Below, one piece after another: positions 1 through 44,408 of a stretch of 44,408 nt of DNA. Made by a program: the position numbers and the translations under genes. The stretch is taken from NCBI GenBank assembly GCA_001604585.1, contig LVBW01000048.1, positions 1 through 44,408 of the forward strand, read 5' to 3'. Every line of letters begins with the position of its first letter. Positions within the stretch are counted from its first letter, which is position 1. The stretch is from Puniceicoccales bacterium Verruco_02 (GTDB lineage Bacteria; Verrucomicrobiota; Verrucomicrobiia; Opitutales; Oceanipulchritudinaceae). Below the pieces are notes generated by a model. The model was given only the letters and a program-made list of their open reading frames with translations. It did not search any database and was not told where the DNA came from.

Positions 1-274
1 GGCTTACGCGCTGGAGCGGGCCAGAGGAATCGAAGTCGTTGTCAACCAGTGTTTTCATCTCCTCCATCGGCAGGCCCATCGAGATAGTCAGTCTGTGCTT
101 GCCTTCGCGAAGGCCTGCCAGGGTAAGAAAAAATATCATTCGCGGGTAGCGAAATGGAAACTTGCGAACGCGCAAAAAGGAGAATGCGCCCATTATGTAG
201 TGCTTGCCGCTGAAGGGATCGACATGCACCCCGTCGCACACCATCCAGCTCAGCAGTTGGGGTCTTAGGCTCAT
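1..274 (-). CDS. DUF6941-like protein, partial (N-terminal 91 residues)
   Basis: An open frame starts at the ATG read from 274 on the minus strand and runs without a stop off the left edge. The visible 91 residues contain CDGVHVDPFSGKHYIMGAF, then a Phe/Pro-rich stretch (KFPFRYPRM), then GLREGKHRLTISMGLP. This order (a C-D pair, a Gly-Lys turn, a G-x-F strand, a FP-x-x-HP-like segment, then a G-x-H-x-L strand) resembles the small beta-sandwich family DUF6941, whose function is unknown. The family match is from memory of the pattern, so it is moderate. No clear Shine-Dalgarno is seen beyond a GGGG just upstream. The gene diverges from the chemoreceptor to its right. Confidence 0.55.
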   Translation of the reverse strand, partial: MSLRPQLLSWMVCDGVHVDPFSGKHYIMGAFSFLRVRKFPFRYPRMIFFLTLAGLREGKHRLTISMGLPMEEMKTLVDNDFDSSGPLQRVS

Positions 275-403
275 ATGGCCCCATTGTTTCCACTGTCGCC
301 AAAGGAGCAAGTAAACAAAGATTCCGCCCGCGTAACGCAGCCATTGAATAGGCACGCTCAAGGTTCCGGTTTAAATTTTGATTTAAATTACTATTACATT
401 TAT

Positions 404-473
404 TTGACATTCTCCGATGCAATATACGCTGGGTTGAGTAACTCTGATGAGTATGTTAACCCAGTTTGGGTTA
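404..473 (+). promoter_or_regulatory. Possible promoter and operator region of the first chemoreceptor gene
   Basis: A perfect TTGACA hexamer lies at 404-409, downstream of a very AT-rich stretch (370-403). No good -10 box sits 16-18 bases away; TACGCT at 425-430 is the nearest candidate at 15 bases. A perfect inverted repeat TAACCCA-GTT-TGGGTTA occupies 457-473, and TGGGTT/TTGGGT motifs recur at about 430 and 482. The arrangement could be an operator in the 5' leader. This is inference from sequence symmetry only. Confidence 0.3.
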
Positions 474-546
474 CTGGAATTTGGGTAAACGTTGGGGCCG
501 CCTGAGGGGGCGGCGAAGAATGGCTAAACACTACTGAGGGTAAAAA

Positions 547-2481
547 ATGAAGAAGATGACGATTGGCCGCAGGCTGTCGCTTGTGGTCGGGGGCCTGCTT
601 GTGATGTTGCTGCTTGTCGGCGGCGTGTCCGCGTGGAGCCTTGGCTCCAACAGCAAGGCATTTGCCAAGACACAGAGCTACGCCGAGGCTGCCGAGGCCA
701 CCAGCCTCGTGTTCGAGGAATCGCAGCAGATGCGCCTGAGTGCGAACATCTTCATGCGCTCGGTGAAAGCTGCGGACTTGCAGAAGACGCAGGCTGCTGT
801 GGCGACAACTACGGAAGCCATAGCAAAGGCGCGCGCAATTGTCAGTTACCCCGAGCGCATACGCCTTCTCGCACAGGTGCACGACAACGTGCAGGCCTAC
901 TCCAAGAGTTTCAACGACATGGCCCAGAAGCTCATGAGCGTAGAGCACCTTGTGGCCGAGAGCATGGCTCCCGCTGGCTGGGCGATGGAAAACACCATGA
1001 GGCAGATGTTGGACAACGCGCTGGCCACCAACGATGTGGACGTGATAGTGGCCGTCGGCCAGACCCGTCAGGACATGCTCCTCACCCGCCTTGTGATCAC
1101 CAAGTACATAATGTACAAGAGCGAGGCCGAGGCGGACATGGCCGCAAAGCAGCTAGTGGCACTGCGCAAGAGCGTGAACGAACTTGGCCTTACCAAGGCA
1201 GACCGCTCGCTATGGACGAGTCTTGACAGTCACCTTCGCACCTACGAGGCGGACTGGCAGCGCCTGCTCTCCGACACAAAGAGCGCCCTTGTCCTTCAGG
1301 CCTCTATCGAGGCCATAGGCCCTCGCATAAGTGCGGATCTCAACTCCTTGCAGGCAGGCGTGGCCAAAGACCAGCACGATTTGGCTGACGCGGTGGCCGA
1401 ACAGATTGCCAGCGTGCAGTTTGCGCTCGGGGCCACGGCTCTTGCAGCCATAGTCCTTGGCATAATAGTTGCGATAATTTCTGTAAGCAGCATCACGCGC
1501 ACCCTGCGCGGGGTCATAAACGGCATACGCGAAGGAGCCTTGCAGGTGTCAAGCGCAGCCACCCAGATGAACGGCGCAAGCCAGAGCCTTGCCGAAAGCT
1601 CTTCCGAGGAGGCATCGACACTGGAAGAGACCTCCTCATCGCTTGAAGAAATGTCCTCGATGACGCGCCAGAACGCCGAAAGCTCGCGCAAGGCGCTGGA
1701 TCTGGTCAACTCCGCACAGCAGAACATGGAAAGCTCGGGCACTTCGATGAACAAGCTGGCCGATTCCATGCATCAGATAGAGAGTGCCAGCCGCGAGACG
1801 CAGAAAATCATCAAGACAATTGACGAAATCGCCTTCCAGACGAACCTTCTGGCTCTGAACGCCGCCGTGGAGGCAGCGCGTGCCGGAGAGGCCGGGGCGG
1901 GCTTTGCCGTGGTGGCCGACGAGGTGCGCAGCCTTGCCCGCCGGGCGGCCGATGCGGCCAAGAGCACGACCGAGATAATCGAAGGCACGATGGACCGCGT
2001 GGCCACGGGCGGCAAGCTGGTGGGCGAGGTGTTCGAACGCTTCAAGCTGGTGCAGGAGGATTCGCGCAGTCTGTCGGTGCTTATGTCGGACATTTCCAAC
2101 GCCTCAGACGAGCAGGCCCGCGGCATAGAGCAGATAAGCACTGCCACTGCCGAGCTGGACAAGGCAATACAGAGCAACGCGGCCAATTCCGAAGAAACTG
2201 CCGCGAGCGCAGAAGAACTGAATGCGCAGGCACTTTCCTTGCAGGACTTTGTCTCAGAGCTGGTAGTCCTTGTGGACGGTTCATCTTCCGGGCAGGGGGC
2301 GTCCGAGGCACCCTCAGTAACGTCGTTCCGCAGTTCCCTCTCTGCGGAGCATTCGCACAGGGCGTCCTCTGCTCCGGTTCGCAAGGCTGCGGCAAATACC
2401 GGCAGCTTCCTGCCCAAGGGCGGGAAGCAGAAGACCCAGCCAGCACTGGCAGCGGGAAGGGGAACATTTGTATCGCACTAG
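547..2481 (+). CDS. Methyl-accepting chemotaxis protein, HAMP-less
   Basis: This 644-residue chemoreceptor senses ligands outside the inner membrane and controls the CheA kinase. A first membrane helix spans about 11-32, a helical periplasmic domain of the four-helix-bundle type about 33-290, and a second helix about 292-315. Residues after the second helix pass almost directly into the cytoplasmic signalling coiled coil. The Glu/Ser-rich [12 protein letters not shown] segment and the conserved hairpin tip around 424-465 ([20 protein letters not shown]) are clear. No recognisable HAMP domain of about 50 residues fits between. The start is supported by a GAGGG Shine-Dalgarno 7 bases upstream. 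The tail (about 560-644) is low-complexity and contains a SFLPKGG motif similar to the end of the neighbouring receptor. No che genes are in the window. Confidence 0.95.
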
Positions 2482-2845
2482 GTAAGCGCGATATGGAGGC
2501 TCATCGTCGCTAGTAGGCGATGGCCGAATGGGAGTAATGGGTAATGGTGAGCGTCGGGGAATGGGAGCCCCGGCGCTCTTTCTTTATGGGGGCCGTGGGG
2601 TATGGCTTTATTCAGATGGATGCCGAGGCGTCCCCACCTGAGAGTTCGCAACACGTTGACAGTATTACAGGTAGGGAGGGCTGTCCCTGTCCGTCCGCGT
2701 TGCGCGATCATATGTCAAGTGCGCGATATATTCTCGGGTTTCTTTTAGCATTTGTTCTAAGCGGTTGGAAATGCCTCAAACGAAAAGGGGTGGCCTGATT
2801 ATTCAGGCCACCCCTTGAAATGCATTTAAGCATGAACAAATCTGC
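2482..2845. other. Intergenic region between convergent chemoreceptor genes
   Basis: This 364-base stretch lies between the stop of the plus-strand receptor and the stop of the minus-strand receptor. It contains the strong hairpin at 2783-2816. A weak hairpin (CATCG/CGATG arms, about 2502-2522) follows the first gene. An 84-codon open frame (2544-2798) exists, but it lacks a convincing ribosome site and its protein looks random. I see no gene here. Confidence 0.6.
2783..2816 (-). terminator. Rho-independent terminator of the second chemoreceptor gene
   Basis: A perfect 14-bp stem (arms 2785-2798 and 2803-2816) encloses a 4-base loop, TTAT. Read on the minus strand it ends in a TTTT run, 30 bases after the stop codon at 2846. 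The other side has only GAAA, so termination should favour the minus strand. The stem could also slow plus-strand read-through from the first receptor. Confidence 0.85.
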
Positions 2846-4417
2846 CTACGACATGGGCAGGAAGCGCCCGCCGTGGTGATCGTCCTCTTCATCCTGCCAT
2901 GCTGGCTTGGAAGGGCGCGCCCCATGACTGGGCGCATGTGCGTGTGCCTTCGACTGGCTGCGACGCTTGGGCGAGGCCTCGTCCGCGCTGCTGCCCCCGT
3001 GCACCAGTTTGCCAAGTTCCAGCACGGCTTCCTTGAGGGTGTTGGCGTGTGCGTTCAGCTCCTCGGCGGCGCTTGCCGTTTCCTCGGCGTTGCTGGCGTT
3101 CTGCTGGGTGACTTTGTCCATCTGCGAAACGCCTGTTGTAAGCTGGGTGATGCCTGTGTCCTGCTCGCGGGATGCGGTGGCTATTTCCGACACCAGTATG
3201 TCCATCTCGCGCGCCTTCTCGACAATCTCGGTCAGCGACTCGGCCACCAAGGCCGATATGTGGACGCCGTTCTCGCTGTTGCGTATGGCGCCTTCAATCT
3301 TGGAACTAGTCTCCTTGGCGGAATTGGCGCTTCGCTGGGCGAGGTTACGCACCTCTTCTGCCACCACGGCAAAGCCCGCCCCGGCCTCGCCCGCACGGGC
3401 GGCCTCCACGGCGGCGTTGAGGGCCAGAATGTTCGTCTGGAAGGCGATTTCGTCGATAGTCTTTATTATCTGCGAAATACCCGAGGAGGACTCCTTGATG
3501 GCGTCCATCGCCTTCTGCATCTGGTGCATCTGTTCGGCGCTCTCGTCGGCGGCGCGGCGCATCTGGTCGGCAAGGCTCTTTGCCTCCTGTGCGCTGGAGG
3601 AGTTGCGCGCCGTCATGCTGGACATTTCCTCAAGGCTGGAGCTTGTCTCTTCAAGGCTGGCTGCCTGTTCGCTCGCGCCCTCGGCCAGCATGTTGCTGGC
3701 GCCGGACACCTCTGCGGACGCAGCCGCCACTTGATTGGCCCCCTCGTCGATGGAACTCATCACCGTTCTAAGCACCTTGTTGGTGCCCCTTGTGATGTAC
3801 CAGGCCATTGCGATGGCCAGCACAAATGCGCCCCCAACCACCGTGACTATGATGAAGGTATCTTCGACGATGGCCTCGCCGATCCGCTTGCCAGTCTCGA
3901 TGCTGATCCCGCGGTTAAGCTCCACAAGTTCCGCTGCGGACTTGCTGTATGCCTCATATGAGCGGTCATACTCTGCGGCCATTAGTGACATGGCCTCGGC
4001 GTTGCGGTTCTCCCTTGAAAGGGCAAACACAGCACGCAGATTGCGGATGTACTGTTCGCGGATCTCTTTGAACTTGGCGAACTGACGCCTCTCGTCCTCC
4101 TCGATTATCGTGTTTTCGAAGCTGATGAACAGGGTGCTGTTATGGGCGGAAAGGGTGTCGAACTCCTTCTCTACCTTTGCCAGAGCGTCAGCTTCATGCT
4201 CCATTATGTGCCTAAGGAGCAGGGCGCGGGACTGTGATAAATTGTCCTTTATCTGCCCCATGTACAAGGCCCCCGGCATACTGTCTTTGAGCATATCGCC
4301 CGAAAGATTGTCGATATGCCGCAAGCTCAGGTAGCCGCCAAGGCCCACGAGCAGGGTCATTAGGCTTAGTACAGCAAAGCCGAAGCTGATGCGTTTTCCG
4401 ATGGTCCAAGAGTTCAT
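2846..4417 (-). CDS. Methyl-accepting chemotaxis protein, HAMP-less
   Basis: A 523-residue chemoreceptor. The first membrane helix is at about 10-32 and is followed by a roughly 155-residue periplasmic four-helix-bundle domain. The second helix is at about 187-208. The signalling region follows with only a short joining helix and no HAMP domain: [20 protein letters not shown], then the hairpin [20 protein letters not shown]. The end is His/Gly-rich and finishes RFLPMS, which echoes the FLP motif near the end of the receptor at 547. No strong Shine-Dalgarno precedes the ATG. A candidate promoter TTGATT-18-TACTAT reads on the minus strand at 4534-4563. The gene lies head-to-tail with the secretin operon, 170 bases downstream of the secretin stop. 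Confidence 0.95.
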
Positions 4418-4587
4418 TTATATGACTTGAGTGTGAGAGCAATATACCCCAAGGGGCTGGCCAGATACGTCGGTAAGAACAGGCGAAAGCGCCCTTACGA
4501 ATGCCTGAATGGCAAATCGTAAGCAGCGGGCATATAGTAATAGCTTGGTGAATAAATAATCAACACCGCAGGACTTGTAGCAGCCGT

Positions 4588-6237
4588 TCAATTGCCGAGC
4601 GGGAGGCCGTCGGTGCCCACTATGTGCGCGCTTACAAATATCAATAGATCCTTCTTCTGGGTGGACTCCCCCTTGCTGCGAAAGAGGCGGCCAAGAAGCG
4701 GGATGTCGCCAAGAAGGGGCACCTTGTCATCCACGCTCACGGTTTCCTCGCGCGTAAGCCCGCCCATCACCACCGTTGCCCCGTTGTCTATCGTAAGCTC
4801 GGTGCGTATGCGGCGGACGCTGAATACGGGCTGGTAGAAGCCGCTGGGGACAGTGACTGTCGTAGTTCCGGCAACGGCCACGCTAGGTCCGCCGTATTCC
4901 ACAAAGCCCTCGAACTCTGTTACGCATGGCTCAAGTATCAGCGATATGGAGCCGTCGTCCTCCACCGTGGCACAGACGCCCATCTCCACACCCACGTTGC
5001 GCGTTGTAAAGTCCCTCGGAGTCCCCGCTGTGACCGCCACGGCCGCGTTGCCCCCGCCAGAAGAGGAACCGCCGCGCGAGACGCTGCTTTCCACGTTGCC
5101 GAAGCTCTGCGGGTATATCATCTCTTGGGCTACGGTGATTTCCGCCCTCTCCCCGGAAAGGACAGTCAGGCGCGGGGCGCTCATCAGGTTGTTGCCGCTC
5201 TTGCGGGAAAGGGCGCTTATCACTGCCTCTATGTCGAAGGCCCCGACAACGCCAGACACCGTGGCAAGGGGCGAGGCTCCGGCTGCAAGGTCTGTTCCGC
5301 CGGAAAACTGCGGCGCGCTGACAATGCGGCTAAGCACTCCGCCGCTGCCCACATTCTCGTCAAGCCCGGTAATAAGGATTTCGTTCGTCACCGAGCTTCC
5401 GCCAAAGGCAGAGGCAAGGCTGCGCCCCTCGCTGCCCGCAGAGACGGTGGTCCTCCTGCCCCTTGCAGCGGCCGCGCTTGTCGCAAGGCCCCACTGAAGG
5501 CCGAATTCTTCAAGGTCTGCCTGTCCAACTTCGAGGAATCGGGCCTCAATGCGCACCTGCTTGGTCTGCTGGTAGCGGGCCAGTATGCCGCGCAGCTTCT
5601 CGATGTTGCCGCTGCTGTTGGTGACAATAAGCTGGCCGGAGCCGAGGGCGAGAGTCGCACCGGGAACGGTCTGAAATGGAACTCCCGCCCTTTCAAAAAA
5701 GGAGAGCGTTGCGGCCTCGACTTCGGCCTGTGTAGGCTGGGGCTTTGCCTCCTTGCCAGCAGCCTGCACGCCTGCAAGCCCGGTAATGCGCACAAGAGCC
5801 GAGCGGTTAATAGGGAAAAAGTCCGTCCTTAGCATGGACCCCGGCTCTGGTACAGGGCGCAGGATAACCGCATCGGCCTCCATCTCGCACACATAGCCGA
5901 CCGAGCTTGCCATGTAGTATAGGACGCGCTCCAGCGACATGTCCCGCAGAGTCAGCGTAACCTTTGGCTCCTCTGCCTTGCCGGACAGGCGTATTAGGTT
6001 GATGGGCAGGCCTTGCGCTTCCGACATCGCCGAAAGAGTTTCCAAGGCCTGTGAAAGTGGCATCGCGTCGAAGCTCACCCGCGAAAGGCGAAGCCTCGCC
6101 ATGCGCCCGGCAAGGTCCGGCAGCTCTCCACTCGTAGCCATGATTGCAGGCTCCTGTGCAGAGGATGTGCCGGGCATCACTGGGCAAAGGAAGCAGATGC
6201 AGGCAAGTATGCGGAGGGCCTTGGTCGTGGTCTTCAT
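4588..6237 (-). CDS. Secretin, GspD/PilQ superfamily
   Basis: A 549-residue outer-membrane secretin, expected to form a multimeric gated channel for a type IV pilus or type II secretion-like machine. A signal peptide ends near Ala27. Residues 47-127 look like the short N0/STN domain (segment TLTLRDMSLERVLYYMASSV). Residues about 170-225 resemble an N1/KH-like domain ending QVRIEARFLEV, and about 225-540 form the secretin core. The core ends with the hallmark VPLLGDIPLLGRLFR and a final KKDLLIFVSAHIV strand. A Ser/Gly-rich loop (SRGGSSSGGG) interrupts the core. At 549 residues it is shorter than most PilQ or GspD, mainly because it has fewer N-domains. It overlaps the upstream gene by 4 bases (ATGA) and is last in a four-gene operon. 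Confidence 0.93.
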   Translation of the reverse strand: MKTTTKALRILACICFLCPVMPGTSSAQEPAIMATSGELPDLAGRMARLRLSRVSFDAMPLSQALETLSAMSEAQGLPINLIRLSGKAEEPKVTLTLRDMSLERVLYYMASSVGYVCEMEADAVILRPVPEPGSMLRTDFFPINRSALVRITGLAGVQAAGKEAKPQPTQAEVEAATLSFFERAGVPFQTVPGATLALGSGQLIVTNSSGNIEKLRGILARYQQTKQVRIEARFLEVGQADLEEFGLQWGLATSAAAARGRRTTVSAGSEGRSLASAFGGSSVTNEILITGLDENVGSGGVLSRIVSAPQFSGGTDLAAGASPLATVSGVVGAFDIEAVISALSRKSGNNLMSAPRLTVLSGERAEITVAQEMIYPQSFGNVESSVSRGGSSSGGGNAAVAVTAGTPRDFTTRNVGVEMGVCATVEDDGSISLILEPCVTEFEGFVEYGGPSVAVAGTTTVTVPSGFYQPVFSVRRIRTELTIDNGATVVMGGLTREETVSVDDKVPLLGDIPLLGRLFRSKGESTQKKDLLIFVSAHIVGTDGLPLGN

Positions 6238-6956
6238 TCTTGTTTGGTTCCCTCGTTCTGGGGATGATGGAGGATTGATGCCGACTCTTGCGCCGGGGCG
6301 CAGTTTAGGGACAGGCTGCCTCCGTCTGGCCCGCGCAGGACGGCCAAGGGGGGATTCTCCTGTATGCTGTCAAGAGTCCAGACCACAGCGCCGATGCACA
6401 GCGTGCTCCCTAGGCCCAGCCTTCGCTCGCCCTCGCCGGGTATGTAGATTACGCATTCGGGGCCATCGGCGTTGTCCCGGCCAAGGAGGCCAATCGACAG
6501 GTTGCGCCCCGCAACGCGGTCGCGAAACATGGCGTAGGGCTTGGGTAAGCCATCCGCGCCGGTCTGCATCTCCACCCCGCGCAGTTCGTAATTGCTGCCG
6601 GGTATCTTCTGGCCGCTGCATACGTTGTGGTAGCGACCGGAGGCGTCCTGCACGCCCACGACCCAGATGCCGCCGCTGCTAGCCACGGCAGAGAGCCGGT
6701 AGGCTCCGTCGCGGCATTCCACGCGCAGGAGGATGGGCTGTTGTGCCCCGGTGGTGGCGGTGGACTCTGGGCGGGTGCGGAAAAGGTTACGCGGAACCGG
6801 TGGCGGGCGAAGCTCCGGCAGGGGTGCAGCTTGCTGCGCGGGCGCGGGCGAGGCGACAGGCTGGGCAGGCGGCTCCGCAGGGCTGCGCATGCGCAATAGG
6901 CCCGCAGCGCAGAGCAGGGCAATGGCCGCATATACCGGCAGGGCGCGAATGCTCAT
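6234..6956 (-). CDS. PilP/GspC-like inner-membrane protein of the secretin operon
   Basis: A 240-residue protein with one N-terminal membrane helix (about 5-22), a Pro/Ala-rich linker (about 24-55), then a RNLFR motif and mainly beta-structured segments up to about 220. This plan (membrane anchor, Pro-rich linker, small periplasmic domain) is that of GspC and PilP, which bind the secretin N-domains. The role is inferred from architecture and position next to the secretin; sequence similarity alone does not prove it. It overlaps both neighbours by 4 bases (ATGA), so translation is probably coupled. An alternative is a lineage-specific periplasmic protein unrelated to GspC. Confidence 0.6.
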   Translation of the reverse strand: MSIRALPVYAAIALLCAAGLLRMRSPAEPPAQPVASPAPAQQAAPLPELRPPPVPRNLFRTRPESTATTGAQQPILLRVECRDGAYRLSAVASSGGIWVVGVQDASGRYHNVCSGQKIPGSNYELRGVEMQTGADGLPKPYAMFRDRVAGRNLSIGLLGRDNADGPECVIYIPGEGERRLGLGSTLCIGAVVWTLDSIQENPPLAVLRGPDGGSLSLNCAPAQESASILHHPQNEGTKQE

Positions 6957-7564
6957 AGCCCGGCAATCCCCCTTCCAAGGCTCGGGCGAAGCTCCAATAG
7001 TAGAGACAAACTGCCCTCATTTACGCGGGTAAACTCCATGCCCTCCATGTTCGGCATTGCCTCCCTTGCTGCCAAAAGGGCGAGCAATTGATCCAGCTTG
7101 TCAGCCTCGCACTCGATGCGCACTGCCCAGGCTCCGCCCTGCCGCCGTGACACGGACGCCAGTTCCAGCCAGCGTGGCGAGGCCAGCCTTTCGCAATACA
7201 TGAGTAGTTCCGGCTCTGCCCGGAGAAGGGCGGCTGCCTCTGCGGCCCTTGCGGGGCTGCCTCCGCTGCGGCTTATTCGCCTCTCTAGCTCCAGAGCGCG
7301 GGCAGCCAGTTCCAAGGCGTCCGGCCCTTCCTCTTCCGCCTTTGGCAGCCCCTGCATGGAGGTCCGAAAACGTTCCTTCACTGCCCCAGCTTCCATGCCC
7401 GCAGGTCCGAGGGCAGCCAGCGCCCTGCGGCTGCGTTCCGCTGTGGCGAGGGCTTCTCTGGCATCGGAGCGAAGATGCTGCAAGAGCGCCAGTTCCGCCC
7501 CGAGTGTCAGCAGGGCAACAAGGCACAAGATCCCGAGGATCAGCACTTTTCGCTCCGCCCTCAT
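6953..7564 (-). CDS. PilO/GspM-like inner-membrane protein
   Basis: A 203-residue protein with an N-terminal membrane helix (about 8-28), a charged Ala/Leu/Glu-rich coiled coil (about 30-105), and a C-terminal region with alternating strands and helices (about 130-195, including WAVRIECEADKLDQLLALL). PilO and GspM share this layout: one membrane span, a coiled coil and a ferredoxin-like fold that pairs with PilN/GspL. It is flanked by ATGA overlaps on both sides. The gene order parallels the Akkermansia muciniphila cluster Amuc_1098-1102, in which Amuc_1100 is the PilO-like member. That parallel is by order and architecture, not by alignment. Confidence 0.65.
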   Translation of the reverse strand: MRAERKVLILGILCLVALLTLGAELALLQHLRSDAREALATAERSRRALAALGPAGMEAGAVKERFRTSMQGLPKAEEEGPDALELAARALELERRISRSGGSPARAAEAAALLRAEPELLMYCERLASPRWLELASVSRRQGGAWAVRIECEADKLDQLLALLAAREAMPNMEGMEFTRVNEGSLSLLLELRPSLGRGIAGL

Positions 7565-8856
7565 TTGCGCCTTTCCATGCCTAGGGTGAAGGATATGAAC
7601 CCCTCGCGCTCGTCCAATGCAATGTCTCGCGTAATGCGCAGCCCGTCCCGCTCCAGACTATCGACCAGTAGGCGGATTGACGCGCGGCTGTTCAGTGGGC
7701 AGCGGCCCTGAATGGCTATGCTATCCCCGGATCCTCCGATGCGCAGCCTGTCGATAGCCAAGCCGGGCAGCCCTTCGAGATGCCCGTCAAGCCCCGCCAG
7801 AGTGTCGAATGCGGCCTGTCTTCGCAGCAACTGCTCGCGCAGTTCGCCGCGTAGCGCCTCGGCGCTGGCCAGAGAGTCCAGCAGGGCGCTGTTTTCCCCG
7901 GCCCTCTCTCTGCCTATGGACAAGGCTTTCGCCTCTTTCGCAGCCTCGTCCAGCGCGGCCTTCCTTTGTTCGAGCGCCTGCGGAATCCACAGCGCGGGAG
8001 CCGCGCAGAGTATGGCCAGTGCAAGGGCAAGTGGTGGCAGCCAGCGAAGCCCCGCGTTCAGCCCTGCCGCGCCCTTGGGCCTGAATATTGCCAGGGGTCC
8101 GCCGGAAGAGGCAAGTTCCGCGGCTGCGTCCAGCATTCGGGCAAGGGCCTTGCCAGAGTCCTCGCAGCGGGTGTCCTCAAAGCCCCGTCCAGTGGTTCCG
8201 GCTTGAAGAGAATGGGCGTCGGAATCCTCGCTCAGCACGCCGTCCATAGTCAGGCTTCCGCTCCCTGCCGCTGCGTAGCGGGCAAGGGCGGCTGAAATTT
8301 CAAGGTCGGCGGCGGATGCGAAACGGCGCATCTGAATCCTGCCTCCCACAAGGGCCGTGAACAGAACCTCGCGCCCTGTGAAGAGCAGTCTTGCCTTGTT
8401 CCCCGCTTCCCCGCCCGCGAGCAGACGGCCAAGCTCCAGCGCCGCGAGGCTGCTGAAATAGTCCGGCACAAGGCCCTGCTCCATCACATGGACGCGGCTC
8501 TCCTCCAGAGCTGCGCCGCGCAGGGCCAGATATGCAGATACCCCGGCCGCCTGCCCGCACAGGGGGGCTAGCTGCGCGTCGGCCCCGATGCCGATGCGCT
8601 CCATGCGCTCGCGAACCTTGCTCAGTGCGAGGTCGGAAAGAGCGTCCACTGCCTCGGCCATCGTAGGCAGGCAGGCATCGAGGGCTAGGCAGGGGCCTTC
8701 TCGCATCGCCCTGGCCATCCAGGCCGGGCGCGGACCTTCGGTCCAGAGGCCAATTCTACGCAGCGTGACGCCCTCGCGTCGATAGCGTGCAAAGGCCAGA
8801 AGCCCCGGAGAGCATAGGGCCACGCACAAGTGCGAACTGCGCGAAAGCGGCCTCAT
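7561..8856 (-). CDS. PilM/PilN-like (GspL-like) fusion protein
   Basis: A 431-residue protein, first gene of the secretin operon. Residues 1-260 are cytoplasmic and resemble a worn PilM/GspL actin-like domain, with a strand pattern such as ARLLFTGREVLFTALVGGRI. I do not see clear phosphate-binding loops. A membrane helix lies at about 271-290 and a coiled coil at about 295-350. A C-terminal domain (about 350-431, including SRASIRLLVDSLERDGLRIT) resembles PilN. Joining the two in one chain is the GspL arrangement. It probably recruits assembly ATPase or platform components to the membrane. No such ATPase or pilin gene is in the window. The stop overlaps the next gene by 4 bases. Confidence 0.6.
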   Translation of the reverse strand: MRPLSRSSHLCVALCSPGLLAFARYRREGVTLRRIGLWTEGPRPAWMARAMREGPCLALDACLPTMAEAVDALSDLALSKVRERMERIGIGADAQLAPLCGQAAGVSAYLALRGAALEESRVHVMEQGLVPDYFSSLAALELGRLLAGGEAGNKARLLFTGREVLFTALVGGRIQMRRFASAADLEISAALARYAAAGSGSLTMDGVLSEDSDAHSLQAGTTGRGFEDTRCEDSGKALARMLDAAAELASSGGPLAIFRPKGAAGLNAGLRWLPPLALALAILCAAPALWIPQALEQRKAALDEAAKEAKALSIGRERAGENSALLDSLASAEALRGELREQLLRRQAAFDTLAGLDGHLEGLPGLAIDRLRIGGSGDSIAIQGRCPLNSRASIRLLVDSLERDGLRITRDIALDEREGFISFTLGMERRK

Positions 8857-9242
8857 GCTACGCTTCCTTCCAAGGCAATGCCTTCAAGACCGCTATGTGC
8901 GACAAGGCGGCTGCATCGGCAGGACATGGCTGCCGCAGAGAGAGTCTCGACACCCGAAGGCATGGGAAAAATGTGAGGCGGGCAACCCATCCCGACGCAC
9001 CCGCAAAGGCAGCAAGTCAAGAGGCAGGACAAGGGGCAAGAGTCCGGGCGGGCAGATAATTTAAACGGGAGTTGAAGAATTGGTAAGCGCCAACCGCTTG
9101 TCAACGCACATGCGACAGATTTGGCAAGCTTTCGAGAGTGCCAGCATAGCTTGCCGCAACTAGGCAGCCCTACGGCCTTGCAGTCGCGCCCGCTTTGTTC
9201 TTGAATACCTGCCTTACACACCCCAACCCATATTCATATATC
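8857..9242. other. Divergent control region between the secretin operon and ybaB
   Basis: This 386-base stretch separates the minus-strand secretin operon from plus-strand ybaB. It should hold promoters for both. A nested dyad at about 9071-9105 has GTTGA/TCAAC outer arms and TTGG/CCAA inner arms. The bases just before ybaB are AT-rich (CATATTCATATATC). A 122-codon minus-strand frame (8853-9221) ends with an ATGA overlap onto the PilM/N gene, but its product is very Cys-rich and looks random. I see no convincing gene. Confidence 0.5.
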
Positions 9243-9551
9243 ATGCCAGGCGTAGGAAAACTGCTCAAGCAGGCGCAGAAGATGCAAAGAAAGATGGAAA
9301 GCCTCCAGCAGGAGCTTTCCGACAAGGTTATCGAGGTCTCCGGCGGCGGCGGCGCAGTCGTGGTGCGCATCAGCCTCCAGCAGGAGCTGAAGGGCATCAA
9401 GCTGGACCCCGAGCTACTCAAGGAAGAGGTATCCGTTGTCGAGGACACCATCTGCGAGGCCCTGCGCGGGGCGCTGGCCAAGAGCAAGGAACAGAGCCAG
9501 ACTGCGATGAGCAGCATCACCGCCGGGCTTAACATGCCGGGCCTGATGTGA
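9243..9551 (+). CDS. ybaB: YbaB/EbfC nucleoid-associated protein
   Basis: A 102-residue protein of the YbaB/EbfC family. These are small dimeric tweezer-shaped proteins that bind DNA and are usually encoded next to recR. It begins MPGVGKLLKQAQKMQRKMES, the typical family opening of a Lys/Gln-rich helix, and carries the family's central strand region (VSGGGGAVVVRI) and a final helix. An in-frame ATG at 9195 would add 16 residues of atypical sequence, so 9243 is preferred. No Shine-Dalgarno is seen; the ATG follows an AT-rich stretch and may be leaderless or weakly initiated. The stop overlaps the recR GTG start (GTGA). Confidence 0.92.
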   Translation: MPGVGKLLKQAQKMQRKMESLQQELSDKVIEVSGGGGAVVVRISLQQELKGIKLDPELLKEEVSVVEDTICEALRGALAKSKEQSQTAMSSITAGLNMPGLM

Positions 9552-10159
9552 GCGACTCCTTCGACAGGGTGCGCCAGCTTCTGCGAAGACTGCCGGGTCT
9601 TGGCCAGCGTTCGGCAGAGCGCATAGCCTTGCACCTGCTTGTGGAGCAGCCAGAGAGCTGCGCTGCGCTCGTTGATGCCCTGCGCGATGCGGCCCTGCAC
9701 GTTGGCCGCTGCGAGGTTTGCGGCAATGTATGCGAAACAGGCCCGGACAAAACCGGCGGCATCTGCCGCATCTGCGCGGACGCTTCGCGGGACCATGCCC
9801 TAGTATGCGTTGTCGAGCAGGTGCCGGATCTATTGGCCATGGAAAAGGCGGCGGCCTTCCGAGGCGTGTACCATGTGCTGCATGGCAAGCTTTCGCCCCT
9901 GCGCGGAATCGGCCCGGAGGCGCTCAACATGGCCGCTCTTCGCGCGCGGATACTATCCGGCAGCGTGCTCGAGCTGATACTGGCCCTATCCAACGATATA
10001 GAGGGAGAGGCTAGCTGCCACTACATACAGGACCAGATTGCAGCAGGAGTGGAGCTTAAGGTTAGCCGCATAGGCTTTGGCATACCAAGCGGCGGAGGTA
10101 TAGGCTATGCCGACCCCGTGACCCTGCGCAGCGCACTGGACGGAAGGCGCAGCATATGA
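9548..10159 (+). CDS. recR: Recombination mediator protein RecR
   Basis: RecR acts with RecO (and RecF) to load RecA at gapped DNA. The 203-residue product has the N-terminal helix-hairpin-helix (LLRRLPGLGQRSAERIALHL), a four-Cys zinc finger (C55-x2-C58 and C73-x2-C76), a Toprim domain starting ALVCVVEQVPDLLAME, and the C-terminal GIPSGGGIGYADPVTL stretch. Translation probably begins at the GTG at 9548, whose codon overlaps the ybaB stop by 4 bases. The stop in turn overlaps the Nudix ATG (ATGA). Length matches the family (about 200). Confidence 0.96.
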   Translation: MSDSFDRVRQLLRRLPGLGQRSAERIALHLLVEQPESCAALVDALRDAALHVGRCEVCGNVCETGPDKTGGICRICADASRDHALVCVVEQVPDLLAMEKAAAFRGVYHVLHGKLSPLRGIGPEALNMAALRARILSGSVLELILALSNDIEGEASCHYIQDQIAAGVELKVSRIGFGIPSGGGIGYADPVTLRSALDGRRSI

Positions 10160-10722
10160 GCAAAGCCATTATCGCCAATGAGCCTTCCAAATGGGAACTG
10201 CTGGGCGAGCGCGAGCTGGCCCGCACGGCGGTGTTCGAGGTTGTGCAGCGCCGCCTTCGCAACCCCTCCAACGGGAAAGAGGGGGAGTTTTCCGTAATCA
10301 AGGCGCGCAACTGGGTGGTGGCGATGGCCGAGGTCCGGCCCGGCCATTACGCAATGGTGACCCAGTACCGCTTCGGCTCGGACGAGCTATCGCTGGAGTT
10401 CCCCGCCGGTTGCCTCGACGGGGACGAAGACCCGCTCTTAGCCGCTGCGAGGGAATTGGAGGAGGAAAGCGGCTACCGGCCACTAAGTGCAGGCCGCATT
10501 CTTGGCAAGGTCCATCCCAACCCCGCCCTTCAGGACAATACCTGCTGGTTCGTACTCTTCGACAATGTGGAGCAGACGGGAAGAACGGACTTTGACCCCT
10601 TCGAGGAAATGAGCTGCTGCGTGCTGCCCATTGATGAAATACTGCGCCGTGCCCGCGACGGGCACATCAGCCACGGCATGATACATGCCGCGCTGTTCTT
10701 TCTGACACAGAGCGAGCGGTAA
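10156..10722 (+). CDS. Nudix hydrolase, ADP-ribose pyrophosphatase-like
   Basis: A 188-residue Nudix hydrolase. The Nudix box sits at residues 85-107 with all signature residues (G85, E91, the RELEEESGY block), which bind the metal and catalyse pyrophosphate cleavage. The EFPAG lead-in and the WVVAMAEV/YRFG strands are typical of the ADP-ribose or nucleoside-diphosphate-sugar pyrophosphatase branch (NudF-like); the exact substrate cannot be read from sequence. The start overlaps the recR stop by 4 bases, which makes a coupled ybaB-recR-nudix unit. A 138-base gap separates it from the lipid-transport genes downstream. Confidence 0.88.
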   Translation: MSKAIIANEPSKWELLGERELARTAVFEVVQRRLRNPSNGKEGEFSVIKARNWVVAMAEVRPGHYAMVTQYRFGSDELSLEFPAGCLDGDEDPLLAAARELEEESGYRPLSAGRILGKVHPNPALQDNTCWFVLFDNVEQTGRTDFDPFEEMSCCVLPIDEILRRARDGHISHGMIHAALFFLTQSER

Positions 10723-10860
10723 TTGCGGTTCTGGATTAGCCTGTCAGGGCATGGGCGGGCATTTCGCACCCATTACTAGGCCTGCCAATTGGCCAGCCGA
10801 CCGCAGACCGAATGCCTGCTTGCCTGAAGGGAGGTACGTTGACAATCTGCGGCACTGAAC

Positions 10861-11994
10861 TTGAGCACGATGCAGCAGGCGGGCACGATAGAAACCACCC
10901 TTGAGGACAGCGGCACGGTGACGCTGCGCCTTGGCGGAGGCTTCGACATGGATGCAGGCTGCGCCGACAGCGCCGCCGCAGAGGCCATGCTGGCGCAGGG
11001 GGCAAAGCTGCTGCGCTACAACGCCGACAGGCTGGAAAACTGGGACAGCAGCCTTGTGGCCGTCCTATACGAACTGGAAAAGCTGGCCGCCGCGGCTGGG
11101 ATGCCCATAGACCGCAGCGCCCTGCCTCACAGGCTGGCGGGGCTTCTGGCGATGGCGGCCAGCATCGGCAACCGCGCCGGGGACACGGCCAAGATCTGCA
11201 ACGGGCCAATTTCCTGCCTTGGCGCACAGACTACCGAGGCATGGCGCGAGATGTTGCGCTTTCTCGACTTTGCGGGCAACACCACTCTGGCCCTCGTGGA
11301 TCTAATACGCGGCCGCTCGAAAATGCGCTGGCGGGACTTCTGGGCAGTGCTTCAGAACGTCAGCGTGGAGGCTCTGCCCATCGTCGTACTGATAAGCTTC
11401 CTTGTCGGCGTAATCATAGCTTTTCTTGGCGCTGTTGTGCTGAAGAAATTCGGTGCCGAATTCGCCATTTCCTACCTCATCGGCTACGGCATACTGCGCG
11501 AAATGGGCGCCATCATGACGGGCGTCATAATGGCTGGCCGCACGGGCGCCGCCTTCGCCGCGCAGCTAGGCTCGATGAAGGTGAGCGAGGAGATAGACGC
11601 CCTCCAGACTCTGGGCATCTCGCCCAACGAGTTCCTTGTCCTTCCCCGCGTTGTGACGCTGGTCCTTATGATGCCGCTCCTTACCGTGTTTGCGGATCTT
11701 GTGGGCATATTCGGCGGCTACCTTGTGGCTGTCAGCATGATGGGCGTGGCCTCGGGGCAGTTCTTCATAGGGCTGGACTTTGTGGCGGGCCTCAACGACT
11801 TTGCTCTGGGCCTTTTCAAGGCGATGGTCTTTGGCGTACTAATCGCCACCTCCGGCTGCATGAAGGGGATGCAGTGCCGGGCCAGCGCCGACGCCGTGGG
11901 CGAGGCCGCGACCAAGGCCGTCGTCCTTTCCATAACCCTTATTATCTTCGCCAACACGATAATCGACTGGGCCGCCGCCCACTTCAACGTATGA
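10861..11994 (+). CDS. mlaE: MlaE-type lipid ABC transporter permease with N-terminal STAS-like domain
   Basis: A 377-residue permease of the MlaE family, which moves phospholipid between the inner and outer membranes together with MlaF and MlaD. Residues 1-105 form a STAS-like cytoplasmic domain (containing DSSLVAVLYELEKLAAAAGM). Residues about 130-375 are the permease, with about five helices and the family segments GAVVLKKFGAEF, MTGVIMAGRTGAAFAAQLG and DALQTLGISPNEFLV. The start is uncertain: TTG at 10861 or ATG at 10870, neither with a close Shine-Dalgarno. A GGGAGG lies about 25 bases too far upstream. The stop overlaps the mlaF ATG (ATGA). Confidence 0.93.
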   Translation: MSTMQQAGTIETTLEDSGTVTLRLGGGFDMDAGCADSAAAEAMLAQGAKLLRYNADRLENWDSSLVAVLYELEKLAAAAGMPIDRSALPHRLAGLLAMAASIGNRAGDTAKICNGPISCLGAQTTEAWREMLRFLDFAGNTTLALVDLIRGRSKMRWRDFWAVLQNVSVEALPIVVLISFLVGVIIAFLGAVVLKKFGAEFAISYLIGYGILREMGAIMTGVIMAGRTGAAFAAQLGSMKVSEEIDALQTLGISPNEFLVLPRVVTLVLMMPLLTVFADLVGIFGGYLVAVSMMGVASGQFFIGLDFVAGLNDFALGLFKAMVFGVLIATSGCMKGMQCRASADAVGEAATKAVVLSITLIIFANTIIDWAAAHFNV

Positions 11995-12761
11995 GCGCCG
12001 CCGACACACACATACAGGTGCGCGGCCTCACAATGGCCTACGGCAGCCGCGTGATCATGCAGGGGCTGGACTTTGGCATAGCCAGGGGCGGGGTTACGGC
12101 GATAGTCGGCGGCTCTGGCTGTGGCAAGAGCACTCTCTTGCGCCACATGATCGGCCTGCTGGAGCCTGCAAAGGGCGAGATTCTCTACAACGGCGAGAGC
12201 TTCACCGCGGCGGGCACTCTGCGCCGGGCAGAGATGCTGCGCCGCTTCGGCGTGACTTACCAGCAGGGCGCTCTATGGAGCAGCATGACCTTGGGCGAAA
12301 ACGTGGCCCTGCCTCTTGAGCAGTACACAAAGCTATCCGCGCAGGACATACGCCGCATCGTGCAGCTAAAGCTGGCCCTCGTCGGTCTTGCGGGCTTTGA
12401 GGACTACGCGCCCTCGGACATCAGCGGCGGTATGCGCAAAAGGGCCGCCCTTGCCCGCGCCCTTGCTCTGGACCCTGAGGTACTATTCTTCGACGAACCC
12501 TCGGCGGGGCTGGACCCGATAAGCTCGCGGCGGCTCGACGAGCTGATACTTCAGGTGCGTGACAGTACCGGGGCCACGATCATCATCGTAACCCACGAGC
12601 TGCCGAGCATATACGCGATAGTGGACCAGTGTGTGTTTCTCGATGCGGAAACACGCACAATGGCCGCCGTGGGCAGCCCTGCGGAGCTGCGCGACAATCC
12701 GCCAAGCGACACGATAGGCCGCTTCTTCCGCCGCGATGCGGAGGAGGCCCAGCCTGCCTGA
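11991..12761 (+). CDS. mlaF: MlaF-type ABC transporter ATP-binding protein
   Basis: A 256-residue ATPase that powers the MCE lipid transporter. Walker A is GGSGCGKST (40-48), the Q-loop is in GVTYQQGALWSSMT, the signature is SGGMRKR (145-151) and Walker B is LFFDEPSAGLDP (165-176). The H-loop is in VTHEL. The SGGM signature and the ALWSSMT motif are characteristic of MlaF/Mkl-type ATPases. The ATG overlaps the mlaE stop by 4 bases. An upstream in-frame extension to 11241 exists but lies wholly inside mlaE in another frame and is not protein-like. Confidence 0.95.
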   Translation: MSAADTHIQVRGLTMAYGSRVIMQGLDFGIARGGVTAIVGGSGCGKSTLLRHMIGLLEPAKGEILYNGESFTAAGTLRRAEMLRRFGVTYQQGALWSSMTLGENVALPLEQYTKLSAQDIRRIVQLKLALVGLAGFEDYAPSDISGGMRKRAALARALALDPEVLFFDEPSAGLDPISSRRLDELILQVRDSTGATIIIVTHELPSIYAIVDQCVFLDAETRTMAAVGSPAELRDNPPSDTIGRFFRRDAEEAQPA

Positions 12762-12825
12762 TGCGGCTCGATATGCCGCAAATATCTTTCCAAAAAGACA
12801 ATTTCATCCATAACTTCCAGCTACC

Positions 12826-13815
12826 GTGAGCAAACAGGCAAATCCTCGTCTTGTAGGCGCATTCGTCGTCGTCGGCGTGCTGCTCGCCTTCGTGATAGTG
12901 GCCCTCATCGGCTCGCTGCGCGCTCTGCGTGCCCGGCAGACCTTTGTCATCTATTTCCCTTCCTCTGTCAGCAACCTCAACGTGGGGGCAAAGGTGAAGT
13001 GGAAGGGCGTGCCGGTCGGGCAGGTAAGCGACATACGCATTCGCTGGAATCAGGACGCCCTGTCCAACGAAATCCCGGTCTTTGTCAGCATAGAGCTGGA
13101 CCGCCTGGGCATGGATCTGGACAACCCCAAGGTGCTCCAGAAAGAGATAGCCAACGGGATGCGCGCGCGCATGGATGTGGAGAGCCTCATTAGCGGCATG
13201 ATGTATATAGAGTTGAACTACGTGCAAAACGCCCCTCCTCCCCAGTATTTCCAGAAAGAGCATTTATACCCGGAGTTGCCCGCCTCGCCCTCGCCCTTCG
13301 ACGCAATCGGCGATGTGGCCTTCGAGATAGCGGACAACTTCCGCCAGTTCGACTTCCGCCGCGTGTCGGACAACCTCAACGCCTCGCTCGAAAGGGCCAA
13401 CCGGCTGATGGACGACATAGACGCAGCGGGCATTTCCCGAAGCGTGAAAAGCGCCGCCAACACCGTGACGAGCCTCGCGGCCTCCCCACAGGTAACGACC
13501 CTTCTGGAGGACGCCGCCAAGACGATGCGCAACCTTCAGGAGCTTACGGCCAAGCTCGAAAAGACTGCCGACCCCTTGCCCGGACAGGTGGACGCACTTA
13601 GCGCCGAACTGGCCAGAACTATGGCCTCGGTGCGCGAGGCCGCGGACTCGCTCAAGGCTGGCATGTCGGACAATTCGCGAACGATGATGAGCCTCGACGC
13701 CGCCCTGCGCGAGCTTGCCGCCGCAGCCCGCGCCGCAAGGGAGCTGACAGGCTTTCTGGAACGCAATCCCAGCGCCCTTATCGGCGGGCGTCAGAACCCG
13801 GAGACTGGCAAATGA
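12826..13815 (+). CDS. mlaD: MlaD-type MCE domain protein
   Basis: A 329-residue periplasmic substrate-binding component with one membrane anchor (about 9-30), an MCE domain (about 38-120, with GAKVKWKGVPVGQVSDIRI) and a long helical region (about 170-310). The helices probably form a coiled tube or barrel extension toward the outer membrane, as in MCE proteins of the PqiB/LetB/Mce type. The start is GTG at 12826. The stop overlaps the next gene's ATG. The gap from mlaF is 64 bases. Confidence 0.93.
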   Translation: MSKQANPRLVGAFVVVGVLLAFVIVALIGSLRALRARQTFVIYFPSSVSNLNVGAKVKWKGVPVGQVSDIRIRWNQDALSNEIPVFVSIELDRLGMDLDNPKVLQKEIANGMRARMDVESLISGMMYIELNYVQNAPPPQYFQKEHLYPELPASPSPFDAIGDVAFEIADNFRQFDFRRVSDNLNASLERANRLMDDIDAAGISRSVKSAANTVTSLAASPQVTTLLEDAAKTMRNLQELTAKLEKTADPLPGQVDALSAELARTMASVREAADSLKAGMSDNSRTMMSLDAALRELAAAARAARELTGFLERNPSALIGGRQNPETGK

Positions 13816-14399
13816 AGTTTCGACTGTTAAGTTTCTCCGCCGTAGCCCTGCTACTGACGGCCTGTGTCAACTCTACGCCCGTGCGCGACAGCGTGCGTCA
13901 CTTCGTGCCCGTGGCGCCTGAAGGATACGTGCCTGCAATAGCCGGGGCCGCCAGAGTGGGCATTCGCGCAGTGGAGCTGCCCGATTACCTGCGCGGGCCG
14001 AAAATTGCCCTGCGAAAGGATGGCGCGGAGCTTGTGTACAGCGACTTTCGCCTCTGGGGCGAGCCTCTGGAGGGCGCGGTGGCGCGGCTACTCTCCGAAC
14101 GGCTTTCCGCGCGGTTTGGCGTGGAGAATGTGGATCGCTTCCCTTGGGCCGCCGGAGCCTGCCCGGTGCAACTGACCGTGCAGCTGGACCGCTTCGAGGG
14201 GGAAATGTCGGGCGCTGTGATTGCCTCCGGGCGCATAATTGTCGAGGCACTGGGGCGCGATGGCTACCCGAGGGTGCTGCCCTTCAGCCATAAGGGAAGC
14301 TGGGATAGCGCCGACTGGGCCAGCCTTGCCCGTGCCCTTGGCGAAGCAGTGGACGCAATAGCGGCAGAGGCCGCAGCGGCGATCCCCGCAGCCAAGTAG
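13812..14399 (+). CDS. ABC-type transport auxiliary lipoprotein (PqiC-like)
   Basis: A 195-residue lipoprotein with signal peptide and lipobox LTAC (Cys18). The segment VGIRAVELPDYLRGPKIALR followed by LVYSDFRLWGEPLEGAVARL is the hallmark of the auxiliary lipoprotein family that includes PqiC (a family also called DUF330). These outer-membrane lipoproteins dock with MCE tunnels. The order permease, ATPase, MCE protein, PqiC-like lipoprotein gives a complete lipid-transport operon. Translation is coupled to mlaD through a 4-base ATGA overlap. Confidence 0.88.
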   Translation: MKFRLLSFSAVALLLTACVNSTPVRDSVRHFVPVAPEGYVPAIAGAARVGIRAVELPDYLRGPKIALRKDGAELVYSDFRLWGEPLEGAVARLLSERLSARFGVENVDRFPWAAGACPVQLTVQLDRFEGEMSGAVIASGRIIVEALGRDGYPRVLPFSHKGSWDSADWASLARALGEAVDAIAAEAAAAIPAAK

Positions 14400-14422
14400 G
14401 AATGGGAGGGCTGACTAACAAC

Positions 14423-14456
14423 AAGGCCGCCCCCTCACAGAGGAAGGGACGGCCTT
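14423..14456. terminator. Hairpin terminator between convergent lipoprotein and fumarase genes
   Basis: A stem of about 11 bp (left arm about 14423-14434, right arm 14445-14456, one mismatch) with AAGGCCG/CGGCCTT at its base lies 23 bases after the lipoprotein stop and 29 bases after the fumarase stop on the other strand. T-runs are poor on both sides, so termination may be bidirectional but weak or Rho-assisted. Confidence 0.5.
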
Positions 14457-14485
14457 GAAATGGTGCGGCAGTAGTTGGCTGTTGC

Positions 14486-16150
14486 CTAGATCTTGCCGGA
14501 GGCTATGCCTTTGACGCAGCTTGCGCAGGCCTCGCGGATTTCGTCGAAGAAGTCGTTGCCCTTGTCGTCAACTAGGATGAAGGCCGGGAAGTCCACGACC
14601 TCTATCTTCCAGACCGCTTCCATGCCCAGCTCCGGGTATTCGAGCAGCTCCACGTTCTTGATGTTGTTCTCGGCCAGCAGCGCGGCGGGGCCGCCTATCG
14701 AGCCGAGGTAGAAGCCGCCGTAGCTCTTGCAGGCATCGGTCACGGCCTTGGAGCGGTTGCCCTTGGCAATCATGACCATCGAGCCGCCTTCCTTCTGGAA
14801 CATGCCCACGTAGCTGTCCATGCGCCCGGCTGTTGTCGGGCCGAAGGAGCCGGAGGGCTTGCCCAGGGGCTGCTTGGCCGGACCGGCGTAGTAAACGGGG
14901 TGGTCCTTTATGTACTGGGGCAGGCCCTCGCCCTTTTCCACGCGATCGCCCAGCTTGGCGTGGGCAATGTCGCGCGCCACGACGATGGTGCCCGTCAGCG
15001 AAAGGCGGGTCTTTACCGGGTGCTTGGAAAGCTCGGCCAGTATCTCGGGCATCGGGCGGTTGAGGTCTATCTTCACCGCCTCGCCCTCGCCAGTCTCGCG
15101 CAGTTCGGCTGGGATGAAGCGGGCAGGGTGGGTCTCCAGTTTCTCCACCCAGATGCCGTCCTTGTTGATCTTGGCCTTCATGTTGCGGTCCGCAGAGCAG
15201 GATACGCCAAGGCCCACCGGGCAGCTCGCCCCGTGGCGGGGCAGGCGGATCACGCGCACATCGAGTGCAAAATACTTGCCGCCAAACTGTGCTCCGTAGC
15301 CGAGCTTGCGCGTGTACGCCAGCAGGCGCTGTTCCAGCTCCACATCGCGGAAGGCGCGGCCATGCGCGTTGCCCGATGTGGGCAGGGCGTCGTAATACTT
15401 GGTGCTGGCCAGCTTCACGGTTTTGAGGCAGGTCTCGGCGCTTGTTCCGCCTATGACGATGGCGATGTGATAGGGCGGGCAGGCAGCGGTGCCCAGGCTG
15501 CCCATTTTCTCCACTAGGAAGGACTCCAGCTTGCCGGGGGCGAGCAGGGCCTTGGTCTCCTGATAGAGGTAGGTCTTGTTGGCGCTGCCGCCGCCCTTGG
15601 CAACGAAGAGGAACTTGTACTCGCTTCCCTTTGTGGCGTATAGGTCTATCTGGGCGGGCAGGTTCGTGCCGGTGTTCTTTTCCTCGAACATGTCCAGAGC
15701 CACGGTCTGCGAGTAGCGCAGGTTGTCGCCCGTGTAGGTGTTGTAAACGCCGCGCGAGAGCGCCTCGGCGTCGTCAGAGCCCGTCCACACGTTCTGGCCC
15801 TTCTTGCCCATGATGATGGCCGTGCCCGTGTCCTGGCAGAAGGGCAGTACGCCCATTGCCGACACTTCGGCATTGCGCAGCATCGTGAGGGCCACGGTGC
15901 GGTCGTTTTCGGAGGCTTCGGGGTCTTTGAGTATCGCCGCCACCTGCTCGAGGTGCTTTTCGCGCAGAAAGAAGGCTATGTCGTGAAAGCCCTGCTGGGC
16001 CACGAGGGTGAGGGCCTCGGGCTGGACTTTGAGTATTTCCTGCCCCTCGAACTGGGCCACGGACACGTAGTCCTTGGAAACGAGGCGGTATTCTGTGTCG
16101 TCCTTGCCCAGAGGGTAGGTGTCCTGATAGTGAAACTCCGGTGTTGCCAT
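14486..16150 (-). CDS. fumA: Class I fumarate hydratase (iron-sulfur)
   Basis: A 554-residue class I fumarase that interconverts fumarate and malate in the TCA cycle using an oxygen-sensitive [4Fe-4S] cluster. With the start at 16150 ([10 protein letters not shown]), the cluster cysteines fall at 105 (LPFCQDTGT), 224 ([10 protein letters not shown]) and 318 ([10 protein letters not shown]). These are the positions known for E. coli FumA, which supports this start. The C-terminal half has the catalytic beta domain, including [17 protein letters not shown]. An in-frame upstream ATG (16330) would add 60 residues with no family counterpart. The gene stands alone, divergent from ftsY. No Shine-Dalgarno is obvious. 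Confidence 0.96.
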
Positions 16151-16342
16151 AGGTGAAAAGCGTCGAAATTGAAGGGAAAGGCCACGATCATAGACGATCC
16201 GGACCGGGAGGGAAAGAGCATTGCGTAGCGGAATATGTTGTTGATTCGCGATTTGAGACCGAGATTCAAAAGCGCTGCTTTGAAGGCGCGGCGGCGTTAT
16301 CCTCTCGCAAGCGGGCGCATGTGCTGCCAATGATGAGGCCGG

Positions 16343-17275
16343 ATGAAGAGCTTTTTCGAGAAGTTCAAGGAGGGACTGAAGCGGACAACGCCGACTTTTT
16401 ACAAGGCATTCGGTGCCGTGGGAGGGTTGTTTGCCGGCAAGAAGCTATCCGCGGCGGACGTGGACGAGCTGGAGGAGGCCTTGTACGGAGCTGACATAGG
16501 CGTGGAGACCGCGACCGAGATTCTCGATCGTATCCGCGAGGCTTACCGCAAAGAGAAGGAGCTGCGCGGGCAGGACGCGGCAAAGATCGGGGCCGAGGTG
16601 CTGCGCCGCGTACTGACCGGGGCCGAGGGCAGGCTGGACGAGTTTTCGGCAAAGCCGGAGGTCATCGCCCTCATCGGCGTAAATGGCTCGGGCAAGACCA
16701 CCACGACGGCCAAGCTGGGTCACATGTTCATGCAGGATGGCAAGAGCGTGCTCGTAGGCGCCTGCGACACTTTCCGCGCCGCCGCGAACGAGCAGCTAAA
16801 GAGCTGGTGCGACAGGCTGGGGCTGGAACTTGTGGCCAGCCAGACCGGGGCCGACGCCGCCGCCGTTGCCTACGACGCGTACGAGGCGGCTGCCAAGAGG
16901 GGAAGGGACGTGCTGATCCTCGACACCGCTGGCCGCCTGCACACCAAGCACAACCTGCTGGGCGAGCTGGACAAGATACGCCGCGTCCTACAGAAGCGCG
17001 ACGCGAGCGCCCCCCAGCACCGCTGGTTGGTGCTTGACGGCTCCATTGGCAGCAACTCAATCGAGCAGGCGAGGGTCTTTCACAAACAGTTCGACCTTAC
17101 GGGCCTAGTCATAACCAAGCTCGACGGCACAAGCCGTGGCGGGGCGCTTGTTGGCATATACAGGGAGATGCGCCTGCCCATATACTTCGTTGGCCTTGGC
17201 GAAGGGCCGGAAGACCTACAGCCCTTCAGTGTGGACAGCTACGTGAGCGCCCTCTTCGGCCTTGCAGACAAGTAG
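16343..17275 (+). CDS. ftsY: Signal recognition particle receptor FtsY
   Basis: A 310-residue SRP receptor GTPase that docks ribosome-SRP complexes at the membrane. It has the NG domain only, with almost no acidic A region. The N domain is about 1-100. The P-loop is [14 protein letters not shown] (112-125), followed by [23 protein letters not shown] (194-205), [14 protein letters not shown] and a final [10 protein letters not shown]. The segment normally written D-A-x-x-G-Q-N-A reads DGSIGSNS (232-239), so the usual Gln is Ser; the effect is unknown. A GAGG Shine-Dalgarno lies 5 bases before the ATG. Confidence 0.96.
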
Positions 17276-17511
17276 CAGGCTGGGAACCAAGTAAGGCAGT
17301 GCCCAAAGGCATTTCTTAATGCTACATGCCTATTCGAACGCATTCGATTCTTGGCACCAACACCCTTCCGATGTGGTCATTTTCACATCATGGCGGGAAC
17401 CGGGTTCGCGTTCCTGCTTACAATAGCAGCTAGCCAAGCACCTGGCATTATGTTCTGCCGGGGCATCTCCCTTGCGTGGCATCGAGTATCTATCCGAACC
17501 CGTATGCACGT

Positions 17512-18291
17512 ATGAAGAAAGTTAACCGAACGTTGGCTCTGTTGGCCCTGGCCTCTCTTGTAGGCTGCGCTTCGCGTCCTGAGCGCCCGCTGATGCAGGA
17601 TTACAAACCACCGGTGGCAGAATTGTCCGAGTTGGAGGTCATAGGCATATCGCCCCGCCGTGGCATAACAGATGAGGACATAAGCAAGGAGTCGCGCCTT
17701 CCGCATACTTATGCCATTCGCGAAGGTTCAAGGGTTCTTCTGTCGCAGTCGGGCCGAGAGCGCCCAGACGCGGCTCTTCTCGAAGCATTGGCGGCTCGTT
17801 TCAGCGTATGCGCTGTAAGCGGAATGCCGGAAAGGGTATCGCTGATGGACTTTGGCGGCGACATGGAAGATGGCGGCGGCGCTGGACGGCGTGGCTCTGC
17901 GCCCGGAGGGCCGGGTGGCCCCGGCGGTGGCGGCATGGGCGCTCCGGGCGGCGGCGCTGGCATGGGCGGGCCGGACGGCTCGATGGGAGGAGGGCGTCCT
18001 TCAGGCTCCAACGCTCCAAGGGCATACGTCAACACGGTGGAGCGTCTGGACAAGGCATTTCGTCTAGCTGCCGTCAAGACCGGGGCCGACACTGTGCTCG
18101 TTGTGTGGGACCGCTCGGAAAAGACAGGCCGTAACGACATTCGCGCCGCCATCATAGACGTTGCCACGGGCAAGTGGACGATCATCGAACCCTGCACCCC
18201 GGAAGAGAGGGCAAGGCCTGGCGATCCGGCAACAATCAGGGCAATTTACGAGCGACTGGCCCAGTGTCTGGCCAGTGCCCATGCAGGGTAG
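17512..18291 (+). CDS. Gly-rich lipoprotein of unknown function
   Basis: A 259-residue predicted lipoprotein. The start at 17512 gives MKKVNRTLALLALASLVGC with lipobox Cys19; an upstream ATG at 17476 would spoil the signal peptide. Two folded parts flank a Gly/Pro/Met-rich linker (about 115-167). The N-terminal part includes ALLEALAARFSVCAVSGM. The C-terminal part (about 168-255) includes FRLAAVKTGADTVLVVWDRS and a following strand-rich segment, a pattern like a Rossmann-type or CsgG/TolB-N-like domain. I do not recognise the family. It lies between ftsY and the TonB-like gene and is in the same orientation. Confidence 0.75.
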   Translation: MKKVNRTLALLALASLVGCASRPERPLMQDYKPPVAELSELEVIGISPRRGITDEDISKESRLPHTYAIREGSRVLLSQSGRERPDAALLEALAARFSVCAVSGMPERVSLMDFGGDMEDGGGAGRRGSAPGGPGGPGGGGMGAPGGGAGMGGPDGSMGGGRPSGSNAPRAYVNTVERLDKAFRLAAVKTGADTVLVVWDRSEKTGRNDIRAAIIDVATGKWTIIEPCTPEERARPGDPATIRAIYERLAQCLASAHAG

Positions 18292-18327
18292 GGCGTGCCC
18301 TTTGCGAATCGGCGATAAGCGTTGCTT

Positions 18328-18400
18328 ATTGTTAAGTTAACGCCGCGTTGTAGTTGACAAGCGCGATTGATAATCTGGGGCTAATGTCGATATTAACAAT
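18328..18400. promoter_or_regulatory. Dyad-rich region upstream of the TonB-like gene
   Basis: The palindrome GTTAA-G-TTAAC lies at 18331-18341. An 8-base inverted pair, ATTGTTAA (18328-18335) and TTAACAAT (18393-18400), brackets a perfect TTGACA at 18354-18359. No matched -10 box was found at 16-18 bases. The spacing of the repeats around a -35-like hexamer suggests a looping or dimer-binding operator. This is inference. Confidence 0.35.
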
Positions 18401-18441
18401 GTCCGGTAAGTAATAACGCTTGCCTGACTTAACATATCGCC

Positions 18442-19059
18442 ATGAGCACTACCCCTCCCTGCATTGAAAAGCGGGGTTCCCTCCCCTCAGTCGTGGCCAT
18501 TGCAATAAGCGGCCTCGTCTTTACGGCTATTCCACTGGCCCAGTGGGTCAGCGGGGAGTTCAACCGTTCCGACACTCGTCAGGCGGACCCCACATCATTA
18601 CCTCCACCGCCGGAACTGGTCATCGAGGAATCCCCCAAAGAGGAGAGCAAGGCTTTCGAAAAGGAGATTCCGCCGATGAAGATGGACGATATCGCTGTGA
18701 TTTTCGGCCCTGTTACCTTTGAATGGGGCGGCATCGACTTCAGCGGTATGCTTAACCCCGAGGGCATTCTTCCCAAGATTGAAGACATCCTGACATCCGA
18801 CATGATGGACGCCCCGCCAAGCCCCACCGTCAGGGTGAAGCCCAACTACACGGGTGGAATGCGCGGCAGGGTGGACGTGATGGTGGTGGTGGGCACCGAC
18901 GGCAGGGTCATCGACGCAAGCGTGCGCACAAGGGTGGACCCGGAAATGGACCGAGCCGCGCTGCTTGCGGCCAGCAGGTGGCGCTTCGAGCCGGGTACCT
19001 TCAAGGGCAAGCCGGCGAAGTTCAGGATGATCATCCCCTTCGTTTTCACAGGCAAGTGA
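18442..19059 (+). CDS. TonB family protein, C-terminal domain
   Basis: A 205-residue protein with a short cytoplasmic start, one membrane helix (about 16-36), a Pro/Glu/Lys-rich stretch (about 48-78) and a C-terminal TonB-like domain (about 128-205) ending AALLAASRWRFEPGTFKGKP and a final strand. TonB proteins transmit energy from the inner membrane to outer-membrane receptors. The periplasmic spacer is short and has an unusual hydrophobic segment (DDIAVIFGPVTFEWGGIDF) instead of long Pro repeats. No exbB or exbD is nearby. The gene ends 1 base before the end of convergent ispDF. Confidence 0.8.
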   Translation: MSTTPPCIEKRGSLPSVVAIAISGLVFTAIPLAQWVSGEFNRSDTRQADPTSLPPPPELVIEESPKEESKAFEKEIPPMKMDDIAVIFGPVTFEWGGIDFSGMLNPEGILPKIEDILTSDMMDAPPSPTVRVKPNYTGGMRGRVDVMVVVGTDGRVIDASVRTRVDPEMDRAALLAASRWRFEPGTFKGKPAKFRMIIPFVFTGK

Positions 19060-19060
19060 T

Positions 19061-20290
19061 TTAGGGCGCATATAGGAGCGCCACGGCATGGGCCGCAATA
19101 CCTTCGGCCCTGCCGAGGCCCCCTATGCCCTCGTTCGTAGTGGCCTTGATGCCGATTCTATCCGAGGATAGGCCGAGCGCCGCGCCAAGACGCTCTTTCA
19201 TAAGCGGGATGTACCGGGCGATTTTCGGCTCCTGCGCTATGATGCTGGCGTCGATATTGACCGGGCTTAGGCCAAGTTCTGCCGCCCTTGCCACGGCCCC
19301 TCGCACTATGTCCAGAGAGTCCATGCCCTTGGTCTCCGCCCTTCCCGGAGGCCAGAAGTGCCCAATGTCCGGCAGGCCCGCAGCGCCCAAGAGGGCATCT
19401 GCAATGGCGTGGCAAAGGCAGTCCGCATCGGAATGCCCGTCCAAGCCCCGGCTGTGCGCAATCTCCACTCCGCCGAGCAGAAGGGGGCGCCCCTCTGCAA
19501 AGCGGTGTATGTCGTAGCCGTGGCCGATGCGGATAGGAGGAGGGGGGGTGCTCATCGGTGTATGTACCTGTGCTGGTCCATCGCGAAGGGCCAGCAGATG
19601 CTTGACGTAAGAAATGTCTGCAGCCGTTGTCAGCTTGGGGTTTGCGTGCGGCATGGTGAAAAGGGCGGGATGCAGCCCTATTAGGGCTGCGGCTGCGGCG
19701 TCGTCAGTCACTGTCAGGCCCTCGTCCACGGCCTTGCGGCAGGCGCTGCGGATGAGGCCCGCAGGGAATACCTGCGGAGTCTCCATCGCGCGCAGGCGGG
19801 CGCGGGGTAGATCTTCGAGCGGGGTGGGGGAGGCTTCGGCACTTTTCTCTGTCAGCAGTTTCACCGTGTCTGTAACGGGCCTGCCCGCACAGGCGGCTCG
19901 GTGACGCAGCGCAAGGGCCGACAGCTCGCGCACATCGCCGGGTTCCAGCATGGGTCTTGCTGCGTCGTGTATGAAGGCGAGCGCCCCGGCTTCCTCTTCG
20001 GGCAGGGCGTCTAGGGCGGCCAGCACGCTGTGAACCCTTTCCACGCCGCCCTGAACGAGGACGAGGGGCAGCTCCGGGGCGTAAGTAGCGGCGAGGGTGC
20101 GGACACCCCCCCGTTGGGCTTCGTCCCGCGTGGCCACCACTAGGCGGCCCACGCAGCCGCTCTCTGCAAAGGCTCTCATGCACAAGGCCAGCGAACAGGC
20201 CCCTTCGTGGAGAGGCAGCAGCACCTTGTCGGCCACTGCCCCGGCCATGCGTCGCCCGCTGCCCCCGGCAAGTAGTATCGCGCTGTTCAT
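19061..20290 (-). CDS. ispDF: Bifunctional IspD/IspF (MEP cytidylyltransferase / MEcPP synthase)
   Basis: A 409-residue fusion carrying out two non-adjacent steps of the MEP isoprenoid pathway. Residues 1-235 are IspD: the nucleotide loop LLAGGSGRRM, Lys22 in DKVL, and PKLTTAADI near the domain end. A short linker (about 238-252, with TPPPP) joins IspF (253-409), which has metal ligands D260, H262 and H294, the DGHSDADCLCHAIADALLGA block and the IGIKATTNEGIGGLGR end. Fused IspDF is known in several proteobacteria; here ispE lies divergently 76 bases away. A promoter TTGAGA-17-TATAGG sits right before the start. There is no Shine-Dalgarno. Confidence 0.96.
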   Translation of the reverse strand: MNSAILLAGGSGRRMAGAVADKVLLPLHEGACSLALCMRAFAESGCVGRLVVATRDEAQRGGVRTLAATYAPELPLVLVQGGVERVHSVLAALDALPEEEAGALAFIHDAARPMLEPGDVRELSALALRHRAACAGRPVTDTVKLLTEKSAEASPTPLEDLPRARLRAMETPQVFPAGLIRSACRKAVDEGLTVTDDAAAAALIGLHPALFTMPHANPKLTTAADISYVKHLLALRDGPAQVHTPMSTPPPPIRIGHGYDIHRFAEGRPLLLGGVEIAHSRGLDGHSDADCLCHAIADALLGAAGLPDIGHFWPPGRAETKGMDSLDIVRGAVARAAELGLSPVNIDASIIAQEPKIARYIPLMKERLGAALGLSSDRIGIKATTNEGIGGLGRAEGIAAHAVALLYAP

Positions 20291-20298
20291 CGAAGCAT

Positions 20299-20327
20299 CC
20301 TATACGCTCCCCATACGCAAATCTCAA
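20299..20327 (-). promoter_or_regulatory. Sigma-70-like promoter of ispDF
   Basis: Read on the minus strand, TTGAGA (20322-20327), a 17-base spacer and TATAGG (20299-20304) match the housekeeping consensus at 5/6 and 4/6. The predicted transcript start is about 20292, only 2 bases before the ATG at 20290. The mRNA would be leaderless or nearly so, which agrees with the lack of a ribosome site. Confidence 0.45.
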
Positions 20328-20366
20328 GGCCCCTGCGTTTGCATATTTTGCCTTGGGTTGCTATGG

Positions 20367-21242
20367 ATGAACTCCATGTGGCGCGAAAACTGTCCCGCGA
20401 AGCTCAATCTGTATCTGGCCGTAACCGGACGCCGGGCCGACGGCTTTCACGACCTTGTGTCGCTCGTGGCAAAGCTGGACCTTTGCGACACGCTGGAAGC
20501 GGTGCCTTCCACGAAAGAGGCGGACTGCCTTGCCTGCGACGATGCGGAGCTTTCCGCCGGGCCGGACAACCTCGTTCTAAAGGCCGCCGCTGCTTACAGG
20601 AGCAGGGTGCCGGCGGCCCCCTTTCTTGCCTTCACCCTGACCAAGCGCGTCCCATATGGGGCGGGCCTAGGCGGCGGCAGTAGCGACGCGGCGGCAGCTC
20701 TGCGCATAATGAATGCGGCATCCGGCCATACCCTCGGGGACGATGCCTTGCGCGACTTGGCCGCTGGCGTAGGCTCGGACTGCCCCTTGTTCCTTGTGGA
20801 GGGCCCCTGCCTTATGCGCGGGCGGGGGGAGCTGCTCAGCCTGCTTACAGGGCCTGCCGCAGACGCACTGATGGGCCGGACCCTGCTTCTGGCCAAGCCG
20901 CACTTTGGCATATCCACCCCTTGGGCCTATTCATCCCTGGCCCCGGCATCCGCTTTCATACCGGAGGCAGAGGCAGAGGCGGAACTCTCCGCATGGCTGG
21001 CTGCGCCAAGGGGTCTGCCCCCCCTTCGCAACAGCTTTCAGAAGTCCGTGTACGCCAAGTATTTCGTTTACAATGTGCTGAACAAAACCCTGACCTCGCA
21101 GACACTCCCGGCGCTAGTTCTTACTGGTAGCGGAAGCGCCGCCTTTGCCTTTTGCGAGGAGGACGAGGCACTGCGCATGGAAAAGATAGTACGCGAGCAT
21201 CTGGGTGCCGATGCCTTCGTTCGGCTCTGCTCGCTGGGGTGA
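20367..21242 (+). CDS. ispE: 4-diphosphocytidyl-2-C-methyl-D-erythritol kinase IspE
   Basis: A 291-residue GHMP-family kinase that phosphorylates CDP-methylerythritol, the step between IspD and IspF. The N-terminal PAKLNLYLAVTGRRADGFHD is typical and contains the catalytic Lys. The ATP loop is VPYGAGLGGGSSDAAAAL. The C-terminal GSGSAAFAF is the third GHMP motif. The start is ATG 20367 or ATG 20376. A long in-frame extension upstream overlaps ispDF and is not protein-like. It is divergent from ispDF, so the three middle MEP enzymes are encoded together. Confidence 0.95.
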   Translation: MNSMWRENCPAKLNLYLAVTGRRADGFHDLVSLVAKLDLCDTLEAVPSTKEADCLACDDAELSAGPDNLVLKAAAAYRSRVPAAPFLAFTLTKRVPYGAGLGGGSSDAAAALRIMNAASGHTLGDDALRDLAAGVGSDCPLFLVEGPCLMRGRGELLSLLTGPAADALMGRTLLLAKPHFGISTPWAYSSLAPASAFIPEAEAEAELSAWLAAPRGLPPLRNSFQKSVYAKYFVYNVLNKTLTSQTLPALVLTGSGSAAFAFCEEDEALRMEKIVREHLGADAFVRLCSLG

Positions 21243-21357
21243 CCAATGCGGAACGAAATTGGGCGGGGCCTGTCTTATGGCAATATACTGCCAGAAGCGG
21301 CTCCTTAGCTATGCCAAATTTCGCTTTGAGTTGCATGTCGAGGCCTGATAGGTATAA

Positions 21358-23160
21358 ATGAAACTTGGTCCTAGACAGATGGAGAACACCGGGAAAGAAG
21401 AGATACTGCTCAGAGGAGTCGCCGCATCGCCCGGAGTCGCCCACGGCCCTGTGTTCCTCTTCGTTAAGAAGGAGTTGGAGATAGTCCGCTACTTTGTCCC
21501 GCCCGACAGGCGCGAGGAACAGGTGGCCCGCTTCGAAGGGGCCCTGCTACAGACCAAGCAGCAACTGCGCGTATTGCGCTGCGAGATTGAGGAAAAACTC
21601 GGCGACAAGGAGGCTCAGATATTCGACGCCCATCAGATGGTGCTCGAAGATCGCGCCATGATTGACGCCGTGGAAAAGGAGATATTCCAGAACGGCTCCA
21701 ACATCGAGTTCGCCTTTCAGACCGTCTCCAACCGCTACGTGCTGGCCTTCTCCAACATCGACGACGACTACATCAAGGAGCGCGTTGCCGACATAAAGGA
21801 TGTTTCCCGCCGCCTCTTGCACAACCTGATGGGGCAGAGCGAGATGGAGATGGGTTCCTTCACCGCGCCCCACATTCTGGTAAGTGACGACATAAGCCCT
21901 TCGGACACCGTGCGCATAGATCGTGACCGCGTCAGCGCCATAGTCACAGATCAGGGCAGCCGCACAAGCCACACCGTCATCATGGCCCGCTCGGCAGGGG
22001 TGCCCGCCGTCGTCGGCCTGCACGATATTTCCCGTCGCGTGCAGCATGGCGACGTGATGATAGTGGACGGCTTCGAGGGGCTTGTAATCATTAACCCCAG
22101 CGAGCAGAGCCTTTTCCGCTACGGCAAGATACAGGTGCAGAGGCAGAATGCGCTCAACCTCTACCACAGTTCGCTGCACCTGCCCGCCCGCACCGACGAC
22201 GGGGTGGAGCTGAAGATGCTGCTCAACGTGGACGGCAGCGAAAGCGCTGACAAGCTCCTGCGCAGCGGTGCGGACGGCGTGGGCCTGTTCCGCACGGAGA
22301 ACATATTCCTGCGCGGCGAGGTCGTCCCCACCGAGCAGGAGCAGTACGAGCACTACCGCCACATCGTCGAGACCATGCGCCCGCGCCCGGTCACCATACG
22401 CACGCTCGACCTTGGCGGCGACAAGCAGATGGGCGGGGTGAAGAGTCTGACAGTCGAGGAAGCCAACCCCTTCATGGGCTTTCGCGCTATACGCCTCTGC
22501 CTCAGCCACAGGGACGTTTTCAAGGATCAGCTCCGCGCCATCCTGCGCTCCAGCGCGCACGGCAGCGTGAAGATAATGTATCCGATGATAAGCAGCGTGA
22601 AGGAGCTGTTGGAGGCCAACTCGATACTCGAAGAGTGCAAGGCAGAGCTGCGCAGCCGCGGGCAGGCCTTTGACGAAGGCGTGGAAGTTGGCAGCATGAT
22701 AGAGATACCCGCGGCGGCATACGTGGCGGATCATCTTGCAAGGCATTGCAGCTTTTTCAGCATTGGGACCAACGACCTTATCCAGTACATGCTGGCTGTG
22801 GACCGTGTGAATGACCGCGTGGCGCACCTCTACGAGCCGAACCACCCGGCCGTGATGCGCACGCTCAAGGCCATTTTCGACGCGGGAAGCAAGGCTGGCA
22901 TCCCAGTGAGCGTGTGCGGCGAGATGGCGGGCGACCCCGTTTACGCAGCCCTGCTGCTTGCGATGGGCGCGCGCGAACTGAGCGTTGCAGCAGGCTCACT
23001 TGCCGAGATAAAGTACTTCATCCGCAACATCACCCTCGATGAGGCCGGGCGGGTGTTGAACGAAGTTCTCTTGATGGACGATCCGGACGAAATCGCCACC
23101 ATCCTCTCAAGCTTCCACTTGGATCATCTGGGCGCGGCTCGCAGCGTCGTGAACGTGTAG
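21358..23160 (+). CDS. ptsI: Phosphoenolpyruvate-protein phosphotransferase (PTS enzyme I)
   Basis: A 600-residue enzyme I, which takes phosphate from phosphoenolpyruvate and passes it to HPr at the head of the sugar phosphotransferase system. The phosphorylated His is H205 in GSRTSHTVIMARSAGVPAVVG-like context. The PEP-binding barrel has GVGLFRTENIFL, SIGTNDLIQYMLAVDR and the active Cys520 in PVSVCGEMAGDP. All key residues are present. Two starts compete. ATG 21358 has an AGG 5 bases upstream. ATG 21379 would follow a possible TTGCAT-16-TATAAA promoter (21331-21358) that overlaps the first ATG. No ptsH or EII genes are in the window. Confidence 0.95.
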   Translation: MKLGPRQMENTGKEEILLRGVAASPGVAHGPVFLFVKKELEIVRYFVPPDRREEQVARFEGALLQTKQQLRVLRCEIEEKLGDKEAQIFDAHQMVLEDRAMIDAVEKEIFQNGSNIEFAFQTVSNRYVLAFSNIDDDYIKERVADIKDVSRRLLHNLMGQSEMEMGSFTAPHILVSDDISPSDTVRIDRDRVSAIVTDQGSRTSHTVIMARSAGVPAVVGLHDISRRVQHGDVMIVDGFEGLVIINPSEQSLFRYGKIQVQRQNALNLYHSSLHLPARTDDGVELKMLLNVDGSESADKLLRSGADGVGLFRTENIFLRGEVVPTEQEQYEHYRHIVETMRPRPVTIRTLDLGGDKQMGGVKSLTVEEANPFMGFRAIRLCLSHRDVFKDQLRAILRSSAHGSVKIMYPMISSVKELLEANSILEECKAELRSRGQAFDEGVEVGSMIEIPAAAYVADHLARHCSFFSIGTNDLIQYMLAVDRVNDRVAHLYEPNHPAVMRTLKAIFDAGSKAGIPVSVCGEMAGDPVYAALLLAMGARELSVAAGSLAEIKYFIRNITLDEAGRVLNEVLLMDDPDEIATILSSFHLDHLGAARSVVNV

Positions 23161-23244
23161 AGGCGGCCCTTGCGTGTCAGTTGCGCCTTGCATGTCGTAA
23201 TGGAAGGCTTGTCACATAGTTGTTTCAGGCAGCCACCATACAGC

Positions 23245-24882
23245 ATGAAACATGAACTGACACTGGTGAGCGATGGGGAACTGGTTGACCACTCTCTGGC
23301 CGGGGAGCGGGATGCGTACGGCGTACTTGTCGATAGGCACAAGGGCGCGGTCTGCGCCGTGGCCTATGCGCTTACGGGCGACTTTGCCCGCAGCGAAGAC
23401 ATAGCGCAGGACGCCTTTGTGAGCGCTTGGAAAGGGCTGCCAGCCCTGCGCGAAAAGGGCAGCTTCCGCGCATGGATCTGTGGTATGACCCGGCGCATGG
23501 CGCTTAATGCCCGGCGCAAACTGGCCCGCTGCCGCCTCGAAGGCATGTCCGAAGAGCTGCCAGCGACGGATGAGCTGCCCCGCGATACGGCCATCAGCAA
23601 AGAAGAGTCCGCCCTCGTATGGGCTGCGCTATCGAATCTGGAGGAAAATTACCGCGAGCCTCTGGTCCTCTTCTACCGCGAGGGCCGCTCCAGTGCGGCC
23701 GTGGCAAAGGCCCTTGGCATTACTGAAGACGCGGCGCGCCAGCGCCTGTCCCGTGGTCGGGGACTTCTGCGCGAAGAGCTGGCCGGGCGCATAGAGGGGG
23801 TGCTCGTGCGCAGCGGCCCCGGCGCAGGCTTCACGGCGGGCGTTCTCGCCGCCCTGCCCGCATACGCCATAGGTGTCGGCTTTGCCGGGGCTACATCCTC
23901 GGCCGCTGCTGCCAGTTTGGGAGGAAGTGGCAAGGCCGCTGGCGGAGCGGGCCTGTTCGCTTCGCTTGGAACCCTGCTTAGCGGGGCCATAGGGCTGGCT
24001 GGCATTGTCCTTTTCATCCGCTACATACGCTCGCCATTTGTGGACAGGTGGACGCGCAGGCTGATACTTCGCGCGGTGGGCATATCGACGGTATTATCGC
24101 TCCTCTTCGGGCTTTGGATAGCGTGGTTCCTTGGTTCAGGAGAGGGAAGGATGCGGGCTATGGGTGTTGAGCCGGAGAACGTGCTGTTTGTCTCCGTCGC
24201 CATATTCAGCTTCCTAAGCGCATTCATGTGCGTTTGGATTTCGCGGGCGGTAAGCAGGCTGATTGAGAAGCACCCCGAACTGGCCAGCAAACGTTCCGGA
24301 GGCAGTGACTACGTTTCGCGCATCCGCTTCCTTGGCCTGCCGCTTGTGCATGTGGCTAGGTCCAAGGTCGGTTTTGAACCGGGCAAAGTGCGCGTGGCCA
24401 AGGGCTGGATCGCCGTCGGGGACCGTGCATATGGCGGACTCGTGGCGCTTGGCGCAGTGGCGGTGGCGCCCTTTGCCCTTGGCGGACTGGCCGTCGGTAT
24501 AGTGCCTGTTGGCGGACTTGCCTTTGGAGTCCTTGCGCTGGGCGGAGTAGCCGCCGGATGGATGGCTTTCGGAGGCTGGGGCCTTGGCTGGCATCTGGCG
24601 ATCGGCGGCTTGGCCATAGCGCACGATGTGGCCATAGGCGGGCTGGCCATTGCGCAGGTGGCTGCATTCGGCTCTGTGGTGTTCGCACCGCTTGCAAACA
24701 GTGCAACGGCATGGGCCGCGCTTATGGACGATGCTGTTGCGGGTGTCCTGTACCGTATGCTGCCCCATGCTGCATGGCTGTCCGTTCTTGGCCTTCCCGC
24801 CCTGATATTCGGCTTCCGTGGCCTGCGCAAGGCGAGGGAAGAGGCCGCAAAGCAGTCCGATAGCAACATGGCGCAGAGATAG
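23245..24882 (+). CDS. ECF-like sigma factor fused to a C-terminal membrane repeat domain
   Basis: A 545-residue protein. Residues about 24-90 are sigma-70 region 2 (including EDIAQDAFVSAWKGL) and 125-178 are region 4 (AVAKALGITEDAARQRLSRG). A Gly/Ala linker follows. Membrane helices lie at about 241-260, 275-296 and 311-332. After a charged loop comes a domain starting LGLPLVHV (about 363) with about six copies of a roughly 10-residue hydrophobic repeat of the form A-x-G-G-L-A-x-G-x-x (about 410-470). A last helix lies at about 508-524. Such sigma-membrane fusions occur in Verrucomicrobiota and some other phyla; their role is unclear. The start at 23245 is preferred over 23170. No separate anti-sigma gene is adjacent. 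Confidence 0.85.
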   Translation: MKHELTLVSDGELVDHSLAGERDAYGVLVDRHKGAVCAVAYALTGDFARSEDIAQDAFVSAWKGLPALREKGSFRAWICGMTRRMALNARRKLARCRLEGMSEELPATDELPRDTAISKEESALVWAALSNLEENYREPLVLFYREGRSSAAVAKALGITEDAARQRLSRGRGLLREELAGRIEGVLVRSGPGAGFTAGVLAALPAYAIGVGFAGATSSAAAASLGGSGKAAGGAGLFASLGTLLSGAIGLAGIVLFIRYIRSPFVDRWTRRLILRAVGISTVLSLLFGLWIAWFLGSGEGRMRAMGVEPENVLFVSVAIFSFLSAFMCVWISRAVSRLIEKHPELASKRSGGSDYVSRIRFLGLPLVHVARSKVGFEPGKVRVAKGWIAVGDRAYGGLVALGAVAVAPFALGGLAVGIVPVGGLAFGVLALGGVAAGWMAFGGWGLGWHLAIGGLAIAHDVAIGGLAIAQVAAFGSVVFAPLANSATAWAALMDDAVAGVLYRMLPHAAWLSVLGLPALIFGFRGLRKAREEAAKQSDSNMAQR

Positions 24883-25053
24883 TAGTGATTTTGGATGAGA
24901 TAGAGTGATAACAAAACAGGGAGAGCCTGTCGGGAGCGGACTTTCCCTCTACCGCATTTCACGCATTGCGCATGAGTCGTTGTCTCATCTGGCCATTGGC
25001 TCAATTTGACGCTGACAAGCGTTTTGCTTTTCTGCATGGTCACTGGCGCAGCC

Positions 25054-26244
25054 ATGATTATCCAGCCACGTATCCGCGGTTTTGTGTGCGTGACCGCGCA
25101 TCCTGAGGGGTGCGCCGCCAATGTGCGCGAACAGATTGCAGTTGTCCGCGAAGGCGGACCGGTTGCCAACGCACCGAAGAATGTCCTAATACTCGGTTCC
25201 AGCACCGGGTACGGGCTTTCGACCCGCATCGCGGCTGCATTCGGCGCAGGGGCGCGGACAATAGGCGTGGCCTTCGAGCGGCCCGGTGGCGAGGACAAGC
25301 CCGCCAGCGCAGGCTGGTACAACACGGCTGCCTTTCACCGCGAGGCGCGCAAGGCCGGGCTGGACGCGTGGAGCCTGAATGGCGACGCCTTCAGCACGCA
25401 GATGAAGGCGGACGTCATAGCCCTTGCCAAGGAGAAGCTTGGCGCAAAGTTCGACCTCGTCGTTTACAGCCTTGCCTCGCCCCGCCGCACCGACCCTCAG
25501 GGCAACACATGGCGCAGTTGCCTAAAGCCCATAGGACAGGCCTTCGAGGCCCTGCACCTAGACACCGACAAGCACGAAGTGGTCAATATACGCGTCGAAC
25601 CAGCCAGCGAGGAGGAAATCCTTGGCTCGCAAAAGGTGATGGGCGGCGAAGACCTCGACCTCTGGGTGCAGGCTCTGGAAGAGGCCGATCTATTGGCCGA
25701 AGGCGCACAGGTTGTGGCCTACGATTACATCGGCCCCAAGTGTACGCACCCCATTTACCACGACGGCACCATCGGCAACGCCAAGAAGCACCTCTACGCC
25801 ACGGCAAAGAAGATCGACGCCCGCCTGAAGGCAAGCCTCGGCGCTTCTGCCTTCCTTTCCGTCAACAAGGCCGTAGTCACTCAGGCTTCGAGCGCCATCC
25901 CAGCCGTCCCACTCTACATCAGCATCCTATTCAAGGTGATGAAGGAAATGGGCCTGCACGAGGGCTGCATCGAGCAGATGGACCGCCTCTTTCGCACCAA
26001 GCTTCGCGGCCCCGGCCTGCCCGAATTTGACCATGAGGGCCGTATCCGCATGGACGACTGGGAAATGCGCGAGGACGTGCAGGCGCGCACGGCCGCACTC
26101 TGGCAGGGCATAAGCACGGAGAGCCTTCGCAGCGCCAGCGACTATTCAGGCTACGAGCTGGAGTTTCTCAAGCTGTTCGGCTTCGGAGTGGAAGGGGTGG
26201 ACTATGCCGCCGATGTGGAGCCGGACATCCCGTACGAAGGCTAG
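25054..26244 (+). CDS. fabV: Enoyl-ACP reductase FabV
   Basis: A 396-residue NADH-dependent trans-2-enoyl-ACP/CoA reductase, catalysing the last step of each fatty-acid elongation cycle. The start MIIQPRIRGFVCVTAHPEGC matches the FabV N-terminus; the ATG at 25006 would add 16 unrelated residues. The cofactor loop is GSSTGYG (48-54). The FabV-specific catalytic pair Y-x8-K is Y235 and K244, the positions known for characterised FabV proteins. FabV enzymes are typically triclosan-tolerant. The gene is followed 14 bases later by nnrDE, so the two are probably in one transcript. No Shine-Dalgarno is visible. Confidence 0.97.
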   Translation: MIIQPRIRGFVCVTAHPEGCAANVREQIAVVREGGPVANAPKNVLILGSSTGYGLSTRIAAAFGAGARTIGVAFERPGGEDKPASAGWYNTAAFHREARKAGLDAWSLNGDAFSTQMKADVIALAKEKLGAKFDLVVYSLASPRRTDPQGNTWRSCLKPIGQAFEALHLDTDKHEVVNIRVEPASEEEILGSQKVMGGEDLDLWVQALEEADLLAEGAQVVAYDYIGPKCTHPIYHDGTIGNAKKHLYATAKKIDARLKASLGASAFLSVNKAVVTQASSAIPAVPLYISILFKVMKEMGLHEGCIEQMDRLFRTKLRGPGLPEFDHEGRIRMDDWEMREDVQARTAALWQGISTESLRSASDYSGYELEFLKLFGFGVEGVDYAADVEPDIPYEG

Positions 26245-26258
26245 ACGCTTCTCCGGCC

Positions 26259-27815
26259 ATGTCGCCAATCTCCCACCCAGTTCTGGACTTAGCCGCAGCG
26301 GCAGAGCATGAGGAAAGCCTCCTGCACGCAGACGAGCGCCTCTCTGCTGTCGCAATGCGCCGGGCAGGAGAGAGTCTGGCCGATGCTCTCTTGCGCGACT
26401 ATGCCGAAGTCGGCCCTGTTCCTGACTCTCTGAGCCTGCTCATTCTTTGCGGAGCCGGGCACAACGGCGGCGATGCCCTGCACGCGGCGCGGCGCATTCT
26501 GGAGCTGAACGCCGGGGCAGTGGCAACGCTGCTCATGGCCCGCGAGAAGGCAACCCTGCGCCCTCTGACGCTAGCGGCGCTCGAAGAGCTGCAAGCCCTT
26601 GCCTCTGGCAGGCTGGAGATCTTGCACTGGGATGAAGCATGTGCCGCCGCGCTCGCTGGCCGCCGCTTTGACATCTGCATCGAGGGGCTTGCAGGCATGG
26701 GCATGAAGCTGCCCCTTCGCGAGCCAATGGCGGAGATTGTCCGCGTTGCAAACGGGCTGGACATCGCCCTTCGCGCAGCCGTGGACCTTCCCGTCGGCCT
26801 TGGCGGGGAAGCGGCCTTCCGGGCGAACTTCAGCTACGCCACAGGCATTGCTAAAAGCCCGCTCTTTGAAGACGGGGCGGTGAAAACCGCTGGTCGGGTC
26901 CGCTATCTGGACCTCGGCTTTTTCGATGCCTCGGCAGGGCCGGACAGCCTGCGCCGCATACTGCTGTCGTCCATCTTACGCCCCTTGAAGGCCCTGCGCC
27001 CGGCATTCTGCGACAAGCGCAGCTTCGGGAACCTCTTTCTCCTTGGCGGCTCGCGCAACATGCCGGGAGCCATCGGCATGGCGGCAATTGCGGCGGCGCA
27101 GGCAGGAGCGGGCCTTTTGAGCGCCATAGTCCCGGCGAATCTTTCCTCCCGGCTCGCCCCTCTGGTCCCCGAGGCCATGTGGCATCCCATGCCCGTGAAT
27201 GCGGAAGGGGCCTTCGACCCCGACGAGCTACTGCGCGGCGCGCGGCGCTGCCTAACCAAGGCGAGCTGTCTTGCCGCAGGGCCGGGCATGGAGCCGGGCC
27301 GCGACCTGCGGGTGGCGATAGCGCGCCTTGTGCGGGATCTGGAAATCCCGGTTCTTCTCGACGCCGGGGCGGTCTGCGAGGAGACAGCCAGTGCCGCAGC
27401 CGGGCGCAAAGCCGCTGCCCCGCCGGTGGTTTTCACCCCTCACATGGGCGAATTTGCCAGGCTTGTCGGAAGCGCTGCCCTTGCTGATCCCGAGGTCTAT
27501 CTGATGGACTTCTGCGCCCGCAGCCGCTCGATTGTGCTGCTCAAGGGGCCTGTGACGCGCATCTGCGACGGACGGCATATTTACCTGTCCACCCTTGGCG
27601 GCCCTGTGCTGGCCCGTGGAGGTAGCGGCGACATGCTAAGCGGCATCATCGCAGCCCTACTGGCAAAGCCCGGCATGGAGCCTCTGGAGGCGGTCTGCAT
27701 GGGCGCTCTCTGGCATGGACTGGCCGCGGAGCGCCTCGCCCGGCACAGCGGCCAGCAGGGCGTGCGCACGACGGAACTGGCAGCACACATGGCCTTCGCC
27801 CTTCGCGAATCATGA
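26259..27815 (+). CDS. nnrDE: Bifunctional NAD(P)H-hydrate epimerase / ADP-dependent dehydratase
   Basis: A 518-residue metabolite-repair enzyme that restores damaged NAD(P)H hydrates. The N-terminal YjeF_N epimerase domain (about 1-225) has LILCGAGHNGGDALHAARRI, a variant of the usual G-x-G-N-N-G-G-D loop with His for the first Asn. The C-terminal carbohydrate-kinase-like dehydratase (about 245-515) has GGSRNMPGAIGMAAIAAAQA and the ATP/ADP site LARGGSGDMLSGIIAALLA. The usual D-x-P-S-G segment reads AVDLPVGL. Length fits the fused family (about 500). The stop overlaps dprA by 4 bases (ATGA). Confidence 0.94.
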   Translation: MSPISHPVLDLAAAAEHEESLLHADERLSAVAMRRAGESLADALLRDYAEVGPVPDSLSLLILCGAGHNGGDALHAARRILELNAGAVATLLMAREKATLRPLTLAALEELQALASGRLEILHWDEACAAALAGRRFDICIEGLAGMGMKLPLREPMAEIVRVANGLDIALRAAVDLPVGLGGEAAFRANFSYATGIAKSPLFEDGAVKTAGRVRYLDLGFFDASAGPDSLRRILLSSILRPLKALRPAFCDKRSFGNLFLLGGSRNMPGAIGMAAIAAAQAGAGLLSAIVPANLSSRLAPLVPEAMWHPMPVNAEGAFDPDELLRGARRCLTKASCLAAGPGMEPGRDLRVAIARLVRDLEIPVLLDAGAVCEETASAAAGRKAAAPPVVFTPHMGEFARLVGSAALADPEVYLMDFCARSRSIVLLKGPVTRICDGRHIYLSTLGGPVLARGGSGDMLSGIIAALLAKPGMEPLEAVCMGALWHGLAAERLARHSGQQGVRTTELAAHMAFALRES

Positions 27816-28954
27816 GCGGGCTATCCCAGAGACAGGCCCTGATGGCGCTCGGCTCTGTACCCGGCCTTGGCCCGGTGCGCACGGGCCGCCTGCTTGAGGC
27901 TTTCGGCAGTGCCCCGGCTGTGTTGGAGGCCCCGGCCTCGGCGCTCAGGCAGGTGGACGGGGTGGGGCCGGAGATTTCTGCCGCGATACTAAGCTGGCGC
28001 AGCCGCTTCGACTTGGCCCGCGAGGAGGAGCAGCTTGCCCGCCTTGGTGCGGATTTCATCCTCAAGGGCGAACCCGGCTACCCGGCCCGCCTTTCCGAGC
28101 TGCCCGGCGCTCCCCTTGGTCTCTACATACGCGGCGCTGTTCCGGCAGGCCCGGCAGTGGCCATCGTCGGCACGCGCAGGGCCACCCTGTACGGGCGGCG
28201 GGTGGCGCGCTCTTTCGCCACGGAGCTGGCGCGCGCGGGCATCTGCGTGGTAAGCGGCCTTGCACGGGGCATCGACGGCGAGGCGCACGAAGGGGCCCTG
28301 TCAACGGGTTCCACTCTGGCCTTCCTAGGCTGCGGGCTGGATGTCACCTATCCGCCAGAGCACGGCGAGCTGGCCGAGCGCGTCTGCCGCTGTGGCGCAC
28401 TGATTAGCGAATACAGCCTTGGCCGCCAGCCCGATGCGCAGACCTTTCCCCAGCGCAACCGCCTGATAAGCGGCGCCGCCGACGCGCTGCTTGTTGTCGA
28501 GAGCGACCTAAAGGGCGGCAGCATGATAAGCGCGGGCTGTGCGGCGGAGCAGGGGCGCATCGTCTTCGCCGTGCCCGGCAGGATAGACCAGCCAAGCTCG
28601 CGCGGTTGCCATGCCCTGATACGCGACGGGGCCATGCTCGCCTCCTCGGCACAAGACATTATCGACGAAATCCGGCACCAGTACCCGCGGGTGACTGGCA
28701 GGAGCACTTCAGAAAGCGGGCCGCAGCAGCAGCAGGAGATGTTTGGCGGGGCGGGGCCGAAACTATCCGACGACGAGCGCAAGGTGCTGGGCGCTCTGGA
28801 GGACGGCGCGCTGTTGCACCCGGACGCCATCGCACGCATCTGCGTCATGGCCCAACCCGCCGTCATGAGCGCCCTGATGCTCCTGGAGTTGAAGCGCCTC
28901 GTGGCCCGCCGCGCCGATGCCAGCTACGAAATGCAGGCCTCTTCAAGGCGCTGA
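27812..28954 (+). CDS. dprA: DNA-processing protein DprA
   Basis: A 380-residue DprA/Smf protein that binds incoming single-stranded DNA and loads RecA during transformation. An N-terminal helix-hairpin-helix/SAM-like part (about 1-75) precedes the Rossmann-like core with AIVGTRRATLYGRRVA, VVSGLARGIDGEAHEGAL, FPQRNRLISG and SDLKGGSMISA. A C-terminal winged helix (about 315-370) follows a Gln-rich linker. Translation is coupled to nnrDE by ATGA. No other competence gene is adjacent, though the secretin operon upstream in this window could be related to DNA uptake; that link is speculation. Confidence 0.96.
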   Translation: MSGLSQRQALMALGSVPGLGPVRTGRLLEAFGSAPAVLEAPASALRQVDGVGPEISAAILSWRSRFDLAREEEQLARLGADFILKGEPGYPARLSELPGAPLGLYIRGAVPAGPAVAIVGTRRATLYGRRVARSFATELARAGICVVSGLARGIDGEAHEGALSTGSTLAFLGCGLDVTYPPEHGELAERVCRCGALISEYSLGRQPDAQTFPQRNRLISGAADALLVVESDLKGGSMISAGCAAEQGRIVFAVPGRIDQPSSRGCHALIRDGAMLASSAQDIIDEIRHQYPRVTGRSTSESGPQQQQEMFGGAGPKLSDDERKVLGALEDGALLHPDAIARICVMAQPAVMSALMLLELKRLVARRADASYEMQASSRR

Positions 28955-28985
28955 ACGAGCCGTGGCGCATCCCACACTCTTTATA

Positions 28986-29008
28986 CGGCTTGCCAGCGAG
29001 GCAAGCCG
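28986..29008 (+). promoter_or_regulatory. Hairpin in the pdxH leader
   Basis: A perfect 9-bp stem, CGGCTTGCC and GGCAAGCCG, encloses the loop AGCGA and lies 18 bases before the pdxH ATG. It has no T-run, so it is not a standard terminator. It could be a leader structure affecting pdxH translation, or a transcription barrier after dprA. Confidence 0.4.
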
Positions 29009-29026
29009 GGGGCAGAGATATGCAGT

Positions 29027-29659
29027 ATGGATCTCTTTGACCTGCGCAAGGACTACGCCGAAGGCTCGCTCGACGAGGAGAGCATTAATGCCGACCCCTT
29101 CGAGCAGTTCCGCCTATGGATGGACGAGGCCATGAAGCGCCTGCCAGAGCCAAACGCAATGGTGCTTTCCACCTGCGGGGCGGACGGCCAGCCATCCTCC
29201 CGCGTGGTGCTGCTGAAAAGTTACGACAAGCGCGGCTTTGTGTTCTACACCAATTACGAAAGCGCCAAGGCGCGCGAAATGGCCGACAACCCGAAGGTGT
29301 CGGTGCTTTTCCCTTGGTACATCATGGAGAGGCAGCTCGTCATCAAGGGCGAGGTCGAGAAAGTCTCCACTGCCGAGAGTTTGCGCTACTTCGTTTCGCG
29401 TCCCTTCTCCAGCCGCCTTGGCGCATGGACCAGTCCCCAGAGTCAGGTTATAAGCAATCGCTCGCTATTGGAGGCAAAGGTGGAGGAAATGAAGCGCAAG
29501 TTTGCCGACGGCAAGGTGCCTCTGCCTTCCTTCTGGGGCGGATACCGCATCGTGCCCCGCAGCTTCGAGTTTTGGCAGGGCCGCCGCAGTCGCCTGCACG
29601 ACCGCTTCCGCTTCACGCCAGAGGGCGAAGCATGGAGGCATGAGAGACTGGCGCCATAG
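29027..29659 (+). CDS. pdxH: Pyridoxine/pyridoxamine 5'-phosphate oxidase
   Basis: A 210-residue FMN enzyme that oxidises PNP or PMP to pyridoxal 5'-phosphate. Family signatures are [30 protein letters not shown], the SPQSQVIS stretch, and the C-terminal [13 protein letters not shown] that binds PLP/FMN. The length is normal. The ATG at 29027 gives [13 protein letters not shown], typical of PdxH. It lies 72 bases after dprA in the same direction, behind a leader hairpin. Confidence 0.96.
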
Positions 29660-29753
29660 TCGCCATTCATATCATACGTTATTCAAGCTTAGCAGAATGC
29701 GGTTATCCAAGCGTGTATTTACGTGTTTATATCATATATTTCCCGCAAATCGC

Positions 29754-29783
29754 TTGAAGATGTAGCATATCTAGGCCGATAAT
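29754..29783 (+). promoter_or_regulatory. Sigma-70-like promoter of the SixA-like gene
   Basis: TTGAAG (29754-29759), an 18-base spacer and GATAAT (29778-29783) precede the gene by 20 bases in an AT-rich gap. The -10 box lies inside the perfect palindrome CGATA-A-TATCG (29777-29787), a possible operator. The predicted transcript start is about 29790, giving a short leader of about 14 bases. Confidence 0.45.
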
Positions 29784-29803
29784 ATCGCAATGCAAGTTGC
29801 GGT

Positions 29804-30304
29804 ATGGCGGTCAAGGTATTCTTGGTAAGAAGCGGTGAACCCGGCTCTGTGGTGGGCGACATCCTTTCGGACATCGGCGAGAAACAAATGCTGGTGCTGG
29901 CACGCTTTTTGTCCAAGGCCGGGCAGTTCCACCCTGTGGAGATCTGGCACGGAGCATTGGGCGCATCGGCCCTTTCGGCAGGCATATTGCGGGAAATGGC
30001 CGCCCCGGAGGCCAAACTAGTGCAGCGTCGCGACTTGCATGGCAAGCTATCGCCAGAGTCCTGCCTTGCGGCGCTGACCGAGGTTCCGCATTCAGTGGCC
30101 GTCGTTGCAGACGAGCTTTTCCTGCGACATTTGTTTGCCCGTATAACAGGCATGGACGACCCCGATTCATGGGAGACTGTCAACGGTGCCGTTACCTGCA
30201 TCACGGCCAACGATTACTACTGCGGACTCGGAGTCATGCGCAGGCGTTGGTCACTTTTTTGGATGATTAGTCCGAGAATTCTTGGAACACCGGTGCCCGA
30301 TTGA
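29804..30304 (+). CDS. SixA-like histidine-phosphatase family protein, probably catalytically dead
   Basis: A 166-residue protein with the layout of SixA, a phosphohistidine phosphatase. The opening VKVFLVRSGEPG aligns with the usual L-V-R-H-G motif, but the catalytic His is Ser10. The LSDIGEKQM segment matches the conserved L-T-x-x-G-x-x-Q. The second active-site Arg region reads GASALSAGIL without Arg. The G-H-E/D region reads VVADELFL without His. All catalytic residues look lost, while the fold pattern persists. It may bind phosphohistidine or a partner without hydrolysis. Alone in its transcript, with a good promoter; its function is unknown. Confidence 0.65.
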   Translation: MAVKVFLVRSGEPGSVVGDILSDIGEKQMLVLARFLSKAGQFHPVEIWHGALGASALSAGILREMAAPEAKLVQRRDLHGKLSPESCLAALTEVPHSVAVVADELFLRHLFARITGMDDPDSWETVNGAVTCITANDYYCGLGVMRRRWSLFWMISPRILGTPVPD

Positions 30305-30694
30305 CGCACTTTTTACATGTGTGGCAAATGGCTGATAATTGCAAAGTTAAGTCATGGCCTCGTCACGTGTTACATATTCTTACCCTTTTTTTAGTATGCG
30401 CGGTGACGATTTTGCAACATGATGGGAATGTTTCAGGATGATTTGCGCTCCAACGAACAAGCGATTGCGAAGTCGTTTGTTGTCGCAATGGCCTGGGATG
30501 GGGACAGTATCTGCGTGGGCGGGGATGACAGGCAGGGGTTTCGGGGCTCAATGTATAAGGTATGCTCCTTAGATTCGGTAGTCCGGGAACAACTTTTTTA
30601 ACGCATGGATTGACAAACACCTACGTGATTATTGTTTCGTTTCTTTAACAAAACAACAAGCCATCTTCAAATTGTCAGGAATTACAGCAGTACG
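30305..30694. other. AT-rich intergenic region before the Fur-family gene
   Basis: This 390-base region has a T-run at about 30387-30394 and a TTGACA at 30610-30615. Inverted arms TTGTTT (30632-30637) and AAACAA (30651-30656) could be an operator for the Fur-family gene. A 60-codon frame (30419-30601) lacks a ribosome site and any recognised motif. I see no convincing gene. Confidence 0.45.
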
Positions 30695-31069
30695 ATGAAT
30701 AGCAAAATCTTCAGGGAAACAAAGCAGCGTAACGCCATTAAGCGTGCAATCGAAGCGGCCGGTCGCCCGGTAGGCCCCAAGGAAATCCTTGATCTGGCCT
30801 GCGGCGAGGTGCCAAATCTGGGCATTGCCACAGTGTATCGCAACATCAAGACCATGGTCGAGAAGGGCGAACTGGACCCAGTGGAACTCCCCGGTCAGGC
30901 CCCGCGTTACCAAGCTCCGGCGGAAAAGAAGCCGCACCTTTTCATTTGTGAAAAGACGGATCGCGTTTTCACTATCGACCCCAAGGCGGCCGACTTCAAG
31001 CCGAGCCTGCCCGAGGGCTTCGTTCTGGAACGCTTCCAGATCATCTGCTACGGCGAATACAAGAAGTAG
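30695..31069 (+). CDS. Fur-family transcriptional regulator, atypical metal site
   Basis: A 124-residue regulator with the Fur winged helix: IKRAIEAAGRPVGPKEIL then IATVYRNIKTMVEKGEL, the recognition region typical of Fur. A short dimerisation part follows. The usual His-rich then CxxC pattern (H-H-x-H-x-x-C-x-x-C) is reduced to PHLFICEKTD, with one His (81), one Cys (85), and Thr at the second Cys position. No C-terminal second Cys pair is present. It may sense another signal, or bind metal only at a regulatory site. The start at 30695 (MNSKIFRETKQ) is preferred to 30632. A strong terminator follows. Confidence 0.85.
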   Translation: MNSKIFRETKQRNAIKRAIEAAGRPVGPKEILDLACGEVPNLGIATVYRNIKTMVEKGELDPVELPGQAPRYQAPAEKKPHLFICEKTDRVFTIDPKAADFKPSLPEGFVLERFQIICYGEYKK

Positions 31070-31107
31070 TTTCCTCCGCCACTGGCGACAAGCAGCATAC
31101 TTACGCA

Positions 31108-31139
31108 AAGGCGCTCCCGATAAGAGGGGGCGCTTTTTT
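31108..31139 (+). terminator. Rho-independent terminator after the Fur-family gene
   Basis: An 8-bp stem (GCGCTCCC at 31111-31118 and GGGGGCGC at 31126-31133, one G-T pair) with a 7-base loop is followed by six T (31134-31139). It lies 42 bases after the stop. Confidence 0.88.
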
Positions 31140-31193
31140 GTCAATGCCCCTCCCGGCATTTGCACCCATGCGTATAAGCTCAAGCAGGCGGAA

Positions 31194-32333
31194 CTACTCC
31201 ACTATCCAGTCGTAAGGATGCTCCGAGAGCAGTTCGCTGCCCTCTTCACTTACGCGTACATTGTCCTCGATGCGGCAGCCCCCTAGGCCAGCGTAGTAGA
31301 GGCCCGGCTCCACCGTCACGACGTTCCCAGCCATCAGATTTGCCCCGCTCCGGTTCATGCGCGGCGCTTCGTGGACTTCCAGGCCCAACCCATGCCCCAG
31401 CCCGTGGAAAAAGCCAGCGTTACGCCCGTCGAGTTTGCCCGTCGGGTAGCCCTTGGAGTTGAAATAGTCCGTCACGGCAAGGTGTATCGCCCTGCCGTCC
31501 GCCCCTGCGCGGATGCGCTCAATGGCCATATTCTGCCCCTCGGCCACGGTCTGAACAAGACGTCGCTGTTCCCGACTCGGGCATCCCTTGATGTATGTGC
31601 GTGTCATGTCCCCGTGATAGCCGCTGTCGGCCATGCGGGGGAATATGTCCGCAATAATAAGCTCTCCCGCCCTTAGCTGGCCGTAGCCCTCGCAGTGCGG
31701 GTCGCAAGCCTGATCGCCTCCCGCCACTATGGTGCCGAAGGCAAAGCCGCCCATCCTTAGGCAGGCTACGCCGATGGCGCTGCGGGCGCGTTCGCTAGTA
31801 AGCGGCTCTCCATCCAGCAGCAGCGCGCCGTCGCCGCGCACTGTGGCCGCTGCAAGCATACGTTCCAACTCTGCAAAGCCCGCACAGGCGGCCCGGTTGC
31901 CCATGCGTATCTGCGCCGCCTCGGCATCGCTCTTTACCTGCCGCTCCGGGAAGAGCGGCCCCTCGGCCACGTCGATTGCAAGGCCCCGCTCCTCGGCCTG
32001 CCTCAGTAGCAGGGCAGGGAACCTTGCCCCGACAAGCACCCGCTCCACCTCCAGCTCCACGGCCAGCAGGGCCAGCATGTCGCCGGGGCTGGGGCTTTCC
32101 AACTCGTAAACCTCCTTGGTCTTTTCGATGTATTGCTCCAGCGAAAGCACATGGGTGAAGGCCCCCGTGGCCTTCATGCGGTCGTACTCCAGCGCGCTGA
32201 AAAGTCCTATGCGGTTGCCCGCGTATTCCACGCAAAGGAAGGCGTCCGGCACATGGGCGCGCGCAATGTACAGGGCATCGGCATCGTGGTCGGTAGGAGA
32301 ATATACGGCGCGGGGCATTTGCATCGGCGTCAA
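31194..32333 (-). CDS. M24 family metallopeptidase (Xaa-Pro aminopeptidase-like)
   Basis: A 379-residue peptidase of the M24 (pita-bread) fold, likely removing N-terminal residues before proline or cleaving Xaa-Pro dipeptides. The five metal ligands are visible: D229 (ADIFPR), D242 (GDMTRTYIKG), H314 (GHGLGL), E342 (TVEPGLYY) and E356 (CRIEDNVRV). The N-terminal creatinase-like domain is about 1-140. Proteins of this family cannot be assigned a precise substrate by eye. The ATG at 32333 could also be replaced by Met4 or Met6. It faces the Fur-family gene and ends 55 bases from its terminator. Confidence 0.92.
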   Translation of the reverse strand: MTPMQMPRAVYSPTDHDADALYIARAHVPDAFLCVEYAGNRIGLFSALEYDRMKATGAFTHVLSLEQYIEKTKEVYELESPSPGDMLALLAVELEVERVLVGARFPALLLRQAEERGLAIDVAEGPLFPERQVKSDAEAAQIRMGNRAACAGFAELERMLAAATVRGDGALLLDGEPLTSERARSAIGVACLRMGGFAFGTIVAGGDQACDPHCEGYGQLRAGELIIADIFPRMADSGYHGDMTRTYIKGCPSREQRRLVQTVAEGQNMAIERIRAGADGRAIHLAVTDYFNSKGYPTGKLDGRNAGFFHGLGHGLGLEVHEAPRMNRSGANLMAGNVVTVEPGLYYAGLGGCRIEDNVRVSEEGSELLSEHPYDWIVE

Positions 32334-32477
32334 TTCCTGACGCAGCCCGGCCTCGCAGGCAAGCCCGACAAGGGAGCTAGGAAGTGTAGCGGGTTGTATT
32401 CCTCATTTCCGGCTCTCGCAACTAAGTGACGCTTGCAAAGGCGTTCATATGATGCTTAGCTCCACAGCCGCCCCCAG

Positions 32478-33086
32478 ATGAGTCCTGTCAGCATTACCCT
32501 CAGCGTCGTCGCCGCCATTGTAATTATCAAGCTTTGGACCGGCGACTATCTCGCCCGGAAAAAGGGCCTGCCCGTGGATAAGCCTCTTCCCGGAGCCACG
32601 CCTGCCCCGCTGTGGCTTATAGGTCTGGGGGCACTGGTGTCGATTGCCATTGTGGGGCTGGAGACTCTGGGCGAATACATGCTCGGCGTCAGCGGCGAGC
32701 AGAGCACTATAAGCATCTTTTTCCTCGCGGCCATGATTTCCGCCGGAATTGTCGAAGAGCTGATATTTCGCGGCTTCCTTGTCGTGGAAAATCGTGGCCG
32801 TGCCGCCCTCCTTGCCAGTGTTGTCGGCTTCAGCATGGTGTTTGCCCTGATACACGGGCACCTGCTCCTGACCCCGGAGAATAACCCCGATGGCGGCTAT
32901 GCCCTTACATTAGCCGCCGCGCCCCTGTGGTGGACTTTCATCCTCTTTGTCAACTCGCTCTGGTGGTATGCGCTGCGCCTCATGCCTGCCAACCCGAACC
33001 GTTCGCTATTGCCCTGCTTTGCAGGACACATTGCCAGCAATGTCGCTGTGTTCTGCGTGAAGTATGCACAAGGCTTTGTCGGCTAG
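32478..33086 (+). CDS. CPBP family intramembrane metalloprotease
   Basis: A 202-residue multi-helix membrane protein of the CPBP/CAAX-protease (Abi, Rce1-related) family. The signatures are E93-E94-x3-R98 (EELIFRG), F122-x3-H126 (FALIH) and H184-x3-N188 (HIASN), which form the metal site within the membrane. Substrates are unknown; relatives act in protein secretion or bacteriocin self-immunity in other bacteria. It stands between the M24 gene (divergent) and two further membrane-related genes in the same direction. Confidence 0.9.
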   Translation: MSPVSITLSVVAAIVIIKLWTGDYLARKKGLPVDKPLPGATPAPLWLIGLGALVSIAIVGLETLGEYMLGVSGEQSTISIFFLAAMISAGIVEELIFRGFLVVENRGRAALLASVVGFSMVFALIHGHLLLTPENNPDGGYALTLAAAPLWWTFILFVNSLWWYALRLMPANPNRSLLPCFAGHIASNVAVFCVKYAQGFVG

Positions 33087-33174
33087 AGAGCGCCCGCCGC
33101 TCCTGTTATGCGGGCCGAGTAGTCTGTAATTTTTTCATAAATACATTACCATTAGTCGTATCACGTATCAATAT

Positions 33175-33585
33175 ATGCGCCGCTGCGACGTAGCCATTAG
33201 CTGTGTGAGAAGGCTCTTGCTAGTTATTCCAGCTCTGCTCTGCATAGCCCTTGTGGCCTTGCTTATGCACGGCAGCTCTTCACCGGAAAAAACGGTGGAC
33301 ACGGCCATCTGTGCCTTTGAAAAGGGAGACACAGAAGCCCTGCTGGCGATGATAGACCCCGACAGGTTGAGCTTTCCCTATGCGCGGGAAAACGCCCTCA
33401 TGTGGCTGGCCGTGCAGCGCAGGGCCATTGATGCCCGCGGTGGCTTGGAGAGCATCGAACTGCTGATGATCAACCGAACAGAGCACAAAGCCTACGCAAC
33501 GATACGCCTGCATCTTAAAGACGGGACAATGGCTGACCGCACAATGGCCATGATAGAGCGCGACGGGCACTGGTACTTCGAATAG
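33175..33585 (+). CDS. Small membrane-anchored DUF4878-like protein
   Basis: A 136-residue protein with one N-terminal membrane helix (about 13-32) and a periplasmic or extracellular part. The segment SPEKTVDTAICAFEKGDTEALLAMID matches the start of the DUF4878/NTF2-like pattern (a helix then a Lys-Gly-Asp turn), and the final strands end RDGHWYFE. This is a weak family match from memory; function unknown. It lies between the CPBP protease and the rhomboid. Confidence 0.6.
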   Translation: MRRCDVAISCVRRLLLVIPALLCIALVALLMHGSSSPEKTVDTAICAFEKGDTEALLAMIDPDRLSFPYARENALMWLAVQRRAIDARGGLESIELLMINRTEHKAYATIRLHLKDGTMADRTMAMIERDGHWYFE

Positions 33586-33770
33586 GCCGCCTCGAACAAC
33601 TTTGGTTTCTTCTGTGGACGCTCTTTGCGGCGCTTGTTTCCAAAGCCAGCGCGGAGCAAGGGCTTGAAAAACCCGCCGCAAAGATGCAGCTTATGGAGCG
33701 CAATTGGTCTGGTCCCCCAGACCAATCCATACGGCTGGAACGCCGCTCTTGCCACCCCGCGCCGCCCCTC

Positions 33771-34637
33771 ATGGCCCTATACGACAGACAGTACATGCGT
33801 TTCGGCACTCGTGCCAATCGTTCGGACCCTCTTATCTGGCTGATAGGTCTGATGATCGGCGGCTACTTTCTTCAGGTGTTCAGCCGCCTGCTCTTCAAGA
33901 GCGACGCTGTTACGCACTTCTTCGCGATGAGCAGGTTTGGGCTGGCCGAGCTGCATTTCTGGACGCCCCTTAGCTACATCTTTGTCCACGCGCCGGAGAA
34001 CCCGCTGCATCTGTTGATCAACCTGCTCATCATCTTCATGCTGGGTAGGCCCGTGTTGCAAGAGCTTGGCAGGACGCGCTTTCTATGGATAGCAGGCCTT
34101 GCCGCGCTTGGCGGATCGCTCCTGTTCATGACTTTCCACATCGGGGCGGCACATTTTCAGCTCCTTGGCGCATCGGCAGTGGCGATGGGCCTTTTGACGG
34201 CCTTCTGTATGCTGCGCCCGGACGAACCGATTACCTTTTTAATCCTCTTCGTTCTGCCAGTGCGGGTGCGCCCCAAGGTGCTTCTCATCGGAGCCAGCTT
34301 TGTGGAGGTAATAATGCTCACAGCAGAGCTTCAGGGCCTGAGCGATGTGGCCAGCTCGGCACACCTTGGCGGGATGCTTGCGGCCTTCCTCTACTACCGC
34401 CGCGCCGTGCTGGGCAAGAGCCTGTTCCCGGCTGCAAAGGGCATCACCTTGAGCAGCAGGGGCAGGGTAAAGGGCGGGGCACAGGCGCCGCGTTTTTCGC
34501 TCAACATCAAGAGCCGCAACGAGCTTCGCGCCGAGGTGGACCGCATACTGGACAAGATCAACACACAGGGCTTCGGTTCGCTGAGCGATGAGGAGAAGCG
34601 CACTCTGGACCGCGCAAGGGACATCCTGGGCAGGTAG
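33771..34637 (+). CDS. Rhomboid family intramembrane serine protease
   Basis: A 288-residue rhomboid with about six membrane helices. With the start at 33771 (MALYDRQYMRF), the catalytic Ser is S135 in GASAVAMG and the His is H198 in SSAHLGGMLAAF. The oxyanion-region HxxxN is H80 and N84 (HLLIN). The Ser motif is G-x-S-A rather than the common G-x-S-G. The soluble C-terminal tail has a basic, then helical end (about 240-288) with DEEKRTLDRARDIL. An ATG at 33684 would add 29 residues of non-family sequence. The gene ends 21 bases before the convergent thioesterase. Confidence 0.88.
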   Translation: MALYDRQYMRFGTRANRSDPLIWLIGLMIGGYFLQVFSRLLFKSDAVTHFFAMSRFGLAELHFWTPLSYIFVHAPENPLHLLINLLIIFMLGRPVLQELGRTRFLWIAGLAALGGSLLFMTFHIGAAHFQLLGASAVAMGLLTAFCMLRPDEPITFLILFVLPVRVRPKVLLIGASFVEVIMLTAELQGLSDVASSAHLGGMLAAFLYYRRAVLGKSLFPAAKGITLSSRGRVKGGAQAPRFSLNIKSRNELRAEVDRILDKINTQGFGSLSDEEKRTLDRARDILGR

Positions 34638-34658
34638 GGCCGCAGCCCGGACGCTTCC

Positions 34659-35075
34659 TTAGTCCCCGGCCAGCCAGCGGCGAAGGCGCGATGCGTAGCT
34701 TTCGCTCCATAGGCAGGGGCGCAGAGTAAGCAAGTCCACGCGGCAGATCTCCCTCTGCCCCCGCGAATAGATGTGCGCCCCATCGCAGCTGCGCAGCTCG
34801 AAGGCGGTATTCATCGAGCAGGCGCGCATGGACAAGGGGCAAAGATGCAGCTCTATCGGCCCCACCCCGCGAAGAGGCTCCAGATAGTCTATGGAGAGCT
34901 TGTGTACAACGCAGCACTGATCGGGATAGCGGGACGGGTCAAAGCGTTCGGCCTCCATCAGATGCAGGAAAAAGGCGTGCGCGGCAGCCTCGACGTGCAA
35001 GAGGTGTCGCGAGTGATGCAACACGCCCTGCATGTCAAGGTGATCGAAAGGCACATGGGACAGGTATTTGAACAC
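34659..35075 (-). CDS. Hotdog-fold acyl-CoA thioesterase (YbgC/4HBT-like)
   Basis: A 138-residue thioesterase of the 4-hydroxybenzoyl-CoA thioesterase-like family. The motif VPFDHLDMQGVLHHSRHLLH matches the family F-x-x-x-D-x-x-G-x-x-x-x-x-x-Y/H active loop, with the catalytic Asp in DMQG. The GTG at 35075 gives MFKYLSHVPFDHLDMQG, the normal family length of about 135-140. A TTG start at 35147 would add 24 odd residues. The substrate is unknown. It is convergent with the rhomboid gene and points away from htpG in the same direction. Confidence 0.8.
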   Translation of the reverse strand: MFKYLSHVPFDHLDMQGVLHHSRHLLHVEAAAHAFFLHLMEAERFDPSRYPDQCCVVHKLSIDYLEPLRGVGPIELHLCPLSMRACSMNTAFELRSCDGAHIYSRGQREICRVDLLTLRPCLWSESYASRLRRWLAGD

Positions 35076-35228
35076 CTTGCCCGCGCTTAGAGTATGGTTC
35101 TGCTTCAAGGCGCAAACAGCTCTCGCCCCGAAGGCGGGGCTTTGCAAGACATTACTACGGGCCGCCCGACAAGCCTCATTCGGTATCGGAAGCTTGCCGG
35201 GCGTCGTTTGCCATGCTGCTCCCTTGCT

Positions 35229-37112
35229 TTAGCCCAGTTCGCCAAGGAGCCTTGTCATGCGCTTGAGCATGTCCTGGGGGCTGTCGAGCATCCCGGCGGA
35301 CATAAGCGACACATCGAAGAGCTGCTCCAGCACCTGCTTGGCCAACTCGGGCCGCTTCTCGCGCAGCGCGTCGATGCGGGCCACGAGGGGGTGCTTTGCG
35401 TTCAGTTCGAAGTTCGCCTGCACCACATCCTCCGGTCCATCCTCGCCCCCCTCCCTCTCGCGCAAGGTGCGCATCATGCGGCGCATGGCGGGCGTCATGT
35501 AAGAGTCGGCATTCAGGGCCAGCGCCGGGCTGTCCACGAGGCGCTTGCTGGTCTCGACGTTCCTGACGCGGGCACCAAGGCTCTCCTTTGCCCATGCACA
35601 CAGGGCGTCCATGCGCTCTTTGGGCAGGGCATCGCCAGAGGCTGTTGCGGACACATCGTCCAGCTTCAGGTCGGCAGAGTCGCCGCTCTTGAGGGCCTTG
35701 CCGTCAAACTCGCGCAAGTGGTTCATCACAAACTCGTCCGCCGCCTCGTATAGGTAGAGCACCTCCAAGCCCGCGGCGCGGAAGCTCTCCACATAAGGCC
35801 CGGCTTCGATGGCGGCACGCGAGGCCCCGTAGAGGTAGAACAGCTCCTTCTGCCCATCTTTCATGCGGCCCACGTAGTCGGCTAGGCCGATTGTCTCGCC
35901 CGCCTTTGTAAGGCTGCTCTCGTAGCGGAGCAGCTTGCCAAGGCGAGCGTGCTGGGCATGGTCGCTGACCACGCCCTCCTTTATGAACTGGGCGAACTGC
36001 TTCCAGAACTTGGCGTACTTTTCCGGCTCCTTCTCGGCCTGATCTGCGAGGAATTTCAGGAAGCGGCCCGTCACTACGTCGGAAATCTTCTTTACGAGGC
36101 TCGAATCCTGCATCGACTCTCGCGATATGTTAAGGGGCAGGTCGGCGCTGTCGACGACGCCCTTGAGGAAGCGCAGCCACTCGGGCAACAGGCCCTTGGG
36201 GTGGGGGTCGATAAGCACGCGCTTGCAGTAGAGCGATACGCCCGGGTCCATGCGCATGAAGCCGAAACGCTCGGGGTTATTCTCCGGGGTGAAGAGCAGG
36301 GCGTTGATGGCCAGAGGGGCATCGACATTGAAGTGCAGGGTGAAGAGCGGCTCGTCGAAGGCATCGGCGTGGAACTTGTAGAACTCGGAGTATTCCTCGG
36401 GCGTTATCTCGTTCTTGCTGCGCGTCCATATGGCCTGAACGGTGTTCACCCTCTCGCCGTTTAGCAGTATCGGGAAGGGGACAAAGGACGAGTAGCGGCG
36501 CAGAAGCTCGCGGACCTTGTCCTCTTTGGCAAAGTCGCGGCATTCGTCCTTCAGGGTCAGCACTATCTTTGCGCCGCGCCTCTGGCCCTCGGAGGGCAAT
36601 ATCTCGTAGCTTCCCTGCCCTTCGCTAGTCCATAGCAGATGCTCGCCCTCGCTCTTCCAGGAATGCGTGTACAGCTCCACCTTGGAGGCCACCATGAAGG
36701 CGGAGTAAAAGCCCACGCCAAACTGCCCGATGAGCTGAAGAGCTTCCGCGCCATCGGCACCGCTCTCGCGGGCGTTGCGCATGGCCTGCGCGAAAGCCTT
36801 GGAGCCGCTGTGCGCAATGGTGCCAAGGTTTTCGACAAGCTCAGTGCGCGTAAGGCCGATGCCGTGGTCCTGAATTGTCAGGGTGCCTGCGGCCTCGTCG
36901 CTGCGGATGGATATTTCCAGCGGCAGGGCGGCGTCGAACACTTCCGGCGCAGAGAGCTGGATGTGGCGCAGCTTTTCGAGCGAGTCGGCCGCGTTGGACA
37001 CCAGTTCGCGCAGGAATATGTCCTTGTCGGTGTAGAGGCTGTTGATGACTATGTCGAGGACCTGACGGACCTCGGCCTGGAATTGATGCTTCTCGACCGT
37101 GTGTTCTTGCAT
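35229..37112 (-). CDS. htpG: Chaperone HtpG (bacterial Hsp90)
   Basis: A 627-residue Hsp90. The N-terminal GHKL ATPase domain has FLRELVSNAADSLEKLR, the DHGIGL motif, ENLGTIAHSGS lid and GQFGVGFYSAFMVA. Middle and C-terminal dimerisation domains follow to the end. The start at 37112 (MQEHTVEKHQFQAEV) matches other HtpG N-termini; the upstream ATG at 37289 would overlap the divergent gene and adds 59 non-homologous residues. A stress-type promoter is visible at 37155-37185. No Shine-Dalgarno is evident. Confidence 0.97.
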   Translation of the reverse strand: MQEHTVEKHQFQAEVRQVLDIVINSLYTDKDIFLRELVSNAADSLEKLRHIQLSAPEVFDAALPLEISIRSDEAAGTLTIQDHGIGLTRTELVENLGTIAHSGSKAFAQAMRNARESGADGAEALQLIGQFGVGFYSAFMVASKVELYTHSWKSEGEHLLWTSEGQGSYEILPSEGQRRGAKIVLTLKDECRDFAKEDKVRELLRRYSSFVPFPILLNGERVNTVQAIWTRSKNEITPEEYSEFYKFHADAFDEPLFTLHFNVDAPLAINALLFTPENNPERFGFMRMDPGVSLYCKRVLIDPHPKGLLPEWLRFLKGVVDSADLPLNISRESMQDSSLVKKISDVVTGRFLKFLADQAEKEPEKYAKFWKQFAQFIKEGVVSDHAQHARLGKLLRYESSLTKAGETIGLADYVGRMKDGQKELFYLYGASRAAIEAGPYVESFRAAGLEVLYLYEAADEFVMNHLREFDGKALKSGDSADLKLDDVSATASGDALPKERMDALCAWAKESLGARVRNVETSKRLVDSPALALNADSYMTPAMRRMMRTLREREGGEDGPEDVVQANFELNAKHPLVARIDALREKRPELAKQVLEQLFDVSLMSAGMLDSPQDMLKRMTRLLGELG

Positions 37113-37154
37113 GATGGTGTATGGATAAAGGTGGTTGCCCAGCGTGAAGCTGTA

Positions 37155-37185
37155 CATTTTGGCGATTCTCAGAGGCTTTTTCAAG
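37155..37185 (-). promoter_or_regulatory. Heat-shock-like promoter of htpG
   Basis: On the minus strand CTTGAAA (37179-37185) is followed after 14 bases by CGCCAAAATG (37155-37164). CTTGAAA is the RpoH -35 consensus, and the -10 part fits CCCCATnT only partly. The same bases also fit a sigma-70 pattern TTGAAA-17-CAAAAT. The start codon lies about 35 bases after the predicted transcript start. Confidence 0.4.
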
Positions 37186-37287
37186 ATTCGGCCTTTGTAG
37201 CTTGGGAAAACGCCAGTCGCGCATGAGGGCGCCAATCTTAACAGTTGCGTGAATCCCCCCTTTGGCGGTAACTTGAGCCACCTTTGC

Positions 37288-38559
37288 ATGTCCCGGGAAA
37301 CTGAACAGATCGTGGTTCTGGACGACGAGCCAAGCTACGCGGAGATGATAAGCTGTATGCTCCGCGAAGAAGGCTTTGCCACGCTTATGTTCACCAGTCC
37401 GCAGGAGGCCATCGAGCATATCCGGCGCAAGGGATGCACCCTGCTCGTGGCCGACTACAAGATGCCCGTTCTTGGCGGGACGGATTTCCTGCTCCAACTG
37501 CGCGAAACGCATCCTCGCCTGCCGGTAATCGTGATATCCGGCCATATGAACACGAGGGATCTCTTGAGCGTGGCCAATATAGGCGTGACGATGGTCCTCG
37601 AGAAGCCCTTCAGCAAGGACGCCCTTGTCGAGCAGGTGCGCATGTTCGCCAGCCCCGTGCAAACGCAGGCTGCGGCAGCGCCCGGCCCTCTTGCAAGCGT
37701 CAAACAGAAGGCAAAGGGAGCGGACAGCCCGCAGAACCCATATCCGACGCAGGGGCTTCGCTGCTCTCAGGCCAGCAGCGCGGCCCGGAGTTTCCTCCAA
37801 GAGCTTTGGGATACCCTGCGCGAGCACAAGGGAGCCAATATTTCCCTGCCTCTTGGCGCGGAGCTGGAGCTTATCGTAAGCGACGTGGAACGCTGGTTCT
37901 CGCTGGCCAGCCCCGCGCTGCGCCTTTCCCCGGCCATGCTTGGCACGGGTAGCGGCCCGATGAACGACACGGGCAATCTTGCCCTCCTGGACGCCCGTTA
38001 CGCGAGCGGGGATATTGGGGCAGACATTGCCCGGCTGCGCAGCCGCCTGCCCGTCAAAATGCCCCTTCTTGTAATCCGCAGGGCGGACAATGCCGGAGCC
38101 GATGGCGGCCTGCCCCTTGTCCCCATGCCTCCCCTTCGCGGCAGGCCCGAGGACGTGGCCACGTACACGCACAGCATTCTGGATCGCATGGGTGCCGCAG
38201 GCCAGCTATTGCCAGATGCGGCGCGCCTATTGCTGAACTACCCCTGGCCGGGCAATTACTACGAGCTTATGGGCGCTCTTCGCAGGGCTGTTCTCGGAAG
38301 CGCGGGAGACAAGATTGATGCGCTTGTTGTCAGTAGCGCCCTTGCCGAAGGCCACGGCAGCGCACCGGCTGGCTCCACATACGTGAACCTGGCCGCGTAT
38401 CTTTCCGAGGAGCAGGCCCGATGGTTCGACAAGGAAGCCTGCATGGACTGGGACAGCGCGGAAAAGGCGGCAGGGCTACCCCGTGGAACGCTGGACCGCA
38501 GCCTGCCCCTGTATCAGCAGCATCTTGTCTTCCCCGAGCTGCTTAGAGGCGAGAGCTGA
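37288..38559 (+). CDS. Response regulator with decayed NtrC-type central region
   Basis: A 423-residue protein. Residues 1-118 are an intact receiver domain: acidic pocket D12-D13, phosphoacceptor D56 (VADYKMP), S84 and K106 (LEKPFSK). A linker about 119-165 leads to a region (about 165-350) that keeps the end of a sigma-54 activator ATPase (PPLRGRPEDVATYTHSILDR and NYPWPGNYYELMGAL) but lacks a Walker A loop and the GAFTGA loop. A helix near the end (about 390-405, AEKAAGLPRGTLDRSL) resembles a Fis-like DNA-binding helix. It is probably a regulator that does not open sigma-54 promoters. The start at 37288 is preferred to 37249. Divergent from htpG. Confidence 0.8.
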   Translation: MSRETEQIVVLDDEPSYAEMISCMLREEGFATLMFTSPQEAIEHIRRKGCTLLVADYKMPVLGGTDFLLQLRETHPRLPVIVISGHMNTRDLLSVANIGVTMVLEKPFSKDALVEQVRMFASPVQTQAAAAPGPLASVKQKAKGADSPQNPYPTQGLRCSQASSAARSFLQELWDTLREHKGANISLPLGAELELIVSDVERWFSLASPALRLSPAMLGTGSGPMNDTGNLALLDARYASGDIGADIARLRSRLPVKMPLLVIRRADNAGADGGLPLVPMPPLRGRPEDVATYTHSILDRMGAAGQLLPDAARLLLNYPWPGNYYELMGALRRAVLGSAGDKIDALVVSSALAEGHGSAPAGSTYVNLAAYLSEEQARWFDKEACMDWDSAEKAAGLPRGTLDRSLPLYQQHLVFPELLRGES

Positions 38560-38612
38560 ACTGCGCCATATGGCTTGAGCGCAGCGGCCGGTTCGTTCAG
38601 CATCGTAGGTCA

Positions 38613-39029
38613 GTGAGAACACTCTTTGGCAGGATACTATCGCTATTTGCCCGCCCTCGCCCCGACAGTCCGGCGGCCAAGGGTGCCCACTGGGAGCGCG
38701 TGGCGGCAAGGGCGCTCAAGAAGAGCGGCTTCAAGATTGTCACCCGCAACTGGAAAAGGCCGGGCGCAAGGGGAGAGTTGGACATTGTGGCGCTCGACGA
38801 GGGGGTGCTCGTCTTTGTGGAGGTGCGCTCGCGCGGCGCGGCCGCTCTTGTCGGCGGCTTTCAGAGCATCAGTTACCGCAAGCGCAACACCCTGCGCGAA
38901 AGCTGCCGGGACTACCTGAGCCGTTTGCGTAAGATACCGCATACGTACCGCTTCGACGTTGTGGAGATAAGCTACCAGAGCGAGCAGGATTACGAGCTTC
39001 GCCACTTCCGCAACGTGCCCCTGTTCTAG
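38613..39029 (+). CDS. yraN: YraN family (UPF0102) endonuclease-like protein
   Basis: A 138-residue protein of the YraN/UPF0102 family, a small restriction-endonuclease-like fold of uncertain role often linked to DNA processing. The signature G-x-x-x-E near the start (GAHWERVAARALKKSGFKIV) is followed by the D-E-x-K-like core GELDIVALDEGVLVFVEVRSR. The start is GTG at 38613. It lies 53 bases after the response-regulator gene, same direction. Confidence 0.93.
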   Translation: MRTLFGRILSLFARPRPDSPAAKGAHWERVAARALKKSGFKIVTRNWKRPGARGELDIVALDEGVLVFVEVRSRGAAALVGGFQSISYRKRNTLRESCRDYLSRLRKIPHTYRFDVVEISYQSEQDYELRHFRNVPLF

Positions 39030-39098
39030 GAGGGGGGGGAGCGTTTTGCAGTGGAATATACCTGCGAATGTTGGCCGACAACCGGCAATGGCCGCGCC

Positions 39099-42000
39099 CT
39101 ATTCCCCGGAGGCCTTCTGCATCCTTCTGCGGAACTCCGGCTCTTCGATCTCCACTTTTCTTGCGTCCACCTGCACGTCCTTGACGGCCGGGTGTGCATA
39201 CAGTGCGGCGAAGCTGTCCGGGTCCACCCGCCAGCAGAAGGAGCCGCACACCGTGGCCGTGGCTATCACCTTATCCGCCACTTCAAAGCCTACCTGCACA
39301 TTGCTCTGGCCGAACTCGCGCAGGAGGCGGCGGTGCAGTTCTTTCATAAAGTCGGTGGCGGCGGGGCTCTTTTCGAGAACCCAGAGAACGTTCGTCACGG
39401 TGTTCTCGATGGCGCGTTCTAGGTCCTGCACGCTTTCGATTACGAGGCTTATGTCGCCGTCGTCCTTGCGGCGGCTGACGCGGCCTTCAATCATCACCAC
39501 GTTGCCGGGGGCAAGGGGGTTTTGCGGTTCGGGGTTGTTGTCCGTCCACTCGCGGCCCATTTCGGCGGACTTTTTCTTCCACGCCTCGTAACGCTCCTGA
39601 AATGCCTCCATCTTTTTGGCATAGGCGCGGGAGTACATGTTGAGCTGGTAGCTGGCCGTACGGGTGCCCACTCCGATGATGGCCCACATGGAGTTGTCTT
39701 TCTTGCTCGTCTTCTTTGTGAAGCTGGTGATGACCCCGCAGAGGCGGAAGGGCGTCTTGTCGTCCCATTCCATGTATTCGTCGGCCTCGAAGCTGCTCAG
39801 GCCCTCGGCAAGTCCCCGGAAGCGGTTCATCGGGTGCCCGGAGACGTAAAAACCCAGCAGTTCCTTTTCATACTGGAGCTTGTCGGCCATTGGCATTTCC
39901 ACCTTGTCCAGCGTCGGGCCGCCAACGTGCAGGGAGGGCGGCTCGGCTGCGCCGAAAAAGTCGAAGAGGCTGCCCTGTCCCATCAGCTTTTCCTCCTGCT
40001 GGCGGGCCACGTCCTTCATTATCCCCTCCAGTCCGGCAAGCAGGGTGCCGCGGTCCTGCCCCATGTTGTCGAAGGCCCCGGTCTTAATGAGGTTTTCCAT
40101 CACGCGGCGGTTCACTGCGCGGGCATCGACGCGGCGCGCAAAGTCGTAAAAGTCCTTGAAGGGGCCGTTTGCGCGGCGCTCCTCGCGTATGGCCTTTGCC
40201 GCGCCTTCGCCAACGCCCTTTATCGCCGCAAGGCCGAATAGCACCGTGCCGCCCTGTCCGCTGGCGTCCGGCAGGGGGGTGAAGGATTCGCCCGAGTGGT
40301 TCACGTCCGGTCCGGCCACTCTGAGGCCCATGCTAACCGCTTCCTCGATGAAGCCCTTGAGCTTGTCGGCGTTGCCCAGTTCGCAGCCCAGGAGGGCCGC
40401 CATGTACTGGACCGGGTAATGCGCCTTGAGGTAGGCCGTGCGGTAGCTGAGTATGGCGTAGGCGGCGCTGTGGGACTTGTTGAAGCCGTACCCGGCGAAC
40501 TTCTCCAGCAAGGCGAAGATTTCCTCTGCCTTTGCGGCGGGGATCTTGTTCGTCTCCATGGCGCCCTTGACGAATTTGGCCCTTTCGGCCTCCATGACCT
40601 CGACCTTCTTCTTGCCCATGGCGCGGCGCAGAATGTCTGCACCGCCAAGGGTGTAGCCTGCCACGCGCCGGGCGGCCTCCATGACCTGTTCCTGATAGAC
40701 CATGATGCCGTAGGTCTCGCGGCAGACGTCCTCAAGCAGGGGGTGCGGGTATTTGACGGTGCGGGGGTCTTTCTTGCCCTTCACATAGTCGGGGATAAGG
40801 TCCATCGGGCCGGGCCTGTACAGGGCGATGAGGGCGATGATTTCGTCCACGCTGCTTATCTGGAACTGGCGGCATAGGCTTTGCATCCCGCCCGATTCGA
40901 GCTGGAAGACGCCCACCGTGCGACCGCTGTTAAGTAGGTCGAAGGTTTTCTGATCCTCCAGCCCTTGTTCGCCAATGTCGAAGTCCGGGTGCCCGGTCTC
41001 GCGTATCATGGCCTCGGCATCGGCTATGACGGTGAGGTTCTTGAGGCCCAGAAAGTCCATCTTCAGAAGGCCCAGCTCTTCGACAGGCTCCTTGGGGTAC
41101 TGCGTAGTGAGCGCGCCTTCCTGAAGGGTCAGGGGGACAAACTCCACAAGGGGGCGGTCGCCTATGATGATGCCGCAGGCGTGCTTGCCCGTGTTGCGAA
41201 CCATGCCTTCGATGACGCGGCCCTTGTCGATAATCTCCTGTGCGGCGGGGTTGTTGCGCAGCTCTGAGGCCAGCTCCGGGCTGGTCTTTACGGCGTCGTC
41301 GAGGGTTATGTGCAGGGCGTCGGGCACCATCTTGGCGATGCGGTTTGCCTCTGCAAAGGGCAGGTCGAGCACTCTTGCCATGTCGCGAACGACGGCCTTG
41401 GCCCCGAAGGTGCCGAAGGTGACGATGTTTGACACGCATTCCTCGCCGTATTTGGCGCGGACGTATTCGACCACCTCGTCGCGGCGGCGCATACAGAAGT
41501 CTATGTCAAAGTCCGGCGGGGATACGCGCTCGGGGTTGAGGAAGCGTTCAAAGAGAAGGCCGAAGCGGATGGGGTCGATGTCAGTGATGCGCAGTATGTA
41601 GGCCACAAGGCAGCCTGCGCCCGAGCCGCGCCCCGGCCCCACGGGTATGCCGTGCGCGCGCGCCCAAGCGATGAAGTCCTGCACGATGAGGAAGTAGTCG
41701 GCAAAGCCCGTGCCCGCGATGATGGACAGCTCGTAGTCCATGCGCCGGGCCAGCATCGTGGCAAAGTCCTTCTGCTGGCCGGGCAGGGTTTTGTAAGCCT
41801 CAGGATTGTGGTAGTCCACCCCGTAGCGTTCGCGAAGGCCCTTTACGCAGAGTTCAAAAAGTTCCGATCCTTTCAGGCGCACGCTCTCGCGCAGCTTCTC
41901 GGGGAACACATAGTCGGCGGCCTTGCCAGCGGCCACTTGCAGGCCGTTTTTCAGCTCCGCATAGCTCGCCATCAGCTCGTCCATCTTGTCCGCGTGCCTT

Positions 42001-42998
42001 GGCTGGCTGCCCGCGGGCATCTGGTAAACGGGGTAGTGGTTCTCGCCGAAGGGGAGCTTCGCCTCGCACATTTCGGCTACGTGCAGGGTGTTGTCCATGC
42101 ACTCGGGCACCTCGCCGTAGATGAGGGCCATCTCGTCGCGGCTCTTCATGTAGAACTCCTGCACGGAGAAGCGGAAGCGTTTTTCGTCTATGCGCTTGGC
42201 CCCCGTCTGTATGCAGAGCATGGCGTCGTGCGGGTCGGCGTCGCTCTTGAGCGTATAGTGCACGTCGTTGGTGCAGATGGTCTTGACGCCGAACTCTTGG
42301 GCGATTTTCAGGATGTCCCTGTCGATGAGTATCTGCTGGGAAAGGCCGTGGTTCATAAGCTCGGCAAAGTAGTTTTCCCTGCCGAATATCTCGATGAAGC
42401 GGCCCATCCAGCGCCTTGCCCCGTCCCAGTCTCCGCGCAAGAGGTGCTGGGGGACTACGCCCTGCATGCAGCCGGTGAAGCCGATTAGGCCCCTTGAATG
42501 CGCGGCGAGCGTGTCTATGTCCAGGCGCGGCTTGTAGTAGAGGCCCTTTGTGTGGGCAAGGGTTACAAGGCGGGCGAGGTTCTGATAGCCTTCGAAGTTC
42601 CGGGCCAGAAGACCCATGTGGAAGGTCTTGCCTTTAAGCGAGTCGCTGGCCTCGTCGGCTTCCTCGTTGTCGCCGCCCTTGGAGCGGCGGGGCGGGTGCT
42701 CGCTCATGGTGTGGTCTATGACCAGATAGACCTCGCAGCCGAAGATGGGTTTTACGGGGAATTTCTTCGAGGTCTTGTAAAAGTCGGCCAGTCCGAAGAG
42801 GTTGCCGTGGTCTGTCAGGGCAAGGGCTGGCATGTTCAGGTCCTGCGCCCTCTTTAGCAGGCTGCCCACGCGCGCGCAGCCGTCCAACAGGCTGTAGTCG
42901 CTGTGTACATGCAGGTGCACAAATGGCTGCTGCTTGGGCTGTTCCGTCGTAATGGCGGGCGCGCTTGCTGGGCTTGCGTCTGACATGCTGGCGCCCAT
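39099..42998 (-). CDS. dnaE: DNA polymerase III subunit alpha DnaE
   Basis: The 1299-residue replicative polymerase. An N-terminal PHP domain has metal-binding H30-x-H32, D63-H64, E89 and H127. An acidic insert (about 96-124) precedes the third motif. The polymerase active site includes VGPGRGSGAGCLVAYILRIT, PDFDIDF and KMDFLGLKNL; their Asp residues are the catalytic set. A helix-hairpin-helix and an OB-fold region (about 1090-1180, ending at the MIEGRVSRRKDDGDISLVIE segment) follow. Length is somewhat longer than the usual 1160. The start is ATG 42998 or 42986. It is convergent with yraN. Confidence 0.97.
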   Translation of the reverse strand: MGASMSDASPASAPAITTEQPKQQPFVHLHVHSDYSLLDGCARVGSLLKRAQDLNMPALALTDHGNLFGLADFYKTSKKFPVKPIFGCEVYLVIDHTMSEHPPRRSKGGDNEEADEASDSLKGKTFHMGLLARNFEGYQNLARLVTLAHTKGLYYKPRLDIDTLAAHSRGLIGFTGCMQGVVPQHLLRGDWDGARRWMGRFIEIFGRENYFAELMNHGLSQQILIDRDILKIAQEFGVKTICTNDVHYTLKSDADPHDAMLCIQTGAKRIDEKRFRFSVQEFYMKSRDEMALIYGEVPECMDNTLHVAEMCEAKLPFGENHYPVYQMPAGSQPRHADKMDELMASYAELKNGLQVAAGKAADYVFPEKLRESVRLKGSELFELCVKGLRERYGVDYHNPEAYKTLPGQQKDFATMLARRMDYELSIIAGTGFADYFLIVQDFIAWARAHGIPVGPGRGSGAGCLVAYILRITDIDPIRFGLLFERFLNPERVSPPDFDIDFCMRRRDEVVEYVRAKYGEECVSNIVTFGTFGAKAVVRDMARVLDLPFAEANRIAKMVPDALHITLDDAVKTSPELASELRNNPAAQEIIDKGRVIEGMVRNTGKHACGIIIGDRPLVEFVPLTLQEGALTTQYPKEPVEELGLLKMDFLGLKNLTVIADAEAMIRETGHPDFDIGEQGLEDQKTFDLLNSGRTVGVFQLESGGMQSLCRQFQISSVDEIIALIALYRPGPMDLIPDYVKGKKDPRTVKYPHPLLEDVCRETYGIMVYQEQVMEAARRVAGYTLGGADILRRAMGKKKVEVMEAERAKFVKGAMETNKIPAAKAEEIFALLEKFAGYGFNKSHSAAYAILSYRTAYLKAHYPVQYMAALLGCELGNADKLKGFIEEAVSMGLRVAGPDVNHSGESFTPLPDASGQGGTVLFGLAAIKGVGEGAAKAIREERRANGPFKDFYDFARRVDARAVNRRVMENLIKTGAFDNMGQDRGTLLAGLEGIMKDVARQQEEKLMGQGSLFDFFGAAEPPSLHVGGPTLDKVEMPMADKLQYEKELLGFYVSGHPMNRFRGLAEGLSSFEADEYMEWDDKTPFRLCGVITSFTKKTSKKDNSMWAIIGVGTRTASYQLNMYSRAYAKKMEAFQERYEAWKKKSAEMGREWTDNNPEPQNPLAPGNVVMIEGRVSRRKDDGDISLVIESVQDLERAIENTVTNVLWVLEKSPAATDFMKELHRRLLREFGQSNVQVGFEVADKVIATATVCGSFCWRVDPDSFAALYAHPAVKDVQVDARKVEIEEPEFRRRMQKASGE

Positions 42999-43060
42999 TC
43001 AAGAGCCAGGCGGGCAGGGGCGCAAGCACGGCTTGTTAACACTGGGCACAAGGGGGGGCT

Positions 43061-44389
43061 TCAGCGCACCCGCTTGACTCTGTCCACGACGTCGGGTGGC
43101 ACTATGAACAGATACTCTTTTCCCGTTTTTCCGCGAATTAGTAGTCCGCATTTCTCCAAACCTATAAGGTCATTTCTTGCAGTCATGAGCGATACTCCAT
43201 GACTAAGCTGGTGCCCCTTGATTGTGTATGACCAGCCGGGATGTCTTATCGCATGGCTTAACAGAGCCTGCTGGCGATAGTTGAAATGCGCTTGTGCGCG
43301 AAGCAGCTCATTGAGCATGTGTTGCCTGTCGAGTTGTATCTGGACGTAGTCTCTCAGTCCTGATACGGCGGCTTCGATTACGCCCAGTTGATGCTCTATG
43401 AAGTAAGTAAGATCCTTGCCGTCCGTTTCTGTGAACAGGAATGCCTCTCCATATTTGACAGGTGCCTTGAGCAGATACTCTGAAATCGAGATGAACTCGA
43501 AGATCTCGTATCCGGCCTTGAGCATGGACCAGTAGAACAGTGCTCGGGCCGTGCGGCCGTTCCCATCCACGAATGGATGGTCATACGCCAGCCAGAAGTG
43601 CAGGATGATGGCCCTTATCACAGGGTGGATGAACGGACCGCCTGCCTCTTCGTTGGCAAAGCGGCACATGTTCTCCATGCGCGCTTTCAACTGATCAGCA
43701 GGCGGCGGTACATGCAGGATGTTGTTATCGTGTGTGACGACTTTTACGTCTTCGTCGCTTCGGCGCAGTCTTCCCGCCGCATCTGGTTTCTCCAATACCC
43801 CACTAGCGATGCGGAGGTGTATGTTTAGTATCGTTTCTGCATCCAGTGTGCTTGGTGGTTCCCGGCGCAGGAACTCCATTGTGAGGTAGTTGTTCATGAT
43901 CATGCGCTCGTTGCCGTCTCTTGGCGGGCGTCCTTGACGGATCATGTCCTTTGCCATCTCTCTGGTTGTCGCCGCCCCTTCAAGCTGACTTGATGTGATG
44001 GATTCCTCTATCAGGCTGCGGATCATGTATCTTGTCCTGCGTTCCTCAGTTAGTACGTCTCTTGGCAATGGCAGCAGCCCCAGTCCGCAGCTTCTGTCAA
44101 GATCGTGCAGCCTGCGAAGCATGGAGGATGTCTGGATGTAGTGAAAGACATCGGCAGTTCCCGAACCTGCCTTGTGGAACTCGATGCTTGCGTATGGGAT
44201 TCTTCCGGACTTGATGAATTTCCAGACCTCTTCCGCCTTTACCCCGTCGGGCATACGCTGGCGTCGAAGCTCTTCCCAGTGTATGTAATGCTTGCGGGCA
44301 AGCAGTTCTCTGGAAAACTCCCTTGCGAGTTCGGAGATCTCTTCGGAGCTTCCGAGTTTAACAGAAGGCGGACTTTGAGGAATCCTCAT
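43061..44389 (-). CDS. Class II Fic family protein with C-terminal winged helix
   Basis: A 442-residue Fic-domain protein, usually an AMP-transferring enzyme. The catalytic motif is H271-P-F-V-D-G-N-G-R279. A regulatory inhibitory helix with S133-S-Q-L-E137-G138 lies before it, so the protein belongs to class II and is probably autoinhibited. A C-terminal part (about 400-442, MTARNDLIGLEKCGLLIRGK) is a winged helix. The start has a clear AAGGAG Shine-Dalgarno 8 bases upstream. The gene is lower in GC at third positions than neighbours, by eye, and may have been acquired. Targets are unknown. Two TTATAAT repeats lie upstream at the window edge. Confidence 0.93.
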   Translation of the reverse strand: MRIPQSPPSVKLGSSEEISELAREFSRELLARKHYIHWEELRRQRMPDGVKAEEVWKFIKSGRIPYASIEFHKAGSGTADVFHYIQTSSMLRRLHDLDRSCGLGLLPLPRDVLTEERRTRYMIRSLIEESITSSQLEGAATTREMAKDMIRQGRPPRDGNERMIMNNYLTMEFLRREPPSTLDAETILNIHLRIASGVLEKPDAAGRLRRSDEDVKVVTHDNNILHVPPPADQLKARMENMCRFANEEAGGPFIHPVIRAIILHFWLAYDHPFVDGNGRTARALFYWSMLKAGYEIFEFISISEYLLKAPVKYGEAFLFTETDGKDLTYFIEHQLGVIEAAVSGLRDYVQIQLDRQHMLNELLRAQAHFNYRQQALLSHAIRHPGWSYTIKGHQLSHGVSLMTARNDLIGLEKCGLLIRGKTGKEYLFIVPPDVVDRVKRVR

Positions 44390-44390
44390 C

Positions 44391-44408
44391 TTATAATCTC
44401 CTTATAAT
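44391..44408 (-). promoter_or_regulatory. TTATAAT direct repeats and ribosome site before the Fic gene
   Basis: The last bases read TTATAAT-CTCC-TTATAAT on the plus strand. On the minus strand the middle forms AAGGAG, a strong ribosome site 8 bases from the ATG. The flanking ATTATAA copies could be a -10 box or operator half-sites; the window ends before a -35 could be read. Confidence 0.4.

Follow-up and report, generated by a model that had tools for sequence, protein, structure and literature searches.

The gene at positions 23245-24882 of the window (the whole stretch of 44,408 nucleotides from Puniceicoccales bacterium Verruco_02 that was analysed here) encodes an ECF sigma factor that carries, on the same polypeptide, a C-terminal membrane module belonging to no family in the libraries searched. 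I propose, at about even chances, a one-component ECF sigma factor that is tethered to the membrane and regulates its own gene, and in which the module acts as built-in sensor and restraint. Comparison with relatives establishes, at the level of sequence, the architecture and its conservation, the mobility of the module, a common promoter and a link to an acyltransferase; I infer that the module is embedded in the membrane, and likewise the topology of its solenoid, the signal and the way in which the sigma part is released. The features of the locus are as follows.

23208..23240, forward strand: predicted ECF promoter of the gene itself (family motif at fixed spacing)
23245..24882, forward strand: complete gene for an ECF sigma factor bearing a C-terminal membrane module, 545 amino acids (open reading frame; relatives with the same architecture)
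23326..23529, forward strand: sigma-70 region 2, residues 28-95 (Pfam PF04542, Sigma70_r2, E 9e-16)
23614..23760, forward strand: sigma-70 region 4, residues 124-172 (Pfam PF08281, Sigma70_r4_2, E 3e-10)
23791..23844, forward strand: juxtamembrane segment after region 4, residues 183-200 (conserved, consensus VEGALxRSxPGRxFTxGV)
23830..24240, forward strand: four predicted membrane helices, residues ~196-215, 236-256, 274-296 and 311-332, the loop from the second to the third being rich in K/R (hydropathy, loop charges, full-length model)
24241..24402, forward strand: R-rich linker and module head motif, residues 333-386 (family consensus YRSRxxFLGLPLVHV...)
24403..24699, forward strand: repeat xxAxGxxAxG, residues 387-485, a predicted beta-solenoid of 9-10 coils (periodicity, AlphaFold2, polarity profile, indels of ~10 residues)
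24760..24822, forward strand: last membrane helix, residues ~506-526 (hydropathy; helix in both models)
24823..24879, forward strand: K/R-rich tail, residues 527-545, expected to be cytoplasmic (net positive charge in relatives)

A single intact open reading frame of 545 codons runs from the ATG at 23245 to the stop codon at 24882. Sigma regions 2 and 4 had been claimed by an earlier sequence-only reading, and Pfam finds both above its cut-off, with the other sigma-70 regions absent, as in ECF (group 4) factors; the NCBIfam ECF superfamily model TIGR02937 (sigma70-ECF) scores 83 bits against a cut-off of 42.9. The protein falls below the cut-off of all narrower NCBIfam sigma families shown, including TIGR02989 (the Rhodopirellula/Verrucomicrobium ECF family), a model spanning the sigma part only, which matches the sigma domain at E 1.3e-21 with a score of 77 under a cut-off of 124.55. 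In the juxtamembrane segment E184, L187, P192, T197 and V200 are invariant in 14 relatives. The C-terminal part then consists of about four membrane helices, the head motif, which is kept alike in sigma-fused, kinase-fused and stand-alone module proteins, a repeat of 99 residues and a last helix.

Beyond residue 180 the protein has no significant Pfam match, and the C-terminal module matched no family in Pfam, NCBIfam or PHROG. Two possibilities that the sequence-only reading had itself raised against its view can be set aside: a known soluble sensor domain, for which there was no match in Pfam, NCBIfam, PHROGs or PDB sequences, and two proteins joined by a frameshift or accidental fusion, which is rejected because relatives (about 45) keep the identical single-protein architecture. 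A viral or mobile origin was likewise rejected, as viral contigs held no relatives and the protein had no PHROG or PADLOC match. Rfam has no family within the window. Both neighbours were checked and no anti-sigma gene adjoins the gene in the window, in agreement with what had been noted before: the upstream flank is a PTS enzyme-I-like (ptsP-like) gene and the downstream flank a trans-2-enoyl-CoA reductase (FabV-like) gene. The idea that the C-terminus of this ECF sigma factor anchors it in the membrane is well supported by the relatives, by hydropathy and by the absence of an anti-sigma neighbour, and the earlier statement that the repeat resembles domains of Verrucomicrobiota sigma factors is borne out by the relatives.

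Three helices had been placed before the repeat; hydropathy and loop charges favour four instead, of which the first (196-215) is the least certain. Across 14 proteins the mean number of K+R per protein is 4.1 in the helix 2-3 loop, 0.8 in the helix 3-4 loop, 10.0 for the linker that leads into the module, and 4.3 for the tail. All 25 sigma-fused proteins scored, and 8 of 10 kinase-fused ones, have a tail of net positive charge. The last helix, also expected from the earlier reading, appears in hydropathy and as a helix in both AlphaFold2 models. Judged by charge alone, and taking the sigma domain to be inside, four helices would lead to a linker in the cytoplasm, the repeat would cross the membrane and the last helix would return. 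If four helices do precede it, the repeat must cross once because the K/R tail follows the last helix.

The repeat itself is real, but its extent had been given as about six copies at residues 410-470, whereas it covers residues ~387-485 in 9-10 ten-residue units, each of two pentads (GGLAx-GxxAx), the last units being 11 residues long. Identity exceeds that of composition shuffles at lag 5 (z 4.4, reached by 1 of 2000 shuffles) and at lag 10 (z 4.8, reached by 0 of 2000). Residues 395-449 of the window protein are devoid of D/E/K/R/H/N/Q. The median length of the longest polar-free run is 55 residues for sigma-fused proteins and 62 for kinase-fused ones, against 14 in a background of 381 other open frames from the fetched loci, a comparison that is conservative because this background includes a few unrecognised members of the module family. 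In a coil-by-coil profile computed for the sigma-fused, kinase-fused and stand-alone sets, all of which look alike, charged and polar residues hardly occur in coils 2/3 to 6/7 and become more frequent towards either end, and W/Y peak near both ends of the repeat. The five-residue glycine phase continues unbroken for ~95 residues with no polar loops, and 19-residue hydropathy windows within the repeat reach 2.05, the level of a membrane helix. Stand-alone relatives have repeat lengths differing by ~10 residues (90 vs 100; 105 vs 115) and two module proteins (L087 and L088) carry a glutamine about every 10 residues along the repeat, so ten residues probably make one coil. A beta-solenoid rises ~4.8 angstroms per coil; the 5-6 apolar coils would span 24-29 angstroms, about the thickness of the bilayer core. 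The repeat thus appears to lie in the membrane, and perhaps to span it.

Structure prediction of the repeat, a check proposed with the sequence-only reading, gave a beta-solenoid and not helices. Given 14 aligned full-length proteins, the window's own and those of 13 relatives, AlphaFold2 produced a model that is poor overall (pLDDT 66), in which the sigma domain is clear and the repeat is beta. From a module-only alignment of 18 sequences it reached a pLDDT of 88, with 93-97 in the repeat, and showed continuous short strands followed by one long C-terminal helix; all five models of the module have pLDDT 85-88. These models predict a beta-solenoid in which 5-6 coils would have hardly any polar residues. 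Near-perfect repeats are known to yield confident beta-solenoids in AlphaFold2, some with hydrophobic residues outside (PMC11795689), a worry that is lessened, though not removed, because the repeats of this family have diverged. A solenoid is also supported independently of AlphaFold by features read from sequence: the phase of the glycines, the indels of ten residues and the spacing of the glutamines.

Structural comparison placed the predicted fold near nothing in particular. Foldseek returned nothing below E 0.95 against the PDB and weak matches only against viral models, and the best VIA-align match, the YadA-like head 3s6l (Z 6.4, rmsd 5.4, 98 residues), from a family with a left-handed beta-roll, is within the usual noise. 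The knotted solenoids of Brevundimonas were set aside as unrelated. The pattern of the midge antifreeze protein, xxCxGxYCxG, resembles the xxAxGxxAxG of the window repeat. The short-coil beta-solenoids (pentapeptide repeat proteins, YadA-like heads and the midge antifreeze protein) are likewise built from units of five or ten residues whose small residues point inward, but they are soluble and polar outside, whereas the window repeat is hydrophobic at nearly every position that is not Gly or Ala. In the pentapeptide repeat family A(D/N)LxX would be expected, yet the outer positions here are hydrophobic and not D/N/S/T, and Pfam finds no pentapeptide match either in the window protein (E up to 1) or among 47 members of the family (E 0.01).

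A profile of the module matched 69 of 384 genomes of the class and 42 of 387 in a sample of the phylum, and in public genomes it also matched in Planctomycetota, Pseudomonadota and Fermentibacterota; viral contigs gave the profile no match. The sigma-plus-module architecture is kept by the ~45 relatives in Verrucomicrobiota, Planctomycetota and Pseudomonadota. The open frames collected, counted with re-fetched copies and contig-end fragments, comprise 46 with sigma and module, 20 with a Ser/Thr kinase and module, and 27 with neither partner. Pfam Pkinase confirms the kinase fusions (E 1e-47 to 8e-54 in the seven scanned), and zinc ribbons on some short module proteins are weak Pfam matches. 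Pfam has no named module in the kinase fusions, and the relatives share no Pfam match other than the sigma domains. Occurrence on kinases, with zinc ribbons and alone is what one would expect if the module served for input or anchoring. The partner types cluster strongly in a tree built from 79 modules (10 changes vs 36 expected under shuffling), and sigma-fused modules group with a few stand-alone or truncated ones, in a tree of which many deep branches are poorly supported. A Gilvimarinus copy and another proteobacterial copy fall inside a verrucomicrobial clade, which suggests whole-gene transfer.

Individual relatives vary on this plan. In the kinase-fused loci of Verrucomicrobiota (L045, L059-L073 and L075-L078; e.g. 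L059:2377-5832, forward strand) the module usually comes directly after the kinase domain, and some of these kinases extend into a beta-helix (NosD-like) or other C-terminal parts. Short proteins of ~130-230 residues (L079-L092) contain little beyond the head motif and repeat, with no evident signal peptide or further membrane helix. At L093:1760-2536 (forward strand) the module follows an N-terminal segment to which Pfam gives no match and which resembles a HAAS-type signalling domain. A frame at L058:3852-6320 (forward strand) holds both module and acyltransferase beside unknown bases, either a fusion or an effect of assembly. The 318-residue sigma-plus-module frame at L031:1477-2430 (reverse strand) lacks region 4 and the membrane helices, and is probably an internal deletion or an assembly collapse.

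Upstream of the sigma-module genes lies a family promoter motif of fixed spacing, TTGTCACC-N16-SCACTTAT. The dyad GTCAC-N18-CACT precedes 23 of 45 distinct sigma-module genes against at most four in shuffled sets, all 21 of the seed sites share the identically spaced form TGTCAC-N17-SCAC(T/A), and a weight matrix puts 39 of the 45 genes, the window's included, above the 99% control. In the window the site consists of TTGTCAC (23209-23215), 17 bp and CCACC (23233-23237), with the ATG 8 bp further on; it is weak, at 11.2 of 29.5 bits where the 99% control is 7.5, but correctly placed. A strong site is present in Gilvimarinus gilvus (L057), a relative that can be cultivated. Sites before sigma-module genes usually end a few to ~25 bases ahead of the start codon, and because they end so near to it the mRNA would be almost leaderless. 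A bipartite promoter of its own, and with it autoregulation, is therefore present as a prediction, as in ECF factors. Genome-wide, the strict motif has 8 sites against 7 for its reversed control in 286 genomes, so that only its placement is significant: five of the eight lie at sigma-module genes or their acyltransferase operon. A looser pattern applied to eight chosen genomes gave 9 sites and 0 control matches, with 6 of the 9 at sigma-module or acyltransferase loci; of the remainder two precede small paired membrane proteins in one genome (G101) and one is unexplained. The two G101 sites (L151:2015 and 5279, forward strand) are near-identical copies of the motif before similar small membrane proteins, which are possible further targets of the sigma factor. 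A whole-genome search of the window's own genome (G000) yielded no convincing further targets, its other pattern matches being unlike promoters.

The promoter also marks a candidate target. Promoter and acyltransferase link both extend the earlier sequence-only reading, as does the presence of the module on kinases. Of 49 loci, 22 (19 of 46 distinct) have a gene for an OpgC/MdoC-like membrane acyltransferase as neighbour, which lies immediately downstream or else is divergent and preceded by a gene for a CIA30-like secreted protein; no such neighbour stands beside kinase-fused or confirmed stand-alone modules. An ABC transporter was considered as the conserved neighbour and rejected, the recurrent neighbours being the acyltransferase and the CIA30-like protein. 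All 12 CIA30-acyltransferase operons carry the promoter motif on the coding strand, within 100 bp of the first in-frame start in 11 of them (~430 bp in L052), and these sites were not used in building the weight matrix. The acyltransferase shares a superfamily with OpgC/MdoC (Acyl_transf_3, E 2e-25), and it matches NCBIfam NF003014 (MdoC) at E 3e-42 with 145 bits, below the equivalog cut-off of 338; its function may be called only similar to that of the OpgC/MdoC glucan acyltransferase. The neighbour that recurs in relatives is absent from the window's locus. The only OpgC-like homologue found in the window's genome (C25:6507-7580, reverse strand, 27% identity) lies ~2.7 kb from another ECF-like sigma gene (C25:3293-3841, reverse strand).

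Membrane-fused ECF factors are known, namely ECF48, ECF52 and ECF53 of Actinobacteria and IutY/ECF243 of Pseudomonas putida, the last activated or released by proteolysis, yet membrane-tethered sigma factors are few and the activation mechanism is proven for one only (reviewed in PMC8999054). Like the window protein, these join a C-terminal membrane part to regions 2 and 4 in one polypeptide and need no separate anti-sigma gene, unlike the canonical ECF factor with its adjoining anti-sigma gene, in whose place the window has the ptsP-like and FabV-like neighbours. What sets them apart is a membrane part of one or two helices and a zinc-finger or anti-sigma domain, which in the ECF48/52/53 kind stands between the sigma part and the membrane. 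No such Pfam domain occurs in the window protein, whose family, found mainly in Verrucomicrobiota, combines about five helices with a repeat that is hydrophobic and solenoid-like. ECF41 also has a fused regulatory domain, with a promoter (-35 TGTCACA, -10 CGTC) before the sigma gene and one neighbouring gene (PMC3426412). Its -35 element is close to the TGTCACC of the window family, whereas its -10 differs from the SCAC(T/A) of the 21 seed sites. The ECF41 extension is SnoaL-like and soluble; the window protein has no Pfam match to a SnoaL-like C-terminal domain, and the extension of its family is a membrane module.

How might such a protein work? The cytoplasmic sigma part would be tied through the juxtamembrane segment to the four helices and the C-terminal repeat module, which would replace a separate anti-sigma factor as sensor and restraint. 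The repeat would form a narrow solenoid in the inner membrane, with the head motif and coil 1 cytoplasmic and coils 7-10 probably at the outer face, and the last helix would return the K/R tail to the cytoplasm. It is plausible, as the earlier reading held, that a sigma factor so placed has to be released or to receive a signal from the membrane side. Some change to membrane or envelope might alter the module and free the sigma part for RNA polymerase, through a new conformation of the still tethered protein or through cleavage beside the first helix. Once active, it would read TTGTCACC-N16-SCACTTAT and raise its own gene and, in many relatives, the OpgC/MdoC-like acyltransferase gene or operon, often with the secreted CIA30-like protein; the acyltransferase output would then alter envelope glycans. 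That the repeat is an upright transmembrane beta-solenoid with lipid on its flat hydrophobic faces, and an exchangeable sensor shared by sigma factors and Ser/Thr kinases, is a possibility I put forward tentatively, at clearly less than even chances.

Two other views of the repeat concern its form. Gly/Ala-rich helices are common in membranes, and the repeat's hydropathy reaches their level (up to 2.05), so several glycine-rich alpha-helical hairpins would make the protein a polytopic tethered sigma factor of no unusual fold. The low pLDDT (66) of the full-length model and the bias of AlphaFold2 towards beta-solenoids on repeats (PMC11795689) lean the same way. I nevertheless think this unlikely, as the unbroken phase of five over ~95 residues leaves no polar loops, indels and stacking of ~10 residues misfit a helix of 3.6 residues per turn, and five of five module models score 85-88. 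A solenoid lying flat on the membrane or packed in an oligomer, a scaffold on which sigma factors or kinases gather and not a sensor, would suit a module found on two unrelated outputs and also alone, without other membrane helices; its hydrophobic faces could be buried between subunits, the best VIA-align match (Z 6.4) being the head of a trimeric adhesin. Polar ends around an apolar middle are instead what is expected of coils that cross the membrane, and, given four preceding helices, the K/R tail requires the repeat to cross once, which leaves the scaffold rather doubtful.

The remaining alternative accepts the tether and denies the sensor: the sigma factor would be constitutively active at the membrane, or freed by general turnover, with the module a mere localisation tag and the promoter keeping a constant level. 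Autoregulation alone is common in ECF systems (PMC3426412), as this account needs. A tag would not call for the conserved head motif and juxtamembrane segment, nor for fusion of the same module to kinases, and I regard this account as improbable.

The family is widespread and comes with a predicted promoter and target in hand, so that a reporter can be built (TTGTCACC-N16-GCACTTAT-lacZ). If the repeat truly spans the membrane as a solenoid, it would be a new fold class for membrane biology, a class of membrane protein apart from helix bundles and beta-barrels. Since the module is also found on Ser/Thr kinases, knowing what it responds to would account for two routes of signalling in Verrucomicrobiota.
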